The notes under the pieces: generated by a model | What the model was told of the DNA's origin: nothing | The model's input: the letters and a program-made list of their open reading frames with translations, nothing else | Databases searched by the model: none | DNA from: Spirochaetaceae bacterium | GTDB lineage: Bacteria; Spirochaetota; Spirochaetia; Treponematales; Rectinemataceae | Assembly: GCA_025356015.1 (NCBI GenBank) | Contig: JANXYO010000067.1 | Coordinates: forward strand, 1 to 64,000 | Length of the DNA stretch: 64,000 bases | Direction: 5' to 3' | Part shown: piece by piece, positions 1 through 64,000 of the stretch | Layout of the letters: every line of letters begins with the position of its first letter | How positions within the stretch are numbered: position 1 is the first letter of the stretch | Position numbers and translations under genes: made by a program

Positions 1-268
1 CGCCCGGCCGCCTTTTCTGGAAGAGGGAGGGAAGCCAGGCGGCAAGAGGCCGGGCGGAGAAGCCGGAGAGCCCCTCGTCGGGACCGTGGATGACAGAGTC
101 GGCGCCGCGGAAGCAGAGTTCCTCGGGGTCGCTGGCTGGGCCTGGCAGAATCGCGGTCACGGAGACCTGGGATGGCCCGCCCAGGCTCCTGGCCCAGGCG
201 ATGAGCTCGAAGGACAGGGGGGCGACCCTGCCCGCCCTGGTCTCGGCGAGGATCCAGACTTCGTTCAA
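1..268 (-). CDS. etfA: Electron transfer flavoprotein alpha subunit, N-terminal part (cut by window edge)
   Basis: Partial gene: about 89 N-terminal residues are present and the rest lies before base 1. The translation begins near NEVWILAETRAG, the classic EtfA opening, and continues as an open frame through a segment like the EtfA N-terminal Rossmann-like domain. The only sensible start is TTG at 268-266, which overlaps the etfB stop as TTGA. EtfA carries FAD and pairs with EtfB to shuttle electrons between flavin dehydrogenases and other carriers. The bases that would act as ribosome-binding site (GGGGACAG) belong to a short dispersed repeat. Identity is well supported; the TTG start is inferred. 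Confidence 0.85.
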   Translation of the reverse strand, partial: MNEVWILAETRAGRVAPLSFELIAWARSLGGPSQVSVTAILPGPASDPEELCFRGADSVIHGPDEGLSGFSARPLAAWLPSLFQKRRPG

Positions 269-1152
269 GCTCTGTCCCCACCGCTGCCAGCTCTGTCCCC
301 CGCGCCGGCTCTGTCCCCCGCGGCGGCTCTCGGAGCGATGAGGCCCTTCTCAAGGAGGATGGCGATGATCCTGTCGCAGGCGGCCTCGATCCCCTCGCCC
401 GTACGCGCGTCGATGGACTGGGTATCACGGCTGAGCCTCGGCCTGTCGATCTTCACGACCCTGGTGGGCGACCCCTTGGCCCCGGTCTCATCGGGACTTA
501 GGCCGAGCTCGGCCAGGCCGAGGCGCCGGACCATGGCCTCCCTGGCCCTCCGCTTGCCGGAAAGCAGGGGAAGGCGGGCTTCGCCTGAGGCCTTGCAGAA
601 GGTGAGTACGGCGGGGGTCCCGCAGCGGACGACCTGGATGCCTTCTTCCATGATCCGTTCCGCCACCAGCTCGAGGCTGCCCGATCCACCCGCCACCTTC
701 CTTATCTCCAGGGCCCCGACATAGCTCAGGACGGGCAGGCAGAGGAAGGCGGCAAGCTCGGGGCCGACCTGTCCCGTGTCCCCGTCGGTCGCCTTCTCAC
801 CGCAGAAGACCAGATCGAAGCTCCCGAGCTTCTGCAGGGCTGCGCTCAGGGTCCTGGCCGTGGCCCAGGTGTCGGCTCCCCCGAATTCCTTGCCGGTCAC
901 CAGGACAGCCTCGTCGCAGCCCATCGCGAGGGCTTCCCGCAAGGCAGTCTCGGCCATGGGAGGGCCCATGGACAGGGCGAGGATGGTGGCTGAAGGGTCG
1001 GCGTCCTTTATCCGCAGGGCGGCCTCGAGGGCGTGGAGGTCGAGGGGATTTACGATGGAGCTGTCCTCCGAGCGCAGCACTGTCCCCGTCTCGGGGTCGA
1101 GGCTGAGGGAATCGGTCTCGGGGACCTGCTTCACGAGAACGGCTATCTTCAT
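265..1152 (-). CDS. etfB: Electron transfer flavoprotein beta subunit
   Basis: EtfB/FixA family, 295 aa. It opens MKIAVLVKQVPETDS and carries the beta-subunit signature around CGEKATDGDTGQVGPELAA (residues ~118-137), the AMP/FAD-binding loop. It forms the heterodimer with the overlapping downstream etfA. Family members are usually about 250-265 aa. The excess here is the last ~20 residues, a Gly-Asp-Arg-Ala repeat that is simply the translation of three copies of the dispersed repeat GGGGACAGAGC; the real domain appears to end near LLEKGLIAP. No dehydrogenase is adjacent inside the window, so the electron donor is unknown. Confidence 0.93.
   Translation of the reverse strand: MKIAVLVKQVPETDSLSLDPETGTVLRSEDSSIVNPLDLHALEAALRIKDADPSATILALSMGPPMAETALREALAMGCDEAVLVTGKEFGGADTWATARTLSAALQKLGSFDLVFCGEKATDGDTGQVGPELAAFLCLPVLSYVGALEIRKVAGGSGSLELVAERIMEEGIQVVRCGTPAVLTFCKASGEARLPLLSGKRRAREAMVRRLGLAELGLSPDETGAKGSPTRVVKIDRPRLSRDTQSIDARTGEGIEAACDRIIAILLEKGLIAPRAAAGDRAGAGDRAGSGGDRA
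268..318 (-). repeat. Three tandem-like copies of the dispersed GGGGACAGAGCT repeat
   Basis: Copies lie at 268-279, 289-300 and 307-318, read on the minus strand as GGGGACAGAGCT or GGGGACAGAGCC, with unequal spacing (21 and 18 bp). They form the 3' end of etfB and the translation-start region of etfA. The same element recurs at 54740-54810, 58517-58573, 61636-61679 and 62644-62682. Short GC-rich elements at gene ends are typical of REP-like families; no REP-associated transposase is present in the window. Confidence 0.7.
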
Positions 1153-1234
1153 TCCAGCTGTCAGTTTGACTCAGGAATGGGAAATCGGCAAGCGGAATTG
1201 AAAGCTTGTTTCTTGGAAATCAGTTTTGCCAGGT

Positions 1235-1265
1235 AAAAAGTGGAACGATCTTTCAGAGATCGTTC
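1235..1265 (-). terminator. Intrinsic terminator of nagA
   Basis: A perfect 9-bp inverted repeat (GAACGATCT at 1243-1251 and AGATCGTTC at 1257-1265) with a 5-nt loop is followed on the minus strand by CAC and a run of five T (1239-1235). The stem overlaps the nagA stop codon. It separates nagA from the downstream etfBA genes. Confidence 0.8.
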
Positions 1266-2422
1266 TTGACGAAGCTGCCCCCGATGAGGGTGGCCAGAAC
1301 CCGGTAGTCCTTGTCGAAGACGACCACGTCGGCCTCGTAGCCGGGAACGAGGAGGCCGCGCTTGCCGAGGCCAAGGATGCGCGAGGGGTTTGAGGCGGCC
1401 ATCTCGACGGCGTTCTCGAGGGGGACGCCGAAGTCCACGAGGTTGCGCAGGCCCTCGATCATGGTGAGGGAGGAGCCCGCTATCACGTCGTCGGACTTGC
1501 GGTAGAAGAGGCGGTCGCGGAGCTCGACCTCCTCCCGATTTGCGAAAAGCGGGCAGTTGTGCTGCTCGGTGGGCTTGAGGGAGTCGGTGACCAGGACGAC
1601 CTTGGAAACGGGCTTGTCCCTCATGAGGAGGCGGATGAGGTCGGGGTGGACGTGTCTCCCGTCGGCGATGATCTCGCAGGAGAGCTCTGAGTGGATCATG
1701 ATGGCGCCCACGGCCCCGGGGTCGCGGTGGTGGAGGCGGCTCATCGCGTTGAAGAAATGGGTAGAGTGGAGGATCCCTGCCTGCATGCCCTCGAGCATGT
1801 TCTCGTAGCTCGCGTCGGTGTGGCCGGCCTGGAGGACGATGCCCCGCTTGATGCAGAAGAGGGCGAGCTCCCTCATCCCCTTGAGCTCAGGGGCTACGGT
1901 CATGTTCGTGATGTGGCCCTGGCCAGCGAGGTAGAGCCTTTCCATGAGCTCCATGTCGACGGCGCGGACGAACTCAGGCTTCTGGACCCCGAGGCGGGCG
2001 GGTGAGACGAAGGGCCCCTCGAGGTGGACGCCCATGACCCTGGCTCCCGTCTCCCTGCCCATGGCGCCGACCGCGGCGGCGATGGCCGCCACCATGTCGG
2101 CCTCGCTCATCGGGTAGATCGTGGGGCAGAAGGCCGTGACCCCGAAACCGCCCAAGTGGTCCGACATCGCGATGATCGCGTCGGTGTCGAGGTCCTCGGT
2201 CCCGTAGCCGGCGAAGCCGTGGATGTGGCTGTCGATGAGGCCCGGGGCGACAAAGGCCCCGGCCGCGTCGAGGACCACCGCGTCGCTGTCGAAGCGCTTC
2301 TGCTCGAAACGGCGCTCGGAGAAGACGTCGGCGACCATGCCGTCCTCGACGAGGATGGCGCAGTTCTCCATCCTCGCGTAGCCGGCGAGGAGGCTGCAGT
2401 TGTGGATGACTATCTGGGGCAT
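1253..2422 (-). CDS. nagA: N-acetylglucosamine-6-phosphate deacetylase
   Basis: 389 aa, normal length for NagA. It converts GlcNAc-6-phosphate to glucosamine-6-phosphate plus acetate in the cytoplasm, the committed step of amino-sugar use. Visible amidohydrolase-superfamily features are APGLIDSHIHGF (metal-binding HxH, ~residues 58-70), EGPFVSPARLG (catalytic metal-binding Glu), AGHTDASYE, HSTHFFNAMS and LVTDSLKP (active-site Asp), closed by the small beta domain (GLLVPGYEADVVVFD). It lies 60 bp downstream of an M20 amidohydrolase gene and is probably co-transcribed with it. No nagB or GlcNAc transporter is in the window. Confidence 0.93.
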   Translation of the reverse strand: MPQIVIHNCSLLAGYARMENCAILVEDGMVADVFSERRFEQKRFDSDAVVLDAAGAFVAPGLIDSHIHGFAGYGTEDLDTDAIIAMSDHLGGFGVTAFCPTIYPMSEADMVAAIAAAVGAMGRETGARVMGVHLEGPFVSPARLGVQKPEFVRAVDMELMERLYLAGQGHITNMTVAPELKGMRELALFCIKRGIVLQAGHTDASYENMLEGMQAGILHSTHFFNAMSRLHHRDPGAVGAIMIHSELSCEIIADGRHVHPDLIRLLMRDKPVSKVVLVTDSLKPTEQHNCPLFANREEVELRDRLFYRKSDDVIAGSSLTMIEGLRNLVDFGVPLENAVEMAASNPSRILGLGKRGLLVPGYEADVVVFDKDYRVLATLIGGSFVKNDL

Positions 2423-2482
2423 TCCCCCTCCCTTGCAATTACCATACCCAAAACGGTGGCGGCAGCCAAGGCAGGCCGGGGA

Positions 2483-3787
2483 TCAGGGTCTCCAGGAGAT
2501 GGTCCGATCCGAGAACTGGGCCTCCACGGCGAGGATGTACTCCTCCCTGGTGAAGCGCGGCACGAAGGCCGCCCTCGCGGCGAGGGCCGCCCTGCCCCCC
2601 TCGGCGGCGAGGGCTGCCGCAGTCTCGGCCAGGATGAGGGCCGGCAGCACATAGGCGCGCCTTAGGTCGGCCGGGGCGAAGTCGCTTCCGTGTATCGTGC
2701 CCGAGAAGCCCGAGAAGCCGAGCTGGCAGGTCGGCGCCACGGCGGCCACGTCACCGATGTCGTCTGAGGCGAAGGCCCTGTCGTCGAACTCGATCAGGCG
2801 GCGTTCGATGTGGGCGAGGGTCGCGGCCGCGAGGACCTTGCCGAGCTCGCTCGAGGGAGCGAAGGGCTGGTAGCCCGGGAAGTTCTCGATGCGGACCCTG
2901 GCGCCCACGGCGATGGCCCCGGCCGCGATGGCCCTGTCGACCTTGGCCGAGGCGTCGAGGATCGCGGCGAAGCCGGCGCCGCGGACATAGGTCTCCATGA
3001 CGCTCCGGTCGGGCACGGTGTTGACCACAGTCCCGCCCTCCTTGAGTATCGGATGGATCCTGATGTGGTCCTCGTCGCGGAAGGTCTCCCTCTGGGCGTG
3101 GATCGCCAGCTGGGCTATCGCCGCCGCGTTGAGCGCGTTCACCCCGCGGTGGGGCTGTGCGCCCGAGTGGGCGGCCACGCCGATGAAGGTGGCGCGCTTG
3201 GCGATGAAGCCGTTGAGGGTGCCGTTCACCGTCGCCTCCCGCTCGGGCGTGTCGGACATGGAGTGGTACTTGAGGACTGCCGCCGCCCGGTCGAAGGCGC
3301 CGAGGCGTATGAGCTCCTGCTTGCCCGAAAGGAAGGTGATGGCCCCGCTCTCGCGAAGGGAGAGGCGGTAGTCGGTGTCGTTGTACTCCTCGGCAGGGGA
3401 GGCGAGGAAGACCAGGCGCACTCCCTCGCGCTCGCAGAGCCCGGACTCGACGAGGGCCCTGAAGGCCGCGAGGGCGGCCGCCATCTGGGCGTTGTGGCCG
3501 CAGGAGTGGGCGATGCCGCCGGGAGTCCCGGCAGTGGCAAGGGCGTCCATGTCGGCGACGAGGATTATCTCGGGGGCCCCTGCCGGCCCGCATGAAGCCC
3601 GCAGGCCGGTTATAGCGAGGCCGGTCTCGGGTTCGAGGCCGAGGGACCTGATCTCCGAGGCGAGCATGGACGCGGTCACGCTCTCGCGGAAACCCGCCTC
3701 GGGCCTGGCCCGGAGGGCCTCGCCGAACTCCACGATGCGAGCGGACTCGGCGGCGATCTGCTCCCTGATCCTGTCTATGTCGTCCAC
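2483..3787 (-). CDS. M20-family amidohydrolase (amidase/peptidase D type)
   Basis: About 434 aa. Metal-dependent M20 fold: PEAGFRE near the N-terminus, ADMDALATAG, the metal site HSCGHNAQMAAAL, PAEEYND, and a dimerisation-domain stretch AHSGAQPHRGVNALNAA. Relatives cleave N-acyl amino acids or aminobenzoyl-glutamate-like amides; the substrate cannot be told from sequence. The start chosen is GTG at 3787, because GAGGGGG sits five bases upstream. An upstream extension to 3925 would run through the divergent promoter region and looks non-coding. The downstream neighbour nagA suggests amino-sugar or peptide salvage, but that is inference. Confidence 0.85.
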   Translation of the reverse strand: MDDIDRIREQIAAESARIVEFGEALRARPEAGFRESVTASMLASEIRSLGLEPETGLAITGLRASCGPAGAPEIILVADMDALATAGTPGGIAHSCGHNAQMAAALAAFRALVESGLCEREGVRLVFLASPAEEYNDTDYRLSLRESGAITFLSGKQELIRLGAFDRAAAVLKYHSMSDTPEREATVNGTLNGFIAKRATFIGVAAHSGAQPHRGVNALNAAAIAQLAIHAQRETFRDEDHIRIHPILKEGGTVVNTVPDRSVMETYVRGAGFAAILDASAKVDRAIAAGAIAVGARVRIENFPGYQPFAPSSELGKVLAAATLAHIERRLIEFDDRAFASDDIGDVAAVAPTCQLGFSGFSGTIHGSDFAPADLRRAYVLPALILAETAAALAAEGGRAALAARAAFVPRFTREEYILAVEAQFSDRTISWRP

Positions 3788-3818
3788 TCTTTCCCCCTCA
3801 GGCAAAACCCGGATACCC

Positions 3819-3848
3819 ATCCTACGGCGAGCCGGGGGCATTGTGCAA
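3819..3848 (-). promoter_or_regulatory. Predicted sigma-70 promoter of the M20-nagA transcript
   Basis: Read on the minus strand: -35 TTGCAC (3848-3843), 18-bp spacer, -10 TAGGAT (3824-3819), placed 31 bp upstream of the GTG start at 3787. It lies back to back with the promoter of the nucleoside operon. Confidence 0.5.
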
Positions 3849-3878
3849 TTGACAGGCCGGGGGGAGGGGCGCGAGAAT
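3849..3878 (+). promoter_or_regulatory. Predicted sigma-70 promoter of the purine nucleoside operon
   Basis: -35 TTGACA (3849-3854), 18-bp spacer, -10 GAGAAT (3873-3878). A short inverted repeat AACGG-TCG-CCGTT (3883-3895) lies just downstream, where a repressor could act. The leader then leads to AGGAGG (3930-3935) before the ATG at 3947. No purine-riboswitch consensus was seen in the leader. Confidence 0.5.
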
Positions 3879-3946
3879 GGCAAACGGTCGCCGTTCCGGC
3901 CCTTTGGCAGATTCCGCACACCCATCCCCAGGAGGACCCACCCACC

Positions 3947-5026
3947 ATGAAACGAAGCATCCTCGTCGTCGCAGCCATCCTGTCTATCCTCGTCGCCCTC
4001 CCCAGCTTCGCCCAGTCGAAGCCCGTCAGCGTATTCCTCCTCATCTCAGGCAGCCTCGGGGACAAGGGTTTCAACGACTCGGCCCGGGCCGGCCTCAACC
4101 TCATGAAGCAGAAGTACGGTGACAAGGTCACTGTGAAGTACACCGAGCTCGGTGCGGACACGGCCAAGTACGCACCCTCCCTCGAGGACGCGGGCGCCGA
4201 GGGCTACTCTGTCGTCTTCTGCTCCAACAACTTCAACAACGCGGTCAGCGAGGTCGCGGCCCGCTATCCCAAGACCCTCTACGTCATGTACGACGGCTGG
4301 ATCACGGGCGAGATCGCCAATGTCTACTCGATCATGTACAAGAACAACGAGGCTGGCTATATCGCCGGCGCCCTCGCGGGCATCATGACCCAGGCCAAGG
4401 GCGACGCGAAGGTCAACGGCGACAACGTGATCGGCTTCATCGGCGGCCGCGATATCACCGGCATCAACGACTTCTTCGTCGGCTACATCGCCGGAGCCCA
4501 GAAGGTCGACCCCGCCGTGAAGATCGTCTACAACTACGTCAACTCCTTCACCGACACGGCCAAGGCCAAGGACCAGGCCCTCATCCAGTACGGCAGCTAC
4601 AACGCCGACGTCGTCTACCATGCGGCGGGACGCGCGGGCCTCGGCCTCTTCGACGCGGCCGTCGAGACCGGCAAGTACGCCATCGGCGTCGACACCGACC
4701 AGGCCTCCCTCTTCGCGAACGAGCCCGCCAAGTCCGGCCTCATCCTCACCTCGACCCAGAAGCGGGTCGACCTCACCCTCGCGGGAGCCCTCGACCAGTT
4801 CGTGGCCGGGACCCAGCTCGGCGGGAAGAAGGTCTACCTCGGCGTCGCCGAAGGTGTCATCGCCTACGCCCCCTTCAACAAGGCTGTCCCCGCCGCGGTG
4901 CAGAAGCAGCTCGAGCTCGTTATCGCCGACATCAAGGCCGCCAAGGTGAAGATCCCCTCGGCCTTCACGATGAGCGCCGACGAGATCAACAAGATGCGCG
5001 ACTTGGTCAACGCCGCGAAGAAATAG
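3947..5026 (+). CDS. BMP/PnrA-family nucleoside-binding protein of an ABC importer
   Basis: 359 aa, exported. An N-terminal signal peptide (MKRSILVVAAILSILVALPSFAQ) ends in FAQ with no lipobox Cys, so the mature protein is predicted periplasmic rather than a lipoprotein. The family signature follows: LISGSLGDKGFNDSARAGL, then the two-lobed binding fold with GFIGGRDITGINDFFVGYIAGA and VVYHAAGRAGLGLFDAA. Members bind purine or pyrimidine nucleosides. The two enzymes at the end of this operon (deaminase-like, DeoD) point to purine nucleosides. It is the first gene of a six-gene operon and is separated from the ATPase gene by a terminator-like hairpin. Confidence 0.9.
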   Translation: MKRSILVVAAILSILVALPSFAQSKPVSVFLLISGSLGDKGFNDSARAGLNLMKQKYGDKVTVKYTELGADTAKYAPSLEDAGAEGYSVVFCSNNFNNAVSEVAARYPKTLYVMYDGWITGEIANVYSIMYKNNEAGYIAGALAGIMTQAKGDAKVNGDNVIGFIGGRDITGINDFFVGYIAGAQKVDPAVKIVYNYVNSFTDTAKAKDQALIQYGSYNADVVYHAAGRAGLGLFDAAVETGKYAIGVDTDQASLFANEPAKSGLILTSTQKRVDLTLAGALDQFVAGTQLGGKKVYLGVAEGVIAYAPFNKAVPAAVQKQLELVIADIKAAKVKIPSAFTMSADEINKMRDLVNAAKK

Positions 5027-5054
5027 GACGCGCAGGGCGCGAAGAGAACGCGAT

Positions 5055-5094
5055 GGACCGGGATGGGGACTAGCCTCATCCCGGTCCCCTTTTT
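5055..5094 (+). terminator. Intercistronic terminator/attenuator after the nucleoside-binding protein gene
   Basis: A perfect 11-bp stem (GGACCGGGATG at 5055-5065 with CATCCCGGTCC at 5077-5087), an 11-nt loop, then CC and TTTTT (5090-5094). It sits between the binding-protein stop and the ATPase ribosome-binding site. It would give partial termination and protect the upstream message, yielding more binding protein than transporter. Confidence 0.8.
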
Positions 5095-5106
5095 GGAGGT
5101 GTGGGA

Positions 5107-6669
5107 GTGGACTTGATCCTCGAGACGAAGGGCCTCACCAAGGTCTACGGCAACGGCACGGTGGCCAACAGGCGCGTGGACTTTGGCCTGCGCCCCGGCG
5201 AGATACTCGGCCTGGTGGGGGAGAACGGGGCCGGCAAGTCGACCCTCATGAAGGTGCTCTACGGAGAGGAGGCCCCCAGCGCGGGCAGGATCCTCCTCGA
5301 GGGGAAGGAAGCCTCCTTCTCCTCCTCCCAGGACGCCATCGCCGCCGGCATCGGCATGGTCCACCAGCACTTCATGCTCGTGCCCTCCTTGAGCCTCGCC
5401 GAGAACCTTGTGCTCGGCAAGGAGCCGAAGAGGAAGCGCAGCCGCTTCTTCGACCAGGACGAGGCGGTGAGGATCACCGAGGAGCTCTCGGCGAAGTACA
5501 ACCTCAAGGTCCACGCGCGGGCCAGGGTGGTCGACGTCTCGGTGTCGATGCGCCAGAAGCTCGAGATACTCAAGGTCCTCTACCGCGGGGCGAGGATCAT
5601 CATCCTCGACGAGCCAACGGCCGTGCTCACCCCCCAGGAGACAGAGGAGCTCTTCGCCGAGCTCGCGGAGCTCAGGCGCCAGGGCCACACCGTCGTCTTC
5701 ATCAGCCACAAGCTGGACGAGGTGATTGCCCTGTGCGACCGCGTGAGCGTCATGCGGGACGGCCGCCTCATAGCCACCCACGAAGTGGCCGAGGTCGACA
5801 GCCAGACCCTCTCGAACGAGATGGTGGGAAGGGAGGTCAGGCTCAAGTTGGACAAGACGGCAACCTCGGCCGGCGCGGCCGTCCTCGTGGCCCGCGACCT
5901 GTCCTACGTCGACGACTTCAACATCACCATGGTGAACCATGTCTCCCTCACCCTGCGCCGCGGCGAGGTCCTCGGCATCGTCGGGGTGGACGGCAACGGC
6001 CAGACCGAGCTCGTGCGAATCCTCACAGGCCTCGAGAGGAGCCTCTCGGGAAGCCTGAAGGTGGGAGGCAGGGAGCTCATGGGCGCGGGACCGGGGGCGA
6101 TACGCCGCGCCGGAGTCGCCCACGTGGCCGAGGACAGGATGACAGTGGGCGCGGCCCTGGGGGCTAGCATCCAGGACAACCTCCTCGCCGATCGCTACTC
6201 GGAGGGGCGCTTCACGGGCCGTTTCGGCTTCATGAAGACCGAGGCCATGAGGGAGGAGGCCAGGTCGATCGTCGCCGACTTCGACGTCCGCTGCGCGTCG
6301 GCTTCCCAGAGCGTCGCCAGCCTCTCGGGCGGGAACATGCAGAAGGTGGTCGTGGGCCGCGAGTTCACCGCCGACGCCGAGGTCCTCGTCGTCTCCCAGC
6401 CCACCCGCGGGGTCGACGTGGGCGCCATAGAGTTCCTCCACAGGAGGATCATCGCGATGCGCGACGCAGGCAAGGCCGTCCTCCTCGTCTCCTCGGACCT
6501 GGCCGAGGTGATGTCCCTCTCCGACAGCCTCGTTGTAATGAGCGCGGGCCGCATCGTCGCCTACTTCGAGGACGCCGCGGCGGTCAGCGACAAGGAGCTC
6601 GGCCTCTACATGCTCGGCCTCAAGCGCCAGGGCGAAGACGAGATCAGGAAGGTCCTCCATGAAGACTGA
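5107..6669 (+). CDS. Nucleoside ABC transporter ATP-binding protein (tandem NBD)
   Basis: About 520 aa with two fused nucleotide-binding domains, as in YufO/NupA-type importers. NBD1 has Walker A GENGAGKST and Walker B LDEPTAVLTPQE. NBD2 has a degenerate Walker A (GVDGNGQTE), signature LSGGNMQKVV and SQPTRGVDVGA in place of a normal Walker B aspartate, which is usual for this family. GTG at 5107 is preferred as start because GGAGG (5095-5099) lies seven bases upstream; GTG at 5101 would be too close. It energises the two permeases encoded next. Confidence 0.92.
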   Translation: MDLILETKGLTKVYGNGTVANRRVDFGLRPGEILGLVGENGAGKSTLMKVLYGEEAPSAGRILLEGKEASFSSSQDAIAAGIGMVHQHFMLVPSLSLAENLVLGKEPKRKRSRFFDQDEAVRITEELSAKYNLKVHARARVVDVSVSMRQKLEILKVLYRGARIIILDEPTAVLTPQETEELFAELAELRRQGHTVVFISHKLDEVIALCDRVSVMRDGRLIATHEVAEVDSQTLSNEMVGREVRLKLDKTATSAGAAVLVARDLSYVDDFNITMVNHVSLTLRRGEVLGIVGVDGNGQTELVRILTGLERSLSGSLKVGGRELMGAGPGAIRRAGVAHVAEDRMTVGAALGASIQDNLLADRYSEGRFTGRFGFMKTEAMREEARSIVADFDVRCASASQSVASLSGGNMQKVVVGREFTADAEVLVVSQPTRGVDVGAIEFLHRRIIAMRDAGKAVLLVSSDLAEVMSLSDSLVVMSAGRIVAYFEDAAAVSDKELGLYMLGLKRQGEDEIRKVLHED

Positions 6670-7828
6670 CACAGCAAGGCCCAGGCGGGGAATCGGCCGC
6701 ACGCTCGCCATGTTCTTCACCGACAGGGACAGGCTCGAGCCCGCCCTGGTGACCCTCCTCGCCGCGGTCTTCGCGGTCCTCTCGGGGATCATTCTCATCT
6801 TCATCGTGAGCAAGTCCCCCGTCCTCTCCGTGAAGAACTTCCTGCTCGCGCCCTTCCTGCGCTCCTACAATTTCTACTACCTCCTGATCGCGATGGTGCC
6901 GATCACCTTCGCCGGCCTCGCGCTGTGCATCGTCTACCAGGCGAGATACCTCACCCTCATCGTGGATTCCTGCGTCTACATGGGCGCGGTAGTGGCGACG
7001 GTGGTGGGCATCTACCTCCCCCTGCCCGCCGGCATCCACCCGGCCGTGGCCATGTTGCTCTCGGGCCTCGCCGGAGGGCTCATCGGCCTCCTGCCCGCTA
7101 TCCTGCGCATCAAGTGGAGGGCGAACGAGCTCGTCTCTTCCCTCATGCTCAACTATGTCTTTTACTTCCTCGGAAGCTGCGTGATCATATACTTCCTCAG
7201 GGACCGAAAGCAGTCCATTCTCGCCTCCCTGCCCTTCCTGCCCACCTTCGCCCTGCCCAAGCTCGTGCCCAACACCCAGATCCACGCTGGTTTCATCGTC
7301 GCCGCCGTCTTCGTCGTCCTCGTGTCCCTCCTCATCTACCGGACGAAGTGGGGCTTCGAGATCAGGCTTGTCGGCGCCAATCCCCGCTTCGCCCAATACG
7401 CGGGGCTCTCGGTCTCGGCCGTCGTCCTCTACGCCCACTTCATCTCAGGCTTCATCGGCGGGGTCGGCGGGGCTGTCGAGATGGCGGGGCTCTACAAGGC
7501 CTTCATCTGGCAGATGGACCCCTCCTACGCCTGGGACGGGGTGATCGTCGCGATGCTGGCGCGGAGGAACCCCAAGTTCGTGCCCGTCTCGGCCTTCTTC
7601 CTAGCCTACCTCCGGGTCGGCGCCGACTTCATGTCCCGGCGCGGCGACGTGGCCTTCGAGTTCATCACCATGCTCCAGGGCCTCATCATCCTCATCCTCG
7701 CCTCGGACAGGATCGTCAACTACTTCAAGGCGCGGCGCCTCAAGGCCGCCGCCCTGCGCGACGAGCGCGCGGCAAGGGACGCGGCCGGCCAGATCGCCAC
7801 CCAGGGCGCGGCGGAGGCGGGAAGATGA
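6659..7828 (+). CDS. Nucleoside ABC transporter permease 1
   Basis: 389 aa, YufP-like BPD_transp_2 family. Roughly eight to ten hydrophobic segments begin at residue ~25 (LVTLLAAVFAVLSGIILIFIV). The conserved family segment includes GANPRFAQYAGLSVS and FISGFIGGVGGAVEMAG. A basic, charged C-terminal tail (KARRLKAAALRDERAARD) is cytoplasmic. It overlaps the ATPase gene by 11 bp and the second permease by 4 bp, so translational coupling is expected. Confidence 0.9.
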   Translation: MKTDTARPRRGIGRTLAMFFTDRDRLEPALVTLLAAVFAVLSGIILIFIVSKSPVLSVKNFLLAPFLRSYNFYYLLIAMVPITFAGLALCIVYQARYLTLIVDSCVYMGAVVATVVGIYLPLPAGIHPAVAMLLSGLAGGLIGLLPAILRIKWRANELVSSLMLNYVFYFLGSCVIIYFLRDRKQSILASLPFLPTFALPKLVPNTQIHAGFIVAAVFVVLVSLLIYRTKWGFEIRLVGANPRFAQYAGLSVSAVVLYAHFISGFIGGVGGAVEMAGLYKAFIWQMDPSYAWDGVIVAMLARRNPKFVPVSAFFLAYLRVGADFMSRRGDVAFEFITMLQGLIILILASDRIVNYFKARRLKAAALRDERAARDAAGQIATQGAAEAGR

Positions 7829-8826
7829 TCGACTTCATCGCCGGAGTCTTCGGCTCCTCGAACTACTGGTACATCGTCCTGCGCTCCACGGCGCCCATCC
7901 TCCTCGTGACCCTCGGGGCCGTCATCACCGAGCAGGCCGGGATCACCAACATGGCCCTCGAGGGCTCGATGCTCTGGGCAGCCCTGGTCGGGGTCCTGGC
8001 GAGCGCCGCGACCGGCAATGTCTGGATAGGCCTCGCGGGCGGCATCCTCGCCTCCCTCGTCGTCGCCTGGACCTTGGGCTTCTTCGCCCTCAAGCTGAAC
8101 GCCAACGCCGTGCTCTGCGGCGTGGCCCTCAACCTCGTTGGCACCGGCGGCACGGTCTTCGTGCTCTTCTCGCTCACGGGCGACAAGGGCATCTCCTCCT
8201 CCCTCGCGAGCAAGACCCTGCCCTTCATCAAGTTACCCTATTTGGGTGAAATACCCTGGCTCGGCAAGGTGGTCTCGGGCCAGAACATCGTCGTCTACCT
8301 CGCCATCCTCGCCGTCATCGTCGTCCACGTGATCCTCAACAAGCTGACGATCGGCCGACGCATCAGGGCCACGGGGGCCAATGTCGAGGCGGCCCGGAGC
8401 GCGGGCATCGATCCCGACAGGGTGAAGTTCCTCGCCCTCACCGTCTCGGGCGTCCTCGCGGGCCTCGCCGGTTGCTTCCTCTCGATGGGCTACACCTCGA
8501 ACTTCACCTCGGGCATCTCGGCGGGCAGGGGCTATGTCGCCAACGCAGCCCAGGTGGTCGCGGGTGGCACGGCGGTCGGGGCCATCTTCGCCTCCCTCAT
8601 CTTCGGGATCACCGACGCCCTCGCCACCTTCCTCCAGAACATCGGCCTGCCGCCCGAGCTCATCCAGTCCCTGCCCTACGCGGTCACGATCATCGGCTTC
8701 ATAGTTGTGACAATCTCGCGGGACAGGCGCGAGGCTGCCCGCAAGCGCGCCCTCTTCGCATCGGCCCCCGCGGCCGCGCCGCGTGAGCCTGTCCCTCCCA
8801 CTCGACCCGGCAGGGGGGCGGCGTGA
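7825..8826 (+). CDS. Nucleoside ABC transporter permease 2
   Basis: 333 aa, YufQ-like permease forming the heterodimeric channel with the preceding gene. It starts MIDFIAGVFGSSNYW at the ATGA overlap (7825-7828). Family features are ITEQAGITNMALEGSMLWAAL (typical lEGmml motif), GANVEAARSAGIDPDRVK and GRGYVANAAQVVAGG. The frame is also open far upstream, but that upstream part is a shadow of permease 1. The C-terminus ends in an Arg/Pro/Ala-rich tail and overlaps the next gene as GTGA. Confidence 0.9.
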   Translation: MIDFIAGVFGSSNYWYIVLRSTAPILLVTLGAVITEQAGITNMALEGSMLWAALVGVLASAATGNVWIGLAGGILASLVVAWTLGFFALKLNANAVLCGVALNLVGTGGTVFVLFSLTGDKGISSSLASKTLPFIKLPYLGEIPWLGKVVSGQNIVVYLAILAVIVVHVILNKLTIGRRIRATGANVEAARSAGIDPDRVKFLALTVSGVLAGLAGCFLSMGYTSNFTSGISAGRGYVANAAQVVAGGTAVGAIFASLIFGITDALATFLQNIGLPPELIQSLPYAVTIIGFIVVTISRDRREAARKRALFASAPAAAPREPVPPTRPGRGAA

Positions 8827-10154
8827 CCTGCGACCTGGTCATCGAGGGCTGCGCCATCCTCACCCTCGACTCGGGCTACCGCATCTTCGATCCCGGCTTT
8901 GTCGCCGTCGGCTCGGGCCGCATCGTGGGCCTGGGCCTGGCCGGCGAGTCCCTCGCCTACCCCGCGGCCCGCCGCATCGACGCGAGGGGCCGCCTCCTCA
9001 TGCCGGGCTTTGTCAACGTCCACACCCATGTCCCGATGGCGGCCTTCAGGGGGGCGGGCGAGGACATCGACGACCGCCTCTCCCGCTTCATCTTCCCCCT
9101 CGAGAAGAGCCTGGTGGACCGACAGCTCGTCTTCGAGTCCTCGCGCTACTGCCTGGCCGAGATGGCCAGGTCGGGCACCACCTGCTTCGCCGACATGTAC
9201 TACTTCGAGGACGAGGTGGCCAGGGCGGCCAAGCAGCTCGGCATGCGCTGCCTCCTGGGCGAGACGGTGGTAGGCTTCCCCGCCCCCGACGCGGTGGAAG
9301 CCCACGGCGGCCAGGACTACGCGCGGCGCTTCATCGAGGAGTGGCAAGGCGATGCCCTGGTCCAGCCCTGCTTCGCCCCCCACGCCCCCTACAGCGTCGA
9401 CGAGGCCCACCTCAAGGCAATCTGGTCTGAAGCGGAGCGCCTGGGTGTGAAGGTCCTCATGCACCTCGCCGAGACTGAGAAGGAAGCCGCCGCCTTCCGC
9501 GCCTCGCACGGGTCCTCGGTGAGATACCTCGAGTCGATAGGCTGCCTGGGGAGCGGCCTCGTGGCCGCCCACATGATCTACGTCGACGACCAGGACATCG
9601 AGATCCTCTCGAGGCGGGGCGTCGCGATAGCCCACTGCCCCGCCTCAAACGCCAAGTCTGGGAGGCCCATAGCTCCCGCCTACAAATACCGGGCCGCCGG
9701 CCTCCGGCTTGGCCTTGGCACCGACGGGCCGATCTCGGGCAACGGCATGGACATGATGGGGGTCACGGGCCTCTACCCCAAGCTCCAGAAGGTCCTCTCC
9801 GGTCGGCGGGGCGAGGTGGGCGCGAGAGAGGCCCTCAGGGCGGCCACCCTGGGCGGGGCCGAGGCCCTGGGCCTCGCCGACAAGATCGGCTCGATAGAGA
9901 TCGGCAAGCGCGCCGACCTCGTCCTCGCCGACGCGGGGGACTTCAACGTCCAGCCCGTCTATGACTGGTACGCCACAGCCGTCTACGCCCTTCGTCCGCA
10001 CAACGTCCGCACCGTGCTTGTGGATGGGCGCATCATCGTCGAGGAGGGCAGGCTGACCACCCTCGACGAGGACGAGTGCAAGGCCGGCATGCGCGCGATT
10101 GCCGAACGCTGCCGCGGAGAGATCGCGAGGCTTTCCAAGGAGCAGAGTCCATGA
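8823..10154 (+). CDS. Amidohydrolase-family deaminase (SAH/MTA or guanine deaminase-like)
   Basis: 443 aa, TRZ/ATZ-type amidohydrolase. Metal ligands are visible: NVHTHVPM (HxH, ~residues 66-71), HAPYSVDE, LMHLAETEKEA (His and adjacent Glu) and LGTDGPISGNGMD (catalytic Asp). The C-terminal strand domain is GKRADLVLAD. Family members deaminate adenosine-type compounds (S-adenosylhomocysteine, methylthioadenosine), guanine or cytosine. Placement between a nucleoside importer and purine nucleoside phosphorylase argues for a purine substrate, but the exact one is inferred. GTG start at the GTGA overlap with permease 2. Confidence 0.85.
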   Translation: MTCDLVIEGCAILTLDSGYRIFDPGFVAVGSGRIVGLGLAGESLAYPAARRIDARGRLLMPGFVNVHTHVPMAAFRGAGEDIDDRLSRFIFPLEKSLVDRQLVFESSRYCLAEMARSGTTCFADMYYFEDEVARAAKQLGMRCLLGETVVGFPAPDAVEAHGGQDYARRFIEEWQGDALVQPCFAPHAPYSVDEAHLKAIWSEAERLGVKVLMHLAETEKEAAAFRASHGSSVRYLESIGCLGSGLVAAHMIYVDDQDIEILSRRGVAIAHCPASNAKSGRPIAPAYKYRAAGLRLGLGTDGPISGNGMDMMGVTGLYPKLQKVLSGRRGEVGAREALRAATLGGAEALGLADKIGSIEIGKRADLVLADAGDFNVQPVYDWYATAVYALRPHNVRTVLVDGRIIVEEGRLTTLDEDECKAGMRAIAERCRGEIARLSKEQSP

Positions 10155-10882
10155 ACGAGCACGAGATCCTTCCGGAAGGGACGCCCCACATCGCCCCCGA
10201 GGCCCCGATCGCGCCGACTGTCCTCATGCCGGGCGACCCCTTGCGCGCCCAGTACATCGCCGAGAACTTCCTCGAGGGCGCGAGGCAGTTCAACCGCGTC
10301 CGCGGCATGCTCGGCTTCACGGGGAGCTACAAGGGCATGCAGGTCTCGGTCATGGGCTCGGGCATGGGCATACCCTCGATGGGGATCTACTCCTACGAGC
10401 TCTTCAAGCAATTCGGGGCAAAGCGGATCCTCCGCCTGGGGACCTGCGGAGCTTACCGCGAGGACATGGAGTTAGGCGACATCGTCATGGCCCAGGCATC
10501 GTCGACCAACTCCTCTTGGGCGAGCCAGTACGAGCTCGGCGGGACCTTTTCGGCCATCCCCGACTTCGGCCTCCTCGAGGCCGCCGTGGCCACCGCGCGG
10601 AGGCTCAGGAAGCGCTTTGTCGTCGGCAACACCCTCTGCCTGGACCAGTTCTCGCGCTACCACAAGACGCCGCAGGTGTGGAAGCCCTGGGTCGAGATGG
10701 GCATCGTCGCTGGCGACATGGAGGCCTTCGCCCTGTACTGCAACGCTGCCGCCTGCGGGGGCAGGGCCCTCGCCATGTTCACCGTCTCCGACCTCAGGCT
10801 CAAGGACCTCCACATGAGCGTGGAGGAGCGCGAGAGGGCCCTTGGCTCCATGATCGAGGTGGCTCTCGAATCCCTCCTTTAG
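10151..10882 (+). CDS. deoD: Purine-nucleoside phosphorylase
   Basis: 243 aa, hexameric PNP of the DeoD type. It cleaves purine (deoxy)ribonucleosides with phosphate to base plus (deoxy)ribose-1-phosphate. Motifs: PGDPLRAQYIAENFL (phosphate loop), GSGMGIPSMGIYSYELF, RLGTCGAY, GDMEAFALYCNA and VSDLRLK (catalytic Asp region). It starts ATGAACGAGC at the ATGA overlap with the deaminase gene; the frame is open further upstream but that is a shadow. Last gene of the operon: imported nucleosides are deaminated and/or phosphorolysed here. Confidence 0.93.
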   Translation: MNEHEILPEGTPHIAPEAPIAPTVLMPGDPLRAQYIAENFLEGARQFNRVRGMLGFTGSYKGMQVSVMGSGMGIPSMGIYSYELFKQFGAKRILRLGTCGAYREDMELGDIVMAQASSTNSSWASQYELGGTFSAIPDFGLLEAAVATARRLRKRFVVGNTLCLDQFSRYHKTPQVWKPWVEMGIVAGDMEAFALYCNAAACGGRALAMFTVSDLRLKDLHMSVEERERALGSMIEVALESLL

Positions 10883-10921
10883 TCGAAGAGACCATAGGCG
10901 AGGGGACCAGCGGCGAAGGGT

Positions 10922-12289
10922 CTAGAGGTCCATGGTCGAGCGGTAGGCCGAGGTCTTCCTGCGGTGCTCTGCCCGGGCCGCCGCGAGGATCGCGGGGGCC
11001 TTGAGGAGCTCGAGCCCCGTCCCAGCGAGGACCTTGGCCGCCCAGAGCATCGCCTTGAAGCCCTGGGACGAGCCCGAGGCCGCGCAGGACTGCCAGGTGT
11101 GTGCCCCTACCCCGAGAGGCCAGGTGGCGGCGTTCATCTGGCCCGTCGGCGCGACGTAGGAGACATCGCCGACATCGAGGGAACCCGCGATCCTGAAACC
11201 CTCGCCGTAGTCGCCGACAGCCCCGTGGATCGCCTCCTTGAGGAGGGTGGATGGAGCCCCGATGATCGAGAGGGTCGAGCCGCGGTCGGCCTTGCCCACT
11301 GCGGACGCAAGCTTCGAGGCAAAGTCCCTCTCCTTGGCGTCGTGGGAAGGCAGGGGAGTCGCGCGCATCACCCCAAGGATGCAGTCGTGGATCGCGTCGT
11401 TGGGGATGAAGTCGCACTTGCCGTGGCTGGCCTCCCAGGAGAAGGAGGTCTCGGTCATCATGGCCGCGCCCTTGGCGACCTTGAGCACCCGCTTGAAGGC
11501 CGAGCGGACATCGGCCCCCCTCGGCCCGCGGATATAGAGGGCCATAGCGGCCTCGGCCGGCACGATGTTGGGCCGCCTGCCCCCGTCGGTGATCACGTAG
11601 TGGAAGAGGATCCCCCTCGCCACGTGCTCGCGAAGGAACTCGATCCCCAGGTTCATGAGCTGGACAGCGTCCAGGGCCGACCTGCCCACGTGGGGGGCCA
11701 TTGCCGCGTGGCTCGCCCTTCCCTTGAAGCGGAAGCTCAAGGCGAGGTTGGCGCTCGTCGAGTAGCGGTGGGTGGTGTTGAGGTCGGCGGGATGCCAGGA
11801 GAGGGCGGCGTCCAGATCGTCGAAGCGTCCGGCCTTGACCAGGGGGATGCGCCCCAGGGCCTCCTCTGCCGGGCAGCCGTAGTAGCGCACGGTGCCCGGA
11901 AGCCTGTTGGCCTTCGCGGCATCGGCGAGGGCGGCGGCGGCAGCCAGGGAACCCACGCCCAGGAGGTTGTGGCCGCAGGCGTGGCCCGGCCCCCCCTCGA
12001 CCAGGGCCTGTTTCAAGGCCGAGCAGGCCTGGGACATCCCGGGCAGGGCGTCGTACTCGCCCATGATGCCGATGACAGGCTTCCCCTTCCCCTTCTCGGC
12101 GAAAAAGGAATGCTTCATCTCGGGGCACTCTGTGATGCGGAAACCCAGGGCTCCCAGGTGATCGCGATGGAGGGCCGAGGACCTCTCTTCCTGGTAGGAG
12201 GTCTCGGGATGCTCCCAGATGTCCTTCGCGAGAGCGGTGTATTCCCGTCCGTGCGAATCGATGTAGGCTGCGATGCCCTTCCCGTCCAT
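10922..12289 (-). CDS. M20-family amidohydrolase, AbgB-like
   Basis: 455 aa. It resembles p-aminobenzoyl-glutamate hydrolase subunit B and related amidohydrolases: IWEHPETSYQE, GIMGEYDALPGMSQ, metal site GPGHACGHNLLG, YGCPAEE, and a dimerisation-domain stretch FKGRASHAAMAPHVGRSALDA. The C-terminal ligand region has PTGQMNAATWPLGVGAHTWQS. The substrate is unknown; the paralogue at 2483-3787 is only distantly similar by eye. It faces the nucleoside operon tail to tail (39 bp apart) and lies 20 bp downstream of the sensor kinase gene. Confidence 0.85.
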   Translation of the reverse strand: MDGKGIAAYIDSHGREYTALAKDIWEHPETSYQEERSSALHRDHLGALGFRITECPEMKHSFFAEKGKGKPVIGIMGEYDALPGMSQACSALKQALVEGGPGHACGHNLLGVGSLAAAAALADAAKANRLPGTVRYYGCPAEEALGRIPLVKAGRFDDLDAALSWHPADLNTTHRYSTSANLALSFRFKGRASHAAMAPHVGRSALDAVQLMNLGIEFLREHVARGILFHYVITDGGRRPNIVPAEAAMALYIRGPRGADVRSAFKRVLKVAKGAAMMTETSFSWEASHGKCDFIPNDAIHDCILGVMRATPLPSHDAKERDFASKLASAVGKADRGSTLSIIGAPSTLLKEAIHGAVGDYGEGFRIAGSLDVGDVSYVAPTGQMNAATWPLGVGAHTWQSCAASGSSQGFKAMLWAAKVLAGTGLELLKAPAILAAARAEHRRKTSAYRSTMDL

Positions 12290-12309
12290 GCTCCCTCCCC
12301 CTTCCCGCC

Positions 12310-13686
12310 CTAGCCAATCCCCGGAAACACGAAGTGGTAGCTCACCCCGCCCTCGACGGAGAGCTCGAGGGAACCGCCGAGCTGGCCGCAGAGGTCCTGG
12401 ACGAGGAGGGCCCCGAGGGAGCGGCTCCTCAGGATGGTCTCGGCCGACTCCGGGGCCGCGCCGTCGTCGGCTATCACGAGCTCAAGGCCGCGTTCGCCCC
12501 TGGCTGCCCGGATGGAGACCTTGCCCCGCGGCCGCGCGCCAAAGCCGTGCTTGATGGAATTGGTGACGATCTCGGTCGCGATGAGGCCAAGGGGGATGAG
12601 GATGTCGGCGGGCAGCCTTATGGCCGGGGCCACGAGCTCGACTTCTATCGACCCGGGCTCGTCGCGAAGGGAGCGCAGGAGGCTGCTCGCCAGCTCGCCC
12701 AGGTACTCACCCATGTCTATGTTCTGGAGGTCAGAGCTCCTGTAGAGCTTTTCGTGGATCAGGGAGATCGCCTGGATCCTGCTCTCAAGGTCCTCGTAGG
12801 AGCCGAGGGCCTCTCTCGGGCTCTCGGACTTCTGGAGGCTGATGAGGCTGTTCACCATCGTGAGGTTGTTCTTGACGCGATGGTAGACCTCCTTGAGCAG
12901 GGTATCCTTCTCCCTGAGGGCGGTGCTGAGCTCAGAGGTCCTCTGGTCGACCATCTCGCTGAGGTGGCTGCGGTGCAGGGACAGCTCGGCCTGGGTCTTC
13001 AGCATCGAGCGGAGGTAGAGGGCGATCGAGGCTCCGAGGACCAGGAACAATGCCGAGAAGGAGAGGATCAGGATCTCGCTGTGGCTTACCAGGTGGGCTA
13101 TCCTCGCCTTCGAGGTCGCGAAGAGGTAGTCCTCCAGCTGGACAAGAACCATGCTCCGGGCCTCGAGGAGGACCATGAATCTCCCCGTCGCCGAGGCGAA
13201 GTCATCGAGGAGCCTGCCCGCCACGGCAATGCCACGGGAAGCCGTCGCAAGCTCCAAAGTCCCGCGCAGGCCGGCAAGGGCCGCCTCGTAGTCACGGTCG
13301 GATTCGGCGCTCCTCTCGCCGAGCAGGAGGGGGTCGCTCCCGAGCTGGGGGGCGAGGAAATTGGGGTCGATCCTCGTCACATACTGGGCGTGGCTCAGAA
13401 GGCCCGCGCTCGAGTTGAGCCTTCGTTCGAGGGCAGCTTGCGGAGCCTCTCCAGGGAGGGGGGAGAAGATGAGGACGCGGTGGGCCGCGAAGATCACCCG
13501 CGAGAGCGAGGCGCTCTGGTCGATCACGTTTTCCTTGTAGCTCGCCGAGTCCTCGCGCGCGAGCTTGCCCAGCTCGAGGGCGTTGGAGAAAGCCAGGGCG
13601 AGAAGGGCGGCAAGGCTGGCCGCGCCAAGGATCGCAAGGGGCAGCAAGGGGGGCAGGCGCCTCTGCGACAGGATGGGCGGCCTCAC
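12310..13686 (-). CDS. Membrane sensor histidine kinase (HisKA_2 type)
   Basis: 458 aa. One transmembrane helix at ~13-33, an extracytoplasmic sensor region of ~170 residues without a named domain I recognise, a second helix at ~204-226, then a short coiled segment and the HisKA_2 phosphoacceptor box EVYHRVKNNLTMVNS (His ~269). A HATPase_c domain follows (ATEIVTNSIKHGFG N-box, LELVIADDGAAP G-box). Kinases of this type often feed a stand-alone or ANTAR-type regulator; none is adjacent. It overlaps the molybdopterin-fold gene by 4 bp, so that exported protein may supply or modify its signal. Confidence 0.88.
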   Translation of the reverse strand: MRPPILSQRRLPPLLPLAILGAASLAALLALAFSNALELGKLAREDSASYKENVIDQSASLSRVIFAAHRVLIFSPLPGEAPQAALERRLNSSAGLLSHAQYVTRIDPNFLAPQLGSDPLLLGERSAESDRDYEAALAGLRGTLELATASRGIAVAGRLLDDFASATGRFMVLLEARSMVLVQLEDYLFATSKARIAHLVSHSEILILSFSALFLVLGASIALYLRSMLKTQAELSLHRSHLSEMVDQRTSELSTALREKDTLLKEVYHRVKNNLTMVNSLISLQKSESPREALGSYEDLESRIQAISLIHEKLYRSSDLQNIDMGEYLGELASSLLRSLRDEPGSIEVELVAPAIRLPADILIPLGLIATEIVTNSIKHGFGARPRGKVSIRAARGERGLELVIADDGAAPESAETILRSRSLGALLVQDLCGQLGGSLELSVEGGVSYHFVFPGIG

Positions 13687-14252
13687 TGGACCAAGATGTC
13701 CACGAGCTGCCAGACAAGCTGGTGCTTGTAGAGGTCGCTCGCAAGTTCCGGGTTTTTCGAGAAGTCGATGGCGATCGCGAGGGGGCCGCGCTTTTTCGTG
13801 GACGGCTCTGCCGAGAAGGCCTTGCCGTCGATCATGTAGGCGAGGATGTAGCCGTGCTTCTCGTAGTCCTCGCGCCTCACCGGTATCGAGTACTTGTTCC
13901 TGGCGGTGAGGATGAGACGCGATGCCTGTTCGTCGATTCCGATCCAGGCCATCAGCTGCTTGAGGGGGATGCCGGTGAAGCCGTGCTCCTTGCCGTCCCA
14001 GGGATCGAGGCTGTGGAAGCTGACCGAGGGGAGGGCCATGATGGTCTTGAGGTCGAGGAAGACACTCTCGTTCTGCCCCGTCCTCCCCCTCACGACCAGA
14101 TCGGCAGTCTCGGCCGTGAGACCCCTCGGAAAGGCCGGGGAGGCCAAGGGCTGGACCTGGACCGCCTTCTCCTGGGCCCCGAGCCTGGCCGGGGCCGGGC
14201 CGGCAAACAGGAGGACAAGAAGGAGGCAGGTGCTGACGTTCCGAAGCTTCAT
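13683..14252 (-). CDS. Exported molybdopterin-oxidoreductase-fold domain protein
   Basis: 189 aa from the ATG at 14252, which begins a signal peptide (MKLRNVSTCLLLVLLFAGPAPARLGAQ). The mature part resembles the small SUOX/YedY-type domain: a segment like DLKTIMALPSVSF followed by FTGIPLKQLMAWIGI and RNKYSIPVRREDYEKHGYILAYMIDGKAF. The conserved Cys that ligates Mo in sulfite oxidases is not visible, so it may be a ligand-binding relative rather than an enzyme. It is translationally coupled (ATGA) to the following histidine kinase, suggesting a two-gene sensory unit. Confidence 0.6.
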   Translation of the reverse strand: MKLRNVSTCLLLVLLFAGPAPARLGAQEKAVQVQPLASPAFPRGLTAETADLVVRGRTGQNESVFLDLKTIMALPSVSFHSLDPWDGKEHGFTGIPLKQLMAWIGIDEQASRLILTARNKYSIPVRREDYEKHGYILAYMIDGKAFSAEPSTKKRGPLAIAIDFSKNPELASDLYKHQLVWQLVDILVQ

Positions 14253-14288
14253 TGTATGCTCCCGGTATGGGCCGATCGCGAGATGGAG

Positions 14289-14318
14289 ACTATACCCGAG
14301 ACGGCCTGTCGCGGACAA
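14289..14318 (-). promoter_or_regulatory. Predicted promoter of the molybdopterin-fold/sensor kinase genes
   Basis: Minus strand: -35 TTGTCC (14318-14313), 18-bp spacer, -10 TATAGT (14294-14289), 37 bp upstream of the ATG at 14252. It is back to back with the XRE-cupin promoter; the two -35 elements are only 7 bp apart. Confidence 0.5.
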
Positions 14319-14325
14319 TGGCACG

Positions 14326-14356
14326 TTGACACTATCCGTAGAAACCTGTCTATACT
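14326..14356 (+). promoter_or_regulatory. Predicted promoter and RBS of the XRE-cupin regulator
   Basis: -35 TTGACA (14326-14331), an unusually long 19-bp spacer, -10 TATACT (14351-14356), and GGAGG (14365-14369) eight bases before the ATG at 14378. The leader is very short, about 15 nt. The long spacer may mean the promoter needs help or is regulated by the encoded protein. Confidence 0.5.
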
Positions 14357-14377
14357 CCTCGGGCGGAGGCACGACCA

Positions 14378-14941
14378 ATGACCCAAGCCTACTCCGAAAT
14401 CGCAGAGCGGATGAAGGCCATCCGCGAGATGGCCGGGATCACCCGGGAGACCCTGGCAGCCGAGTTGAAGCTTGAGGTCGAACGCCTCGGGAGCTACGAG
14501 GAGGGCGAGGAGGACATACCCGTGGGAGTCCTCCTGGGCGCCGCCGCCCGGCTTGGTGTCGACGTGACCGCCCTCATCACCGGTGAGGAGCCCCGCCTCA
14601 AGGTCTACAGCCTCGTCCGCAAGGGAAGGGGGCTCGAGGTCGAGCGCAGGAAGGAATACCGCTACCGCGACCTCGCCTACAACTTCCAGGGCCGCAAGGC
14701 CGAGGTATTCCTCGTCACTGTCGAGCCGGGGAAGGCCGCCGCGGCCCACGGCTACGCCCACGAGGGCCAGGAGTTCAACTACCTCCTCTCCGGCCGCATG
14801 GAGGTCATCATCGACGGCCACGAGCTCGAGCTCGCCGAGGGAGACTCCGTCTACTTCGACTCCGGCAAGGAGCACGCGATGGCCGCCATAGGTGACGAGG
14901 GCGCGACCTTCCTCGCCGTGACCCTGGGGGCAGGGAAATGA
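14378..14941 (+). CDS. XRE-family transcriptional regulator with C-terminal cupin sensor
   Basis: 187 aa. N-terminal helix-turn-helix (residues ~7-62: ERMKAIREMAGITRETLAAELKLEVERLGSYEEGEE split across the HTH) followed by a linker and a cupin domain (~110-185: AHGYAHEGQEFNYLLSGRMEV, DSVYFDSGKEHAM). Regulators of this kind bind a small acid or its CoA or amino derivative in the cupin. It overlaps the acyl-CoA synthetase gene by 4 bp, a common pairing, so it likely controls that gene in response to its substrate. Confidence 0.88.
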   Translation: MTQAYSEIAERMKAIREMAGITRETLAAELKLEVERLGSYEEGEEDIPVGVLLGAAARLGVDVTALITGEEPRLKVYSLVRKGRGLEVERRKEYRYRDLAYNFQGRKAEVFLVTVEPGKAAAAHGYAHEGQEFNYLLSGRMEVIIDGHELELAEGDSVYFDSGKEHAMAAIGDEGATFLAVTLGAGK

Positions 14942-16692
14942 GCGCGCTCAGCGAGCGCTTCCTCCCGCGCATCGAGTTCTCCTCCTACGAGGATTTCCGC
15001 GACAATTTCGACATCAGGATGCCTCCCTCCTTCAACTTCGCCTTCGACGTGGTCGACGAGTGGGCCAGGATCGAGCCTTCCCGGACCGCCCTGGTCTGGT
15101 GCGACGACGAGGGCGGAGAGGAGGTATTCAGCTACGCCCGGCTCAAGGAGCTCTCGGACCGCGCAGCCAGCCTCTTCAAGGCCGAGGGCATCGGCAAGGG
15201 CGACGCCGTCATGCTCATCTTGAGGCGGCGCCACGAGTTCTGGGCCGCCATCCTCGGTCTCCACAAGCTGGGCGCCGTCGCGATCCCCGCGACCCACCTC
15301 TTGACCGTCAAGGACATCGTGTACCGAAACAAGGCCGCCGACGTGAGGATGATCGTCTCCGTCGCAGACAGCGACATCATGGCGCGCATCGACGAGGCCC
15401 AGGCGAGCTCGCCGAGCCTCGTGCGCAAGGCCTTTGTCAGGACCCGCGCCGGGGCCGGGACCAAGACCGGTGCACCAGCCGAAGCCGGCGCGCCGGGAGC
15501 GGGCGCCTCTGGGTTGACCGCCGCGCCCGGCGCTCCGCCATGGCTCGACTTCGGGGCCGGCCTCGCCTCGGCCTCGCCCTCCTTCCCCCGCCCCACAGGC
15601 GGCGAGGCGAGCTCGAAGGGCGACCGCTTCCTCCTCTACTTCACCTCGGGCACGACGGGCATGCCCAAGATGGTCGCCCACGACTACAGCTACCCGCTCG
15701 GACACCTGATCACCGCCGGCTACTGGCAGCAGTGCCGGGAAGGAGGCCTCCACCTCACCGTGGCCGACACGGGCTGGGCCAAGGCGGCATGGGGCAAGCT
15801 CTATGGCCAGATGCTCTGGGGGACCTCTGTCTTCGTCTACGACTACGGCTCGAAGTTCAAGCCCCGGGACCTCCTCGACGTGATCGCCAAGTACCGCATA
15901 ACGTCTTTCTGCGCCCCGCCCACGATCTACCGCTACCTCATAAAGGAGGAGCTCTCGAACTGGGACCTCGGTTCCCTCGAGAGCTGCACGGTGGCGGGCG
16001 AGCCCCTGAACCCCGAGGTCTACGAGCGCTGGCTCGAGGCCACTGGTCTCGAGCTCATGGAGGGCTACGGCCAGACCGAGCTGATCGTCACCGTGGCGAC
16101 CTTCAAGGGCCTGCGGCCCAAGCCGGGCTCCATGGGCAAGCCCGGCCCCGGCTACGATGTCGACGTAGTCGATGAGGAGGGCCGTTCCTGCGAGGCAGGC
16201 GAGGAGGGACAGATCGTCGTCCGCACCGAGGGACGCAGGCCCTGGGGCATCTTCCAGGGCTACTACCGCGACGAGGAGCTCACCACGCGGGCATGGCACG
16301 GCGGAGTCTACTACACGGGCGACATGGCCTGGAGGGACGAAGACGGCTACTACTGGTTCGTCGGCAGAGCCGACGACCTCATCAAGAGCTCGGGCTATAG
16401 GATCGGCCCCTTCGAGGTCGAGAGCGCCCTCGTCGAGCACCCGGCTGTCCTCGAGTGCGCCGTCACCGGAGTGCCCGACCACGACCGCGGCGCCGTCGTC
16501 AAGGCGACGGTGGTCCTCGCCAAGGGCTACGTGGCGAGCGAGGACCTCGTGACCGAGCTCCAGGACCACGTGAAGAAGGTCACCGCGCCCTACAAGTATC
16601 CGCGCATCATCGAGTTCGCGAGCGAGCTGCCAAAGACCATCTCGGGCAAGATCCGCCGCGTCGAGATACGCTCCAAGGACGGGGATAGCTAG
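14938..16692 (+). CDS. Acyl-CoA synthetase (AMP-forming), medium-chain/aryl type
   Basis: 584 aa, ANL superfamily. It activates a carboxylic acid with ATP and CoA through an acyl-adenylate. Motifs: P-loop YFTSGTTGMPKM (~residue 233), GYGQTE, YYTGDMAWRDEDGYYWFVGRADDLIKSS broken into A7/A8 core elements, and the C-terminal Lys of KTISGKIRR. Family relatives act on acetate, propionate, medium-chain or aromatic acids; the substrate is not readable. Odd feature: an Ala/Gly/Pro/Thr-rich low-complexity insert of about 35 residues (~168-203), just before the P-loop and probably a surface loop. Co-expressed with the overlapping XRE-cupin regulator. Confidence 0.88.
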   Translation: MSALSERFLPRIEFSSYEDFRDNFDIRMPPSFNFAFDVVDEWARIEPSRTALVWCDDEGGEEVFSYARLKELSDRAASLFKAEGIGKGDAVMLILRRRHEFWAAILGLHKLGAVAIPATHLLTVKDIVYRNKAADVRMIVSVADSDIMARIDEAQASSPSLVRKAFVRTRAGAGTKTGAPAEAGAPGAGASGLTAAPGAPPWLDFGAGLASASPSFPRPTGGEASSKGDRFLLYFTSGTTGMPKMVAHDYSYPLGHLITAGYWQQCREGGLHLTVADTGWAKAAWGKLYGQMLWGTSVFVYDYGSKFKPRDLLDVIAKYRITSFCAPPTIYRYLIKEELSNWDLGSLESCTVAGEPLNPEVYERWLEATGLELMEGYGQTELIVTVATFKGLRPKPGSMGKPGPGYDVDVVDEEGRSCEAGEEGQIVVRTEGRRPWGIFQGYYRDEELTTRAWHGGVYYTGDMAWRDEDGYYWFVGRADDLIKSSGYRIGPFEVESALVEHPAVLECAVTGVPDHDRGAVVKATVVLAKGYVASEDLVTELQDHVKKVTAPYKYPRIIEFASELPKTISGKIRRVEIRSKDGDS

Positions 16693-16737
16693 ACCCGGCT
16701 CTTCCGCGACCGGATATCTCGGCTTGGCGAGGCGCTA

Positions 16738-16765
16738 TTGACGACTGGGCATTGGCCTGTAGAAT
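16738..16765 (+). promoter_or_regulatory. Predicted promoter of the MFS transporter gene
   Basis: -35 TTGACG (16738-16743), 16-bp spacer, -10 TAGAAT (16760-16765). Its position argues that translation starts at the ATG at 16828 and not in the open frame that begins at 16738. Confidence 0.55.
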
Positions 16766-16827
16766 TGGCTGCGAGTCATGGGACTCCCCGTTACAAGGCC
16801 GCGAAAGAAGGTTATCCTCCCGCAATC

Positions 16828-18099
16828 ATGCGCCCCATCAAAGAAAGCATCTCGTTGTACTTCGGGACCTTCCCCCTCTCCGACCGGGCAACCCTCGTCT
16901 ACGACGCGAGGGCCGGATTCTGCGCCGGGGTGACACACGGCCTCGTCATCCCCCTCATCGGAGTCGTCGGGCGCAAGCTCGGCATGGACTCGACTATGCT
17001 GGCCCTCCTCATGGCGAGCCAGTTCGTCGGCCTCCTGCTCAACCTCTGGTTCGGCCACCTGGCGCGCGATGGGGACCTCGTCGCCTACGTCTTCTGGCCC
17101 AGCTTCATCGCCCGCTTCTCCCTCGCCCTGGTGGCCCTGATCGCCTCGCCCCTGGCCTTCCTGGTGGTGATGAGCTTCTACTTCGTGCTCTCAAGCCTTG
17201 GGGGACCGGCATACTCGAGCCTCATGCTCTCGAACTACTCGAACCGTCACCGCGCGAGGGCCATGGGCCACATACGCATAATGATGACGACGGTATCCGC
17301 ACTTTGCGCCGCCTTCTCCGGGGCCTTCCTCCAGGCCATTCCCGGGGGCTTCAGGATCCTCTTCCCCATCGCGGCGGCCGTGGGAGCCGCGAGTTCCCTC
17401 CTGTTCAGGAAGGTAAGGCCCAGGGCCAGTCCCAGGGAGGAGTTGGAGAGGGTCGCGAAACAGGGCTTCCGCGCCTCCCTCGCCCTGCTCGCGGGGGACA
17501 GGTCCTTCCTCGTCTACATGGGGATCTTCTTCATCCTGGGATTCCCCGACAAGCTGACAATTCCCCTCGAGCCCATCCGCCTCGTGGACGAACTGGGGGC
17601 GGGCTACGGGGCGGCCGGCTTCGTGCTGGGCACTGTCCCCCTGGCCGCCATGGTCCTCGGCTACATCCTTTGCACGCGGCTGGCTAGCAGGATCGATCCC
17701 TTCCTCCTTCTCATCGCGACCGTCCTCCTCTCCTCGACGCGCATCCTCGGCTTCGCCCTCGCCGGTTCCTCTATCCACCTGGTCCCGGGAGCCTTCCTTA
17801 GTGGAATTGCCAACGCCGGCTGGGACCTCCTCCCCCTGTTCACGATCATGCTCTTCGCCGACCAGTCGAAGCTTGGCCTCTATATCGGCCTCCACAACAG
17901 CCTCGTGGGCATCAGGGGCCTCATGGGCCCGGCCCTCGGCACCTGGCTCTACGAAGGAGCAGGGATGAGGATCGCCGACATCTACCTGCTGTCCTTCGCC
18001 ATCGAGATCCTGGGCGCCCTCCTCCTGGTCCTGTTCTGGCTCTCCTTGAGGAGCAAGGTAGCGAGGAAGGGCGGAAGCTGGAATTTCGTGCCGAGGTGA
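16828..18099 (+). CDS. Major facilitator superfamily transporter
   Basis: 423 aa with about 12 hydrophobic segments. It starts MRPIKESISLYFGTFPLSDRATLVYDARAG; the first helix begins near residue ~28 (GVTHGLVIPLIGVVG), and a charged central loop (RKVRPRASPREELERVAKQ) separates two six-helix halves. The second half has GYGAAGFVLGTVPLAAMVLGY. The substrate is unknown and no catabolic gene is directly attached. It has its own promoter and is followed by a GntR-type regulator gene after ~108 bp. Weak ribosome-binding site (GAAGG, 16 bases upstream), so the exact start carries some doubt. Confidence 0.75.
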   Translation: MRPIKESISLYFGTFPLSDRATLVYDARAGFCAGVTHGLVIPLIGVVGRKLGMDSTMLALLMASQFVGLLLNLWFGHLARDGDLVAYVFWPSFIARFSLALVALIASPLAFLVVMSFYFVLSSLGGPAYSSLMLSNYSNRHRARAMGHIRIMMTTVSALCAAFSGAFLQAIPGGFRILFPIAAAVGAASSLLFRKVRPRASPREELERVAKQGFRASLALLAGDRSFLVYMGIFFILGFPDKLTIPLEPIRLVDELGAGYGAAGFVLGTVPLAAMVLGYILCTRLASRIDPFLLLIATVLLSSTRILGFALAGSSIHLVPGAFLSGIANAGWDLLPLFTIMLFADQSKLGLYIGLHNSLVGIRGLMGPALGTWLYEGAGMRIADIYLLSFAIEILGALLLVLFWLSLRSKVARKGGSWNFVPR

Positions 18100-18180
18100 A
18101 GGAGCTGCGGCCCATTGAACCCGGACCACGGGCCTTCTTCCGGCTTGCCGCGTTCCGGGCTTCGGCATACAATGGAGCAA

Positions 18181-18194
18181 CTTGTTCCAACAAG
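18181..18194. promoter_or_regulatory. Putative GntR operator in front of its own gene
   Basis: Perfect palindrome CTTGTT-CC-AACAAG, ending 13 bp before the regulator start codon. A close relative, CTTATT-AG-AACAAG (11 of 14 identical), lies on the -10 of the sugar operon promoter at 20881-20894. Shared half-sites in both places suggest both are bound by the regulator encoded at 18208-19308. Confidence 0.55.
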
Positions 18195-18207
18195 CAGCGG
18201 GAAAGGC

Positions 18208-19308
18208 ATGAAGAAGTACGAGACCGTCCAGACCTTCCTCCGCTCCAAGATCGAGTCGGGCCTCATCATCCCCGGGGAGAAGCTCCCTTCCGAGTCCGAG
18301 CTCATGGAGCGTTTCGAGGTGTCGCGCAACGCCGTGAGGCAGGCAGTCAACGAGCTCGTGAAGGAACGCCTGGTCGAGAGCAGGCAGGGCGTGGGCACCT
18401 TCTGCGTCAAGAGGACCCAAAGCGGCTCCATGCTGATCGGCATGGTCAGCTTCAGGATCTCCTCGTACATCTTCCCGCGCATCGTCTCGGCCTGCAACCA
18501 GACTGTCCAGCGCGACGGCTTCACCCTCCTCCTCAACGAGTCCTGGTACGACGCGGCCCAGGAGCGCTCAGTACTCCTCTCCCTTCGCAAGCGGGGCATC
18601 GACGGCCTCATCATCACCCCCGTCCTCGAGGAGGGCAAAAGGGGGAATTCCGACATCCTGGGCGAGTTCGAGGCGGCGGGGGTCCCCGTCGTCCTCCTCG
18701 ATGCCGAGTATCCAGGCTACGACTTCACGAGCATCGTCATCGACGAGACGGCCGCGGGCAGGCGGGCAGCAGAGTACCTCTGGGAACGGGGCCACCGCGA
18801 CATAGGCATCATCTACAGCTCGAACTACAGGCCCAAGGTCCTGCGCAAGGAGGGAGCCCTCGGCTTCCTCGAAAAGGTGGGCGCGAAGGTCAGGGAGGAG
18901 TGGCTCGTCGGAATCCATGGCCAGACCTCCTCCTTCGGGACCTATGGCCAGATCAGGGGCCTTTTCTCCGGCAAGAGGGCGATGCCGACGGCCGTCATCT
19001 GCTCTTCCGACGACGAAGCCTTCATGTTCATGCACCAGGCGAGACGCAACGGCATACGGATCCCCGAGGAGCTATCCCTGATCGCCTTTGACAATTCCGA
19101 CCTCGCCCGCTACTCCTTCCCCCGCCTCAGCTCCCTCGACCACCCGAGCGAGTACATGGGCGAGCTCGCGGCCAAGATCATCCTCGACAGGATCTACCAT
19201 CCCGAGGTGAGGCTCCGCTCCCGGACCGTGATCGACACTACCATCATGAGCCGCGACTCGGTCCGGAACCTCTCCTCCCCTCCCTCCTCTTCCTCTCGTA
19301 GTCCCTGA
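18208..19308 (+). CDS. GntR-HTH / LacI-type sugar-sensing transcriptional regulator
   Basis: 366 aa, AraR-like architecture. N-terminal winged helix (residues ~3-68: LRSKIESGLIIPGEKLPSE, MERFEVSRNAVRQAVNELV) joined to a periplasmic-binding-protein-like effector domain (~75-360) with LLSLRKRGIDGLIITPVLEE, VVLLDAEYPGYDF and LSLIAFDNSDLARYS, typical of sugar-responsive repressors. ATG at 18208 is chosen because the HTH starts right after it and the upstream palindrome would otherwise be coding. The C-terminus is Ser/Pro-rich and overlaps the convergent GH4 gene by 65 bp. Likely target: the sugar operon at 20.9-26.4 kb. Confidence 0.88.
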   Translation: MKKYETVQTFLRSKIESGLIIPGEKLPSESELMERFEVSRNAVRQAVNELVKERLVESRQGVGTFCVKRTQSGSMLIGMVSFRISSYIFPRIVSACNQTVQRDGFTLLLNESWYDAAQERSVLLSLRKRGIDGLIITPVLEEGKRGNSDILGEFEAAGVPVVLLDAEYPGYDFTSIVIDETAAGRRAAEYLWERGHRDIGIIYSSNYRPKVLRKEGALGFLEKVGAKVREEWLVGIHGQTSSFGTYGQIRGLFSGKRAMPTAVICSSDDEAFMFMHQARRNGIRIPEELSLIAFDNSDLARYSFPRLSSLDHPSEYMGELAAKIILDRIYHPEVRLRSRTVIDTTIMSRDSVRNLSSPPSSSSRSP

Positions 19309-20725
19309 CCAGGGCGATCATCGGATCCTCGCCATGGCTCCTCGGCCGGGCCCGCCCCGGTTGGGAGACAATGGTCCCCGTCTCCCTCAAGGGGGATTTG
19401 AGCCCCTGGGGAAGCCATTCCTCATTGGCCTTGAGAAGCTGCGAGGCCAGGGAGCGGATCCCGGGCAGGTCGAGGACAGAGGAAGTCAGGGGGTCGGCGG
19501 CCATGGCGGCGAAGACGAGCTCGGGATCCTCGCAAAGGAGGGCCTCGAGGGCGAGGCCGGCCTGGAGGGCGCTCGGCATGCACAGGGCTGCGAGCTGGGG
19601 TGGGAGCCTGGGCGGGGCTGGAAATGAGAGCCTCCCGCCCTTGAGAAGAACTGGCAGCTCGACGCAGGCGCCCAGGGGCAGGGCGGGAATGAGGGAAGAG
19701 CCCGAGCCGTCATGGTTAGGCACATTGCCATGGAAGCCCAGGCTTCCTCCACCGAGGAGGGCCTCGACAATGGCGCTTCCGTAATCCGGGCTCCTGGTCA
19801 TCGAGGGCTCGGCCCCCTCAAGGTAGTCGGCCTGGCCGATCCTGCGCTGGAGGAAGGCCGAGAGCTTGTGGTAGGCCCCCGAGGCCCCGGCGTAGCCAGG
19901 GGCCGAGCAGTAGCGAGTGCGGAGCCCGGCGTCCCTTCTGAACCAGGGAAAGAAATCGGAGAGGTGGCCCGAGCTCTCGGTCGCGAAGTAGCCGAACTGC
20001 TGGAGGATCTCGGCGCGCACCGCCTCTGCCCCGCTGCGCTCTGCATCGCGCATGAGCTCGCGGAAGCGGGGGTATAGGTCGCCCCCGGGCCCGCCCAGCT
20101 CGAGGAGCCAGGCAAGATGGTTCACGCCGGCGAAGACCGTGCGGAGCTCTGTCCCCTCGAGCCCGAGGGTCCTTGCCAGGAAGGAGCGGGTGGATTCCAC
20201 CCCGCCGCAGATCCCCACGCAGGCTATGCCCCTCAGGGCGGCGGCTGAGACCATGGGGGCCATGGGGTTCACATAGTTCACCAGGAGGGCCTGGGGACAG
20301 TGCTCGGCCATCGCAGAGGCGAGGCCAAGCATGACCTTGCCGTTGCGCAGGGCGCGCATCGTGCCCAGGGGGCCCACGGTGTCGCCGATGCAGGTATCCA
20401 GGCCATGGCTGCGCGCGATCCTCCAGTCGAGGTCGAAGGCGGCAAAGCCCCCCGCATCGAAGAGGGAGAGGACGATGTCGGCCCCCTCCAGGGCCTCCTC
20501 CAGTCCCGTGGTGGCGATGATCCCGAGCGAAGGCATGAGGGCCGAGGCGGAGCGCCGCGCGTAGGCTGCCACGACCTCGAGCCTGGCGGGATGGATGCCC
20601 ATGAGGACCAGGCTCCCGCCCGCAAGCTTCTTCACCGTAAGGAGATCGTCGATGAGCCTCTTGCCGTGGCTCAGGCTCCCCGCCCCCACCAACGCCACCC
20701 TTCCAGCTTTCGCCATGGCGGACAA
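19244..20725 (-). CDS. Glycoside hydrolase family 4 (NAD- and metal-dependent)
   Basis: 493 aa. GH4 enzymes (alpha-galactosidase, 6-phospho-glucosidase, alpha-glucuronidase) cleave glycosides by an NAD-mediated redox-elimination mechanism. Visible: N-terminal NAD motif LVGAGSLSHGK, NYVNPMAPMVSAA (sugar/NAD Asn), the metal-ligand Cys in GICGGVES, the metal-ligand His in FAGVNHLAWLLEL, and SSGHLSDFFPWFRR. The residue after the metal Cys is Gly where many relatives have His or Asp. Substrate class undetermined. Divergent from the sugar operon, so it probably belongs to the same regulon. Its last 65 bp overlap the GntR gene antiparallel. Confidence 0.85.
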   Translation of the reverse strand: MSAMAKAGRVALVGAGSLSHGKRLIDDLLTVKKLAGGSLVLMGIHPARLEVVAAYARRSASALMPSLGIIATTGLEEALEGADIVLSLFDAGGFAAFDLDWRIARSHGLDTCIGDTVGPLGTMRALRNGKVMLGLASAMAEHCPQALLVNYVNPMAPMVSAAALRGIACVGICGGVESTRSFLARTLGLEGTELRTVFAGVNHLAWLLELGGPGGDLYPRFRELMRDAERSGAEAVRAEILQQFGYFATESSGHLSDFFPWFRRDAGLRTRYCSAPGYAGASGAYHKLSAFLQRRIGQADYLEGAEPSMTRSPDYGSAIVEALLGGGSLGFHGNVPNHDGSGSSLIPALPLGACVELPVLLKGGRLSFPAPPRLPPQLAALCMPSALQAGLALEALLCEDPELVFAAMAADPLTSSVLDLPGIRSLASQLLKANEEWLPQGLKSPLRETGTIVSQPGRARPRSHGEDPMIALVRDYERKRREGRRGSGPSRGS

Positions 20726-20840
20726 GTATCGCCCGGGCCGTGGCCGCCGCCAAGAGGGGCCGCACCGGGGATGACCCGGTGAAAGGGACCTTCCAAGGCT
20801 CGTCCAAGGCCCAGTCCCGGGCTTTCCGGCGGATTCCCGC

Positions 20841-20894
20841 TTGACAGAAAGGCGATCTGGGCCTTAGATCATTGGTATAACTTATTAGAACAAG
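20841..20894 (+). promoter_or_regulatory. Sugar operon promoter with overlapping GntR operator
   Basis: Two readings are possible: TTGACA (20841-20846) with TTAGAT 17 bp on (20864-20869), or an extended -10 TGG-TATAAC (20873-20881). The palindrome CTTATTAGAACAAG (20881-20894) starts on the last base of TATAAC, where a bound repressor would block RNA polymerase. It is related to the site at 18181-18194. Confidence 0.6.
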
Positions 20895-20926
20895 ATAGCC
20901 AGCCCGGGCTGGCGATGGGGGGGATC

Positions 20927-21796
20927 ATGCGCATCGGCTTCCACACAGACGCCTTCAATTCGGCCGTGTTCAGCTTCGAGAAATGCCTGCAGTGGGCCCA
21001 GCGCAACGATGTCCACTCCATCGAGTGCGGAGTCATCGAGGGCGTGTCCTGGATCCACGGCCTGGGCTACTTCCCCCATATCTCCCTCATCGAGGATCCC
21101 GTCCTCCTCAGGGAGAAGATGGCCCGCTACGGCGTCGCCTTCTCCCAGGTCGACGCGGCCTATCCCCTTTCGGGAAGGGACGGGCCCACCTGGGGTGTGC
21201 CCTACGTCCTCAAGACCATACCCTGGGCCAAGCTTGCGGGCTGCCCGAACATCGCGACGACCGACGGGCTCCACAAGCCCGATGGCCTCTCCGACACCGA
21301 GGCGATGGAGGCGATGAAGCGCAGCTACGGCCTCATCGTCGAGACCGCCGAGGCCTACGGGATCAACATCAACATCGAGATCCACGGCTACTTCACTACC
21401 AAGCCCGACATGGTCGAGAAGATGCTCGACTTCACCAAGTCCGACCGCCTCGGCCTCAACTTCGACACGGGCAACTCCTTCATCGCGGGCAACGACCCCG
21501 TCGCCTTCTGCAGGCGCTTCCTCGGGAAGGTCAAGCACGTCCACATCAAGGACGTCGCCAAGAGCCTCGCCGAGGCGGCGCGCGGCAAGGACACCGGCAT
21601 CGGGATCAGCCACAGCGCGATAGGCGACGGAGTCAACGCCGACAACATCAAGCGGATCCTCACGATGCTCAGGGAGTCGGGCTACGAAGGCACCCTGAGC
21701 CTCGAATGCGAGGGCCAGGGCGGGCCCCTCATCGAGCGTTCCCTGCACTGGCTCCGCGAGACCCTCGAGGCCCTCGATATCCCGGAAGAGCGCTAG
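20927..21796 (+). CDS. Sugar-phosphate isomerase/epimerase-like TIM-barrel protein
   Basis: 289 aa, AP-endonuclease-2 superfamily (xylose isomerase-like TIM barrel). It starts MRIGFHTDAFNS after a GGGGGG ribosome-binding site; ATG at 20915 is less likely. Metal-site motifs typical of IolE/IolI/epimerase relatives: NIEIHGYF (Glu), LNFDTGNSF (Asp), KHVHIKDV (His and Asp) and LSLECEGQGG (Glu). Such enzymes epimerise or isomerise keto-sugars or dehydrate inosose. First gene of the ABC importer operon, which also ends with another member of the superfamily. Confidence 0.82.
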   Translation: MRIGFHTDAFNSAVFSFEKCLQWAQRNDVHSIECGVIEGVSWIHGLGYFPHISLIEDPVLLREKMARYGVAFSQVDAAYPLSGRDGPTWGVPYVLKTIPWAKLAGCPNIATTDGLHKPDGLSDTEAMEAMKRSYGLIVETAEAYGININIEIHGYFTTKPDMVEKMLDFTKSDRLGLNFDTGNSFIAGNDPVAFCRRFLGKVKHVHIKDVAKSLAEAARGKDTGIGISHSAIGDGVNADNIKRILTMLRESGYEGTLSLECEGQGGPLIERSLHWLRETLEALDIPEER

Positions 21797-21826
21797 AGAG
21801 AAATTGCATTCCAATAGGAGGTTTTG

Positions 21827-22843
21827 ATGAAGAAGGTAGTGTTCCTTGTCCTCGCCGTTCTCATGCTGGTGGGCGGGTTCCTCCCCGTCGCAGCGGCTCC
21901 GGCGGGCAAGCAGATGGTCTACGGCTATGTGACGCCCGGACCGGACACCTGGTACAAGCGCGATGTGGACGGCTTCGTCTACGCGGCGGAGAAGGCGGGG
22001 GCGAAGGTCATCGTTTTCAACTCCGACTACAACCCCGAGAAGGAAATCGCCAACATCGACTCCCTCATCAACCAGGGCGTCGACGGCATGTGCGTGTTCA
22101 CCTTCAACCAGAACGGGGCCAACATCGCGGCCAAGAAATGCGCGGCGGCGAACATTCCCCTGGTCGTCACCGACAACGCCGGGCTCGCCCTCAAGTCGGG
22201 CTACGACATCGTCGGCTGCATCGACTTCGACTGGGGCGCCATGGGCAAGGACGTCGCCGGGTACATCGCCAAGAACTACCCCGGCGAGAACATCGCGATG
22301 ATCATGGGCCTCTTCGAGCACGTGCCGGTGCAGATGTTCCGCGCCGCCTTCGAGCCCGAGGTCGCGAAGCTCGGCAAGAACAAGATCGTCGCCATCCGCG
22401 ACGGCAAGTACGACCCGAACGTCGCCGTCAACCAGGCCCAGGACCTCGTCGAGTCCGGCACCAAGTTCTCCGTCCTCTTTGTCTTCAACGAGGACATGGC
22501 GGCGGCCGTCGTGCGCACCCTCAAGACCCGCGGCACCCTCAACAAGCCGATCAAGGTGATCGCCTCCAACGGCTCGCCCCCCGGCATCGACCTCGTCCGC
22601 GAAGGCTCGATCAAGTACTCGGTCTCCTCCTCCCCCGGCTGGGAAGGGATGATCTCCGCCCTCGCCCTCCACGCCTACGCGACGGGCAAGGTGGTCAAGA
22701 AGAACCAGCAGATCATGCTCCCGATAACCCCGGTGAACATGGACACGATGAACGACAAGACCAAGGTCATCCCCTGGGAGGTCGACTCGGTCTGGCTCGA
22801 CCTGACCAGGAAGTACTTCCCCCAGTTCAACGGCCTGTATTGA
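21827..22843 (+). CDS. Sugar ABC transporter substrate-binding protein (ribose/xylose type)
   Basis: 338 aa with a signal peptide (MKKVVFLVLAVLMLVGGFLPVAAA) and no lipobox. Periplasmic_binding_4-type fold: VDGFVYAAEKAGAKVIVFNSD, IDSLINQGVDGMCVFTF, VTDNAGLALKSG and LFVFNEDMAAAVVRTL. AGGAGG lies upstream of the ATG. It binds a monosaccharide outside the membrane and delivers it to the permease and ATPase encoded downstream. A strong hairpin follows the gene. The ligand is not identifiable by eye. Confidence 0.9.
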   Translation: MKKVVFLVLAVLMLVGGFLPVAAAPAGKQMVYGYVTPGPDTWYKRDVDGFVYAAEKAGAKVIVFNSDYNPEKEIANIDSLINQGVDGMCVFTFNQNGANIAAKKCAAANIPLVVTDNAGLALKSGYDIVGCIDFDWGAMGKDVAGYIAKNYPGENIAMIMGLFEHVPVQMFRAAFEPEVAKLGKNKIVAIRDGKYDPNVAVNQAQDLVESGTKFSVLFVFNEDMAAAVVRTLKTRGTLNKPIKVIASNGSPPGIDLVREGSIKYSVSSSPGWEGMISALALHAYATGKVVKKNQQIMLPITPVNMDTMNDKTKVIPWEVDSVWLDLTRKYFPQFNGLY

Positions 22844-22869
22844 GACTCACGAGCGCATAAGCATACTAG

Positions 22870-22919
22870 GATGTGGATGGGGACGGCCTCGGGCGGGTCC
22901 GGGGCCGTCCCCTCACATC
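22870..22919 (+). terminator. Strong intercistronic hairpin after the sugar-binding protein gene
   Basis: 10-bp perfect stem (GGGGACGGCC 22879-22888 with GGCCGTCCCC 22903-22912), extended outward by GATGTG/CACATC (22870-22875 / 22914-22919) across a small bulge. There is no T-run, so it is more likely an mRNA stabiliser or processing barrier than an efficient terminator. Confidence 0.6.
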
Positions 22920-22937
22920 GATCGGGGAGAGAGGGCG

Positions 22938-24434
22938 ATGAAGGCACAAGACAGGGTCCTCGGCGTCGAGGGGATCACGAAATCCTACGGGGCCCAGCGC
23001 CCCGCCCTCTCTGGGGTCTCCTTCGAACTTCGCTCCGGCGAGGCGCTCTGCGTCGTGGGAGAGAACGGCGCCGGCAAGTCCACCCTCATCAAAATCCTTT
23101 CGGGGGCCGTGGAGCCGGATTTGGGCTCGGTCATCCTGGGCGGCAGGTCCAGGCCCTCTCTCAAGCCCCGCGAGGCCATGGCCCTGGGCATAGCCACAAT
23201 CTACCAGGACGTCGAGCTTATCGAGTCCCTCACCGTGGCGGACAACATCTTCCTCGGCGCCGAGCGGGGAGCGCTGGCCGGCCTCGTCGTGGACAGCCCT
23301 GCCCAGGAGGAGGCGGCCCGGGGCTATCTCGAGCTCCTGCACATCGACATCGAGGCCTCGGCCCTCGTCGAGTCCCTCTCGGCGGCCCAGAAACAGAACC
23401 TCCAGATCGTGAAGGCCCTGCACCAGGACGCCCGCATCCTCATCATGGACGAGCCGACGAGCTCGCTCGGCTACGAGGAGAAGCGTTCCCTCATGGCCCT
23501 GGTGAAGGACCTGAAGACCCGCGGCATCGCGATCATCTACATATCGCACTACCTGGAAGAGGTCTTCGAGATCGGCGACACGATCCTCATCCTCAAGGAC
23601 GGGGAACGCGTGGGGATCTGGCCCAGGGCCGAGGTCGACGTCGACTTCGTCATCCGCAGCATGGTCGGCCGCGACGCCTCGCTGTTCTTCGCGAGGGAGA
23701 AGGTCGTCATCGGCGAGGTCGCCGTCGAGGTCAGGGGCATGCGCTGGAGCGGTGTCGTCGAGGACGTGGGCTTCGAGCTGAGGCGGGGCGAGATCTTCGG
23801 CATCGGGGGCCTCGTGGGCTCGGGCCGCAGCGAGCTCGCCGGCCTCATCTACGGCATGTTCAGACGCGAGGCCGGGGAGCTCCGCATCGACGGCAGGTCT
23901 GCAACGCCGCGCGACCCCGCCGACGCGATCCGCAAGGGAGTGCGCCTGATCACCGAGGACAGGAAGAAGTACGCCATGTTCGGCATCCGCGGCGTGGCCG
24001 AGAATGTCGCGGTGGCGCACAACGAGTTCTCCGGCGGCCCCGTGCTCGACCTCCGCGGGGAGGCGAGGCTCACGGCCGGCCTGATAGAGAAGCTCCACAT
24101 CGCGGTCTCGAGCCAGGCCCAGGCGATCGACTCCCTCTCGGGCGGCAACCAGCAGAAGGCCGTCATCGCGCGCTGGATGCTCGAGGACGCCGAGCTGTAC
24201 ATCTTCGACGAGCCCACCAAGGGCGTCGACGTCGGCGCCAAGCAGGAGATCTACAGGCTCATGGTAGACCTCGCGCGCCGCGGGAAGTGCGTCATCATGA
24301 TCTCCTCCGACATGCCCGAGCTCCTCTCCATGAGCGACCGCATCGCTGTCATGCGGGCGGGCCGCATGGTGAGGATCGTGGACAACAAGGGCATAGACGA
24401 GCAGTACCTGATCAAGGAATTCATCGGCATGTGA
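22938..24434 (+). CDS. Sugar ABC transporter ATP-binding protein (RbsA-like, tandem NBD)
   Basis: 498 aa, two fused nucleotide-binding domains as in RbsA/XylG. NBD1: GENGAGKSTLIK (Walker A), SLSAAQKQNLQIVKAL (signature region), LIMDEPTSSLG (Walker B). NBD2: GLVGSGRSELAG (modified Walker A), LSGGNQQKAVIARWM, IFDEPTKGVDVGAK. It powers monosaccharide import through the permease encoded 13 bp downstream. One permease gene only, so a homodimeric channel is expected. Confidence 0.93.
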   Translation: MKAQDRVLGVEGITKSYGAQRPALSGVSFELRSGEALCVVGENGAGKSTLIKILSGAVEPDLGSVILGGRSRPSLKPREAMALGIATIYQDVELIESLTVADNIFLGAERGALAGLVVDSPAQEEAARGYLELLHIDIEASALVESLSAAQKQNLQIVKALHQDARILIMDEPTSSLGYEEKRSLMALVKDLKTRGIAIIYISHYLEEVFEIGDTILILKDGERVGIWPRAEVDVDFVIRSMVGRDASLFFAREKVVIGEVAVEVRGMRWSGVVEDVGFELRRGEIFGIGGLVGSGRSELAGLIYGMFRREAGELRIDGRSATPRDPADAIRKGVRLITEDRKKYAMFGIRGVAENVAVAHNEFSGGPVLDLRGEARLTAGLIEKLHIAVSSQAQAIDSLSGGNQQKAVIARWMLEDAELYIFDEPTKGVDVGAKQEIYRLMVDLARRGKCVIMISSDMPELLSMSDRIAVMRAGRMVRIVDNKGIDEQYLIKEFIGM

Positions 24435-24447
24435 AGGGGGCCCCCGG

Positions 24448-25425
24448 ATGGGCAGGGTTGGCAAGGCGAGAGCGAACATCCTGGGGAGCCAGTGGTTCCT
24501 CCTGCTCCTGGTAGTCATCATCATCTCCTGTGTGACCGGCGCGATCAATCCGCGCTTCTTCAGGGTCAACAACATCGTCAACATCTTCGAGCAGATCTCG
24601 ACCCTCGGGGTCGTCGCCTCGGGGGCGACCATACTCATCATCTCCGGCAACTTCGACATCTCGGTCGGAGCCAACATCGGCCTCTCCTCCTGCGTGATGG
24701 CGATGCTGATGAAGGCCAATGTGCCCTATGCCCAGGCCATAGCCGCGGGCCTCGCCGTCTCCCTGGCCTGCGCCCTCTTTGTCGGGACCAACTCGATCCT
24801 GTTCAAGGCGCCCTCCTTCATCATCTCGCTGGCGACCACGGGCGTGTTCAAGGGCATAGCCCTCTTCATGACCCAGGCCACCTTGCAGACGATCTACGGG
24901 AAGTTCGAGGGCCTTGGCTCGACCCGCTTCTTCGGTGTCCTGCCCCTGATCTTCCTGCTGAGCCTGGCCGTCTACGCGGCGATGGGCTTCCTCCTGGGCC
25001 GGACCCGCCTGGGCCGGAGGGTCTACGCGATCGGCTCGAACGAGCGCGCAGCCTTCCTCTCGGGCATAGGCATCAACGCGAACAAGCTCGCCTTCTTCGC
25101 GATCAACGGTCTGCTTGTGGGGATCGCCGCGACCATGCTCCTCTCGAGGATCGGGGCCGCCCAGCCCTCGACGGGGGCTGGCATCGAGCTCCAGGCGATA
25201 GGCGCCGTCGTCATAGGCGGCACGCCGATGACCGGGGGCAAGGGCCGGATAGTGGGCACCTTCTTCGGGGTCCTCCTCATGGGCGTCATCTCCAACGCCC
25301 TCAACATGCTCCAGGTCAGTCCCTATTTCCAGGACGTGACCTTCGGGCTTCTCATCATCCTCTCGGTCGCGGTGAGCGCGCTGAGCCAGAAGCGCGGCCG
25401 CTCGGGACGCGTAGGGAGCATCTGA
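24448..25425 (+). CDS. Sugar ABC transporter permease (RbsC-like)
   Basis: 325 aa, BPD_transp_2 family with about eight to ten hydrophobic helices. Motifs: SGNFDISVGANIGLSS, GRTRLGRRVYAIGSNERAAFLSGI (cytoplasmic coupling loop) and IGAVVIGGTPMTGGKG. Inner-membrane channel for the sugar bound by the protein at 21827-22843. Followed after one base by the second isomerase-like gene. Confidence 0.92.
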   Translation: MGRVGKARANILGSQWFLLLLVVIIISCVTGAINPRFFRVNNIVNIFEQISTLGVVASGATILIISGNFDISVGANIGLSSCVMAMLMKANVPYAQAIAAGLAVSLACALFVGTNSILFKAPSFIISLATTGVFKGIALFMTQATLQTIYGKFEGLGSTRFFGVLPLIFLLSLAVYAAMGFLLGRTRLGRRVYAIGSNERAAFLSGIGINANKLAFFAINGLLVGIAATMLLSRIGAAQPSTGAGIELQAIGAVVIGGTPMTGGKGRIVGTFFGVLLMGVISNALNMLQVSPYFQDVTFGLLIILSVAVSALSQKRGRSGRVGSI

Positions 25426-25426
25426 C

Positions 25427-26404
25427 ATGGAAAGCAAGGCCGTGAAGGCTGGGATTGGTAAGCAGAACTGGCAGCGCAGGAGCGACGAGATCCGCGAGGC
25501 CTATCTCGTGGCGAGAAAGGCCGATCCCGCGCGCTTCGAGCGGAAAATCGACCTCTCGTGGAGCGTCTGGATGTTCGGCCTCGAGGACATTGGCGCGAGC
25601 CTCGACCGCCTGGCCCGGAACGGTATCGGCTTCGTCGAGCTGAAAGGCGACCGCTGGACGGCCGACTCGGGCATCCCCATGGACAAGCTGCGAGCGGAGC
25701 TCGCCGCCTCGGGCATCAGGGTCTCGGGAGCCTGCGGCATGTTCTCGGGCGACAACGATCTCTCGAGCCCCAGCGTCTACTCGAGGCAGAACGCGATCGA
25801 CTATGTGAGACGGGAGCTCGAGACCCTCGCCGGACTCTCGGCCTCCTACCTCATCGTCGTGCCCTCGGCCGTCGGGCGCCCCCTAGCGGTCGACGGCTCA
25901 GAGCTCGCGCGCTCGGCCGAGGCCCTGCGCAAGTGCGGTCCCGATTTCGCCAGGACCGGGATCAAGGCCGCGGTCGAGCCCATCCGGGCCGCCGAGGTGA
26001 GCCTCGTCCACTCGGTCTCCGACGCCCTTCGCTATCTCGAGAAGGTCGACCACCCGGCCATCGGCCACATCAACGGCGACACCTACCACATGAGCCTCGA
26101 GGAAGCCCACGTCGGCCGGGCCATCCTCGGGGCGGGGGCCAGGCTCGCCAACCTCCACCTCGCCGACACGAACCGCGACGCCCTGGGCACGGGCAGCCTC
26201 GACCTCGACACCGTCATCATGGCGGCCTATCTGGCCGGGATGAACGAGAGCGGCCGATTCCTGACGCCCGAGCCACTGGGACCCTTCCCTGATCCCTATG
26301 TCCTGTCGACGAGTCCCTGCAATGTAAGCGTGATGGACGCCCTCGTGGCCTCGACGGTCTCCTGTTTCAGGGAACGCGAAGCAGCGGTGCGAGCCCTGCC
26401 CTAA
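25427..26404 (+). CDS. Sugar-phosphate isomerase/epimerase-like TIM-barrel protein 2
   Basis: 325 aa, same superfamily as the first gene of this operon but clearly divergent. It opens with a ~35-residue N-terminal extension (NWQRRSDEIREAYLVARKADPARFERK); the barrel then shows VELKGDRWTADSG, AAVEPIRAAE (Glu), IGHINGDTYHMSLEE (Asp/His) and NLHLADTNRDALG, ending with LTPEPLGPFPD. Xylose-isomerase-like TIM barrels with this layout act as epimerases on keto-sugars or cyclitols. Two such enzymes flanking one importer suggest sequential isomerisation of the imported sugar. Confidence 0.78.
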   Translation: MESKAVKAGIGKQNWQRRSDEIREAYLVARKADPARFERKIDLSWSVWMFGLEDIGASLDRLARNGIGFVELKGDRWTADSGIPMDKLRAELAASGIRVSGACGMFSGDNDLSSPSVYSRQNAIDYVRRELETLAGLSASYLIVVPSAVGRPLAVDGSELARSAEALRKCGPDFARTGIKAAVEPIRAAEVSLVHSVSDALRYLEKVDHPAIGHINGDTYHMSLEEAHVGRAILGAGARLANLHLADTNRDALGTGSLDLDTVIMAAYLAGMNESGRFLTPEPLGPFPDPYVLSTSPCNVSVMDALVASTVSCFREREAAVRALP

Positions 26405-26444
26405 GGCAGAGGACATCCCCGCCGCCAGCCTAGGCATTTTTAGG

Positions 26445-26524
26445 CGCGGCTGCGGCTGCGGGGGCGGCTGCAGGTGCGGGTGCGGGTGCGGGAGGGCGAT
26501 CGCGGGCCCGCCAGCGACGGGCCC
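26445..26524. repeat. GC-rich low-complexity tract and hairpin between convergent genes
   Basis: The 131-bp gap between the sugar operon and the TerC gene holds a degenerate tandem of six-base units (GGCTGC / GGGTGC, about 26445-26495), then a hairpin GGGCCCG (26504-26510) / CGGGCCC (26518-26524) with a 7-nt loop. The hairpin could act as a bidirectional transcription barrier, but there is no T-run on either side. Nothing else is recognisable here. Confidence 0.5.
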
Positions 26525-26535
26525 GACTCCTTTGC

Positions 26536-27231
26536 CTAGTCCTTCCTCGCGAAACTCGAGGCGAGCCTTCGGGCGAATACAAAGCCGAGGGGCATGAGCA
26601 CGGCCACCCCAAGGGAAATGAGGGTGATGACAATGCCGTGCAGCTCGAGACTTCCAGAGACGACCTTGTCCTCGAAGATCATCCGGGCAGCCGTGAAGGA
26701 AATCGCGCCCGCTCCGACATAGAGCAGCCACTTCGCCTTGTCGATGAGGGCCGACACCGCTCCGCCCGCCACCATGAGGAGGGGCATCGAGAGGAGAAGG
26801 CCCGCGATCAGGAGGAAGAGGTTGCCATGAGCCGAGCCCGCGACGGCGATCACATTGTCGAGGCTCATCATGAAGTCCGCGGTGAGGATGAGGACGATGG
26901 CCTGGCGGAGGTTGGCGGCCTGCTTCTGCTTCTCGTCCACACCCGCGGCCTCGTTCGGCTTGAGGAGCTTATAGACGACCCAGACCAGTGCGAGGCCGCC
27001 GATTGCGGAGAGCAGGGGGATGAGGAGGAGCATCGACGCGATGGCGGTGAGGCCAATGCGGAGCACGATGGCGAGCAGGCCACCAAGGATGATGGCCCAT
27101 TTCCTGCTTCTGGCTGGAAGCGATGCGGCGGCCATGCCGATCACGATCGCGTTGTCGCCCGAGAGTGCGATGTCAATCAGGGTGATGTTCAGGAAGCGGA
27201 CGGCAAAGTCCCAGTCGAGGCTGAGCGGCAT
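26536..27231 (-). CDS. TerC/YjbE-family membrane protein, probable manganese exporter
   Basis: 231 aa with about seven hydrophobic helices. The two acidic membrane motifs of the TerC superfamily are present: LIDIALSGDNAIVIGMAA (~residues 17-34) and MMSLDNVIAVAGSAHG (~120-135), joined by a charged loop (KPNEAAGVDEKQKQAANLRQ). Members such as YoaP/YkoY-type proteins and Alx relatives handle Mn2+ export or metal insertion. A manganese riboswitch immediately upstream supports Mn2+ detoxification. Start ATG 27231 with AAGGAG (27244-27239) seven bases upstream. Confidence 0.88.
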   Translation of the reverse strand: MPLSLDWDFAVRFLNITLIDIALSGDNAIVIGMAAASLPARSRKWAIILGGLLAIVLRIGLTAIASMLLLIPLLSAIGGLALVWVVYKLLKPNEAAGVDEKQKQAANLRQAIVLILTADFMMSLDNVIAVAGSAHGNLFLLIAGLLLSMPLLMVAGGAVSALIDKAKWLLYVGAGAISFTAARMIFEDKVVSGSLELHGIVITLISLGVAVLMPLGFVFARRLASSFARKD

Positions 27232-27270
27232 TCGTGTGCTCCTTAATCCGGGTCAGTCGGGCGCGGACCA

Positions 27271-27394
27271 TACGGCCACCGCCGTACAGTCTCGCCAATC
27301 CCGGAACCGGGGCAGAACGGCCGGGAGCCTTAGGAGGCTCCGTGCTGACGAACCGTTCCTCCACCCTGTCAAAGGCGGCAGGCTACTCCCTGTG
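27271..27394 (-). promoter_or_regulatory. Manganese riboswitch (yybP-ykoY family)
   Basis: Read on the minus strand, the leader of the TerC-family gene carries the hallmark blocks of this RNA: ACAG followed by GGGAGTAGCC (27390-27381), a central helix with CGTCAGCACGG (~27350), and GGCGAGACTGT (27296-27286) whose CTGT pairs with the opening ACAG to close P1. The two conserved Mn-binding loops (GGGAGUAGC and the CGUCA segment) are both present. A TACGGC-GGTG-GCCGTA hairpin (27286-27271) just 3' may form part of the expression platform, between the aptamer and AAGGAG. In known members Mn2+ binding turns expression on. Confidence 0.88.
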
Positions 27395-27404
27395 ACGGCG
27401 TGAC

Positions 27405-27432
27405 ATTATCACGGCTTTTGTGCCATTGCAAG
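27405..27432 (-). promoter_or_regulatory. Promoter of the manganese-riboswitch transcript
   Basis: Minus strand: -10 GATAAT (27410-27405) with TTGCAA (27431-27426, 15-bp spacer) or CTTGCA (16-bp spacer) as -35. Transcription would begin just before the riboswitch aptamer, as expected. Confidence 0.55.
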
Positions 27433-27490
27433 GGCCTCCCCACTGGCCCCAGGAGGGCCGGGAAGGCCTCCTGCCAAGCCTGCGCCTGCC

Positions 27491-27518
27491 TTGACCGCCT
27501 AACTTCGGCGCATATAGT
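27491..27518 (+). promoter_or_regulatory. Predicted promoter in front of the truncated hydrolase/membrane gene
   Basis: -35 TTGACC (27491-27496), 16-bp spacer, -10 TATAGT (27513-27518), followed by AGGAG (27537-27541), but with no ATG, GTG or TTG in a usable position for the frame that follows. Confidence 0.5.
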
Positions 27519-28543
27519 TATCAAGGGTTCCTTCCCAGGAGTCGAACGCGGCCATCGGCCATTCAATCGACTGGTTTGCCCAGACCCTGAAAGGGGCCAA
27601 GGCCATCCCGAGCCCGCAGCAGGTCTGGATCTGGAAGGAGCTGGGCTGCCTCCTGGCCTTCGTGGGCTTCGTATCCTTCATCCTCGGACTCGGTGGCATG
27701 CTGCTCGGGACCAGGACCTTTGCCGCCTCGCTGCGCCCGGAACCCGCGGCGAGGGCTCTCTCGGGAGGGCCCTGGTGGATCGGGGCCATCCTCTTCATGG
27801 CCCTGCCTGTCCTCCTCTTCTATCCCTTCCTGAAGCTGGGCGCCAGGATAAGGGCCTCATGGCTCTTTCCCCAGACGATCACGAGCCAGATCATGGTCTG
27901 GGCCCTGCTGGGCTCTGTCTTGAGCCTCATCCTCTTCCTGCTCTGGCATTTCCTCTCGAACCGGAAGGCGGGGGGGACAGCCGCGACCTATGGCCTAGCC
28001 GAGAGCGATGGCTCCATCGACTGGCCTGCCATCGCCCGCGAACTCCTTCTCGCCGCGATCATCGTCTCCGCGGGCTGGGACCTGGTCCTGGCCTCGGACC
28101 ATTTCTTCAGGATCGACTTCCGCTTCTGGATCCTGGCCCTCAAGGCCCCCTCGCCCCTTCAGTTCGGCGTGTTCTGGCGCTACGTCCTGCCCTTTGCCGT
28201 CTTCTTCCTTATCCAAGGGACAGTGCTCTTCGGACAGCTGCGGCTGGCCAAGGCCGGGGCTCCCAGGCGCTGGTGGGCGAACCTGATGCTGATGGCCGGG
28301 GGCTTCCTGCTATTCCTGGCCCTGGAATACGCTCCCCTCTTCGCCGGCGGCACCCTTCTCAGCCCAGGCGAGCCCCTGAACACGATCGTGGCGATCCAGT
28401 TCCTGCCCCTCATGGTCGTGGCTTCCCTCGTGTCGACATGGTTCTTCGAGAAAACGGGACGCATCTATGCCGGGGCCTTCATCAACGCGATGCTCGTTAC
28501 CTGGTACATAGTCGCGGGGCAGGCCACCCAGTTCCCCCTGTAG
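27518..28543 (+). pseudogene. 5'-truncated hydrolase-linked membrane protein (C-terminal membrane half)
   Basis: The frame is open from 27518 to 28543 (341 codons). It begins mid-protein: a segment SNAAIGHSIDWFAQTLKGA followed by IPSPQQVWIWKELG, which in related anaerobe proteins is the end of an alpha/beta-hydrolase domain leading into a membrane domain. About seven to eight hydrophobic helices follow (residues ~48-340). A TAG (27515-27517) lies directly upstream in frame and no hydrolase core is found before it. The only standard in-frame start nearby is GTG at 27662, without a good ribosome-binding site, which would yield a 293-aa pure membrane protein. Either a decayed gene or one reduced to its membrane half. 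The family recall is from memory. Confidence 0.55.
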
Positions 28544-28553
28544 GGGCCGGTTT

Positions 28554-29105
28554 CTAGGGGTTGTCCTTCTGGCCGACCTCTATCCACTCGGCGAGACTCA
28601 GGGCTAGGGCCGGCACTAGGTAGCTTGTGCAGTAGAGGTAGAGAGCGCCGTTCGATGCCCTCACCTGGGCGATGTCGCGCCCCTCCTCCTGGAGCTCGAG
28701 GGCGCCCACGGTGGCCGCCAGCTCGGACGGTGTGAGTCCGAAGGGCGGGTCCAGGAAGGTCCTCAGGTCGGTGGGCCTGGGGTAGAGCCTCGATTCCTCG
28801 CGCACTGTCTCGGCGACCATGCGCAGGGGGTCCTTCTCCGCGACGTGGAAAAGGTGGACCGCATAGGCGCGGGTCATCGAGAGCTCGCTGAAATAGTATG
28901 TCTCCGTCCTTCCCTCGATGAGCCTGAGGTCGGCTGCTCCCGAGGCTCCCACCAGTGCGGCGATGTCGGCCCTGGGAAAACGCGAGGAGAGGGCCGAGCG
29001 GCAGCAGAGAGCCGCTGCCGCGCTGCTGGCCCTGATCGCCTCCACTATGGCTGCTGGCTCGAGGGCGCCGGAAGGCCCGCCCCCATTTTCTGTCGCTTCG
29101 TCCAT
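28554..29105 (-). CDS. Uncharacterised protein of the aldehyde oxidoreductase operon
   Basis: 183 aa from ATG 29105 (GAAGG just upstream; the longer frame to 29237 would cover the hairpin region and is Ala/Gly/Pro-rich nonsense). Mostly helical by composition, no signal peptide, no metal motif: AALCCRSALSSRFPRADIAALVG, PLRMVAETVREESRLYPRPTDLRTF (read as two blocks), PFGLTPSELAATVGALELQEEGRDI. Size, helical nature and position after an oxidoreductase would fit a TorD/NarJ-like maturation chaperone or a YdhW-like partner. I cannot recognise it by motif. Third gene of the operon starting at 32016. Confidence 0.55.
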   Translation of the reverse strand: MDEATENGGGPSGALEPAAIVEAIRASSAAAALCCRSALSSRFPRADIAALVGASGAADLRLIEGRTETYYFSELSMTRAYAVHLFHVAEKDPLRMVAETVREESRLYPRPTDLRTFLDPPFGLTPSELAATVGALELQEEGRDIAQVRASNGALYLYCTSYLVPALALSLAEWIEVGQKDNP

Positions 29106-29116
29106 CCTGGCCTTCC

Positions 29117-29156
29117 CCCCGCATGAATGCGGGGCCGCGCCTCGTGGCGCGGCCCC
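29117..29156 (-). promoter_or_regulatory. Two mutually exclusive hairpins in the oxidoreductase operon
   Basis: Hairpin 1: CCCCGCAT/ATGCGGGG (29117-29124 and 29127-29134). Hairpin 2: a 10-bp perfect stem, GGGGCCGCGC/GCGCGGCCCC (29131-29140 and 29147-29156). They share the GGGG at 29131-29134, so only one can form fully. They lie between the oxidoreductase stop and the small downstream gene; there is no T-run. They could set the ratio between the two proteins or mark an RNA processing site. Confidence 0.55.
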
Positions 29157-29181
29157 TGCTATCGAAACTCGCGCTCCGGCC

Positions 29182-31302
29182 TTAGGACGGTAGCAGCTTG
29201 CGCCTGGCCAGGTCCTCCGCGACCCCGGCGAGGCCATACATCTCGAGGCTGGCCCGGGTGGGGGCTCCGGTCTTCTCGTCCCAGCCGAACTCCCTGTAGA
29301 GCATAGTCTGGGCGAGGGCCATGTCCTCCTCGGTCATCTGGATGGTGCCGGGAGTGAACTGCGGGATCTCCTTGCCTTCCTTGTCCTTGTCGGCCTTGGT
29401 GATCCACTTGTTCATGTGGTCGTGGCCGGCTCGCAGGTCGGCATCCCCCATCTGCCGCACGGTGATCGCGCGGAAGAGGGTGAAGCAGCGGGCTGCAGCC
29501 TCGTCGAGCTCTTTCTCCGTCATCTTGATGCCGGTGGCCAGGCTGAAGAACTTGGCCTCGAGGCCGGTGTCGCCGCGGTAGCCCCTCTCCTTGTCGTGGC
29601 TCACCGACATGGGCCACATCCAGTTGCATACGGTGAGGGAGTTGTGGAGGATGCTGCGCTTGAGGGCCCAGGCGGCGAAGCGGGCCTTGAAGGTATTCAT
29701 CGGCTTGTAGTCATTCGGGGGATCCAGGGCATCGGGAGAGCCGAAGATCTCCCCCGCGATCTCCTTCTGGATCTTGATCGGGAGCTTGGAACCGATGAAG
29801 TTCATGTGAGAGTGGTTCTGGGCGTCCCGGTTGGAGAAGCAGGAGATGAGGGCGCCGACCTGGGCCCCCGCCTCGTTGGAATGGTGGACAGGGTAGCCGC
29901 CACGGGTCCAGAGCTTGCCGTTCTTGTCGTTCCAGTAGTCGTCGCCGAGGCCCCAGCGCAAGGCGATGGCAGCCGAGCCGTCGCCGATGTGGGAGAACTC
30001 TCCCTTCTTGAAGGCGACGCGGTCGTAGAAGTCGATCAGGAAGGTCGCATCGCCCTTCACAAGCTTTTCCCAGGGGATGGAGGCGTACTCGTCGGCGGGA
30101 AGGACTCGCTTGAACACGCCCTTGTCCCAGCAGTACTTCAGGTCGCGGCCGATCTGGGCATAGTTGCACCAGACTCCGTAGTCGTCGGCGAGGGTGGTGC
30201 CGATCGCATTGCCGACGATGTTGGAATCCTCGCCGTGGCCGTCGAAGTCCTTGATGCCATTGAACATGACCCCGCGCGGGCCCGACCAGCCGACGCAGGT
30301 GTTGGCCACGTAGGGGTCCATGCCGTACTTCTCGAGCTGGGGAACCTTGAGCTGGGAATGGCAGCGGATCGGGCAGTGGGAGCAGCCGCCCATGCGGACA
30401 GTGTACTTCTCGGCCCCGGGGCCGAGGTCGAAGATGGCCTTCTGGGTGCGCAGGCCCACGCTCTGCATGTCCTTGGGATTGCACTCGCCGGTCTCCACGG
30501 GCGGGTTGGCAGCGCCCCAGAAGAGGCCCTTGCGGGCTGTCCAGCGCGAGGACTTGTCGGAGAACTCCGCCCAGGGCTGGGGGGTCGTCGGGACGACCAT
30601 CTGGTTGTTCGCCCCGATGATGCTCATCATGAACTTGTCGAGCTCCATCCAGTCTTTGCGGTCACCGGCGATCTTCACCGAGCCCGTGCCCCGGACGCCG
30701 ATGGCCTTGAGCTTCTTCGAGCCCATGACGCCGCCGTGGCCGCCCGCAGAGTGGGAGGCGCCGGTGCGGATGACCGAGAGATTGACCATGTTCTCGCCAG
30801 CCTGGCCAATGGCCGCGGCCTGGGCCTCCTTGCCCATGAAGGAGGCGACCATGGCCTGGGTGTCGAAGATGCCCTTGCCCCACATCCAGCGCGCATCCTC
30901 GATCGTGACCTTCTCGTCCTCGATTCGGAGCCAGACCGGGTTGGCGGCCTTGCCCTCGACGACGATCATGTCCCAGCCCGCATACTTGAGCTCGGTCGCG
31001 AAATAACCGCCCATGTGGGAGCTCGACACGCCGTTGAAGGGGCTCGTGGGGAGGAGGGATGTTATGTTGGTCCTGCCGGAGCAGGGGACTCCGGTGCCGC
31101 AAAGGGGGCCGGTGCCAAAGATGATCTTGTTCTCGGCATCGTAGGCCTTGGTGCCGGGGTCCACCTCGTCCCACATGATCTTCATCGACATGCCCTCGCC
31201 GCCGATGAAGTCCTTGTACTTGAGCGTCTCGTCGGTGCTGATCTTGCCCGTCGTGAGGTCGACGCGGAGGATCTTGCCTGAGTATCCGAATATCTGTGCC
31301 AT
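29182..31302 (-). CDS. Aldehyde:ferredoxin oxidoreductase family tungsten/molybdenum enzyme (YdhV-like)
   Basis: 706 aa, full length for the AOR family. Such enzymes hold a bis-tungstopterin (or Mo) and one [4Fe-4S] cluster and oxidise aldehydes or reduce acids and related compounds. N-terminal AOR domain (FGYSGKILRVDLTTGKI, GTGPLCGTGVPCSGRTN), pterin-binding stretch SHSAGGHGGVMGSKKLKA, and cluster ligands C307, C310, C314 (GCSHCPIRCHS) plus C488 (ALISCFSNRD). No signal peptide, so it is cytoplasmic unless carried by its partner. Pairing with a Tat-type ferredoxin subunit recalls ydhV/ydhY of enterobacteria. Substrate unknown. Confidence 0.9.
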   Translation of the reverse strand: MAQIFGYSGKILRVDLTTGKISTDETLKYKDFIGGEGMSMKIMWDEVDPGTKAYDAENKIIFGTGPLCGTGVPCSGRTNITSLLPTSPFNGVSSSHMGGYFATELKYAGWDMIVVEGKAANPVWLRIEDEKVTIEDARWMWGKGIFDTQAMVASFMGKEAQAAAIGQAGENMVNLSVIRTGASHSAGGHGGVMGSKKLKAIGVRGTGSVKIAGDRKDWMELDKFMMSIIGANNQMVVPTTPQPWAEFSDKSSRWTARKGLFWGAANPPVETGECNPKDMQSVGLRTQKAIFDLGPGAEKYTVRMGGCSHCPIRCHSQLKVPQLEKYGMDPYVANTCVGWSGPRGVMFNGIKDFDGHGEDSNIVGNAIGTTLADDYGVWCNYAQIGRDLKYCWDKGVFKRVLPADEYASIPWEKLVKGDATFLIDFYDRVAFKKGEFSHIGDGSAAIALRWGLGDDYWNDKNGKLWTRGGYPVHHSNEAGAQVGALISCFSNRDAQNHSHMNFIGSKLPIKIQKEIAGEIFGSPDALDPPNDYKPMNTFKARFAAWALKRSILHNSLTVCNWMWPMSVSHDKERGYRGDTGLEAKFFSLATGIKMTEKELDEAAARCFTLFRAITVRQMGDADLRAGHDHMNKWITKADKDKEGKEIPQFTPGTIQMTEEDMALAQTMLYREFGWDEKTGAPTRASLEMYGLAGVAEDLARRKLLPS

Positions 31303-31320
31303 GCTTCTTCTCCCCTTCTA

Positions 31321-32016
31321 TCAGGCGGTGGCGCCGCTCACGACGTCGGCTCCCCAGAGGAGCTTCTCGGCCTCGGCGATCGGGTAGAGCTTCAGGGCGC
31401 CCGTGGGGCAGGCCTTCGCGCATACGGGATCACCGTCGCAGGTCGTGCACTTGGTGGAGATCATGGTCTCCCTGTCGAGGGTGGCGATGTGCCAGGGGCA
31501 GGCCGTCTGGCAGGCCCCGCAGCCCACGCACTTCCTCGCATCGACGACCCGGGCCCCTGTCTTCCTGTCGGCATGGATCGCCCCGGTGGGGCAGGCATTG
31601 CCACAGGCGGGCTTCTCGCACTGCCGGCAGGTCTCGGCCACGATGCGGAAGTTGCCGAGCTGGCCGTCGGCCTTCGCGTAGGCGGAACTGACGCCCTTCA
31701 CGCCGAAATTCAGGTTGCGGCTGACCTTGACGCGGGAGATGTGGGCCGAGGCCTTCCCGTCGTTGCGGACGGTGCAGGCGACTTCGCAGCGCTTGCAGCC
31801 GACACAGCGGTTGGGATCGTGCACAAGGGCACCCGCAGGAGTAGCCCAGACGCGCAGCTCCCTGCCCTCCCTCGTGCGGACAGTCGTCGCGCAGCCAAGG
31901 GTGATCATCGCCAGGGCGCCTGCGAGGCCGCCTCCGGCATATTTCAGGAAATCGCGCCGGGAAGTCTGCTTCCCGAGAAGGCCTTCGCCCTCTCTTTTCT
32001 CGGTAGAGTCGCTCAT
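31321..32016 (-). CDS. Ferredoxin-type electron transfer subunit with Tat-like leader (YdhY-like)
   Basis: 231 aa. N-terminal twin-arginine-like motif SRRDFLKYAGGGLAG followed by a hydrophobic stretch, then four cysteine blocks for [4Fe-4S] clusters: CVGCKRCEVAC, CRQCEKPACGNACPTGA, CVGCGACQTACPW, and CTTCDGDPVCAKACPTGA, the DMSO-reductase-subunit-B/NrfC pattern. It passes electrons to or from the AOR enzyme encoded next. ATG at 32016 is chosen for its GGAGG/AGGAG ribosome-binding site; a start 21 bp upstream is possible. The leader implies export or membrane attachment while the partner lacks one, as in the enterobacterial ydh pair. Confidence 0.88.
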   Translation of the reverse strand: MSDSTEKREGEGLLGKQTSRRDFLKYAGGGLAGALAMITLGCATTVRTREGRELRVWATPAGALVHDPNRCVGCKRCEVACTVRNDGKASAHISRVKVSRNLNFGVKGVSSAYAKADGQLGNFRIVAETCRQCEKPACGNACPTGAIHADRKTGARVVDARKCVGCGACQTACPWHIATLDRETMISTKCTTCDGDPVCAKACPTGALKLYPIAEAEKLLWGADVVSGATA

Positions 32017-32072
32017 CGCTCCTGCCTCCGCATCCACAGGGCGTGGGAGCCCCGCGAAGGAATTGGGTTCGT

Positions 32073-32204
32073 GGACTCCTTTCCGATGCCGGCAGGGGCG
32101 GGAGGCGGCAGGGTTTCCCCGGCCACCTTTGGGCAGGGAGGACCCCCGCCCGAAGACCGCTGGCCCTGGCCTTTGCAGGCTGTAGGCTCCGCGGTTCGGA
32201 GTAC
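32073..32204 (-). promoter_or_regulatory. Candidate Moco/Tuco-type cofactor riboswitch upstream of the AOR operon
   Basis: On the minus strand the leader has a closing helix ACTCC (32202-32198) with GGAGT (32079-32075). Its 3' part matches the known E. coli moaA Moco RNA in layout: a GNRA-like hairpin GGTGGC-c-GGG-gaaa-CCC-t-GCCGCC directly followed by TCCC, then, after a slightly longer spacer, ATCGGAAAGG before the P1 strand (E. coli: CGCCUCCC ... AUCUGGAAAGG). The aptamer ends ~57 nt before the ferredoxin start codon. A tungsto/molybdopterin enzyme operon is a logical target. Identified by eye from remembered consensus; not verified by covariance search. Confidence 0.55.
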
Positions 32205-32351
32205 GATTTTACTGGGCCACCCGGGTGAATCTGACAGATCGGCTCGGGTTTCGTGAGATTGGTACCATGAAGAAGTGGAGCGGTCAAGTAATAATTATCT
32301 ATATGTACTTATCTTCATGGAAACCTTCCTGGCGGTGAGCCTGGCAAGCCT
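32205..32351. other. A/T-rich spacer with inverted repeat between LacI gene end and AOR leader
   Basis: This stretch, with the leader, makes the 335-bp gap without a gene. It holds a 9-bp inverted repeat, CCATGAAGA (32265-32273) and TCTTCATGG (32312-32320), separated by 38 bp of A/T-rich sequence. That is unusual in this GC-rich window and looks like a regulator or promoter region for the AOR operon. TTGACC (32287-32282, minus strand) and TAAAAT (just upstream of the aptamer) are possible promoter pieces, but I cannot pair them convincingly. Confidence 0.4.
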
Positions 32352-33389
32352 TTAGAAGGACTGGCGGATCTTGATCGAGGGGTCGATGAGGAAGTTCTTC
32401 TCCTTCGGCGAGCTGTGGGCCACGAGACGCTCGAAGGCGATCCTGACAGCGCGGTAGCCCTGGTCCTCGGGCTCCTGGCAGATAGTCGCGAGAATGCCCC
32501 CGTCGTTGATGGCCTCCATGATGGGCTTCGCGAGGTCGACGGAGACGATCTTGAGTTTGCGGTAGAGGCCCAGGTCCTTGACCGCCCTGAATCCGCCGAC
32601 GAGGCCTCCTGTGGCATAGAACAGGCAGTCTATGTCGGGATGCTTCCTCAGCATGTCGAGGGTCAGGCTGTAGGCCAGGTCCTCGTCGCTCGGTATCTCG
32701 ACGACCTCCACGAGGGTCATGCCCATATACTCGGTCTCGATGGCCGCCTTCAGTCCCAGGAATCTGAGCTTGATGCTCTGCATGGTAAGGGGAGGCGAGA
32801 TCATCCCGATCCTCGCCCTGTCGCCGGCGAGGAGGCGGAAGAGCTCGGCGGCCATCTTGCCCGACTTGAAATAGTCGCAGCCCACATAGCAGAGGTAGTC
32901 GGTACGGTCGAGGAAGTTGGTCAGGTAGACTACGGGGATCCCCTCGGCCGCGAGAGCGTTGATCCGCGAGACGATGCGCTCGTCGCTCATCGGGATCAGG
33001 ATGATCGCCTTGAAGCCCTCGCTCACGGCCTCGTCGATGTTCCGCAGCTGGGCCTCCACGCTGAAGTTCGCGCCCCGCTTGATGGCGATCGAGATGCCGA
33101 AATCCTTGATCTCCCCGGCCGCCTTCTCCATGCCCTTGATGACATCGTCATAGAACAGGTTGCCCTGGACGTGGAGGATGGCGCAGATCTTTATGTCGCG
33201 TCTCTGGGTGGCCAGGGACTTGGCAACGGTGTTCGGCTGGTAGTTCAGGGCCTTGGCGATCTCCTCGACCCGCCTTGCGATCTCGGGCTTTACCCTGCCC
33301 CGTCCGTTCAGGACGCGGTCCACCGTGCCGCGGGAGATTCCGCAGAGCTCGGCGATCATCTTCAGGGTGGGTCTCGGGGACTTGGTCAT
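32352..33389 (-). CDS. LacI-family transcriptional regulator of the sulfatase operon
   Basis: 345 aa. N-terminal LacI HTH (residues ~7-55: PTLKMIAELCGISRGTVDRVL, hinge YQPNTVAKSLATQ) plus a sugar-binding-protein-like effector domain with GMEKAAGEIKDFGISIAIKRG, AIILIPMSDERIVSRI and VVYLTNFLDRTDYLCYVGCDY. Subtype resembling regulators that bind inducers directly. Last gene of the sulfatase/ABC operon, only 3 bp after the sulfatase gene, and probably autoregulatory through the palindrome GTGTGCACGTGCACAC at 40713-40728, which has the central CG typical of LacI operators. Confidence 0.9.
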   Translation of the reverse strand: MTKSPRPTLKMIAELCGISRGTVDRVLNGRGRVKPEIARRVEEIAKALNYQPNTVAKSLATQRRDIKICAILHVQGNLFYDDVIKGMEKAAGEIKDFGISIAIKRGANFSVEAQLRNIDEAVSEGFKAIILIPMSDERIVSRINALAAEGIPVVYLTNFLDRTDYLCYVGCDYFKSGKMAAELFRLLAGDRARIGMISPPLTMQSIKLRFLGLKAAIETEYMGMTLVEVVEIPSDEDLAYSLTLDMLRKHPDIDCLFYATGGLVGGFRAVKDLGLYRKLKIVSVDLAKPIMEAINDGGILATICQEPEDQGYRAVRIAFERLVAHSSPKEKNFLIDPSIKIRQSF

Positions 33390-33392
33390 GCT

Positions 33393-34881
33393 CTAGGCTT
33401 CTTCCTCGAGCCACTGTACCGTTTCCCAGACTCTTTCGCCATCGTTCGCCTGGGGGGCGCCCGGGGTGGTCCTGCCCCGCCTGACGCAGTCCGCGAGGAG
33501 CCTGCGGTAGGCCGTGTAGAGCTCTGGCCGCTCCTCGATGATGTTCCGCCTCTCGCCTATGTCGGTCTCGAGGTCGTAGAGCTGGAATTCGGGCATCGCG
33601 TCGGTCCAGGCCTCGACGCTCATGAGGCTGGGGTTCGGCATGGGTCCCGTCTCGCCCCCGGAACCGGGGCACATCTCGAGCTTGTAGCGTCCCATGCGCA
33701 GGGAGAGTGAGCCGTCGTAGCTCTGGTGGATGATGTGCTCCCTGACCTCGCCCCCATCGGGATCGAGCCAGAGGGGAAGGTTCGAGACGCTGTCCTCCCC
33801 CGCCGATTCAGGCAGAACCACGCCCAGGAGCTCGGCCATCGTGGCCATGAGATCGCCGAGGCAGACGATGCCCGCTCTGACCTTCCCGGCCGGTATGGCG
33901 GCCGGCCAGCGGATCAGCAGCGGTATGCGGTGGCCTCCCTCCCAGATGTCGAACTTGTGCCCACGGAAGACATAGCTCGGGTTGTGGCCATGCCGCCTGA
34001 GCTCCTCGAAGTCGGCCATGGGAGAGCAGCCGTTGTCGGAAGTGAAGATGAGGATGGTGTTCTCGTAGAGCCCTGTGGCCTTGAGCTTCTCGGTGATCGT
34101 GCCAACGACGGCGTCGCACATGAGGACGAAGTCCCCGTATGCGTTCGTGCCCGATTTCCCGCGGAACTCCTTCGAGGGCAGGATGGGCGTGTGGGGGGCG
34201 GGCAGGGGGAAGTAGATGAAGAAGGGCTCGTCCCTGTACTCGTCGATCTTCCCGCAGACCTTGTCGGTCAGGTGGCCCAGCACCTCCTCGTGGACGAAGT
34301 CGGGAGCAGTAGGGCCCCTGCGCCAGAAGCCCTTGCCCTCGCCCTCGGTCTCGCGGTCCGGAAGATGGGTGAAGCGGTCGTTCTCGATGTAGATGTAGGG
34401 AGGCATGTCGAGTGAGGCCGAGATCCCGTAGTAGTAGTCGAAGCCCTTCGTGACCGGCGAGTCGGCGATCGGTGCGGCGTAGTCGATGCCCGGGCAGGTC
34501 TCGAAACCCTGCCTGAATTCGAAGTCCGGCGTCTTTGCGAAGCCCATGCCCAGGTGCCACTTGCCCACGGCAGCGGTGCGGTAGCCCTCTGCCCTGAACA
34601 GGTCGGCGACCGTCATGCGCCCCGGCTCGATCAGGGCTTCCGAATAGCCGGAGATGACCCCCGACTTGAGCCTCGAGCGCCAGTTGTAGCGCCCCGTCAT
34701 GATGCTGTAGCGCGAGGGAGTGCAGACGGCCGAGCTGGAATGGGCGTCGGAGAACCGGATGCCGCTTTCGCATATCGCGTCGAAGTTCGGGGTCCTGAAG
34801 GGGCATTTCTCGTTCTGGGCCGAGACGTCCCCGTAGCCCATGTCGTCGGAGGATATAGATGAGGTTGGGCCTTGCCCTCAC
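33393..34881 (-). CDS. Formylglycine-dependent sulfatase with an apparent N-terminal frameshift
   Basis: Type I sulfatase hydrolysing sulfate esters. The FGly motif SSAVCTPSRYSIMTGR is intact (Cys at residue 40 counted from the internal ATG at 34841), as are FDYYYGIS and TSDNGCSPM. The expected opening R-P-N-L-I-Y-I-L-x-D-D-M-G-Y-G is split: GTG at 34881 starts RARPNLIYIL in one frame and DDMGYGDVS continues in another. The sequence reads CTC-C-GAC where a whole codon is expected (34847-34851), i.e. two bases missing or one extra. The GTG overlaps the upstream sulfatase stop (GTGA), so it was the original start. Without repair the protein would start at 34841 and lose the first metal-binding Asp pair. 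No signal peptide: cytoplasmic. Confidence 0.82.
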
Positions 34882-36416
34882 GACGCCCCTCCCGTCCTCG
34901 CCTGTGCCTTCGTCCGCGGCCCCGCCTCCAGGCCCATGCGCTGGAACTGCTCGGGCGGGGCATCGTTGTCCCGCATGAGAGCGGCCATGAGGCACTCAAG
35001 CCGCGCCCGGGTCTGGGGATCGTCGAGGCTGTGGCGCTGCTGGGGATCGAGCTCGAGGTCGTAGAGGAAGTCCTGGTGCAGGAAATCGCTCTCCATCATG
35101 CCCGACATCGAGTAGGGCTCCCTTTCGTCCCAGACCCCTGCGTCGACCCTGAGGGTCTGGAGACCCTTGGTGAAGGAGAAAGGCGGAGCCATGACCGCCG
35201 TCCTGAGCTCCTCGACGGTGAAGCGGCGCCTCATGTGCATGGGCACCAGGGTGTACTGGTAGAGCGGCCCGTTGTCGGCCGTCCTCACTCCCCGCATATA
35301 GACGTAGCGGCCGTCGGTGCAGTTCACCGAGCCACCGAACATCCCGAAGAGGGCCGCGCTCCGGACGGGCTTGTCCAAGCTGATGACCTCGCGCAGATCC
35401 CGGCCCTCCATGTCCGGTGGCGGCTCCTTGCCGAAGAAGCCCAGGAGGGTCGGAGGCAGGTCGATGGTCTGGACGATCGAGTTGCGCACCGCGTTGGAGG
35501 CGGCGCAGCGGGGATCCCAGATGAAGAGAGGAGTCAGGGCCACCTCGTTGTAGAAGGGCATCACGAGCTTGCCCCAGTAGTCGTGCTCGGCCAGGAGGAA
35601 GCCGTGGTCGGTGTTCACGATAAGCATCGTGTCCTTCCACATGTCGTGCTCGTCCATGTAGTCCAGGAGCTTCCCGAGGTAATCGTCGCACATGCTGAGC
35701 AGGGCGCAGTACTGCAGCCGCATGTTCTCGGCATCCTGGCGGCTCTCGCTCACCGGCCCGTAGTTCGGCCAGTCGTTCTTGCCGCCATCGAGGCCAGGAT
35801 AGAGGGAGCGGTGCTTCTCGTCGGAAAGGAAGGGCTCGTGGGGATCGAAGCACTCGACATGGAGGAGCCAGTCGTCGGCCTCGTGGTTGGCGTCCAGGAA
35901 GCCGAAGGTCTCGCGGAATACCTTGTCCAGGGGCAGCTCCCCCTCCTTCCCCAGGTACTTCCTGTTCACGGCATCGGCGCGGACAAGGAGACGCTTCTGG
36001 TAGGCGAGGTTCGCAGGCAGGGGCGGGGCCTTGGCCTCGCCCTTCCACTTGTCGCCCTCCTGGCCCCGGATGAACTCATAGGAATTGTAGCGGTTGTGGA
36101 AGGTGGCCCCGCCGTCCTCCCAGTAATGCTGGTGATCGGTGATCAGGTGGGTGTAGACCCCGCCCTCGGTGAGGAGCTCGATCGCGGAATCATCGAAGGG
36201 CTCAAGCGGACCCCAGCTGCGGTGGAGGAAATTGTACCTGCCTGTGTGCAGCTCCCTGCGCGCCGGAATGCAGGGCATGCTGCCTATGAAGCTGCGGTCG
36301 AATCGGACGGTCTTCTCCCCAAGGCGGCGGAAGTTAGGCGTGTGCGTCCAGTCGCAGCCATATGCGGACAGCATATGCCTGTTGAGCGAGTCGAACATGA
36401 GCATTATGGCTTTCAT
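34878..36416 (-). CDS. Formylglycine-dependent sulfatase 2
   Basis: 512 aa, alkaline-phosphatase superfamily. It starts MKAIMLMFDSLNRHMLSAYG without a signal peptide, so it acts in the cytoplasm. FGly motif GSMPCIPARRELHTGR with Cys49 (C-x-P-x-R, a form matured by anaerobic maturases). Metal and substrate residues: LMFDS near the N-terminus, HVECFDPHEPF and NTDHGFLLAEHDYWGK. Closest in feel to sulfatases acting on small sulfated sugars or phosphonate monoesters; the substrate is unknown. It lies between the ATPase genes and the second sulfatase (4-bp overlap). Confidence 0.88.
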   Translation of the reverse strand: MKAIMLMFDSLNRHMLSAYGCDWTHTPNFRRLGEKTVRFDRSFIGSMPCIPARRELHTGRYNFLHRSWGPLEPFDDSAIELLTEGGVYTHLITDHQHYWEDGGATFHNRYNSYEFIRGQEGDKWKGEAKAPPLPANLAYQKRLLVRADAVNRKYLGKEGELPLDKVFRETFGFLDANHEADDWLLHVECFDPHEPFLSDEKHRSLYPGLDGGKNDWPNYGPVSESRQDAENMRLQYCALLSMCDDYLGKLLDYMDEHDMWKDTMLIVNTDHGFLLAEHDYWGKLVMPFYNEVALTPLFIWDPRCAASNAVRNSIVQTIDLPPTLLGFFGKEPPPDMEGRDLREVISLDKPVRSAALFGMFGGSVNCTDGRYVYMRGVRTADNGPLYQYTLVPMHMRRRFTVEELRTAVMAPPFSFTKGLQTLRVDAGVWDEREPYSMSGMMESDFLHQDFLYDLELDPQQRHSLDDPQTRARLECLMAALMRDNDAPPEQFQRMGLEAGPRTKAQARTGGAS

Positions 36417-36465
36417 CGTGTTCCCTGATCTTCCTTGACGCGGTGTGGCCGGAATCTGCCCCGGG

Positions 36466-37209
36466 CTACCACCATTTGATGAGTTCGGTAACCTGGTTCC
36501 TCAGGGCCACGAATCCCGGATCGGCTATGTTCCTGGGCCGCCCCAGGCGGTTCTCCACCCGCTTCTTGATGGTCGTGGGCTTGTTCGTGAGCACGAGGAT
36601 GTTCTCGCTCAGGTAGACGGCCTCCTCGATGTTGTGAGTTATGAAGATCACCGTCGTTCCGGTCTTTTCCCAGAGCTTCACCAGCTCGTCTTCCAGCCTG
36701 AAGCGCAGCTCGATGTCGAGCTGGCCGTAGGGCTCGTCCATCAGCAGGAGCTCCGGCCTCGTGGCGAAGGCGCGGGCGATGACGACGCGCTGCAGCATGC
36801 TCATCGAGAGCTGGTTGGGGTAGTAGTCCCTGAACTTGCCGAGCCCGACGATGTCCAGGACATCCTCCACCATCTCCCTGCGCTGCGGGTCGCTCACCCT
36901 CTTGACCCCCAGACCGAAGCCGACATTCTGCTCGACCGTCAGCCAGGGCATGGTCGAGTTCTCCTGGAAGATGTAGGCGATGTTGTGGCGCATGAGATCC
37001 ACGCTTTCCCCGTTCACAAGGATCTCGCCCGAGGTGATGTCGTAGAGCTTCGTCAGGGAGTTGAGGAAGGTCGTCTTGCCGCATCCGGTCGGCCCGACGA
37101 CGCAGAGAAACTCCCCCTCCCGGACGTCGAAGCTCACCTTGTCCAGGACGAGGAGGTCGCCGAAGCACTTCGTGAGGTCTGTGACCTTGACTTTGACCTT
37201 GCTTTCCAT
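36466..37209 (-). CDS. ABC transporter ATP-binding protein A (SsuB/TauB-type)
   Basis: 247 aa, nitrate/sulfonate/taurine family. Walker A VGPTGCGKTTF, signature LSMSMLQRVVIARAF (LSMSM replaces the usual LSGGM), Walker B LLMDEPYGQLD, switch His ITHNIEEAV. The altered signature is unusual but conservative. It probably pairs as a heterodimer with the second ATPase encoded just upstream, as two permeases are also present. Confidence 0.9.
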   Translation of the reverse strand: MESKVKVKVTDLTKCFGDLLVLDKVSFDVREGEFLCVVGPTGCGKTTFLNSLTKLYDITSGEILVNGESVDLMRHNIAYIFQENSTMPWLTVEQNVGFGLGVKRVSDPQRREMVEDVLDIVGLGKFRDYYPNQLSMSMLQRVVIARAFATRPELLLMDEPYGQLDIELRFRLEDELVKLWEKTGTTVIFITHNIEEAVYLSENILVLTNKPTTIKKRVENRLGRPRNIADPGFVALRNQVTELIKWW

Positions 37210-37227
37210 GGTGTGTTCCTCCCCTTC

Positions 37228-37995
37228 CTACAGAGCCCGGTCGAGCATCCCGGAGATCTCCTGCCTCAGGGCAAGGAACCGGGAATCCACGTAGTCGCGG
37301 GGACGAGGGAGGTCGATGACGTATTCGGCCTTGATCCTGGTCGGGCAGTTGGCCAGCACCACGATCCTGTCGGCCAGGTAGAGGGCCTCCTCGATATTGT
37401 TGGTGACAAAGACGGTGGTCCGCTTCTCGACCGACATGATCCTCTGGAGCTCCTCCTGCATGAGGTAGCGCGTCTGGGCATCCAGGGCACCGAAGGGCTC
37501 GTCCATGAAGAGCACGGCCGGCTCGTTGCAGTAGGCGCGGGCGATGCCCACCCGCTGCTTCATGCCACCGGAGAGCTTGACAGGGAAGGCGTCCTCGAAG
37601 CCCTGCAGGCCCACGAGCTCGATGTAGCGCTGGGCCCGCCCGCGCCGCTCCTGCTTGCCGACCCCTCGCATCTTGAGCCCGTATTCCACGTTGCCCATGA
37701 CCGTGAGCCAGGGGAAGAGGGCGATCGACTGGAAGACGACCCCGCGCTCGGGGCCGGGGCCAGAGACGGCCTTCCCGTTGACGACCACCGAGCCTGTGCT
37801 CGCGGTCTCAAGACCCGACATCATGTTGAGCAGGGTCGTCTTGCCGCATTGCCCCGGACCGAAGAGCACGACGAATTCGTTGCTCCTTGCCTTGAGGGAG
37901 AAGTCGGCGACGACCTCGAACTCTCCGTTTGGAGTCTCGAAGGTCTTGGTGAGGCCTTCGCAATCGATGATGAAAAAGCTTTCGTTCGAGTTCAT
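37228..37995 (-). CDS. ABC transporter ATP-binding protein B (SsuB/TauB-type)
   Basis: 255 aa from ATG 37995 (ATGA overlap with the permease gene). Walker [14 protein letters not shown], signature [15 protein letters not shown], Walker [12 protein letters not shown], and [15 protein letters not shown], where Asn replaces the usual switch His (THNIEEA). Loss of this His suggests its ATP site is weak or degenerate; ATPase A keeps His but has a modified signature, so the two may complement each other in one heterodimer. Confidence 0.9.
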
Positions 37996-38786
37996 GTGCC
38001 CTGCCTGTTCCATGCCAGGAGCTTCGCCTCGACTTCCCTCATGATGGTGGCGAGCATGAAGCCGATGAGCCCGATCGCGATGATCCCGACGAGGATCTGG
38101 GTCGTGTTGTTCATCTCCATTCCGCTCACTATCACCCAGCCCACGCCCTCGGAGGAGCGCACCATCTCCGCGGCCAGGACAGTCGCCCAGCTGGTGGAAA
38201 GGGCGACCTGGAGGCCCGCGAAGATATAGGGTGTGGAGGCTGGCAGCACGATGCTCGTGAAGAGCTGGCGGTCGTTCGCCCCGAGCATCTTCGCGGCACC
38301 GACGAGGACGCGGTCGACCGACCTGGCTCCGTCGAAGGAGTTGAGGGTTATGCTCGCGAAGGCGGAGAGGAAGATCAGGAAGTACTTCGCGCTTTCCCCC
38401 AGGCCAAACCAGATGATGGCGATGGGGATCCAGGCTATCGGCGGGATCGGCCTGATCATCTCGTAGAAGGGCCTGAAGATCGCCTCGGCCGTGCGGTACC
38501 AGCCCATGGCAAGGCCGAGGCCTATGCCGATGACAGCGGCGGCCGTGTAGGCGACCATGACGCGGGAGAGGCTCCACATCGCGTGGCCGAGAATTGTGTA
38601 CTTCCCGATCTTGGTCGTGAAGGAGGCGACGAACTTGCCGAGGACGACGGAGGGGCCGGGGAGAAGCTTGCCGAGGGCCGTCCCGTTGGTGCCGAAGTGC
38701 CACAGGGCTATAAAGCACCCGATCGAGAAGAGCCCGGCGAGGATCCGGAAGATGGTGACTGCGCTCGCGCTGTTGCGTGTGTTCAT
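37992..38786 (-). CDS. ABC transporter permease B (SsuC-type)
   Basis: 264 aa, BPD_transp_1 family with about six helices. The coupling-loop motif region reads AAKMLGANDRQLFTSIVLPASTPYIFAGLQVAL, recognisable as EAA-type (given here as a family feature). The first helix is at ~10-30 (IFRILAGLFSIGCFIALW). It forms the channel with the overlapping permease A gene; 4-bp overlaps on both sides. Confidence 0.9.
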   Translation of the reverse strand: MNTRNSASAVTIFRILAGLFSIGCFIALWHFGTNGTALGKLLPGPSVVLGKFVASFTTKIGKYTILGHAMWSLSRVMVAYTAAAVIGIGLGLAMGWYRTAEAIFRPFYEMIRPIPPIAWIPIAIIWFGLGESAKYFLIFLSAFASITLNSFDGARSVDRVLVGAAKMLGANDRQLFTSIVLPASTPYIFAGLQVALSTSWATVLAAEMVRSSEGVGWVIVSGMEMNNTTQILVGIIAIGLIGFMLATIMREVEAKLLAWNRQGT

Positions 38787-39562
38787 GAGAAGCGTCCTCC
38801 CTTGACCACCCGGCGTTCCAGAAGGCTAAGGAGCCAGGTGAGGAAGGCCCCGACCGAGCCGATCGTTATCATTCCGGCGATGATGACATCGGGCCTGTAA
38901 AGGCCCCGGCACTGCATGATCATGAAGCCGAGACCCTGGGTGGAGGCGAGAAGTTCGGCTGCCACGAGGGCGCTCCACGAGGAGCCCAGGGCCACGCGCA
39001 TGCCGGTGAGGACCAGGGGGAGGGAGGTGGGTATCGCGATCTTGAAAAGCATCTCGAGGTTCCCTGCGCCGAAAGTCCGCGCCACCCAGAGATGGACGGC
39101 CTTGGTCTGCTTGATCCCCGAATAGGAGTTGACGACGCAGGCCGTGAAGGAGGAAAGAAAGATGACCATGGCCTTCGACATGACTCCGATGCCGAAAAGG
39201 ATGATCATGAGTGGTATCCACGCGATGCCCGGGATGGGACGAAGCATGTCGAAGAGGGGCCTCGCGAACCAGTCGAACCGCGTGAACCAGGCCATGCAGA
39301 TGCCCAGGGGGACACCGATGAACACTCCCATGAGGTAGCCGGTCAGGGAAACCTGGAGGCTCGCGATCACGTGCTGCGGCAGGGTCGCCCCGTCCGGGTT
39401 CGGGTCCCAGAACTTGATGACAAGGGTACGCAGCACCTTGACCGGGCTCGGGAAGGTCGTGGAGGGCACGAGCTTGAGGATGTCGGTGGCGAGCCACCAG
39501 GCCGCGAGCACGGTCGAGACCGCCAGCAGCGACAAAAGCAGATATCTCCGATCTTTCTTCAC
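38783..39562 (-). CDS. ABC transporter permease A (SsuC-type)
   Basis: 259 aa, BPD_transp_1 family. N-terminal helix LLLSLLAVSTVLAAWWLAT, coupling loop ARTFGAGNLEMLFKIAIPTSLPL, and IPGIAWIPLMIILFGIG before it. Two distinct permeases plus two ATPases make this a heteromeric variant of the usually homodimeric sulfonate-type importer. Separated from the binding-protein gene by ~100 bp carrying a strong hairpin. Confidence 0.9.
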   Translation of the reverse strand: MKKDRRYLLLSLLAVSTVLAAWWLATDILKLVPSTTFPSPVKVLRTLVIKFWDPNPDGATLPQHVIASLQVSLTGYLMGVFIGVPLGICMAWFTRFDWFARPLFDMLRPIPGIAWIPLMIILFGIGVMSKAMVIFLSSFTACVVNSYSGIKQTKAVHLWVARTFGAGNLEMLFKIAIPTSLPLVLTGMRVALGSSWSALVAAELLASTQGLGFMIMQCRGLYRPDVIIAGMITIGSVGAFLTWLLSLLERRVVKGGRFS

Positions 39563-39594
39563 CTGTCTGGTCCTTGTGCCTGGGTATCCGCGCG

Positions 39595-39631
39595 GCCGGT
39601 CCTGGGCCGGCCCGGCCTTGGCCGGACCGGC
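39595..39631 (-). terminator. Strong intercistronic hairpin after the NMT1-type binding protein gene
   Basis: Outer stem GCCGGTCC (39595-39602) / GGACCGGC (39624-39631), with further GC-rich pairing inside. No T-run. It lies between the binding-protein stop and the first permease gene, a position like the hairpins after the other three binding-protein genes. Confidence 0.55.
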
Positions 39632-39661
39632 TGGCTCTGGCGCCGCTTTTCGGTGAGTCGC

Positions 39662-40693
39662 CTACTTCGCCACCTTGACGTCGACGCCGATGGCGTCCTT
39701 CAGGATCGAGGTTTCGAAGGACTTCTGCACATTGGGCACATTCTCCTTCTCGATCTTGCCGCCCGCGGCGTAGAAGACCGACATGTCAACCATGCCCTGG
39801 CCGAAGACGAAGTCGGGCTTCCTGAGGAAGTCCTTCGTGATGTAGTCGCGGGCCTTGATCTCGTTGGCCATGGTCTTCGCGTCGTAGACGCGGCCATTGT
39901 CGCCGAACCACTTGATGGAGAACTTGGCGCGGAGATCCTTGTCCTGCAGGGCCTCGCAGGCCCGATACACCGCCTTGACGAACTTGACCACCTCGGCCCG
40001 CCTCGTGGCTACCACTTCTTTGCGGGCGAGGAGTCCGTCATAGAGGGTGACGCCCGTGGCGTCCTCGAAGGAAGCGGCCTGGACAAAGCCGGCGGCCTCG
40101 GCGTCAAAGGAGAAGGGAGGGACGGAGGAGAGGATGTCGCCCTGGTTGGCCTTGAAGGCCTGGAGCCCGGGCCCGAAATCCATGGAGATCGTCTTGACGT
40201 CGCTGTCCTTGAGTCCGAAGCGCTGGACATAGCGGACTACCATGAACTGGGCGGTGGTACCGAGGGCAGCGATGAAATTGGCCCCCTTGATGGTCTCGGG
40301 GGAGCCGTACATCTTGGGATAGGCGGGAAGCTTGCCCTTCGCCGTGAGGATCTTCGAGTCGGGGCGGACGTAGAGGCCCTGGCCCCCCGTCGTGTTGATC
40401 TCGCCCACCCAGTTGCAGCTGCCGATCGCGAGGGAGAAGACCGATGCGCCGCCCGAGGCTGCGACGTCAATCTGCTTGGCGCCGAGGGCCTCGTTGATGG
40501 GAGCTCCGTTCACGAACATGACAATCTCGACGTCCAGGCCCTCGTCCTTGAAGAAGCCGTTCTCGTAGGCGTACTGCACGGGCACTCCGATGGTCGAGGG
40601 CATGGTGCCGATCCTGAGCTTCGCGGGCGCGGCCCAGGCCGAGGCTCCGACCAGCAGCATGGCAAGAACAAGCAGGGCGATCGTTCTTCTCAT
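39662..40693 (-). CDS. NMT1/SsuA-type ABC transporter substrate-binding protein
   Basis: 343 aa from ATG 40693 (AAGGAGAG upstream). The signal peptide MRRTIALLVLAMLLVGASAWAA is cleaved after AWA-A and has no lipobox, so the protein is periplasmic. Fold of sulfonate/nitrate/thiamine-precursor binding proteins: LRIGTMPSTIGVPVQYAYENGFF, DVEIVMFVNGAPINEALGAKQIDVAASGG, then the hinge and second lobe. Being first in an operon with two sulfatases implies a sulfated or sulfonated organic ligand. Confidence 0.88.
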   Translation of the reverse strand: MRRTIALLVLAMLLVGASAWAAPAKLRIGTMPSTIGVPVQYAYENGFFKDEGLDVEIVMFVNGAPINEALGAKQIDVAASGGASVFSLAIGSCNWVGEINTTGGQGLYVRPDSKILTAKGKLPAYPKMYGSPETIKGANFIAALGTTAQFMVVRYVQRFGLKDSDVKTISMDFGPGLQAFKANQGDILSSVPPFSFDAEAAGFVQAASFEDATGVTLYDGLLARKEVVATRRAEVVKFVKAVYRACEALQDKDLRAKFSIKWFGDNGRVYDAKTMANEIKARDYITKDFLRKPDFVFGQGMVDMSVFYAAGGKIEKENVPNVQKSFETSILKDAIGVDVKVAK

Positions 40694-40712
40694 CTTCAAC
40701 TCTCCTTGGGTG

Positions 40713-40728
40713 GTGTGCACGTGCACAC
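40713..40728. promoter_or_regulatory. LacI-type operator of the sulfatase operon
   Basis: Perfect 16-bp palindrome GTGTGCACGTGCACAC with the central CG found in LacI-family operators. It lies about 10 bp downstream of the predicted -10 and 20 bp upstream of the binding-protein start, i.e. over the transcription start region. The obvious candidate ligand protein is the LacI regulator encoded at the end of the same operon. Confidence 0.75.
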
Positions 40729-40737
40729 GGTTGCGGT

Positions 40738-40766
40738 ATAATCAGGCTGGTTTGCGGAGCTGTCAA
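40738..40766 (-). promoter_or_regulatory. Promoter of the sulfatase/ABC operon
   Basis: Minus strand: -35 TTGACA (40766-40761), 17-bp spacer, -10 GATTAT (40743-40738), followed directly by the LacI-type palindrome. Confidence 0.65.
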
Positions 40767-40832
40767 GCACAAAACGGCGGAATCTGCCTTCTGTGGACAT
40801 GGGGCATATCCTCGTCCGCCGGGTTTTCTGCC

Positions 40833-40842
40833 GGGGGGGGGG
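40833..40842 (+). repeat. Ten-G homopolymer in the divergent sulfatase/maturase promoter region
   Basis: A run of ten G lies 11 bp upstream of the -35 of the maturase promoter. Tracts of this length are prone to slippage; here it would change spacing upstream of a promoter rather than a reading frame. Confidence 0.6.
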
Positions 40843-40853
40843 CGGCGTCTGGA

Positions 40854-40881
40854 TTGACAAAGCCGCGGCAGCTCGCATACT
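40854..40881 (+). promoter_or_regulatory. Promoter of the sulfatase-maturase operon
   Basis: -35 TTGACA (40854-40859), 16-bp spacer, -10 CATACT (40876-40881), with AAGGAAAG before the ATG at 40918. Divergent from the sulfatase operon promoter, ~90 bp apart. Confidence 0.6.
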
Positions 40882-40917
40882 CCAGACACTGCTCCAGGAA
40901 GGGGTCAAGGAAAGCCA

Positions 40918-42051
40918 ATGCCACCCGTCTCCTTGCTCATCAAGCCCGTATCGGGGCGCTGCAATCTTGCCTGCGGCTACTGCTTCTACCGTGATGTCGC
41001 GGCACACAGGGAAAGGCCAGACTACGGGAGGATGAGCGGCGAGACGGCCGAGCTCCTCATCAAGGCCGCACTCGATGAGGCGGAGGGAAGCTGCGGTTTC
41101 GCCTTCCAGGGCGGTGAGCCGAGCCTGGCGGGCCTCGACTTCTTCCGCGACTTCGCCAGGAAGGTAAGGCAATATAACTCCAGAGGAGTGGAGATCCACT
41201 TCTCGCTCCAGACCAACGGCATGCTCATCGACGCGGAATGGGCCCGCTTCCTGAAGGAGGAGTCCTTCCTGACCGGCCTCTCGCTCGACGGACCTCGGAT
41301 GATCCACGATGCCTTCCGCAAGGGCGCCGACGGCTCGGGGAGCTTCGCCAGGGTTATGGAGTCCGCCCGCCTCCTGGGGGAAGCCTCGGCCGAGTTCAAC
41401 ATCCTCTGCGTGGTCGATTCCCTGACGGCCGACAATCCCCGCGCCGTCTACGACTTCTTCAAGCGCCGGGGCTTCCGCTGGATCCAGTACATACCCTGCC
41501 TCGATCCCCTCGGGGCGGTGGAGGGGGTCGGCCACTCGCTCTCTCCCCCCGCCTGGGCCTCCTTCCTCAAGACCAGCTTCGATGCCTGGCACCAGGATAT
41601 CCGTTCCGGCGAGGGCCTGAGCATCAGGTACTTCGACAACCTCGTGGACATGGCCATGGGCTATCCTCCCGAGAGCTGCGGCATGTCGGGCACCTGCACG
41701 GCCAATTTCACCGTCGAGGCCGACGGTTCCGTCTTCCCCTGCGACTTCTACGTCCTCGACGAGTGGCGCATGGGCAATGTGAGGACGGACAGCCTCAAGG
41801 CAATGCGCTCGTGCGGGAACGCGCGCCGCTTTGTCCGCGTTTCGGAACACCAGAGTCCCGCCTGCTCCTCCTGCTTCGCCTTCCCCCTTTGCCGGGGCGG
41901 CTGCAGAAGGGACCGCGAACCCTTCAGCGGGGGCCTGCCGGGGCTCAACCGCTTCTGCGAGGCCTACAAGGACTTCTTCGCCCATGCCGGGCAGAGGATC
42001 ATCGACCTCGCCAGGGAGCTCTCAACCAGGGCGCCGGGCCAGGCCTCCTGA
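40918..42051 (+). CDS. Anaerobic sulfatase-maturating enzyme (radical SAM)
   Basis: 377 aa. It converts the active-site Cys (or Ser) of sulfatases to formylglycine. Radical-SAM cluster C15-x3-C19-x2-C22 (GRCNLACGYCFYRD), FQGGEPSLAGLDFF, LQTNGMLID and SLDGP. A SPASM-type C-terminus for two auxiliary [4Fe-4S] clusters: CGMSGTCTANFTVEADG, VFPCDFYVLDEWRMGN and CSSCFAFPLCRGGCRRD. Divergent from two Cys-type sulfatases that need this modification, giving one of the firmest functional links in the window. Confidence 0.93.
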   Translation: MPPVSLLIKPVSGRCNLACGYCFYRDVAAHRERPDYGRMSGETAELLIKAALDEAEGSCGFAFQGGEPSLAGLDFFRDFARKVRQYNSRGVEIHFSLQTNGMLIDAEWARFLKEESFLTGLSLDGPRMIHDAFRKGADGSGSFARVMESARLLGEASAEFNILCVVDSLTADNPRAVYDFFKRRGFRWIQYIPCLDPLGAVEGVGHSLSPPAWASFLKTSFDAWHQDIRSGEGLSIRYFDNLVDMAMGYPPESCGMSGTCTANFTVEADGSVFPCDFYVLDEWRMGNVRTDSLKAMRSCGNARRFVRVSEHQSPACSSCFAFPLCRGGCRRDREPFSGGLPGLNRFCEAYKDFFAHAGQRIIDLARELSTRAPGQAS

Positions 42052-43019
42052 TGCGCCCCTTCCCGCGCATCGCGCTCTGCCTGACCCTGCTCGCGATGAG
42101 CGCCATCCCCGCCATCTGCCAGGACCCCGCGGCCGGCGCGGCGGCAGGAGCGGGCGCGGCGGCAGGCTCCGTCCTGCCCTGGTGGGCCTGGATCAGCCTC
42201 CTCTTCGTCACGACCTTCCTTATCGGCATCGTCGCCGTGCTCGGCGGGGTCGGGGGAGGGGTCCTCTTCGTCCCGATAGTCGGCTCCTTCTTTCCCTTCC
42301 ACTCGGACTTCGTGCGCTGCGCCGGCCTCCTCATCGCCCTCGCCGGCTCCCTCTCCGCGGGACCGAGCCTGATCCGCAAGAACCTCGCCTCACTCCGGCT
42401 CTCGATCCCCGCCGCCCTCATCGCCTCGGCCGCCTCCATCTTCGGCGCGAAGCTCGGCCTGGCCCTGCCCTCGAAGGCCGTGCAGCTCGCGACGGCGGGC
42501 CTCATGACGCTCATCATCGTCCTCCTGCTTGTCACGAAGAAGTCGGCCTTCCCCGAGGTCAAGGCCAGCGACGCCCTGGCGCGCTTCCTCGGCCTGGGAG
42601 GGATCTTCGTCGACGAGGCGACGGGGAAGGAGCAGCGCTGGAGCATCCACCGCAGCCTGCCCGGCCTCGCGATCTTCACAGTTGTTGGTTTCATGGCGGG
42701 CATGCTCGGCCTCGGTGCCGGCTGGGCGAACGTGCCCGTCCTCAACCTCCTCATGGGCGCCCCCTTGAAGATCGCTGTGGCGACGAGCAACCTGGTGATC
42801 GCCGTGTCGAGCACGACGGCCGCCTGGATCTACATTAACAAGGGCGCACTCCTTCCCGTCGTCGTCATCCCGGCGATCCTGGGCATGATGGGGGGAACGA
42901 GGATCGGGGCGAGGCTCCTCGCGCGCGTCGATTCCGGCCTGGTGAGGATCGTCGTCATAGCGCTGATGGCCGTATCGACAGCCCTGTCCTTCGCCAAGGG
43001 CCTCGGCCTCATGAGATAG
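42051..43019 (+). CDS. TauE/SafE (TSUP) family exporter
   Basis: 322 aa. The start ATG overlaps the maturase stop (TGATG). An N-terminal signal-like helix (MRPFPRIALCLTLLAMSAIPAICQ) and an Ala/Gly-rich linker precede about eight membrane helices in two repeats: IGIVAVLGGVGGGVLFVPIVGSFF split by the conserved GGxGGG motif, and MAGMLGLGAGWANVPVLNLL in the second half. Members export sulfite, sulfoacetate or other small anions. In this operon it most plausibly expels sulfate or sulfite released by the sulfatases; direction and substrate are inferred. Confidence 0.85.
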   Translation: MRPFPRIALCLTLLAMSAIPAICQDPAAGAAAGAGAAAGSVLPWWAWISLLFVTTFLIGIVAVLGGVGGGVLFVPIVGSFFPFHSDFVRCAGLLIALAGSLSAGPSLIRKNLASLRLSIPAALIASAASIFGAKLGLALPSKAVQLATAGLMTLIIVLLLVTKKSAFPEVKASDALARFLGLGGIFVDEATGKEQRWSIHRSLPGLAIFTVVGFMAGMLGLGAGWANVPVLNLLMGAPLKIAVATSNLVIAVSSTTAAWIYINKGALLPVVVIPAILGMMGGTRIGARLLARVDSGLVRIVVIALMAVSTALSFAKGLGLMR

Positions 43020-43027
43020 GAGGGCAG

Positions 43028-43417
43028 GTGAAAGCGAAATCCGGCTACGCCCTGGTCCTGGAGTGGGGCTCGCGCCTGGGCCTGGTCCTGGTCGTCACGG
43101 CCTTCCTCGTCTACCTCATTGGCCTCCTGCCCTCACCCATGGGCATGGCCGAGATCGACCGCTACTGGGGCCTGCCCCTGGCCGACTTCGTCGCGGCGAC
43201 GGGGATCCCCACCGGTCCGGGCTCATGGATCACCATGATGGGCACGGGCTACGGTCTCGCCGCGTCCTGGGCCGTGCTCTTCTCCCTCGTCGCCCTCTTC
43301 GCCTATGCCGCGATCGCGGTTCCCACGATCCTCGACCGCGACTACATCTACGCGGTCTTCATCGTCCTCGAGCTCGCCCTCATGTGCGCCGCCATGGCGG
43401 GCTGGCTCGGGGCCTGA
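43028..43417 (+). CDS. Small DUF1634-like membrane protein
   Basis: 129 aa, GTG start eight bases after the exporter stop, with AGGGCAGG as possible ribosome-binding site. Three hydrophobic segments: ~15-32 (LGLVLVVTAFLVYLIGLL), ~72-98 (YGLAASWAVLFSLVALFAYAAI) and ~108-127 (YAVFIVLELALMCAAMAGWL). Small three-helix proteins of this kind commonly follow TSUP exporters and may be accessory subunits; function unproven. Confidence 0.65.
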   Translation: MKAKSGYALVLEWGSRLGLVLVVTAFLVYLIGLLPSPMGMAEIDRYWGLPLADFVAATGIPTGPGSWITMMGTGYGLAASWAVLFSLVALFAYAAIAVPTILDRDYIYAVFIVLELALMCAAMAGWLGA

Positions 43418-43440
43418 AGGGGGCCTTTTCAGTGCCCCCT
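43418..43440. terminator. Possible bidirectional hairpin between convergent operons
   Basis: AGGGGGC (43418-43424) pairs with GCCCCCT (43434-43440) around a 9-nt loop, starting one base after the DUF1634-like stop and covering the end of the isomerase-like gene. There is no T-run, so strength is uncertain. Confidence 0.35.
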
Positions 43441-44862
43441 GCTGACCTGGAGGTAGGGCTTGTAGGGCGTCTTCGCGAGGACCCTGATTCCCTTCCATGC
43501 GGCCAACTCGTTGAGCTCGTTCGTGAGGTCGCCGCGGGCGGCCGAGTAGTGGTGGTTGACCTTGCCCACGACGAGGCTGTTCATGAGCTCGTCTATGCCC
43601 AGGGCCTCGCCGTTGAGCCGGAGGGACTTCACCCAGCCCCCCGAGCCCGCGTAGCCGCTCTTGTCCGCCACCTCGCCCGAGAGGATCAGGAGGTCGTCGA
43701 AGTCGTTGTTGAGCGTGGCTATGGTGACCGGCCCCTGGGCGAAGCGGATGTCGGCCACGACCCCGTCGCCGCACCAGGTGCAGCCCTCGTGCTTGCCGAT
43801 GTTGAAGTGATTCTCCCATTGGAGGCCGCGCTCGTCGGCCCAGCAGGCAGGGGCGACCCCGCAGTGCCAGAGGCAGAGGCTCTGGTCTGACTCGTCGAAG
43901 GCCACGAGGTCGCTCAATGATGACTTGCCCTTGTTCAGCGCGTTGAGCGCAAGCATCATCACCGCGCTCGTCACGTCTGCCTCGCAGGGGGTCGTGATTC
44001 CCTGTTCGTTGAGCCTGCTCATCGCGGCGCAGACCGCGATCCCGTAGACCTGCTGGAAACGCGCCCAGCACGACAGGGCCAGGGCGTCGTAGTCGTGCTC
44101 CTGGGCGAAGGCCTTCAGGGCGAGGAAGACCCTGGCCGACTTCTCCATGTGGACGGCCGATATGCCCTCGGACCTGCCCTCCCCCCTCATCCTCCCGACC
44201 TCGGCCGCGGCCTCGCCCTGGGACAGGCGCTCGGCCCTGGCCACGATCTCCTCGACGCTGTGCCGGGTCTGGAGCCTCACGCCGAGCTTCTTCTCGAGGA
44301 CGCGCTCGTCGATGTAGAGGTTTTCGAAGCCGTCGGCGAGGCCGCCAATCTGCCCCACCCTCGCGGTCCGCAGGCACTTGACCGCGCGCAGTGCCGCGAT
44401 CGTGATGCGCAGGCGCTCGCGGAAGCGCGCATCGTCCGGCATTCCGTAGAACCACTTGTAGGGGATGTCGTACTCGCGCAGGTAGTTCGCGATGATCGAG
44501 CCAAGCATGTTGGTCCCGCAGAAGGAGTTCAGCTGGAGGACACCGCTGGTCGTCGGCTCGGGCACTGACCACAGGCCGATCGCGGCCTTCGCGCGCGCGA
44601 GGGGCAGGATCACCCGGCCGTAGGGAAGGCTCGCGTTGAAGAGGAGGACAAGGTCGACGCCCTCCCCATCCATGAAGGCCCGTGCGGCCTCCCCGTCGGC
44701 CTCGGAACGAAGGGGCTCGCGGAACACCGAGAGCTCGAACCCGATGCTGGCCGCGAGCTCGCCCATGGCGACTCCGATGCCTCGGTACAGGCCCGTGTCG
44801 TCACCGGGCATATTCGGATGTATCGCGCCGGCAAGGCCCACGCGCACGCGCTCGTTTCTCAA
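43429..44862 (-). CDS. L-fucose/L-arabinose isomerase-like protein
   Basis: 477 aa. Distant member of the fucose/arabinose isomerase superfamily: LVLLFNASLPYGRV, PEPTTSGVLQLNSFCGTNM, YDIPYKWFYGMPDD, LSCWARFQQVYGIAVCAAMSRLNEQGI with PCEADVTSAVMMLAL (Glu/Asp metal region) and HCGVAPACWADE. It interconverts an aldose and ketose or binds a sugar. Start TTG at 44862 is chosen because AGGAGG lies seven bases upstream; the frame is open to 44937 but overlaps the kinase gene. Last gene of the sugar cluster, next to a xylulokinase-like gene, so isomerase plus kinase would feed the pentose phosphate pathway. Confidence 0.78.
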   Translation of the reverse strand: MRNERVRVGLAGAIHPNMPGDDTGLYRGIGVAMGELAASIGFELSVFREPLRSEADGEAARAFMDGEGVDLVLLFNASLPYGRVILPLARAKAAIGLWSVPEPTTSGVLQLNSFCGTNMLGSIIANYLREYDIPYKWFYGMPDDARFRERLRITIAALRAVKCLRTARVGQIGGLADGFENLYIDERVLEKKLGVRLQTRHSVEEIVARAERLSQGEAAAEVGRMRGEGRSEGISAVHMEKSARVFLALKAFAQEHDYDALALSCWARFQQVYGIAVCAAMSRLNEQGITTPCEADVTSAVMMLALNALNKGKSSLSDLVAFDESDQSLCLWHCGVAPACWADERGLQWENHFNIGKHEGCTWCGDGVVADIRFAQGPVTIATLNNDFDDLLILSGEVADKSGYAGSGGWVKSLRLNGEALGIDELMNSLVVGKVNHHYSAARGDLTNELNELAAWKGIRVLAKTPYKPYLQVSRGH

Positions 44863-44885
44863 GATGGTCCTCCTGGAAGATCGGT

Positions 44886-46406
44886 CTATGGCTGGCGCCC
44901 CAGGCGGGGAAAGAGGGGCTCGAGGGCGGCGTAGCAATCGTCGAACAGGCCCTTCATCCTCTCGTAGACCGGATAGTTGGCCGCTTGAGGCTGGTTGCGC
45001 TCGACGATCTCGATGAAGCGGTCGGTCGCGGAAAAATCAGGGAAGAGGCCCGCGCCGACACCCGCTATGACGGCAGCACCCATGCTCGTCGCCTCCTCGA
45101 GGTAGCGTGGCTCGAGGACCTCGGCCCTGTAGACATCGGCCATGATCTGCCTCCAGACCGCGCCCTTGGCCCCACCACCGATCACCGTGATCGCGGGGAT
45201 CTCGAGGCTCGAGCGGAAGATGTCGAGGATGACCGAGAGGTTCATCGTGATCCCCTCCATCACGGAGCGCAGCATATCCTCTCGGCCATGGCCCAGGGTG
45301 AGGCCGACGAAGGCCCCCTTGGCCTGGGGGTTCCAGCGCGGGGTCCGCTCGCCGAGGAGGTAGGGCAGGAACACAAGGCCGTTGGCTCCCGGAGGGCTGC
45401 GGCCGATCTGCTCGTTCATGAGCTCGTAGGCGTCGAGGCCGAGCTCGCAGGCGGCTGCCTTCTCGAGGCCGCAGAGCTCGTTGCGCGTCCAGGCGTAGGC
45501 CGCGCCCGCGGTCTGCATGGTGCCGCAGGGGTGGTAGGCTCCGGGCACGGCGTGGGCCCAGACAAAGGTGCGCATCTGGCCATCGAAGATGGGCTCCAGC
45601 GAGGTCGTCGCTATCCATGACGAGGAACCAAGGTAGTTGTAGGTCATTCCGGGCCGCACCGAGCCCGTGCCCACCCCGGCGCAGACCCCGTCCCCGGCTC
45701 CGGCGACGACAGGGATGCCCGCCTTGAGGCCGAGCTCGGCTGCGGCGGCCGTGGTGAGCTCGCCGATGACGGAGGCCGAGGCGACGAGCCTGGGCAGCTT
45801 GTCACCGTCGAGGCCTGCCGCGGCCACGAGGCGCTCCGACCAGGACAGGGTCTTGAGGTCGAGGAGGTTGGTGCCCGAGGCGTCGGAGAACTCCGAGACC
45901 ATGACCCCGGTGAGGCGGAAGTTGAGCCAGTCCTTGGCATGGAGCATCCTGGCTGTCTTGGCGTATATGCCCGGCTCGTGGTCCCTGACCCACATGAGCT
46001 TGGCGGCCGAGTAGGAGGCCGAGGCCCGATGGCCCGTTATGCGATAGAACTCATGCGCGTCGATCACCTCGAGTATCTTCGCCTCCTGGGCCGTCGCCCG
46101 CTGGTCGCAGTACAGCAGGGCGGGGCGCAGTGGCGCTCCGGAGGAATCGACGCAGACGCAGCCCATCATCTGGCCCGAGAAGCCGATCACGGCTATCTCG
46201 GCCGGGTCGACCGCGGCGGCGATGCGCCTTGAGGAATCGGCGACGGCCCTCCACCAGTGGTCTGGCTCCTGCTCGGCCCAGTTGTTGTTGAAGTAGTTGG
46301 TGGGATAGGGGGAGGTGAAGCTCGCGACGAGCCTTCCCTCTAGGTCGAATAAGGTGGCCTTGTCCCCCGAGGTGCCAAGGTCGTGGGCGAGTATGTAGCG
46401 CTTCAT
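44886..46406 (-). CDS. FGGY-family carbohydrate kinase, xylulokinase-like
   Basis: 506 aa. ATP-dependent sugar kinase; motifs DLGTSGDKATLFD (phosphate 1), IGFSGQMMGCVCVD, YCDQRATAQEAK, GAGDGVCAGVGTGSV and VIGGGAKGAVWRQIMADV (adenosine motif). Most similar in feel to XylB (ketopentose or L-xylulose kinases). The adjacent isomerase-like protein and two dehydrogenases would provide the ketose. It is in tight array with its neighbours (8 bp from the upstream dehydrogenase gene). Confidence 0.88.
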   Translation of the reverse strand: MKRYILAHDLGTSGDKATLFDLEGRLVASFTSPYPTNYFNNNWAEQEPDHWWRAVADSSRRIAAAVDPAEIAVIGFSGQMMGCVCVDSSGAPLRPALLYCDQRATAQEAKILEVIDAHEFYRITGHRASASYSAAKLMWVRDHEPGIYAKTARMLHAKDWLNFRLTGVMVSEFSDASGTNLLDLKTLSWSERLVAAAGLDGDKLPRLVASASVIGELTTAAAAELGLKAGIPVVAGAGDGVCAGVGTGSVRPGMTYNYLGSSSWIATTSLEPIFDGQMRTFVWAHAVPGAYHPCGTMQTAGAAYAWTRNELCGLEKAAACELGLDAYELMNEQIGRSPPGANGLVFLPYLLGERTPRWNPQAKGAFVGLTLGHGREDMLRSVMEGITMNLSVILDIFRSSLEIPAITVIGGGAKGAVWRQIMADVYRAEVLEPRYLEEATSMGAAVIAGVGAGLFPDFSATDRFIEIVERNQPQAANYPVYERMKGLFDDCYAALEPLFPRLGRQP

Positions 46407-46414
46407 GTGCCCTC

Positions 46415-47452
46415 CTAGAACCTCAAGACTGTCTTTATCGAGTCGGGTTTTTCGGTCGCGGCGAGAGCGGCCGCCACCTCGGCCAAGGGGTAGTCACCGG
46501 TGACGAAGTCACGGTGGCTGATCCTGCCAGCCCTGATCCACTCGATGAGCTCTCCTTGCGAGGCGGCCTCGGTCTCGCGCGTGGGCCACTGGTGCACGAG
46601 GAGGTTGAAGTTGTAGGGTCCGGCCGCCTTGTCGATAGTGATGCGCTCGGGAGCGATCACCCCGTAGACGCAGATCGAGCCCGCGAGGCGTATGAGGGGG
46701 AGGCCTGCGTTGATGATGCGCTCGGAGCCGACCGCATCGATGACGGCGTCGAGCTTCTTCCCCCTCTTCTTCGCGAGCTCTCCGATCCCGGGGTCATCGG
46801 GGGAGAATGCAGCGCTCGCGCCCAGGCCCATGGCCTTCTCGCGCTTCGCCTGAATCGGGTCGACCACCCCCACCCAGCCGAGGCCAAGAAGGCGGGCGAA
46901 GCGGCAGAAGGAGAGGCCCACCGGCCCGGCTCCGTAGATCAGGATGTCGTCGCCGGCCTTCAGGTGGAAGTCCTCGAAGCCGGCCCTGACCTCGCGCCAG
47001 GTGCACAGCAGGCCCGCCGCCTCGACGCTTATGTCCTCGGGCACCTTGCGCATGATCTTGTAGACCTCGAGCCAGCCTTCCTCCTCGCGCGCAACACCGT
47101 CTGCCGCCATCGCCTCGTGGTCGGCGGCGAGGACGTACTCGGAATCCCCTCCCCAGCCCGAGCCAAAGCCCTCGGGCCTGAGGAAGAGGCCGCCGATGAC
47201 GCGGTCGCCCAGGGCGAAGGACCTGACCTTCGCCCCCAGCTCGACGACCCGGCCGACGTTCTCGTGCCCGAGGAGGAGGGGATAGGCCTCGGGCCCGATG
47301 CCGGGGAAGTGGCCGCCCACGAGCTTGCGGTCCGTCGCGTTGCATATGAACACGACCTCGCTCTTCACCAGGGCCTCGTAGGGACCTGGGCTCGGACGGG
47401 GCAGCTCGACCAGGGCGACCTCGCCCGGAGCCTTGACCGCGACTGATATCAT
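46415..47452 (-). CDS. Zinc-type alcohol (polyol) dehydrogenase, MDR family
   Basis: 345 aa from ATG 47452 (AAGGGG eight bases upstream; GTG at 47461 would overlap that site). GroES-like domain with GHENVGRVVELG, and a Rossmann domain with YGAGPVGLSFCRF and VVDPIQAKREKAMGLGAS. The catalytic Cys sits in FICNATDRK rather than the usual CGTD/CGSD, and no CxxCxxCx7C structural-zinc lobe is visible, so it is a divergent member. Probably oxidises a sugar or sugar alcohol. Confidence 0.82.
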   Translation of the reverse strand: MISVAVKAPGEVALVELPRPSPGPYEALVKSEVVFICNATDRKLVGGHFPGIGPEAYPLLLGHENVGRVVELGAKVRSFALGDRVIGGLFLRPEGFGSGWGGDSEYVLAADHEAMAADGVAREEEGWLEVYKIMRKVPEDISVEAAGLLCTWREVRAGFEDFHLKAGDDILIYGAGPVGLSFCRFARLLGLGWVGVVDPIQAKREKAMGLGASAAFSPDDPGIGELAKKRGKKLDAVIDAVGSERIINAGLPLIRLAGSICVYGVIAPERITIDKAAGPYNFNLLVHQWPTRETEAASQGELIEWIRAGRISHRDFVTGDYPLAEVAAALAATEKPDSIKTVLRF

Positions 47453-47464
47453 TGCATCCACCCC

Positions 47465-48259
47465 TTATTCGACCGTCTTGAGCCAGCCGCCGTCGACGTA
47501 ATAGGCCGAGCCCACGCAGTAGCTCGAGCGCGGCGAGCACATGAAGACATAGAAGTCGGCGAGCTCCTCGGGGCTCGCGAAACGGCCAATGGGAGCGTTG
47601 TCCTTCGCGATCTTGTCCAGATACTGCTCGACCGTGGTATCGGTGCCTGCCGTGAGGATGCCCGCCGTCTTGCGCCAGTCGGGGGTGAGGACGAGGCCCG
47701 GGTTTATCGTGTTGACGCGGATCTTGTGGGGGATGAGCTCATTCGAGAGGCACTTGCCAAACATCACGAGGGCGGCCTTCGTAGTGTTGTAGATCGGCTC
47801 GTAGCCCAGGGGCTGCTTCGCGCAGATCGAGGCGGTGTTGATGATGACACCTCCGCCGCGGCGGCGCATGGAGGGAACGACGGCCCGGGAGAAGCGGACG
47901 GCGGCCATGACGTGGAGCTCCCAGTAATACTGCCACTTCTCGTCGCCGGCCTCCATGATGGTCTCGGAGGAGCCAGTGCCAGCGTTGTTGACCAGGATGT
48001 CGATGCCTCCGAAGGCCTTCTCGGCCGCGGCCGCGCAGGACTCGGCCGCACCGGGCTTCGAGACGTCGGTGGCCACGGCGACGGCCCCGACCCCGAACTC
48101 CTTCGCTATCCTCTCGGCTTCCTTCTCGGCCCTCGCCCCGTCGCGGGCGCAGATCGCCACCGAGACGCCCTCCCTGGCGAGGACCCGGGCCACCGCCAGG
48201 CCGATGCCCACAGAGCCGCCCGTGATCAGCGCCGACTTGCCCTTGAGTTCGAGATCCAT
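47465..48259 (-). CDS. Short-chain dehydrogenase/reductase
   Basis: 264 aa, classical SDR. Cofactor motif TGGSVGIGLAVARVLA, NNAGTGSSET, and catalytic Ser-Tyr-Lys region INTASICAKQPLGYEPIYNTTKAAL (Ser, Tyr and Lys with the usual Y-x3-K spacing). The C-terminus SYCVGSAYYVDGGWL is typical of sugar/polyol SDRs. AGGAGG precedes the ATG. One of three dehydrogenases in a row, suggesting oxidation and re-reduction of a sugar carbon (epimerisation by two steps) or polyol use. Confidence 0.88.
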   Translation of the reverse strand: MDLELKGKSALITGGSVGIGLAVARVLAREGVSVAICARDGARAEKEAERIAKEFGVGAVAVATDVSKPGAAESCAAAAEKAFGGIDILVNNAGTGSSETIMEAGDEKWQYYWELHVMAAVRFSRAVVPSMRRRGGGVIINTASICAKQPLGYEPIYNTTKAALVMFGKCLSNELIPHKIRVNTINPGLVLTPDWRKTAGILTAGTDTTVEQYLDKIAKDNAPIGRFASPEELADFYVFMCSPRSSYCVGSAYYVDGGWLKTVE

Positions 48260-48290
48260 GTTGTAGTCCTCCTGGTGAAAGCCTTGAAAG

Positions 48291-49313
48291 TCAGTCGAGG
48301 TCTATCATGACCTTCATCGCGCGCTCGCCTGCCTTCTCGATGAAGCGGTAGGCCTCGAGGTAGTCAGCGAAGCCGAAGCGGTTTGTCACAAGCCGGTCGA
48401 GGGCCATCTTTCCCGAGGAGGCGAGGGCCACCGCGTCGTCGTAGTCCTCCCGCCTGTACATGAGGGTGCCGACAAGGGACAGCTCGCGGTCCTGGACCAG
48501 GCCGAGGTCGGCGACCGGTTTCTTGCCGAAGACGCCCACGACGACGATGGTGGAGCCCTTCCTCGCCGCGGCGACAGCCTGGGCCATCGTAGCCTCGGAG
48601 CCCACGCATTCGAGGATGAGGTCGGCCCGGTCGGCGCCGAAGGCCGACCTGATGGCGCCGTCCAGCTCGACGGCGCTGGCGTCTGCCGCGTGGCCCGCCC
48701 CGCATTCCTTCGCGAGCATGAGGCGGTAGGCGCTCTTGTCCATGACAAGGGTATCCCTGGCCCCGAGGGCACGGGCAGCCTGGGCGACCAGGTTGCCTAT
48801 GGGACCGGCGCCCACCACCGCCACCCTCTTGCCCTCGGCTCCCCCTCCCCTGCGCAGGGCATGGACGGCGACGGCAAGGGGCTCGATCATGGCCCCTGCG
48901 TCGAGGGAGAGCGACTCGGGAAGGGCGATGACCTTGGAGGCCTCGACGGCGAAGAAGTCCTGGCCCGCGCCCGGCGCCTGGAAGCCCATGACTCGCAGGG
49001 AGTCGCAGATGTGGTACATTCCGTTCCTGCAGGGGTAGCACTTCCCGCAGCTAATCTGGGGCATGAAGGTAACCTTCTCGCCGACCTTCCAGGGAGATAC
49101 CCCGGTACCGAGTTCGTCTATCGTGCCCGAGACCTCGTGGCCTTGGACCACGGGGTAGGAGGTGTATGGGTGCAGACCGTGGTAGACGTGGATGTCGGAG
49201 CCGCAGACCCCGATCCGCCGCACGCGCATAAGTACCTCGCCCTTGGCCGGCTTCGGCTTCTCGAGTTCCCGGATCTCTATCGAGCCCGGTGCTGTCATCA
49301 CTGCCTGTCTCAT
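48291..49313 (-). CDS. Zinc-dependent sorbitol/threonine-dehydrogenase-like enzyme
   Basis: 340 aa, MDR family. Catalytic zinc site GVCGSDIHVYHG and GHEVSG; structural zinc lobe CGKCYPCRNGMYHIC; Rossmann motif VVGAGPIGNLVAQAARALGA. Typical of NAD-dependent sugar alcohol, L-idonate or galactitol-phosphate dehydrogenases. It overlaps the upstream cupin-like gene by 4 bp. Confidence 0.88.
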   Translation of the reverse strand: MRQAVMTAPGSIEIRELEKPKPAKGEVLMRVRRIGVCGSDIHVYHGLHPYTSYPVVQGHEVSGTIDELGTGVSPWKVGEKVTFMPQISCGKCYPCRNGMYHICDSLRVMGFQAPGAGQDFFAVEASKVIALPESLSLDAGAMIEPLAVAVHALRRGGGAEGKRVAVVGAGPIGNLVAQAARALGARDTLVMDKSAYRLMLAKECGAGHAADASAVELDGAIRSAFGADRADLILECVGSEATMAQAVAAARKGSTIVVVGVFGKKPVADLGLVQDRELSLVGTLMYRREDYDDAVALASSGKMALDRLVTNRFGFADYLEAYRFIEKAGERAMKVMIDLD

Positions 49314-49831
49314 GCTCTCCCTCCGATCGCAGGGGCCAGGACCTCGACGGCCTCTTCGAAGTCGCAGAAGTGAAGGTCATCGGCCCCGGTCTTGTTCCTG
49401 AAGACGACGAGGAGGCGGGAGCTTTGCTTCCCGAGGGGGAAGGGGATCCAGTGCCAGGCTCCCGTGTCCAGGACGACGGTCTGCCCCTCCCGGAGGGTGA
49501 CCGCCTTGAGGCCCGCGAGGACGAGCCGTCCGCCTGCATCCCTGCCCGGCTCCTGGGGCGGGGCGAGGACGATGACGCAGTCCCCGGCAGAGACTGAGAG
49601 GAGCTCGGGAGTCCTGAGGTGGCGCTCCATCCTGAGGACCCTCATCGGGCGAGAGGCGCACTCGAGCCTTCCCGCGCAGAGGCTCCCGCCGAGCCCGAGG
49701 TCCTCGGCCACGACGGCGAAGCTGAACTCCTGTCCCGAGGCGGGCGGCTGGCCGGCCTCGGGTGTGACGAGCCTCCCCACGGACTCGAGGGCGGCGGCTG
49801 TGCATTCGGCGCTTCGTAGTTGCAGCATCAT
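49310..49831 (-). CDS. Ureidoglycolate lyase (AllA)-like cupin protein
   Basis: 173 aa. C-terminal region matches the AllA/ureidoglycolate lyase family: MERHLRTPELLSVSAGDCVIVLAPP, LREGQTVVLDTGAWHWIPFPLG, VVFRNKTGADDLHF. In this sugar cluster a role in purine breakdown is unlikely; family relatives also occur with sugar-acid genes as lactone- or keto-acid-acting lyases, so the true reaction is unknown. ATGATG start with AAGGAGAGC. Between the permease and dehydrogenase genes. Confidence 0.65.
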   Translation of the reverse strand: MMLQLRSAECTAAALESVGRLVTPEAGQPPASGQEFSFAVVAEDLGLGGSLCAGRLECASRPMRVLRMERHLRTPELLSVSAGDCVIVLAPPQEPGRDAGGRLVLAGLKAVTLREGQTVVLDTGAWHWIPFPLGKQSSRLLVVFRNKTGADDLHFCDFEEAVEVLAPAIGGRA

Positions 49832-49840
49832 GCTCTCCTT

Positions 49841-50791
49841 CTACTTGATGATCGCGAGTTTGCGCCGGTCGAAGGTCACGGCGACGGCCACGATGATGAG
49901 GACGCCGAGGAAGACCTGCTGGGCATAGACGTCGATGCCGATCACGGTCATGCCGTTGTTCAGTATTCCCATGATCAGGCTCCCGATCAGGGTGTTGAGG
50001 ACGCCGCCGGCGCCCCCCGTCATCGCCGTGCCTCCGACCACGACTACGGCGATCGAGTTGAGCACGTAGGTGCCGCCGATGGAGGGATAGCCCGAGTAGA
50101 GGGTGGCCGAGAGGATGATCCCGGCGACCGCGGCGCCGAAGCCCGAGAAGGTGAAGGCGAGTATCCTGATCCTGTCGATGTCCAGACCGGAGAGGTAGGA
50201 CATCCTTTCGTTCGCGCCGATGTACATGATGCCCCTGCCCAGCCGCGTGTAGGCCTGCATGGCAAAGAAGCCGGCGAAGAGCACGAGGCCGATGATCCAC
50301 ACGTTCTTCACGGGGCCGATGGAGCCGTTGATGATGTCGACCAGACCGTAGGAGTTCTCGGGAACGGAGAGGGGGGAGGCGGAAAGGAGGTAGGCGACGC
50401 TTATGAGGATGCCCTGGGTGCCGAGGGTGGCTATGAAGGAGGGGATGCGGAGCTTTGACACGATGAGGCCGTTGAGGAAGCCCGCTCCAAGACCCAGGAC
50501 CATGACCACGGGGTAGGCCCAGGCCCCCAGCTGGCCGATGACCAGCATGAAGACGACGGAGACGAGGGACATGATGGAGCCCACCGAGAGGTCTATGCCC
50601 CCCGTGAGGATGACGCAGACCTGGCCAAGGCCGACGGCGAGCAGGATCGCCACGGCGTTGAGTATGGTCTGTGCGTTGTAGAGCGAGATGAAGGTTCGGT
50701 CCCCGATCGTGAAGACCGCGACGAGGAGGAAGAACATCCCCAGCGAGATATAGATGGGCTTGATGCCCGCGATCCTCAGTTTCATTTTCAT
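49841..50791 (-). CDS. Sugar ABC transporter permease (RbsC-like) 2
   Basis: 316 aa, BPD_transp_2 family. Helices throughout, with TGGIDLSVGSIMSLVSVVFML, RLGRGIMYIGANERMSYLSGLD (coupling loop) and SIAVVVVGGTAMTGGAGG. With the permease at 52343-53365 it would form a heterodimeric channel, while the other ribose-type importer in the window has only one permease gene. Confidence 0.92.
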   Translation of the reverse strand: MKMKLRIAGIKPIYISLGMFFLLVAVFTIGDRTFISLYNAQTILNAVAILLAVGLGQVCVILTGGIDLSVGSIMSLVSVVFMLVIGQLGAWAYPVVMVLGLGAGFLNGLIVSKLRIPSFIATLGTQGILISVAYLLSASPLSVPENSYGLVDIINGSIGPVKNVWIIGLVLFAGFFAMQAYTRLGRGIMYIGANERMSYLSGLDIDRIRILAFTFSGFGAAVAGIILSATLYSGYPSIGGTYVLNSIAVVVVGGTAMTGGAGGVLNTLIGSLIMGILNNGMTVIGIDVYAQQVFLGVLIIVAVAVTFDRRKLAIIK

Positions 50792-50801
50792 CCTTCCTTC
50801 T

Positions 50802-52322
50802 CTAGACGATGTAGCCGATCACCGCGACCGGCGCCGGCTTGGCGTCCTTGGGGCAGGGGATCTCCCGCACGATCCTGCCGTCCTTCATGACGATCATGCG
50901 GTTCGAGAGTCCGATATCCTCCTCGAGGGTGTCGCACATGATGATGATTGAGAGGCCGGCGGCGGCGAGGGCGCGTATGCGCCGGTAGATCTCGTCCTTG
51001 GCGCCGACATCGATGCCCCTGGTTGGATGGTCAAGCACGAGGATGGCGGCCTCGGCGGCCAGCCACTTGGCGATGACGACCTTCTGCTGGTTGCCTCCCG
51101 AGAGAGTGGAGCAGGAGGTCTGGAGGGAGGGTGTCTTTATGAGGCACTCCTCGACCCAGCGCCGGGCGCTGGCCTTCTCCAGCGCGGGCTTGAGGAAGGG
51201 CCCCGAGCGCATCCTGTCCAGGATGAGGAGGTTGATGTTGCTCATCACATCGAGCGAGGTGGCGAGCCCGTCGTTCCTGCGGTCGATGGGAACGATGCCG
51301 ATCCCAGCGTCGATGGCGTTCTTGGGGCTCGCAAAGCGGGCCGGCTTCCCGTGGACGGCGATGCTGCCCGAGTCCGGGACTTCCGAGCCACCGAGGCAGC
51401 GGCAGACCTCCTCCTTGCCCGAGCCCATGAGGCCCACGAGGCTGACGATCTCGCCCCTGTGCAGGTCCATGGAGAAGTCCTCGAAGCGGCCCCCGAGGCG
51501 GAGCTCCTTGACGCAGAGGACGACCTCGCTCCCGCAATCAGTCTGCATCGACTCTCGATAGTGCTCGACCGCGAGCTCGTGCCCGACCATGAGGCGTTCG
51601 ATCGCCTTGACGTCGGCCTGGCCACGCCCCAGGTCGGCCATGAGCCTGCCGTCCTTCAGGACGACGATCCTGTCGGAGAGCTGCACGACCTCCTCGAGGC
51701 GGTGCGAGATGAACACGATCGAGGCGCGGGCCTTTAGCGCGCCCAGGATGGAGAAGAGCCTCTCCACCTCGCTCTCCTGGAGCACCGTGGTGGGCTCGTC
51801 CAGGATGAGGATGGGGTTGTCGACGCCATAGAGCCGCGATAGCCAGAGCAGCCTCGCGATCTCCAGCATCTGCTTCTCGGCCGATGAGATATCCCCCACC
51901 GTGGACTTGGGGTTCAGCCTGCCCAGGCCCACGGCCTCGAGCTCGCCCCGCGCCGCCTGGGCCATGGCCTTCACGGGCATTAAGGGCCCGCGGCCAAAAC
52001 TGTCCTCGTTCCCGAGGAAGAGGTTGTCCATGACCGAGAGGTTCGGGATCATGCAGCCTTCCTGGAAGACCATACCGATGCCCTTGCGTATCGCCGCCGA
52101 GGGACCGTCCAGGGCGGCCCTCTCTCCGCGGAGGAAGTACTCGCCCTCGTCGACAGTCTGCAGCCCGATCAGGATCTTCATAAGGGTCGACTTCCCGGCC
52201 CCGTTCTCGCCCACTAGTCCCAGTATCTCGTTGCGCTCGACGCGGAAGTCCACGCCGTCCAGGGCAGTGACTCCCGGGAAGGCCTTCTTCGCCCGCTTGA
52301 GCTCGAGGATGGTTTCACCCAT
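50802..52322 (-). CDS. Sugar ABC transporter ATP-binding protein (RbsA-like, tandem NBD)
   Basis: 506 aa with two NBDs. NBD1: GENGAGKSTLMK, SAEKQMLEIARLLW, LILDEPTTVLQESE. NBD2: GLMGSGKEEVCRCL, STLSGGNQQKVVIAKWL, LVLDHPTRGIDVGAK (His in place of the Walker B glutamate, common in this family). The C-terminal end KDAKPAPVAVIGYIV is unusual. Lies between the two permease genes. Confidence 0.92.
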   Translation of the reverse strand: MGETILELKRAKKAFPGVTALDGVDFRVERNEILGLVGENGAGKSTLMKILIGLQTVDEGEYFLRGERAALDGPSAAIRKGIGMVFQEGCMIPNLSVMDNLFLGNEDSFGRGPLMPVKAMAQAARGELEAVGLGRLNPKSTVGDISSAEKQMLEIARLLWLSRLYGVDNPILILDEPTTVLQESEVERLFSILGALKARASIVFISHRLEEVVQLSDRIVVLKDGRLMADLGRGQADVKAIERLMVGHELAVEHYRESMQTDCGSEVVLCVKELRLGGRFEDFSMDLHRGEIVSLVGLMGSGKEEVCRCLGGSEVPDSGSIAVHGKPARFASPKNAIDAGIGIVPIDRRNDGLATSLDVMSNINLLILDRMRSGPFLKPALEKASARRWVEECLIKTPSLQTSCSTLSGGNQQKVVIAKWLAAEAAILVLDHPTRGIDVGAKDEIYRRIRALAAAGLSIIIMCDTLEEDIGLSNRMIVMKDGRIVREIPCPKDAKPAPVAVIGYIV

Positions 52323-52342
52323 GCTTGCTTCTCCCCACCCCT

Positions 52343-53365
52343 CTACTTGATTATGCCGATCTTCTTGCGGTCGATGGTGACGGCGACTGCCGCGATGAGG
52401 ACTATCCCGTTCACCGCGTTCTGCAGGTAGGGACTGACCTTCATGAGCACCATGCCGTTGTTGAGCGCTGTGACGATCAGGGCTCCGAACACCGCGTTTA
52501 GTGCCCCGCCCACGCCGCCCGAGAGGGAAACGCCGCCGACGGCGACCGCGGTCATGGCAGGGAACATGAGGTCCTTGCCGGTGCGCGGATTGGAGCTCGC
52601 GAGCCTGGCGACAAGTAGGATCGAGGCCAGGGCATAGATGCAGCCCGTGATCGTGAAGACGATCACCTTGACCCTGTCGACCTTGATGCCGGCCTGGCGG
52701 GCGAGTGTCTCGTCGCCGCCTATCGCGTAGAGGTAGCGCCCGAAGCGCGTCCGCCTCTGCACGACGAAAAGGATGGCGAAAACCCCGAGGGCGATGAGGA
52801 TGGTGACGGGTATGCCCATCACGTCCCCGTTGGCGATGTTCTGGAAGCGCTGGTCGAGCATCTTAACGGCGTTGCCCTTGCCGATTATGACTGCCAGGCC
52901 CTGGGTCACCCACCACATTCCAAGGGTGGCGATGAAGGAGGGCATGCGGATCTTCGTGTTGATGAGGCCGTTGACCAGGCCCGCGCTGCCGCCTATGAGT
53001 ATCGCCACCGGGATGACCCAGAAGCCGATGTCGTAGGCAGTGAAGGGATTCTTGATCAGGAAGCCCGAGGTCACGGCCGCCAGGGAGATGACGCCCTCGG
53101 TTGAGAGGTCCATCGCGCCGATGACGACCACCTGGTGTATGGCCAGGCAGATGATCATGGGAATGCCGGCGAGACTCAGGATGGTCTGGAGATTCTTGAG
53201 CGACACCGAGGTCCCGGCGGTGCCGATGGCGAAGATGAGCATGACGATGGCGAGGGCGACGATCTGCCCCCGCGTGCCCTTGGAGGCGAAGCTCAGGAGG
53301 CGTGAGGCCAGGGGGCGCGTGGCCGCGCGGGGCGCTGTCGATGCTGCTGCTGCGAGTCCGTCCAT
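52343..53365 (-). CDS. Sugar ABC transporter permease (RbsC-like) 1
   Basis: 340 aa, BPD_transp_2 family. An N-terminal cytoplasmic extension rich in Ala/Arg (~25 residues) precedes the first helix (IVALAIVMLIFAIGTAG). Motifs: GAMDLSTEGVISLAAV, RTRFGRYLYAIGGDETLARQAGI and VAVGGVSLSGGVGG. First transporter gene after the binding protein, separated from it by ~150 bp containing strong hairpins. Confidence 0.92.
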   Translation of the reverse strand: MDGLAAAASTAPRAATRPLASRLLSFASKGTRGQIVALAIVMLIFAIGTAGTSVSLKNLQTILSLAGIPMIICLAIHQVVVIGAMDLSTEGVISLAAVTSGFLIKNPFTAYDIGFWVIPVAILIGGSAGLVNGLINTKIRMPSFIATLGMWWVTQGLAVIIGKGNAVKMLDQRFQNIANGDVMGIPVTILIALGVFAILFVVQRRTRFGRYLYAIGGDETLARQAGIKVDRVKVIVFTITGCIYALASILLVARLASSNPRTGKDLMFPAMTAVAVGGVSLSGGVGGALNAVFGALIVTALNNGMVLMKVSPYLQNAVNGIVLIAAVAVTIDRKKIGIIK

Positions 53366-53463
53366 TCTGCTCTCCTGGCCTTCTTCGGTTCCTTGCCAGC
53401 CGGGCCTCCCGGGAGGCGTAACGCCCTCGAGGCGGCCCGCGCATTGTTGCGTTTTGGGGAAGG

Positions 53464-53508
53464 GGCCCGCGCCTACCCGACGCCCAGGGCGTCAGGACGC
53501 CGCGGGCC
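53464..53508 (-). terminator. Nested intercistronic hairpin after the sugar-binding protein gene
   Basis: Outer stem GGCCCGCG (53464-53471) / CGCGGGCC (53501-53508) encloses an inner perfect stem GACGCCC-A-GGGCGTC (53479-53493). It starts eight bases after the binding-protein stop (minus strand). No T-run, so a stabiliser or partial terminator. The remaining ~95 bp up to the permease start hold the palindrome CCTCCCGGGAGG and the AGGAGAG ribosome-binding site. Confidence 0.6.
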
Positions 53509-53515
53509 GGCTAGA

Positions 53516-54550
53516 TCACTTGATCGGTGCTACGTAGGAGCCGTAGTAGTCGTTCCAGTCGTACTTCGGGGTTCCCTTCACGTAGGTCGCGATGATCGAG
53601 TCAATGTTCGCGCTGGTGACCTCGACGGCCTTGGCGAAGAAGGCCCTCTTCTCGACGGGGAGGGTCTTGACGTTGATCTTGCCGTCCTTCGCGGCCAGGG
53701 CAAGGGAGAGGCCCATGCCACCCTGCCAGAAGGCGGGGTTGATGACGGTGGCGGCGGCCTCTCCGGCCTTGACCGCTGCGATCATCTCGTCGACGCCATC
53801 GCAGCCTACGACCTTGACCTTGCCGGCGAGACCGGCGGCCCGGATCGCCTCGAGGGCGCCGAGGGCCATGTTGTCGTTCGCTGCCCACACGCCGCCCACA
53901 TCGGGGTTGGCGACGAGGAAGCTCTTCATCTTCTCAAAGGCCTTGGTGCGGTCCCACTCGGCGGTGTCGACGGCGGCGAGGGTGATGCCGGGCGCCTTCT
54001 TGAGTGCGGCCTGGAGGCCGGTGTAGCGCTCGATGGCCGTGGTGTTGGCGAGCATGCCCTGGAGGGCGACGATCTTGCCCTTGCCGCCCATGGACTTGAA
54101 GAGCTCGTTGCCCATGAACTCGCCGGCGAGTGTGCCGGAGAAGGAGATGTGCGCGACCCAATGCGGATAGTCGGTCACCTTCACGGTGTCGGGCTTGTTC
54201 CAGTAGGTCACGAAGTACACACCGGCGGCCTCGAGGGCCTTGGCGATCGGGATGACGTTGGGGGACTCGTTGGGGTCGATGCTGAACACGGCGTTCTTGC
54301 CGGCCTTGGCGATGAGGGCCTTGATGTCATTGAGCTGCTTCTCGCTCGAACCTTCGCAGGTCTGGATGACTGCGATGCCGCCGACCGAGTCGGCGAAGGA
54401 CTGGGCGCCACGCGCCCACACCGCGTGGTAGGGATTCTCGAGCGAGCGGATCGCGGTTCCCATGAATACGCCGCTCGCCTTCTGGGCGAAGGCGGTGGTG
54501 ACGGACAGCGCGAGGAGCACTGCGAGCACCAGAACCAAGGTCTTCTTCAT
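53516..54550 (-). CDS. Sugar ABC transporter substrate-binding protein (ribose type)
   Basis: 344 aa from ATG 54550 (AGGAGG seven bases upstream; frame open further to 54691 but that covers the promoter). Signal peptide MKKTLVLVLAVLLALSVTTAFAQ, no lipobox. Periplasmic_binding_4 fold: LNDIKALIAKAGKNAVFSIDPNESP, GKIVALQGMLANTTAIERYTG, VWAANDNMALGALEAIRAAGL, VVGCDGVDEMIAAVKAGEAAATV. First gene of the importer operon regulated from 54606-54659; ligand unknown. Confidence 0.9.
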   Translation of the reverse strand: MKKTLVLVLAVLLALSVTTAFAQKASGVFMGTAIRSLENPYHAVWARGAQSFADSVGGIAVIQTCEGSSEKQLNDIKALIAKAGKNAVFSIDPNESPNVIPIAKALEAAGVYFVTYWNKPDTVKVTDYPHWVAHISFSGTLAGEFMGNELFKSMGGKGKIVALQGMLANTTAIERYTGLQAALKKAPGITLAAVDTAEWDRTKAFEKMKSFLVANPDVGGVWAANDNMALGALEAIRAAGLAGKVKVVGCDGVDEMIAAVKAGEAAATVINPAFWQGGMGLSLALAAKDGKINVKTLPVEKRAFFAKAVEVTSANIDSIIATYVKGTPKYDWNDYYGSYVAPIK

Positions 54551-54605
54551 CACATAGCCTCCTGATTGGATATGGGCGCGCGGTGAGTGCACGCGAGCCG
54601 TCCTC

Positions 54606-54659
54606 AGAATAGCATGCCCCTTCGATCTGTCAACTTGTTTTATAACTTTCTTATCTAAC
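54606..54659 (-). promoter_or_regulatory. Importer operon promoter with upstream conserved box
   Basis: Minus strand: -35 TTGACA (54633-54628), 16-bp spacer, -10 TATTCT (54611-54606). Three bases upstream of the -35 lies a 23-bp box (54659-54637) of pattern GTTA-N3-AA-N-AAAGTTA-N-AAAAC, also found at the ROK gene promoter (18 of 23 bases identical). An inverted pair ATAACT/AGTTAT spans 54642-54667 over part of it. Confidence 0.6.
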
Positions 54660-54739
54660 ATAGTTATTCCACAATATCGAGGCATTCGCACATATGAGAA
54701 AGCCGCGGGAGAGGTGGCGAGGACCGCAAGGGAAGAGGC

Positions 54740-54810
54740 GGGGACAGAAGAGGCGGGGACAGAGCTCGACTCAGCGGCGAGGGGACGGTCGCCTGGGGAC
54801 AGATCTCGGA
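54740..54810 (+). repeat. Cluster of four GGGGACAG-type repeats
   Basis: Plus-strand cores at 54740-54747, 54755-54762, 54781-54788 (GGGGACGG variant) and 54795-54802, some followed by GAGCTCG or GATCTCG. They lie in the non-coding stretch between the ROK gene end and the importer promoter, so coding constraint cannot explain them. Confidence 0.75.
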
Positions 54811-54821
54811 TAGCCGAAGCC

Positions 54822-56066
54822 TTATCCTATGATGAGGCCCGAGAAGTAATTGTCGATGACGGCCGCCGCCCCGCCGATGACTCCCCGCTCCTCGCCCATG
54901 GTGGAGTACTCGATCCTCACCTTCTTCTCGACGTCGGGAAGGCCGATGTGGCGGATGCCTTCGCGGAGCCTTTCGATGAAATGGCCCCCCGCCTTCACAT
55001 ACTCGCCCTGGATCACGATGAGCTCGGGGTCATTGGTCATGATGATGTTGCCGAGCCCGACGATGAACCAGTCCGCAGCCTCGTCGACGAGCCCGAGGCA
55101 GAGTTCGTCCCCGTTGGCCGCTCCCTCGCAGATCTCGGCGAGGCCGAAGCTCTCGCTGCCCGAGAACAGGACCGAGTCGGGGTGGAGGGACTGGGCTTCG
55201 CGCGCGAGGCCGACGATCCGCTTGGCGGAGACCATGGCCTCGAAGCAGCCGCGGTTGCCGCATATGCAGGGAAAGCCCTCGCGCGGATCCAGGGTCATGT
55301 GGCCGATCTCGCCGGAGAGGCTCTGGTGGCCGAGCGCCACCTCGCCCTGGACGATGAAGCCTGCGCCCAGGCCCTCGCGGAGGGCGTCAATGACGACGAA
55401 ATCGTCGCATCCGACGGCCACTCCCTTTTCCCTCTCGGCGATGGCCTGGATCCTGTTGGCATTGTCGATGAAGATCGGGGCCGAAGGGCGCTCGCCGAGG
55501 GTCTCCGCCAGCCTGGCCTCGAGGATCTCTGTGAAGGCAAGCTCCCTCCCCCACTCGGGATAGTGGGGGGAATAGATGGAAACCCCGCGCTGGGGATCGA
55601 CAAGGCCGGGCAGGATCACGACGATTCCCAGGAGGATCTGGCCGGAGCTTGCCTTGAGGGCTGTGAAGCTCCGGACCAGCTCAGCGAGGCGCCTCATCAC
55701 GGCCTCGATGCCAAGCTCGCGGGAGAGGTCGGTATTGCGGAGGTAGGTGATGCTCGCCGTCAGGTCCGTGGTGACGGCGACGATCGCGTCGGGGGTCACG
55801 TGGATGCTGATGGCATAGCCATACTCGACGTTGAAGCGGAACAGCTCGGGCTTTTTCCCGCCCTCGTCGGTCGAGTCTCCCTTTCCCGCCGAGAGCAGGA
55901 GTCCCTTGTCGACCAGGGTGTCAAAGATCTTCTTGACCGTGGTCTTGCTCAGCTGGACCGATTCGCTGATCTCGGCGACCGAGAAGATCCCGCCCCGCCT
56001 CATGAGGTCGAGAACTGCCCTTGTGTTGTTCTGCTTGAGGTTCCAAGGCTTGCCGCCTGATCGCAT
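54822..56066 (-). CDS. ROK-family transcriptional repressor
   Basis: 414 aa from ATG 56066 (GAGAGGAG 11 bases upstream). N-terminal winged helix (residues ~8-60: NNTRAVLDLMRRGGIFSVAEISESVQLSKTTVKKI given as blocks) and a ROK sugar-kinase-like domain: zinc motif CICGNRGCFE, GEIGHMTLDP and LREGLGAGFIVQGEV. The ATP-binding DxGxT loop is not conserved (AVTTDLTASI), so it is a sensor, not a kinase (XylR/NagC type). Located between the importer operon and the KDPG aldolase operon with its own promoter; a 23-bp box shared with the importer promoter suggests joint control. Confidence 0.9.
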   Translation of the reverse strand: MRSGGKPWNLKQNNTRAVLDLMRRGGIFSVAEISESVQLSKTTVKKIFDTLVDKGLLLSAGKGDSTDEGGKKPELFRFNVEYGYAISIHVTPDAIVAVTTDLTASITYLRNTDLSRELGIEAVMRRLAELVRSFTALKASSGQILLGIVVILPGLVDPQRGVSIYSPHYPEWGRELAFTEILEARLAETLGERPSAPIFIDNANRIQAIAEREKGVAVGCDDFVVIDALREGLGAGFIVQGEVALGHQSLSGEIGHMTLDPREGFPCICGNRGCFEAMVSAKRIVGLAREAQSLHPDSVLFSGSESFGLAEICEGAANGDELCLGLVDEAADWFIVGLGNIIMTNDPELIVIQGEYVKAGGHFIERLREGIRHIGLPDVEKKVRIEYSTMGEERGVIGGAAAVIDNYFSGLIIG

Positions 56067-56099
56067 TGGTTTGGCCACTCCTCTCTCGTTATGCGAGGG

Positions 56100-56154
56100 A
56101 GTATGCCGTGGCCCGTGCAACCAGGTCAAGCGTTTTCTAACTTTATTGCATAAC
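56100..56154 (-). promoter_or_regulatory. ROK gene promoter with upstream conserved box
   Basis: Minus strand: -35 TTGACC (56129-56124), 18-bp spacer, -10 CATACT (56105-56100). Two bases upstream of the -35 lies the 23-bp box (56154-56132), GTTA-N3-AA-N-AAAGTTA-N-AAAAC, in the same position as at the importer promoter. A separate GTTATGC/GCATAAC pair (about 56088-56094 and 56148-56154) brackets the promoter. Confidence 0.6.
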
Positions 56155-56180
56155 CCGAGGCATGTCGGTCCGTCCGGGGC

Positions 56181-56822
56181 CTACTTCTGCCGGATCGCCG
56201 CCGCCTGTCCGACCGCGGCGCGGCAGAGCTCGGCGATCTCGGCGAACTTCCCGCCAAAGATCAGCTCCTCCTTGACCATCCAGCTGCCACCGACCGCTGC
56301 CACGAAGGGAAGGGCAAGATAGGACTCGAGATTGGACAGCTCGACCCCGCCCGTGGGGACAAAGCTTGCCTCGCCGTAGGGACCGTGGAGGGACTTGAGC
56401 ATCTTCACCCCGCCGGAAGCCTCAGCAGGGAAGAACTTGAGGAGTGTCAGGCCGCGTTCGAGGCCCTGCTCGACCTGGGAGGGCGAGTTGATCCCGGGTA
56501 TCACCGGAAGGCCTCGGGCGATGCAGAAGTCCACGATCCGGGGATTGAATCCCGGGGTCACCGCGAATGCCGCACCTGCCTCTATCGCCGCCTCGACCTG
56601 CTCGGTCGTGAGCACTGTCCCCGCGCCAAGGAGGATCGAGGGATGGTTCTTCCTGATAAGCCTGATCGCCTCGGCCGCGGCCTTTGTCCTGAAGGTCACC
56701 TCGGCCACGGGAAGCCTGCCGGCGATGAGGGCCTCGGCGAGGGGCAGGGCCCACTCGGCCTTCTCGAGCTTGATGACGGGAACGATGCCCATGCCCCGGA
56801 GTGCCTCGAAGATTTCGCTCAT
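56181..56822 (-). CDS. eda: 2-keto-3-deoxy-6-phosphogluconate (KDPG/KHG) aldolase
   Basis: 213 aa from ATG 56822 (AAAGGAG eight bases upstream; overlaps the DeoR stop as ATGA). Class I aldolase splitting KDPG to pyruvate and glyceraldehyde-3-phosphate. Motifs: VIKLEKAEWALPLAEAL, AEVTFRT (catalytic Glu), GAGTVLTTEQVEAA, VTPGFNPRIV and LLKFFPAEASGG with the Schiff-base Lys. Terminal gene of the catabolic operon that begins outside the window, implying that pathway ends in a 2-keto-3-deoxy sugar-acid phosphate. Confidence 0.92.
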   Translation of the reverse strand: MSEIFEALRGMGIVPVIKLEKAEWALPLAEALIAGRLPVAEVTFRTKAAAEAIRLIRKNHPSILLGAGTVLTTEQVEAAIEAGAAFAVTPGFNPRIVDFCIARGLPVIPGINSPSQVEQGLERGLTLLKFFPAEASGGVKMLKSLHGPYGEASFVPTGGVELSNLESYLALPFVAAVGGSWMVKEELIFGGKFAEIAELCRAAVGQAAAIRQK

Positions 56823-57643
56823 TCTTTTGCTCCTTTCCTTGATTGAGTATCGGATGCTGGCCCGCCCGGGTGGGCGAGGAGGAGCTCGATGCCGAGCTCC
56901 TCGAGTGACTTCTGGTCCTCCTCGCCGACAGCATCGGTCACCAGGCAGTCCACCAAGGGGGGGGCCGCGAAGAGGGCGAAGGAATTCCGGCCGAGCTTTG
57001 ACGAATCGACCAACAAGTAGACCTTGGTCGCCATGGAGACCATGAGGCGCTTGAGCTCGGCCTGCTGGAGGTCGGGCGTGCTCGCCCCCTTGTCCACCGA
57101 GAAGCTGTTCGCCGCCATGAAGGCCTTGTCGACAGTCAGGCCCTCGAGAGCGGCGGCGGCCCGGGCGCCGACCGCGCAGTGGAAACGCTTTCGCAGGACC
57201 CCGCCGATAAGGTGGATCGTGGCGCTTGGATGCTCCTCGAGGCGAAGGGCGATCTCGAGATCGTTCGTGAGGACGGTGATGTCCCTCTTCCCGTCGAGGA
57301 GGCAGGCGAGCTCGTAGATCGTGGTGCCTGTGTCGAGGATGATCGTGTCGCCATCGTCGATTCTCTCGAGGGCCGCTGCCGCGATCGCCCGCTTCTCCTC
57401 GAGCTTGGCAGTCTCTTTCGCGCGTGCGTCGGGCTCGAAGCGGGCCTGGCGCTTCACCATCGCCCCCCCGTGGGTGCGAAGCAGGGAACCGCCCTGTTCG
57501 AGGTCGCGGAGGTCGGAGCGGATCGTTGCGCTCGAGACGCCGAAGCGCTCGCAGAGCTCCCCGACCGAGGCCTTCTTCCTCTCCGTGACGTACTCGAGGA
57601 TGCCCCGCTTGCGCTCCTCGACGAAGACAAGTTCCTTCTTCAC
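56819..57643 (-). CDS. DeoR-family transcriptional regulator
   Basis: 274 aa. N-terminal DeoR helix-turn-helix (residues ~8-58: RKRGILEYVTERKKASVGEL, FGVSSATIRSDLRDLEQ) and a DeoRC sugar-phosphate sensor domain: ILDTGTTIYELACLL, TVLTNDLEIALRL, DSSKLGRNSFALFA. Such regulators are usually repressors released by a phosphorylated sugar. Embedded between the lactonase and aldolase genes, so it most likely controls this operon. Confidence 0.9.
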   Translation of the reverse strand: MKKELVFVEERKRGILEYVTERKKASVGELCERFGVSSATIRSDLRDLEQGGSLLRTHGGAMVKRQARFEPDARAKETAKLEEKRAIAAAALERIDDGDTIILDTGTTIYELACLLDGKRDITVLTNDLEIALRLEEHPSATIHLIGGVLRKRFHCAVGARAAAALEGLTVDKAFMAANSFSVDKGASTPDLQQAELKRLMVSMATKVYLLVDSSKLGRNSFALFAAPPLVDCLVTDAVGEEDQKSLEELGIELLLAHPGGPASDTQSRKGAKE

Positions 57644-57652
57644 GGCTGCATC

Positions 57653-58474
57653 CTAATGTCCCAGACCCGACTCTGGCGAGGCCCCAAGGACGTGGCAAGC
57701 CCCGGCCTCGGCCAGGATGAAGGAACCAGAGCCGTGGGCCGCGAGCCAGTTCCGGGCCTCGGCCGGATCGATCGTGTTAAAGGCGAACATGCCGAAGTGG
57801 TGGCCGAGAGTCGCGGCGAAGCCGGCATCCCTCGCGAGGGACAGAGCTTCGTCCAGGCTGAAGTTCCCCGCGATCCCCGCCAGGCGCCGGGAATCGTCCC
57901 GCCCGTTGACAGGGAGGAGGGCCAGGTCGATCGCATAGGGGGCGAGATTGGCCAGAAGTCCGGGGTATGGGCAGGCGTCCCCGGCGTGGAAAAGCCTCCA
58001 GCTCCCCAGTTCGATGACGTAGCCGAGGAAACGGTGGTGTCCAGCCTCGTCGATCTCGAGGGACTCGTGGGCCGAAGGTATCGGGTGTATGGTCGCCTCC
58101 CCCGCAGAGAGGGAGGCGAAGGCATCGGCGCCGATAAGACGGTCCCGGGGCACGCCGCGCTCGATAGCCTTGGCCGCGCAGGAGGCGGGCACGATGAAGT
58201 GACACTCGGGGTTGGCAACGGCCAGGGGCCCCAGGCTGCCGGGATCGAGGTGGTCACCGTGGCCGTGAGTCGAGAGGACCAGGTCGATATCGCACAGCTC
58301 TGCTGGATGGACTGGGATATCCGCCATGCGGACATGGGGAAAGCGGGTCCCGCGGTATTTCTGACCGAGACTGTCCGAGAGATAGGGATCGACGAGGAGG
58401 CGAATCCCTGCGCACTCCACGAGGAAGCCGGCTTGACCCAGCCACCAAACGCGCAGGTCGGGGCTGGCGGCCAT
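57653..58474 (-). CDS. UlaG-like metal-dependent hydrolase (beta-lactamase fold lactonase)
   Basis: 273 aa from ATG 58474, where homology begins (PDLRVWWLGQAGFLVECAGIRLLVDPYLSDS as two blocks). The frame is open further upstream, but that part covers a repeat cluster and is Arg/Gly-rich. Metal site STHGHGDHLD (HxHxDH), later HAGDACPYPG and LGHHFGMFAFNT. Relatives include L-ascorbate-6-phosphate lactonase; in a sugar-acid pathway it would open a lactone made by the adjacent dehydrogenases. The ribosome-binding site is weak. Confidence 0.82.
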   Translation of the reverse strand: MAASPDLRVWWLGQAGFLVECAGIRLLVDPYLSDSLGQKYRGTRFPHVRMADIPVHPAELCDIDLVLSTHGHGDHLDPGSLGPLAVANPECHFIVPASCAAKAIERGVPRDRLIGADAFASLSAGEATIHPIPSAHESLEIDEAGHHRFLGYVIELGSWRLFHAGDACPYPGLLANLAPYAIDLALLPVNGRDDSRRLAGIAGNFSLDEALSLARDAGFAATLGHHFGMFAFNTIDPAEARNWLAAHGSGSFILAEAGACHVLGASPESGLGH

Positions 58475-58516
58475 ACGCCTGAGGGGGAGGGGCTTTTGCG
58501 GCTCGGTCCGAAGCCG

Positions 58517-58573
58517 AGCTCTGTCCCCGGGCTCAGCTCTGTCCCCGGCCTTCCCACCCGCGGCTCTGTCCCT
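58517..58573 (-). repeat. Three copies of the GGGGACAGAGCT repeat
   Basis: Cores (plus-strand CTGTCCCC/CTGTCCCT) at 58521-58528, 58539-58546 and 58566-58573. The last abuts the stop codon of the 2-hydroxyacid dehydrogenase gene, and the cluster fills the spacer before the lactonase start codon. Confidence 0.72.
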
Positions 58574-59502
58574 CACAGGGGCTCCGCGAGGGCAGCCAGG
58601 AGATTGTTGACGGCCGCGGCAGTCGCCCTGTCGATGCTTTCGTCGGTGAAGCCGCCGATGTGGGGGGTGGCGATGACAGATGGCCGCTGGACGAAATCCC
58701 ACTCGGTCGGCGGCTCGTGGTCGAAGGCGTCCATCGTGTAGGCGCGGACCGCCCCACGCTCGATAGCGGCCGCCATGGCCGCCTCGTCGACGAGGCCTTG
58801 CCTGGCTGTGTTCACGACGAGGGCGCCCTTCTTCAGGGCGGCGATCTGTGCAGTCCCGAGGACGGCCGAGCCGTCCTTCTGCGGGGGACAGTGCAGGGAC
58901 AGGACATCGGCGGCCTCTATCACCTCGGCGAAAGCTGCGAGGGCGAAAGCGGGCGAGGGGCAGAAGGAGCGGTCGGGGAAGGGATCGTAGGCGAGGACAT
59001 TCATGTCGAAGGCAAGGGCGAAACGCGCGACCAGGCGGCCGATCTTCCCACAGCCGATCAGGCCGAGGGTCCTGCCCTCGAGCTCGAAACCCTTCTCCCT
59101 AATCCACTGCCCGGCCTTGATGCCGGCATCGGCCTGTGGGATGGAGCGAGCCGCGGCGAGGATGTGGCCGAAGGCGAGCTCGGCGACGCCGCGGGCATTG
59201 GCCCCCTCGGCCCGGAGGATCCTGATGCCTCGCGCCGCCGCGGCCTCGAGGTCGACATTGTCCACCCCGGTCCCGTTTCGGCTTATGGCGCGCAGTCGGT
59301 CGGCCTTATCCAGCAGGGCGGCGCCTATCTTCTCCACGCCGGCCAGATAGCCGACAGCCCCGCCGATATGGGCCAGGAGCTCGGCCTCGCAGGGCTGGGC
59401 TCCTGGGCTCGGGAAGACGAGTTCGTAGCCGGCGCCGATCAGGCGGGCAAGGAGGGGATGGCCGCCCTTCGACAGGGATCGCGGGGTGACGATGATCTTC
59501 AT
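58573..59502 (-). CDS. D-2-hydroxyacid dehydrogenase (SerA/PGDH-like)
   Basis: 309 aa. NAD-dependent: IGCGKIGRLVARFALAFDMNV (cofactor loop), SRNGTGVDNVDLEAA, catalytic Arg in VVNTARQGLVDEAA, Glu/Asp region YTMDAFDHEPP and catalytic His in TPHIGGFTDE. Acts on a D-2-hydroxy or 2-keto acid, possibly a sugar-acid intermediate. The stop codon adjoins a dispersed repeat. Ten bases from the upstream cupin isomerase gene. Confidence 0.88.
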   Translation of the reverse strand: MKIIVTPRSLSKGGHPLLARLIGAGYELVFPSPGAQPCEAELLAHIGGAVGYLAGVEKIGAALLDKADRLRAISRNGTGVDNVDLEAAAARGIRILRAEGANARGVAELAFGHILAAARSIPQADAGIKAGQWIREKGFELEGRTLGLIGCGKIGRLVARFALAFDMNVLAYDPFPDRSFCPSPAFALAAFAEVIEAADVLSLHCPPQKDGSAVLGTAQIAALKKGALVVNTARQGLVDEAAMAAAIERGAVRAYTMDAFDHEPPTEWDFVQRPSVIATPHIGGFTDESIDRATAAAVNNLLAALAEPL

Positions 59503-59512
59503 GGCTCGCCGC

Positions 59513-60094
59513 CTAGCGGATTACGGGCACGCCGCCCGCCTTCAGAACGCGCTTCACGAAGCCCTCGGTCTCGATGTCGCCGTAATTGTGGCCGGCCTCG
59601 GCGTTGTAGGCGCAGAAGGACACCAGGGACTCTGTCCCCGTGTTCACCGAGCGGTGGGCCCAGTAGGGAGGGACATAGACCATCCTGCCCCGCTCCATCT
59701 TCTCGGCGGCGAAGCACCCATCCTTGGTCTTCATCAGCATGAAGCCCGAGCCCCGGAGGCAGAGATAGATCTCCCCGGTCTGGAGGATCGAGTGGTAGTG
59801 CCCCTTGGTCATGAAGTACTCCTCGCCGACCAGACCGGGGTAGAGCTTCGATATGCAGTACATCAGGTGGCCGTACTCCTCGGGCACGGGTTTCTCGAAG
59901 ACCTCATAGTGCAGGGGATCTCCGGACGCGACCAGGCGCTCGAGGGCGGAGGCGTCGGCGTAGTGGCCGCGCATCGAGGAGGCCTTGCGCTCGGTCCTCC
60001 GGGTGAAATCCGTCATCACGCCCTCGGCGAGGTCAATCGTGGCCGAGAAGGGGTCGATGAAACTTGTCCCCGCTGTTGTCGTGGTGCTGCTCAT
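59513..60094 (-). CDS. Cupin-type glucose-6-phosphate isomerase-like protein
   Basis: 193 aa from ATG 60094 (AAGGAG six bases upstream). Archaeal-type GPI cupin family: EYGHLMYCISKLYPGLVGEEYF, metal site TKGHYHSILQTGEIYLCL (HxH and Glu), MERGRMVYVPPYWAHRSVN (His). Full length for the family (~190 aa). Interconverts an aldose and ketose phosphate; within this operon it may isomerise a sugar other than glucose-6-phosphate. Confidence 0.85.
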   Translation of the reverse strand: MSSTTTTAGTSFIDPFSATIDLAEGVMTDFTRRTERKASSMRGHYADASALERLVASGDPLHYEVFEKPVPEEYGHLMYCISKLYPGLVGEEYFMTKGHYHSILQTGEIYLCLRGSGFMLMKTKDGCFAAEKMERGRMVYVPPYWAHRSVNTGTESLVSFCAYNAEAGHNYGDIETEGFVKRVLKAGGVPVIR

Positions 60095-60119
60095 GCATTG
60101 CTCCTTGCGTGCCCGGCCT

Positions 60120-61073
60120 TCAGCGGCTCTCGGCTGCGATGCGGCAGAGCGAGTCGAACTCCGCTCCACTCGTCGGTATGTCCCTGGCGAAGACCTCGGC
60201 GATGACCCTTGTCCAGCCGTGGATGAAATAGACCCAGCCGTCCTCGACCTTGAGGCCCCTGGACTCCTCCTGGGCTCGCGCCTGCTCGAGGAAGACCAGG
60301 TTGCCGCGGTAGTTGTACTCCCAGGCCATCCCTCCCTCGGGGAAGCGCACGGCGTCCGAGAGGGGCGAGCCCTCAGCGTCCTTGCCGAGCCCCGTCGCGT
60401 TGGCGACGAGGGAACCGGGCTTGAGGGCGCCCACGACCGCATCGTTGGCCGCGGCGCTCTCGGCGAGGACATATTCCACATTGAGCCCGGGATTGATCTT
60501 CTCGTGGACGGCCTTCATGTGCGCGAGGCGCCTGGGGCTGCGGTTTGTGACCACGACCCGGGCGGGCCATTCGTCACGGGATTTCTGCTTCATGAGATAG
60601 CAGCTCAGGGCCAGGGAGGATCCCCCCGCGCCGAGGATGCAGAGCTCGGCTCCCGTGCGCCTCCAGTAGCCCGCGGGCACGAAGGCCTCGAGGGCGAGGC
60701 CGCTCGAGATGGGGTCCTTGGCGTGGCCGCGGAGCTCCCCTCCCCGCTTCGAGATGCTGGAGATCTCGCCCAGCAGCTCGGCGTAGGGGTCGAGGTACTC
60801 GAACTGGCTCCGAGCCGCCTCAAGCAGGTCCATCTTGTGCGTGGTCACCAGGCCCCCGATGGAGTTTGGCTCGCCCTTGATGAAGGAGACGACCTTCCGG
60901 TAGACCTCGGGCTGGTCGTGGAGGCCGCAGTCGATCCCCTCGATGTTGACCTCGCCGAGCCCGAGCTGCCTTGTCCATCTCGGGAAGATCTTTATGATCG
61001 ACGACTTCGAGGTCGTCACGCCGACGAAATAGAAGGTCGGCTCCTTCGCTCCCTTTAGCCCCGCTGCTGTCAT
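60120..61073 (-). CDS. Shikimate-dehydrogenase-fold (AroE-like) oxidoreductase
   Basis: 317 aa. N-terminal substrate domain GGLVTTHKMDLLEAA (the Lys equivalent to AroE catalytic Lys) and LRGHAKDPISSGLAL (Asp equivalent), then a Rossmann domain CILGAGGSSLALSCYL and VVVTNRSPRRLAHM. The usual NTDG motif is replaced by AKDP, and the protein is ~45 residues longer than AroE, so shikimate is probably not its substrate. Location inside a sugar-acid operon suggests a cyclic or keto-sugar substrate. It overlaps the kinase gene by 4 bp. Confidence 0.75.
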   Translation of the reverse strand: MTAAGLKGAKEPTFYFVGVTTSKSSIIKIFPRWTRQLGLGEVNIEGIDCGLHDQPEVYRKVVSFIKGEPNSIGGLVTTHKMDLLEAARSQFEYLDPYAELLGEISSISKRGGELRGHAKDPISSGLALEAFVPAGYWRRTGAELCILGAGGSSLALSCYLMKQKSRDEWPARVVVTNRSPRRLAHMKAVHEKINPGLNVEYVLAESAAANDAVVGALKPGSLVANATGLGKDAEGSPLSDAVRFPEGGMAWEYNYRGNLVFLEQARAQEESRGLKVEDGWVYFIHGWTRVIAEVFARDIPTSGAEFDSLCRIAAESR

Positions 61074-62641
61074 CCTGGCTGTCCTCCCTGGCTAGTGGCT
61101 GCGAAGCCCGACGCGAGGTCGAGCAGACGCCGGTAGCGCGCGATGCGCGGCCCATATATTCCCGCGAGTTCCTTGCGCGGCTCGAAACGCCGCCCGGCCT
61201 TGACCCATGACTTCGCCGCCTTGGCGAGGTCGGGAACCGCCCCGACCGAGGCCGCAGCCACGAGGGCCGCGCCCATTGGGGCCCCTCCCGAGCGGCCGAC
61301 CGCGATGACAGGCATGCCGAGAAGGTCGGCCTTGATGGAATTCCAAGCACTGTCCCTCGCGCCCCCTCCCGTCGACCTTAGCTCGGTGAGACCCTCGCCG
61401 GGATTCAGGACGAGGACCGCGTCTCGGTAGATCGCGTACTCGAGGGCGACGGCCTCGAGGATGCTGCGGTACAAGGCGGAAGCCTCGTGATTCCGCGTGA
61501 GCCCGGCCCAGATCCCCCTCATCCCGCTGTCGTTGGGCATCACCCGGCCCTCCATGTGAGGCACGAAATAGGGATCCTCGGGGGAAGGAAGTAAAGCTTC
61601 GATTTGGCGGCCCAGGGCATCGAGCCTTTCCTCGAGCTCTGTCCCCAGGCCGGGCGCTCCAGAACCGAGCACTGTCCCCGCGCCAGTCGCGAGAACATGA
61701 GCGAACCAGTTCAGGTTCAGGCCGCCCCCGTTGATATAGGCGTAGGGATGCCAGAGTCCGGCGACGGCGGAGCGGCCGCAGCCAAGAATCCGGGAGGCCA
61801 TATCGGGACGGAAGTTGCGCACCGTGGCGGCGAAAACCGAGGCGGTGCCCGCAACATCCACGCAGACCCCCGCTTCGACCGCTCCGCAGGCGAGGAAGGA
61901 TGCCGCTGTGTCGCCCAGTCCGGCGGCGACGGGGGTGCCCTCCCGAAGGCCCGAGGCCTCGGCCGCCGAGGCGCATACCCCGCCAGCCCTGTCCCCGGGC
62001 GCCAGGATGCGTGGCAGCTTGCCCATGGGGACAGCGCACTCGCTGGCGAGGCTTTGATCCCATGACCGGGCGGCGTTGTCCGCGAAGCCGGAGAAATGGA
62101 GATAGGTGTCGTCGATGAAGGCATCGGATCCCTCCAGCCCGCAGAGCCGCATCGCGGCGTAGCCGCCTGGCTGGACGAAGGCTGCTATCCGGCCCCAGAC
62201 AGCGGGCCTCTCGGCCTTCCACCACAGGATCTTCGGCCCGTGGTTGAAGCTCGGCACATTGCCCGTCTTCTCAAGGATGGCGTCACCCAGGACCTTCTCC
62301 ATCAGGGCCACCTGGGAAGCGCAACGCGTGTCGAGCCAGGAATCGTAGGGAGTGACCGCTATCCCGTCGGCCCCGGTACCGATCACACCGGCCATCTGGC
62401 CGTCGATCGCGACCGCCGCAATCGACCCCGGGGACAGTGCTGCCCTGTCAATGCAGGAGCGGATCGTCCTGCAGACCGAGGCGTACTGCCTCTCGGGGTC
62501 CTCCTCCGTCGCCCCGGGGGCGGGATGGAGGAGGATCGAGGCCTCGGCGGCCTCGGCGACGAGGGTGCCGGCCAGGTCGTAGACGGCTGCCCTCGTCCCT
62601 TGGGTGCCGATGTCCACGCCGATGAAGAAATCGCCCTGCAT
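61070..62641 (-). CDS. FGGY-family carbohydrate kinase 2
   Basis: 523 aa. DIGTQGTRAAVYDLAG (phosphate 1), AVAIDGQMAGVIG, YDSWLDTRCASQ, GLGDTAASFLACGAVEAGV and STGGGARDSAWNSIKADLLGMP (adenosine motif). Substrate not identifiable; with KDPG aldolase at the operon end a 2-keto-3-deoxy acid or ketose kinase is possible. A segment at ~residues 320-336 (GAGTVLGSGAPGLGTELEER) is encoded by two copies of the dispersed repeat core, suggesting an in-frame insertion tolerated in a loop. Confidence 0.87.
   Translation of the reverse strand: MQGDFFIGVDIGTQGTRAAVYDLAGTLVAEAAEASILLHPAPGATEEDPERQYASVCRTIRSCIDRAALSPGSIAAVAIDGQMAGVIGTGADGIAVTPYDSWLDTRCASQVALMEKVLGDAILEKTGNVPSFNHGPKILWWKAERPAVWGRIAAFVQPGGYAAMRLCGLEGSDAFIDDTYLHFSGFADNAARSWDQSLASECAVPMGKLPRILAPGDRAGGVCASAAEASGLREGTPVAAGLGDTAASFLACGAVEAGVCVDVAGTASVFAATVRNFRPDMASRILGCGRSAVAGLWHPYAYINGGGLNLNWFAHVLATGAGTVLGSGAPGLGTELEERLDALGRQIEALLPSPEDPYFVPHMEGRVMPNDSGMRGIWAGLTRNHEASALYRSILEAVALEYAIYRDAVLVLNPGEGLTELRSTGGGARDSAWNSIKADLLGMPVIAVGRSGGAPMGAALVAAASVGAVPDLAKAAKSWVKAGRRFEPRKELAGIYGPRIARYRRLLDLASGFAATSQGGQPG
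61636..61679 (-). repeat. Two repeat cores inside the FGGY kinase gene
   Basis: CTGTCCCC at 61639-61646 (preceded by CGAGCT) and 61672-61679. The first matches the full repeat form; the second encodes Gly-Thr-Val-Leu and may be ordinary coding sequence. Confidence 0.45.
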
Positions 62642-63727
62642 CTAGCTCTGTCCCCCGAGCAATCCTCCGGAGCCCTGTCCCTCGGAGTCGCCGGACATCA
62701 AGAAGCCGGACTTGAGACCCTCGCCCCGCGCTGCAGCCTCGAAGGCCAGGGCGGCATCCTCAAGTGGGTAGCTCGCCGTGATCACCCCCGCGACAGGCAG
62801 AGTGCCACCGCAGATGAGGCCGAGACAGCGCCTGTACTGGGGGAGGCTCTGCCTCGTCGTGCCCGTGACCGTTATCTGCTTGTAGTGGATAACGTTGGTG
62901 TCAAGGCCGACCACCTCCTTGCCCGCGGCCAGACCGCCAAAGAAGATCACCCGGGCGTCGAGGGCGGCGAGGCTGAAGGAAAGGGCCTGGGCCGCCGCGC
63001 TCGAGGCTGCCGTGACGATGACATCGGCTCCCCTGCCCCGGGTGAGCTCCCCGACCCGCTCCGCGACACCGTCGCGGCCGATGGCCACGAATCTTGGGTC
63101 CTGGGTGGCGCAGGCCTCAAGCCTCCCCTCGTTGAGGTCGTGGATCATTACGAGGCCGGCACCTGCGAGGGCGTAGAGCTTGGCGTGGAGCAGTCCGATG
63201 GGGCCTGCCCCGATGACGAGGACGGAATCGCCGGGTTTGAGGTGCGCGCGCTCGAAGGAGTTGTAGACGCAGGACAGGGGCTCGGCGAGGGCCGCCTCAG
63301 GGAAGGAAGTCCCCCTCCCGACCTCGATCGGCGCGACATTGCCCTGGGCGACGGCCGCCGCGGGGACGCGGAGAAACTCGGCGAAACCCCCGTCGAGGTG
63401 GATGCCGAGGGCCTTCAGCTGGGGACAGTGCTGCCCGGCTCCTGCGACGCAGGCGTCGCATGTCCCGCAACCGAAGTTGGGCGCCACGGCCACAGCCTGC
63501 CCGACATAGTAGCCGCGCACCGAGACCCCGATCCTTTCGATGGTACCGGCCATCTCGTGCCCGAGAGTGACCGGCATGACGCCGGATCCGTTCTTCCACA
63601 TCCTGATGTCGGTCCCGCAGATGAGGGCAGCCTTCACACGGACGAGGATCTCCCCATCGCCGATCTCGGGAACGGGGAGTTCGATCACCCTCAGGTCGCC
63701 TGGGCCATAGAGTCGCACGGCCTTCAT
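62642..63727 (-). CDS. Zinc-dependent sugar/polyol dehydrogenase, MDR family
   Basis: 361 aa from ATG 63727 (GGGAGGC upstream; ATGA overlap with the preceding gene). Catalytic zinc site LICGTDIRMWK and GHEMAG; structural zinc lobe CGTCDACVAGAGQHC; Rossmann motif VIGAGPIGLLHAKLYALAGAG. Likely NAD-dependent oxidation of a sugar or sugar alcohol. The last ~15 residues (Gly/Ser/Gln-rich) are encoded by two copies of the dispersed repeat and look like a read-through tail beyond the domain. Confidence 0.88.
   Translation of the reverse strand: MKAVRLYGPGDLRVIELPVPEIGDGEILVRVKAALICGTDIRMWKNGSGVMPVTLGHEMAGTIERIGVSVRGYYVGQAVAVAPNFGCGTCDACVAGAGQHCPQLKALGIHLDGGFAEFLRVPAAAVAQGNVAPIEVGRGTSFPEAALAEPLSCVYNSFERAHLKPGDSVLVIGAGPIGLLHAKLYALAGAGLVMIHDLNEGRLEACATQDPRFVAIGRDGVAERVGELTRGRGADVIVTAASSAAAQALSFSLAALDARVIFFGGLAAGKEVVGLDTNVIHYKQITVTGTTRQSLPQYRRCLGLICGGTLPVAGVITASYPLEDAALAFEAAARGEGLKSGFLMSGDSEGQGSGGLLGGQS
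62644..62682 (-). repeat. Two copies of the dispersed repeat at the end of the dehydrogenase gene
   Basis: CTGTCCCC at 62648-62655 (as AGCTCTGTCCCC; its CTA supplies the TAG stop of the dehydrogenase gene) and CTGTCCCT at 62675-62682. They form the 3' end of the reading frame immediately before the kinase start codon. Confidence 0.7.
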
Positions 63728-64000
63728 CTTGCCTCCCTCGTGAGCCTGACGGGGAGCCCGCTCGAGATCGAGAGGTTTCCCGCATTGACCGCCTTGACCG
63801 CCTCGAGCCCGTCCCTTCCCGAGGGGCAGGGGCCCGAGTCCTCGAGGATGCATCGCACGAAGGCCCTGTCCTCCTCGCGATACGCATCGGTGAAGAGGGT
63901 CCTCCAGGTCTTCACTGCCGGGGACAGGAGCTCGGAGTCCGATCCACAGACGACGAGGCTGGACTCGCGCAGGGAGCCCGCGAAGAGAACGCCCTTGGTG
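63724..64000 (-). CDS. Gfo/Idh/MocA-family oxidoreductase, C-terminal part (cut by window edge)
   Basis: Partial: about 91 C-terminal residues, with the N-terminus beyond base 64000. The translation TKGVLFAGSLRESSLV ... KTWRTLFTDAYREEDRAF ... GLEAVKAVNAGNLSI is the usual end of Gfo/Idh/MocA sugar dehydrogenases (inositol-, glucose-fructose-type). The internal GTG at 63915 is not the start; the frame is open to the window edge. It overlaps the downstream dehydrogenase gene by ATGA and is the first visible gene of the operon, oxidising a cyclic or aldehydic sugar with NAD(P). Confidence 0.82.
   Translation of the reverse strand, partial: TKGVLFAGSLRESSLVVCGSDSELLSPAVKTWRTLFTDAYREEDRAFVRCILEDSGPCPSGRDGLEAVKAVNAGNLSISSGLPVRLTREAR

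Follow-up and report, generated by a model that had tools for sequence, protein, structure and literature searches.

A probable Moco-class riboswitch in the leader of a spirochaete ydhYVW operon

The leader of a ydhY-ydhV-ydhW operon of a spirochaete, located on the same strand as its genes, is a genuine member of the Moco-class riboswitch family. We assign to this identification a probability of about 0.9, which applies to the identity of the riboswitch and not to the ON or OFF sign of its response; the response to a ligand is taken from family membership. The riboswitch class is already known, and the RNA described here adds a spirochaete ydhYVW operon to it. Positions given without a locus or contig name refer to the window, the whole stretch of 64 kb of DNA that was analysed.

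Identification of the Moco RNA

Scanning the window with cmscan, we detected a match to RF01055 (Moco RNA) on the minus strand that covers the whole model (positions 1 to 135) and scores 52.6 bits for a gathering score of 36 bits. Its E-value, 1e-9 over the window, is 1.1e-11 over a 701-base stretch. RF01055 was the only Rfam family reaching its gathering threshold within the 64 kb; livK, ASpks, FsrA and other weak matches were dismissed, being far below their own cut-offs. The RNA possesses P1, P2, P4 and P5 together with the conserved junction and the GNRA-capped P4, and is placed 5' of genes for an enzyme of the AOR family.

The E. coli moaA leader, used as a yardstick, scored 103.6 bits against the same model. 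Both RNAs share the P1 to P5 order, the GAAA-capped P4 running into CCTCCCG, the P3 stem and GGAAAGG before the P1 closure. They differ in that the RNA of the window scores lower, fronts ydhYVW and not moa, bears an extra GCC/GGC stem on P5 and has a downstream ribosome-binding site that does not overlap P1.

The initial annotation had read a likeness to the E. coli moaA Moco RNA from the interval 32073-32204, which corresponds almost exactly to the P1-to-P1 aptamer. Each of the elements it named was recovered: the P1 helix ACTCC/GGAGT (32202-32198 with 32079-32075, minus strand), the GNRA-type hairpin leading into TCCC (P4, 32128-32103, with its GAAA loop at 32117-32114) and the sequence ahead of the P1 closure, present as ATCGGAAAGG. 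The scan of E. coli moaA confirmed that their order is the same. The two checks that it had suggested, a covariance-model search and a search for compensatory changes in related leaders, both came out in its favour (above and next section). The P3 stem, the identity of the YdhYVW proteins and a second, weaker copy of the RNA in the same genome come in addition to it. All the features are described in Table 1.

Table 1. Features of the leader and of the operon (window positions)
Feature	Position	Strand	Evidence or remark
Moco RNA aptamer (RF01055, whole model)	32060..32213	-	cmscan 52.6 bits, gathering score 36, E 1e-9
P1 5' strand ACUCC	32198..32202	-	RF01055 alignment
P1 3' strand GGAGU	32075..32079	-	RF01055 alignment
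P2 and apical extension	32156..32195	-	two-sided changes in 7/9 scored pairs, 12 leaders
P3 hairpin, GGGCGGGG with UCCCUGCCC, 8 pairs	32131..32151	-	outer 3 pairs all with two-sided changes
P4 hairpin, GAAA tetraloop	32103..32128	-	two-sided changes in 7/11 pairs
P5 with GCC/GGC extension found in most ydhYV leaders	32083..32102	-	alignment and covariation
Shine-Dalgarno-like GGAGGCAGGAG of ydhY	32019..32029	-	sequence; about 45 nt past P1, apart from the aptamer
Weak promoter-like site, 9/12	32294..32323	-	consensus scan only
ydhY-like 4Fe-4S protein, RR (TAT_signal)	31321..32016	-	NF007382, 197 bits, cut-off 213
YdhV-type AOR-family oxidoreductase	29182..31302	-	NF007354, 1069.5 bits, cut-off 868
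YdhW-like protein	28554..29105	-	NF007411, 127 bits, below cut-off 203

Covariation in orthologous leaders

The leaders of 12 orthologous ydhYV operons were aligned and submitted to RNAalifold with no structure supplied. The program recovered P1, P2, P4 and P5; 14 of the 29 pairs that it drew are changed on both sides. After P3 was added by hand, 89.4% of the cells pair and 18 of the 33 pairs show two-sided changes; the outer 3 pairs of P3 are paired in 88.6% of cells over the 12 leaders. Altogether, 49 cells changed on both sides, to be compared with 19.6 in shuffles, and none of 500 shuffles was as high. These shuffles ignore the relatedness of the leaders; relatedness is retained in a second control, in which the partners were slid by one column and pairing fell to about 48%. 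The resulting structure agrees with that of the independently curated family RF01055.

These data bear on the two least favourable interpretations of the match. A chance resemblance could be invoked on account of the high GC content of the sequence (0.66) alone, and is refuted by the covariation control, in addition to the E-value of 1e-9 and the conserved position; we regard it as extremely improbable. A decayed or passenger Moco RNA devoid of function would fit the score, half as high as for E. coli moaA, but all stems are intact, compensatory changes are present and the placement is the same in the 12 orthologous leaders, which makes decay very improbable. When 30 genomes from the family were searched, 18 gave matches to RF01055, and in every one of these 18 a match exceeded the cut-off; of 294 genomes sampled in the order, 54 gave matches, 50 of them with one over the cut-off.

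The ydhYVW operon

The initial annotation had placed an AOR enzyme and a ferredoxin in the downstream operon, and this was borne out by the YdhV and YdhY-like genes. The two proteins share 53% and 44% identity with E. coli YdhV and YdhY, respectively. YdhV passes the equivalog cut-off, and the column of its metal-ligand cysteine, Cys336 in E. coli YdhV (PMC12096430), is invariant in the alignment. On this basis we identify the operon as ydhYVW and its YdhV as what PMC13328260 calls a Class V WOR. Those close relatives of the protein that carry a name come from spirochaete genomes. YdhV requires a bis-pterin cofactor (PMC9103625, PMC12096430).

The E. coli ydhYVWXUT operon (Class V WOR, clade 41) has the same YdhY, YdhV, YdhW order and the same metal-ligand cysteine. 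It differs by the absence of a Moco RNA upstream of ydhY, as determined by an Rfam scan; conversely, no YdhX, YdhU or YdhT gene was seen after ydhW in the window, where the operon ends. Related ydhYVW operons (L030, 7306-8013; L110, 4945-5238) run on into genes for FdhD, of the sulfurtransferase family, and TatA, which suggests that the cofactor is sulfurated and that a partner is exported. Just upstream of the operon of the window lie a LacI-type regulator gene and two adjacent sulfatase genes (32352-36416), with ABC transporter genes beyond.

Distribution of the RNA among ydhYV operons

An RNA model built from the 12 ydhYV leaders was run on 67 YdhV loci. It placed the RNA 5' of ydhY at 11 spirochaete loci, of which several belong to genomes that had contributed to the model. 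Weaker matches in Marispirochaeta (L152) and SZUA-414 (L155) were both confirmed by Rfam; locus L122 was matched by the leader-built model only. No Moco RNA was detectable at four other spirochaete ydhYV loci (L156, L147, L182 and L146). The lack of a detectable RNA in these operons, as in front of E. coli ydhY, counts against our interpretation.

Several Firmicutes (Dielma, Anaerocolumna, Faecalibacterium, Tissierella) also have a Moco RNA physically linked to ydhV, but there it lies inside the cluster, 3' of ydhW and 5' of moeA/moaAC. Such intra-cluster RNAs were located in L163 (7887-8016), L186 (7891-8026), L164 (8003-8137) and L174 (8144-8314).

Our literature search found no paper linking the Moco riboswitch with ydhV, and the 2008 description of the Moco RNA names no spirochaetes (PMC2408646). 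As far as we found, both the placement before ydhYV and the contrast in platform described below are undescribed in the literature searched. The present RNA places the class in a phylum absent from the founding paper, with a platform distinct from that of its sister copies.

Position of the ribosome-binding site relative to P1

Among the RNAs of this order located before genes outside the AOR family, 58 of 71 have a start codon 4 to 8 nt past the P1 3' strand, which then doubles as Shine-Dalgarno sequence. None of the 16 RNAs located before ydhYV (13) or other AOR genes (3) has this spacing (Fisher p=6e-10, phylogeny ignored); these enzyme leaders have a ribosome-binding site of their own farther downstream. 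In the window, the ydhY start lies 58-59 nt downstream of the P1 3' strand, so that P1 does not serve as ribosome-binding site; GGAGCGATGAGCGA at the start is conserved in genomes G003 and G004. The second RF01055-like RNA of the same genome (contig C81, 17792-17946, 34.9 bits) is located 5' of tupA-B-C-moeA-moaA-moaC, with a start codon 6 nt past the P1 3' strand. At this distance a closed P1 would make the ribosome-binding site inaccessible, as has been described for E. coli moaA (PMC2408646).

The mechanism that we propose would proceed as follows. Folded in the leader of the ydhYVW mRNA, the Moco-class aptamer, P3 included, would bind a pterin metal cofactor, and binding would set the expression of YdhV, itself dependent on a bis-pterin cofactor. 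Against this reading, direct ligand binding had not been demonstrated in 2008 even for the E. coli moaA leader (PMC2408646). Because no terminator-like site was found in the window leader when an intrinsic terminator was sought as platform, control would probably be translational, exerted by the stretch that separates P1 from the remote ribosome-binding site. We favour a sign in which the cofactor promotes ydhYVW expression (ON), since the OFF design of the uptake and synthesis genes, with P1 acting as Shine-Dalgarno sequence, is consistently missing from the enzyme genes. When ensembles were folded with P1 enforced or opened, the exposure of the ribosome-binding site shifted in no consistent direction, so that the choice between ON and OFF comes from this contrast in design only.

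An ordinary OFF switch, in which the ligand-closed P1 would free a downstream hairpin to hide the ydhY ribosome-binding site, has a substantial though less than even chance of being correct. E. coli moaA, the sole tested case, represses (PMC2408646). One spirochaete clade (G063, G072, G069 and G057) exhibits a small hairpin immediately 5' of the start, in which part of the Shine-Dalgarno sequence is paired and compensatory changes were seen by eye. The start-proximal hairpin is different in the window's own family, however, the predicted exposure of the Shine-Dalgarno sequence does not consistently drop on P1 closure, and one would less expect a cofactor to repress the enzyme that uses it. Keeping the ON sign for ydhYVW, we tentatively propose that one aptamer class could act with opposite signs in one cell, OFF on uptake and synthesis genes where P1 hides the site, and ON on AOR-family enzymes through a detached platform. 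An enzyme leader and an uptake leader within one genome would show cleanly whether the same aptamer gives opposite outputs.

Molybdenum or tungsten cofactor

Regulski et al. (2008) tied P3-containing RNAs to molybdenum genes and P3-lacking RNAs to tungsten genes (PMC2408646). The RNA of the window shares its aptamer core with the P3-lacking (Tuco-type) RNAs but, like the spirochaete ydhYV leaders of its group, it has the P3 stem of the Moco-sensing subtype. Three other AOR genes in the order (G058, G113 and G057) carry seemingly P3-lacking RNAs, and the G057 genome also has a ydhYVW leader with P3. The Marispirochaeta ydhYV leader has no P3, and thus the trait is not fixed among ydhYV operons. 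P3 presence was scored over 88 RNAs with a script that put P2 or P4 in the wrong place in several of them and whose two versions disagree for some leaders; it was trusted only for RNAs of unambiguous sequence, and the alignment was used for the ydhYV leaders.

The metal of the YdhV clade varies: E. coli YdhV prefers molybdenum (PMC13328260, PMC9103625), and a YdhV-type Class V WOR of an organism that carries Tup has a preference for tungsten (PMC13328260). The window's genome (99% complete) encodes one TupA-like protein, whose 225 bits fall short of the strict cut-off, and profile searches gave no match to ModA or WtpA at E<=0.001. It also contains six AOR-family genes, with three DMSO-reductase-type and seven xanthine-dehydrogenase-type domain matches. 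We rejected the argument that a genome lacking ModA must use tungsten, because the latter two domain types are also encoded. From this gene set both metals are likely in use, which leaves the ligand uncertain.

It is conceivable, though rather unlikely, that the tungsten cofactor (Tuco) is what the RNA senses and that YdhV is here a tungstoenzyme. The TupA-like protein, the ModA and WtpA searches, the six AOR-family genes and the tungsten preference of the enzyme from the Tup-bearing organism would all accord with it. Against it stand the P3 stem, tied by Regulski et al. to Moco only, the seven xanthine-dehydrogenase-type matches, by which molybdenum is probably used, and the molybdenum preference of E. 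coli YdhV. The ligand would therefore most likely be Moco, and possibly the tungsten form. The initial annotation had envisaged a cofactor-controlled tungstoenzyme operon; the riboswitch stands, with RF01055 and covariation behind it, and the tungstoenzyme does not follow, as the metal varies within the clade. Both the metal of Class V WOR, molybdenum or tungsten, and its role are debated (PMC13328260), and a riboswitch on the operon would provide a genetic handle on which cofactor the cell matches to YdhV.

Other Moco RNA loci

Moco RNAs, mostly P3-lacking, were found before the gene of a MalE-like ABC solute-binding protein that is extended at its N-terminus by about 130 residues (L034 2118-3763, RNA 2118-2261; L033, L035, L010, L040, L041, L074, L086, L099, L103 and L113). 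In most of these loci an Oxidored_molyb-domain protein (c15) and/or a permease (c9) comes next, making them candidates for a transporter system under Moco/Tuco control.

Others precede an L-glutamate gamma-semialdehyde dehydrogenase gene (TIGR01236, 731 bits), with the P1 strand as ribosome-binding site (L036 3505-5286, L037, L038, L039, L076, L085, L087, L090, L091, L095, L101 and L102). This NAD enzyme has no pterin cofactor, and may possibly be a cofactor-independent dehydrogenase shut off when Moco is plentiful.

Finally, three Moco RNAs (L066, L067 and L069) lie within about 6 kb of each other near tup-type genes (G113, contig C264, 1832-8030) and recall the triple arrangement in Syntrophomonas wolfei.

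Follow-up and report, generated by a model that had tools for sequence, protein, structure and literature searches.

A 23-bp box lies just upstream of both the predicted promoter of a ROK-family regulator gene and that of the adjoining sugar importer genes in the window, by which we mean the whole 64,000-nucleotide stretch of Spirochaetaceae DNA analysed here. This arrangement raises the question of which protein reads the box, and to what effect. A sequence-only reading of the locus had proposed either a ROK binding site in an activator-like position or a strong UP element, and had regarded both as unusual for a ROK repressor circuit. Comparison with related genomes suggests that the adjacent ROK regulator very probably uses the box as its operator and would thereby control both its own expression and the sugar import operon beside it. 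Whether the regulator acts mainly by repression is a much closer call, on which we lean slightly towards yes. Most likely, the circuit relies on a genuine ROK operator of an already known type in a conserved position. An uncharacterised spirochaete ROK lineage would thereby be linked to a defined operator and target set.

Genes around the two boxes

On the minus strand, the genes and boxes run in the order DeoR-type regulator, KDPG/KHG aldolase, box, ROK, box, sugar-binding protein, permease, ATPase, permease. The ROK gene occupies 54822..56066 with an ATG start at 56066, and a longer frame with a TTG start begins within its promoter. The importer, which is of the CUT2 type, comprises a periplasmic sugar-binding protein similar to RbsB/AlsB (Peripla_BP_4, 53516..54550), a permease (BPD_transp_2, 52343..53365), an ATPase with two ABC_tran stretches (50802..52322) and a second permease (49841..50791) that was judged from its position and by eye. 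The DeoR-family gene (56819-57643) lies two genes upstream of ROK. Because the cluster also encodes an SDR, two zinc-type dehydrogenases, an FGGY kinase and a PGDH-like enzyme, it is likely to be a sugar or sugar-acid catabolic locus; none of these enzymes reached an equivalog cut-off. Two repeats were seen in the stretch that separates ROK from the importer genes: GAAGAGGCGGGGACA occurs in two exact tandem copies at 54732-54761, and GGGGACAGAGCTCG/GGGGACAGATCTCG in two spaced copies at 54755-54808.

The regulator appears to combine a winged HTH with a ROK domain. The ROK domain scored 118.3 bits against PF00480 (cut-off 22.9), and the N-terminus reached 19.9 bits for HTH_24, slightly below the cut-off of 21.9, and aligned with the N-terminal part of Lmo0178. 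A GExGH motif and a Cys-rich CxCGxxGC motif, which we take to be ROK-family motifs in this protein, were kept in all ten aligned homologs, and a conserved AGKGxSTDEGGKKP-like stretch followed the HTH. The protein did not reach the NCBIfam equivalog cut-offs for NagC and Mlc (158.5 bits against 650 and 126.8 against 530, respectively).

Copies of the box in the genome and in a relative

Box 1 (54637..54659, read on the minus strand from 54659 to 54637 as GTTAGATAAGAAAGTTATAAAAC) is a putative operator 5' of the importer promoter, and box 2 (56132..56154, read from 56154 to 56132 as GTTATGCAATAAAGTTAGAAAAC) is its counterpart 5' of the ROK promoter. The two share 18 of 23 bases. The description from which we started thus held in its positions, its identity count and its remark on an A/T-rich box in GC-rich DNA, the window having 34.5% A+T. 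With up to three mismatches, the box pattern gave no match in 100 dinucleotide shuffles of the window, and in the window's own genome (4,165,611 bases; 4.17 Mb) it matched only boxes 1 and 2, the reversed-pattern control giving one match. The sequence-only reading had argued that many unrelated promoters carrying the box would favour a general UP element, but this genome-wide motif search returned no further copy.

A search of 58 related genomes with at most one mismatch found three places, all inside the ROK clusters of the window and of Spirochaetaceae bacterium UBA1318 (G030); the reversed control gave three single matches in three other genomes. Among these 58 genomes, a close ROK ortholog was present in UBA1318 only, at 60% identity on contig DBTK01000030.1. 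When up to three mismatches were allowed, UBA1318 had exactly two boxes, both inside its ROK cluster, against three matches for the reversed control, and among the homolog loci of the 58-genome search the box occurred only in the UBA1318 ortholog locus (L004) and the window's own locus (L003). One UBA1318 box stands before the gene for a CUT1-type binding protein, after which come permeases, a GH88 hydrolase and ROK; the second stands before a TIM-barrel gene just past ROK. Since the importer is CUT2-type in the window and CUT1-type in UBA1318, the box, judged from sequence, follows the ROK regulator and not the transporter. The same putative operator would then have been placed before two unrelated importer classes. 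In UBA1318, positions 7990-12153 of locus L033 hold the CUT1-type importer and the GH88 hydrolase behind the same box, at the place where the window has its CUT2-type importer.

Box-like sites upstream of more distant ROK homologs

We then widened the set of homologs. A draw of 392 genomes from the phylum contained eight with a match at E <=1e-45, the window's own genome included, and supplied eight further ROK homologs of 34-48% identity; a draw of 390 genomes from the order added two more, at 33% and 31% identity. For a held-out test, a matrix built from the four boxes of the window and UBA1318 only was applied to the ROK upstream regions of these ten homologs, with 300 shuffles each. The numbers of shuffles that reached the score of the real region were 2, 0, 8, 15, 99, 7, 0, 7, 0 and 4. 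Most shuffles were therefore beaten in nine of the ten homologs, the failure being genome G609 (99 of 300), and the Fisher combination over nine homologs, with one of the near-identical loci L081 and L082 dropped, gave p = 9e-9. ROK upstream regions also outscored 83 other upstream regions of the same eight loci (p = 5e-5). Among the regions of its locus the ROK region ranked first in four cases, second in three and sixth in one, where one first and one second place were ties with a divergent gene that uses the same region, and the sixth place (L081, rank 6 of 14) came from a called ROK start too far upstream, which put the box outside the tested region.

Box-like sites thus precede most of the tested ROK homologs of 31-48% identity, and the box occurs together with ROK orthologs and not away from them, weakly so in genomes G609 and G565. 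These results support the ROK binding site proposed earlier: in two genomes every copy falls in a ROK cluster, and the box tends to accompany ROK orthologs throughout the phylum. At up to four mismatches, seven of the 22 order-level homolog loci (L034-L055) had a match, which in L044 was far from ROK, and 15 had none, so that distant ROKs appear mostly to use other sites.

Form of the site

The direct GTTA repeats 13 bp apart that had been pointed out are present, with 7 of 10 matching positions in box 1 and 6 of 10 in box 2. The boxes can also be read as inverted repeats, with 7 of 11 and 6 of 11 pairs matching (shuffle p = 0.008 and 0.05). For the four closest sites, those of the window and UBA1318, the two readings left the matter undecided (7, 6, 7 and 7 of 10 for the direct repeat; 7, 6, 6 and 6 of 11 for the inverted repeat). 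We nevertheless set the direct repeat aside and preferred the inverted repeat, since its positions hold in the more distant sites. In an alignment of 11 sites, T2, A8, A9, T15, A20-A22 and C23 were invariant, G1 was kept in nine and T16 in ten, and G14, the G of the second GTTA, was kept in six; some of these sites had been selected by means of the first pattern, which biases the counts in its favour. Across the same sites, 5-9 of 11 inverted-repeat pairs matched, with the outer GTT/AAC and the inner AA/TT mostly kept, and the scores of single sites ranged from p = 0.002 to 0.43, mostly non-significant on their own. The box frame therefore fits an imperfect inverted repeat of 23 bp, GTT-N4-AA-N5-TT-N4-AAC, and it has the T-rich left end and A-rich right end of ROK operators.

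The exact inverted-repeat frame occurred at two places in UBA1318, which are its two boxes (control 0), and at three in the window's own genome, which are boxes 1 and 2 and a place beside an IclR-family gene (control 1). It occurred at three places in genome G644, one of them at the ROK promoter (control 15), and at ten in genome G660, one of them at an SDR promoter (control 7); the frame alone is non-specific in these two genomes. With one mismatch it was uninformative in the window's own genome, giving ten places against 26 in the control. We took the third exact match there (C118:12424-12446, locus L124) as unrelated: it contains GGAAC-AAA-GTTCC and lies 5' of an IclR-family gene, which was named by eye. 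This palindrome sits within the GTT...AAC frame and is perhaps the operator of the IclR-like regulator. A match on contig C28 of genome G660 was likewise put aside, no tie to ROK being seen.

Register between box and promoter

All promoters were predicted by consensus scoring only. On this basis, the importer promoter has its -35 TTGACA at 54628..54633, 3 bp past box 1, and its -10 TATTCT at 54606..54611, with an extended -10 TG and a 16-bp spacer. The predicted ROK promoter has its -35 TTGACC at 56124..56129, 2 bp past box 2, and its -10 CATACT at 56100..56105, with an 18-bp spacer. Both are on the minus strand, the distances of 2-3 bp agree with those first reported, and in neither case does the box reach into the -35 hexamer. 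The importer core promoter is one of only 42 matches to TTGACA-N15-18-TATNNT in its genome, and most box sites are followed by a predicted -35 TTGACA with an extended -10.

The distance from the end of the box to the predicted -10 was 25 bp for the window importer, 26 bp for the window ROK gene, 25 bp for both the TIM-barrel gene and the importer of UBA1318, 25 and 26 bp for the two ROK genes of genome G453, 25 bp for the ROK genes of G644 and G609, and 27 bp for a TIM-barrel gene of G154. A register of 25-27 bp is thus found in nine sites, with a gap of 2-4 bp between box and predicted -35, a geometry like that of CysR sites. One of the nine, the second ROK gene of G453 (L076), has two overlapping copies, of which the counted 26-bp copy scores lower (16.4 against 17.3 bits); the better-scoring copy ends 39 bp before the -10. 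In two further sites, upstream of the G660 ROK gene and a G659 TIM-barrel gene, the box ends 13 bp before the -10 and the predicted -35 lies inside it. Consensus scoring gave no clear promoter fitting the box for the G660 SDR gene, for G565, whose best site is without a convincing -10, or for two ROK-side views. The predicted -10 of the ROK genes in G644 (L077) and G609 (L079) ends 6 bp before the ATG, so their messages are possibly leaderless. In a paralogous ROK group (L036, L037, L046 and L050), a related box like GTTTTnTAASTATACTAAGTAAG covers the predicted -10; the best predicted -10 lies inside the box in all four loci.

Comparison with known ROK systems

We found nothing on point about ROK sites in spirochaetes in the open-licence literature, and compared the box with ROK sites of other bacteria. 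The nearest parallel in position is CysR of Corynebacterium glutamicum, whose inverted repeat is reported to lie 3 bp 5' of the -35 in all four activated promoters with mapped starts; activation was abolished on losing the repeat, and at promoters that its site overlaps CysR is a repressor (PMC2580772). The sites of CysR and SsuR, as given there, resemble the box in being inverted repeats whose 5' arm is T-rich and whose 3' arm is A-rich, and at several promoters the CysR site ends 3 bp before the -35, in the register seen here, but their arms are 10 bp long with a spacer of 6-8 bp, and they serve sulphur genes instead of a sugar cluster (PMC2580772). CysR and SsuR being ROK-type activators, with CysR sites just 5' of the -35, the earlier judgement that such a site is unusual for a ROK circuit was too strong.

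Other relatives resemble the box in its ends. Mlc and NagC of E. coli and RokB of Streptomyces use sites with T-rich left and A-rich right ends around a spacer, for example TTTGTTC-11X-GAACAAA for RokB on PnovH (PMC4856308), but with another consensus and other targets, and the scores of the ROK protein here are well under the equivalog cut-offs for NagC and Mlc. XylR of Bacillus and its relatives is a ROK repressor adjoining a sugar operon, with the site GTTT-N7-AAAC, and a title cited by the same source names tandem overlapping xyl operators (PMC9104551); the sites here differ in being 23 bp long, with outer GTT/AAC, and in lying 5' of the -35. The best solved homolog, by comparison of protein sequences, is Lmo0178 of Listeria (PDB 5f7p, 5f7q and 5f7r; E = 2e-35).

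Repression, activation and other readings

An activator or a UP element would also need the fixed register. It is very unlikely that the box is an A/T-rich UP element contacted by alpha-CTD and lacking a regulator of its own. The box does fill the UP position, being A/T-rich at about -40 to -60; the A/T fraction there is 0.83 at the importer promoter, the highest among 30 checked of the 42 TTGACA promoters, and a few other TTGACA promoters also have A-tracts beside the -35. UP elements need A-tracts, however, and are not known to need a fixed GTT...AAC frame, whereas the G/C ends and spacing of the box are kept with ROK orthologs. Because the box is restricted to ROK clusters and precedes most ROK homologs, a general UP element is not the main explanation, and as the full explanation we ruled it out because no other place in the genome has the box; lying at -38 to -60, the A/T-rich box may well serve in addition as a UP element that ROK covers. 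Nor is it at all probable that the box is read by a different regulator encoded in the cluster, for instance the DeoR-family protein. The UBA1318 cluster does contain a gene that starts similarly, but the regulator beside box-like sites in more distant genomes is ROK, no listed open reading frame in three of these loci (L075, L077 and L079) starts like the DeoR protein when protein starts are compared, and the T-rich and A-rich ends fit published ROK sites.

That ROK is an activator or dual regulator, which at -38 to -60 would contact alpha-CTD or sigma and activate its own transcription together with that of the importer, in the manner of CysR, strikes us as possible but doubtful. The proposed activator-like position stood in so far as the geometry is right, conserved and matched by CysR sites, which activate from 3 bp 5' of the -35 (PMC2580772) against 2-4 bp here, and the register is kept in independent placements before two importer classes and before ROK and TIM-barrel promoters. 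On the other hand, position alone does not prove an activator: near-consensus core promoters should need none, the box overlaps the -35 or -10 in G660, G659 and the paralog group, and CysR itself belongs to the ROK family only distantly, if at all, in the view of its authors, and its effector, O-acetyl-serine/homoserine, is not a sugar (PMC2580772). We favour repression because the core promoters come close to consensus and the registers are shifted in relatives.

Under repression by ROK, one dimer would bind the 23-bp inverted repeat and, when the sugar is absent, occupy about -38 to -60, probably together with a weaker third half-site overlapping the -35. Bound ROK would keep sigma region 4 and alpha-CTD off the strong core promoters, and binding of the sugar would release it. 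The fixed register could then reflect either the third half-site at the -35 or contact with RNA polymerase as by an activator. It is unlikely, but conceivable, that a phylum-wide lineage of sugar-cluster ROKs consists of activators or dual regulators with a register-locked operator (25-27 bp before the -10) and the -35 as third half-site, such that a shift by one half-site (about 12 bp) switches the sign. A fixed register beside strong core promoters offers a simple test of the choice between repression and activation by ROK.

The third half-site would arise where TTGACA is followed by R-A-Y, which resembles TT-N4-AAC. R-A-Y follows the -35 in seven of ten box promoters and in one of 41 other TTGACA promoters (p = 8e-6), a feature chosen after looking, with AT-rich genomes mixed in and with two L078 sites, L080 and the ROK-side views of L059 and L081 left out; for the window and UBA1318 only, it was found in three of four (p = 0.001). 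G644 and G154 have a clear half-site of this kind, whereas the importer promoter of the window has only a partial one and its ROK promoter has none.
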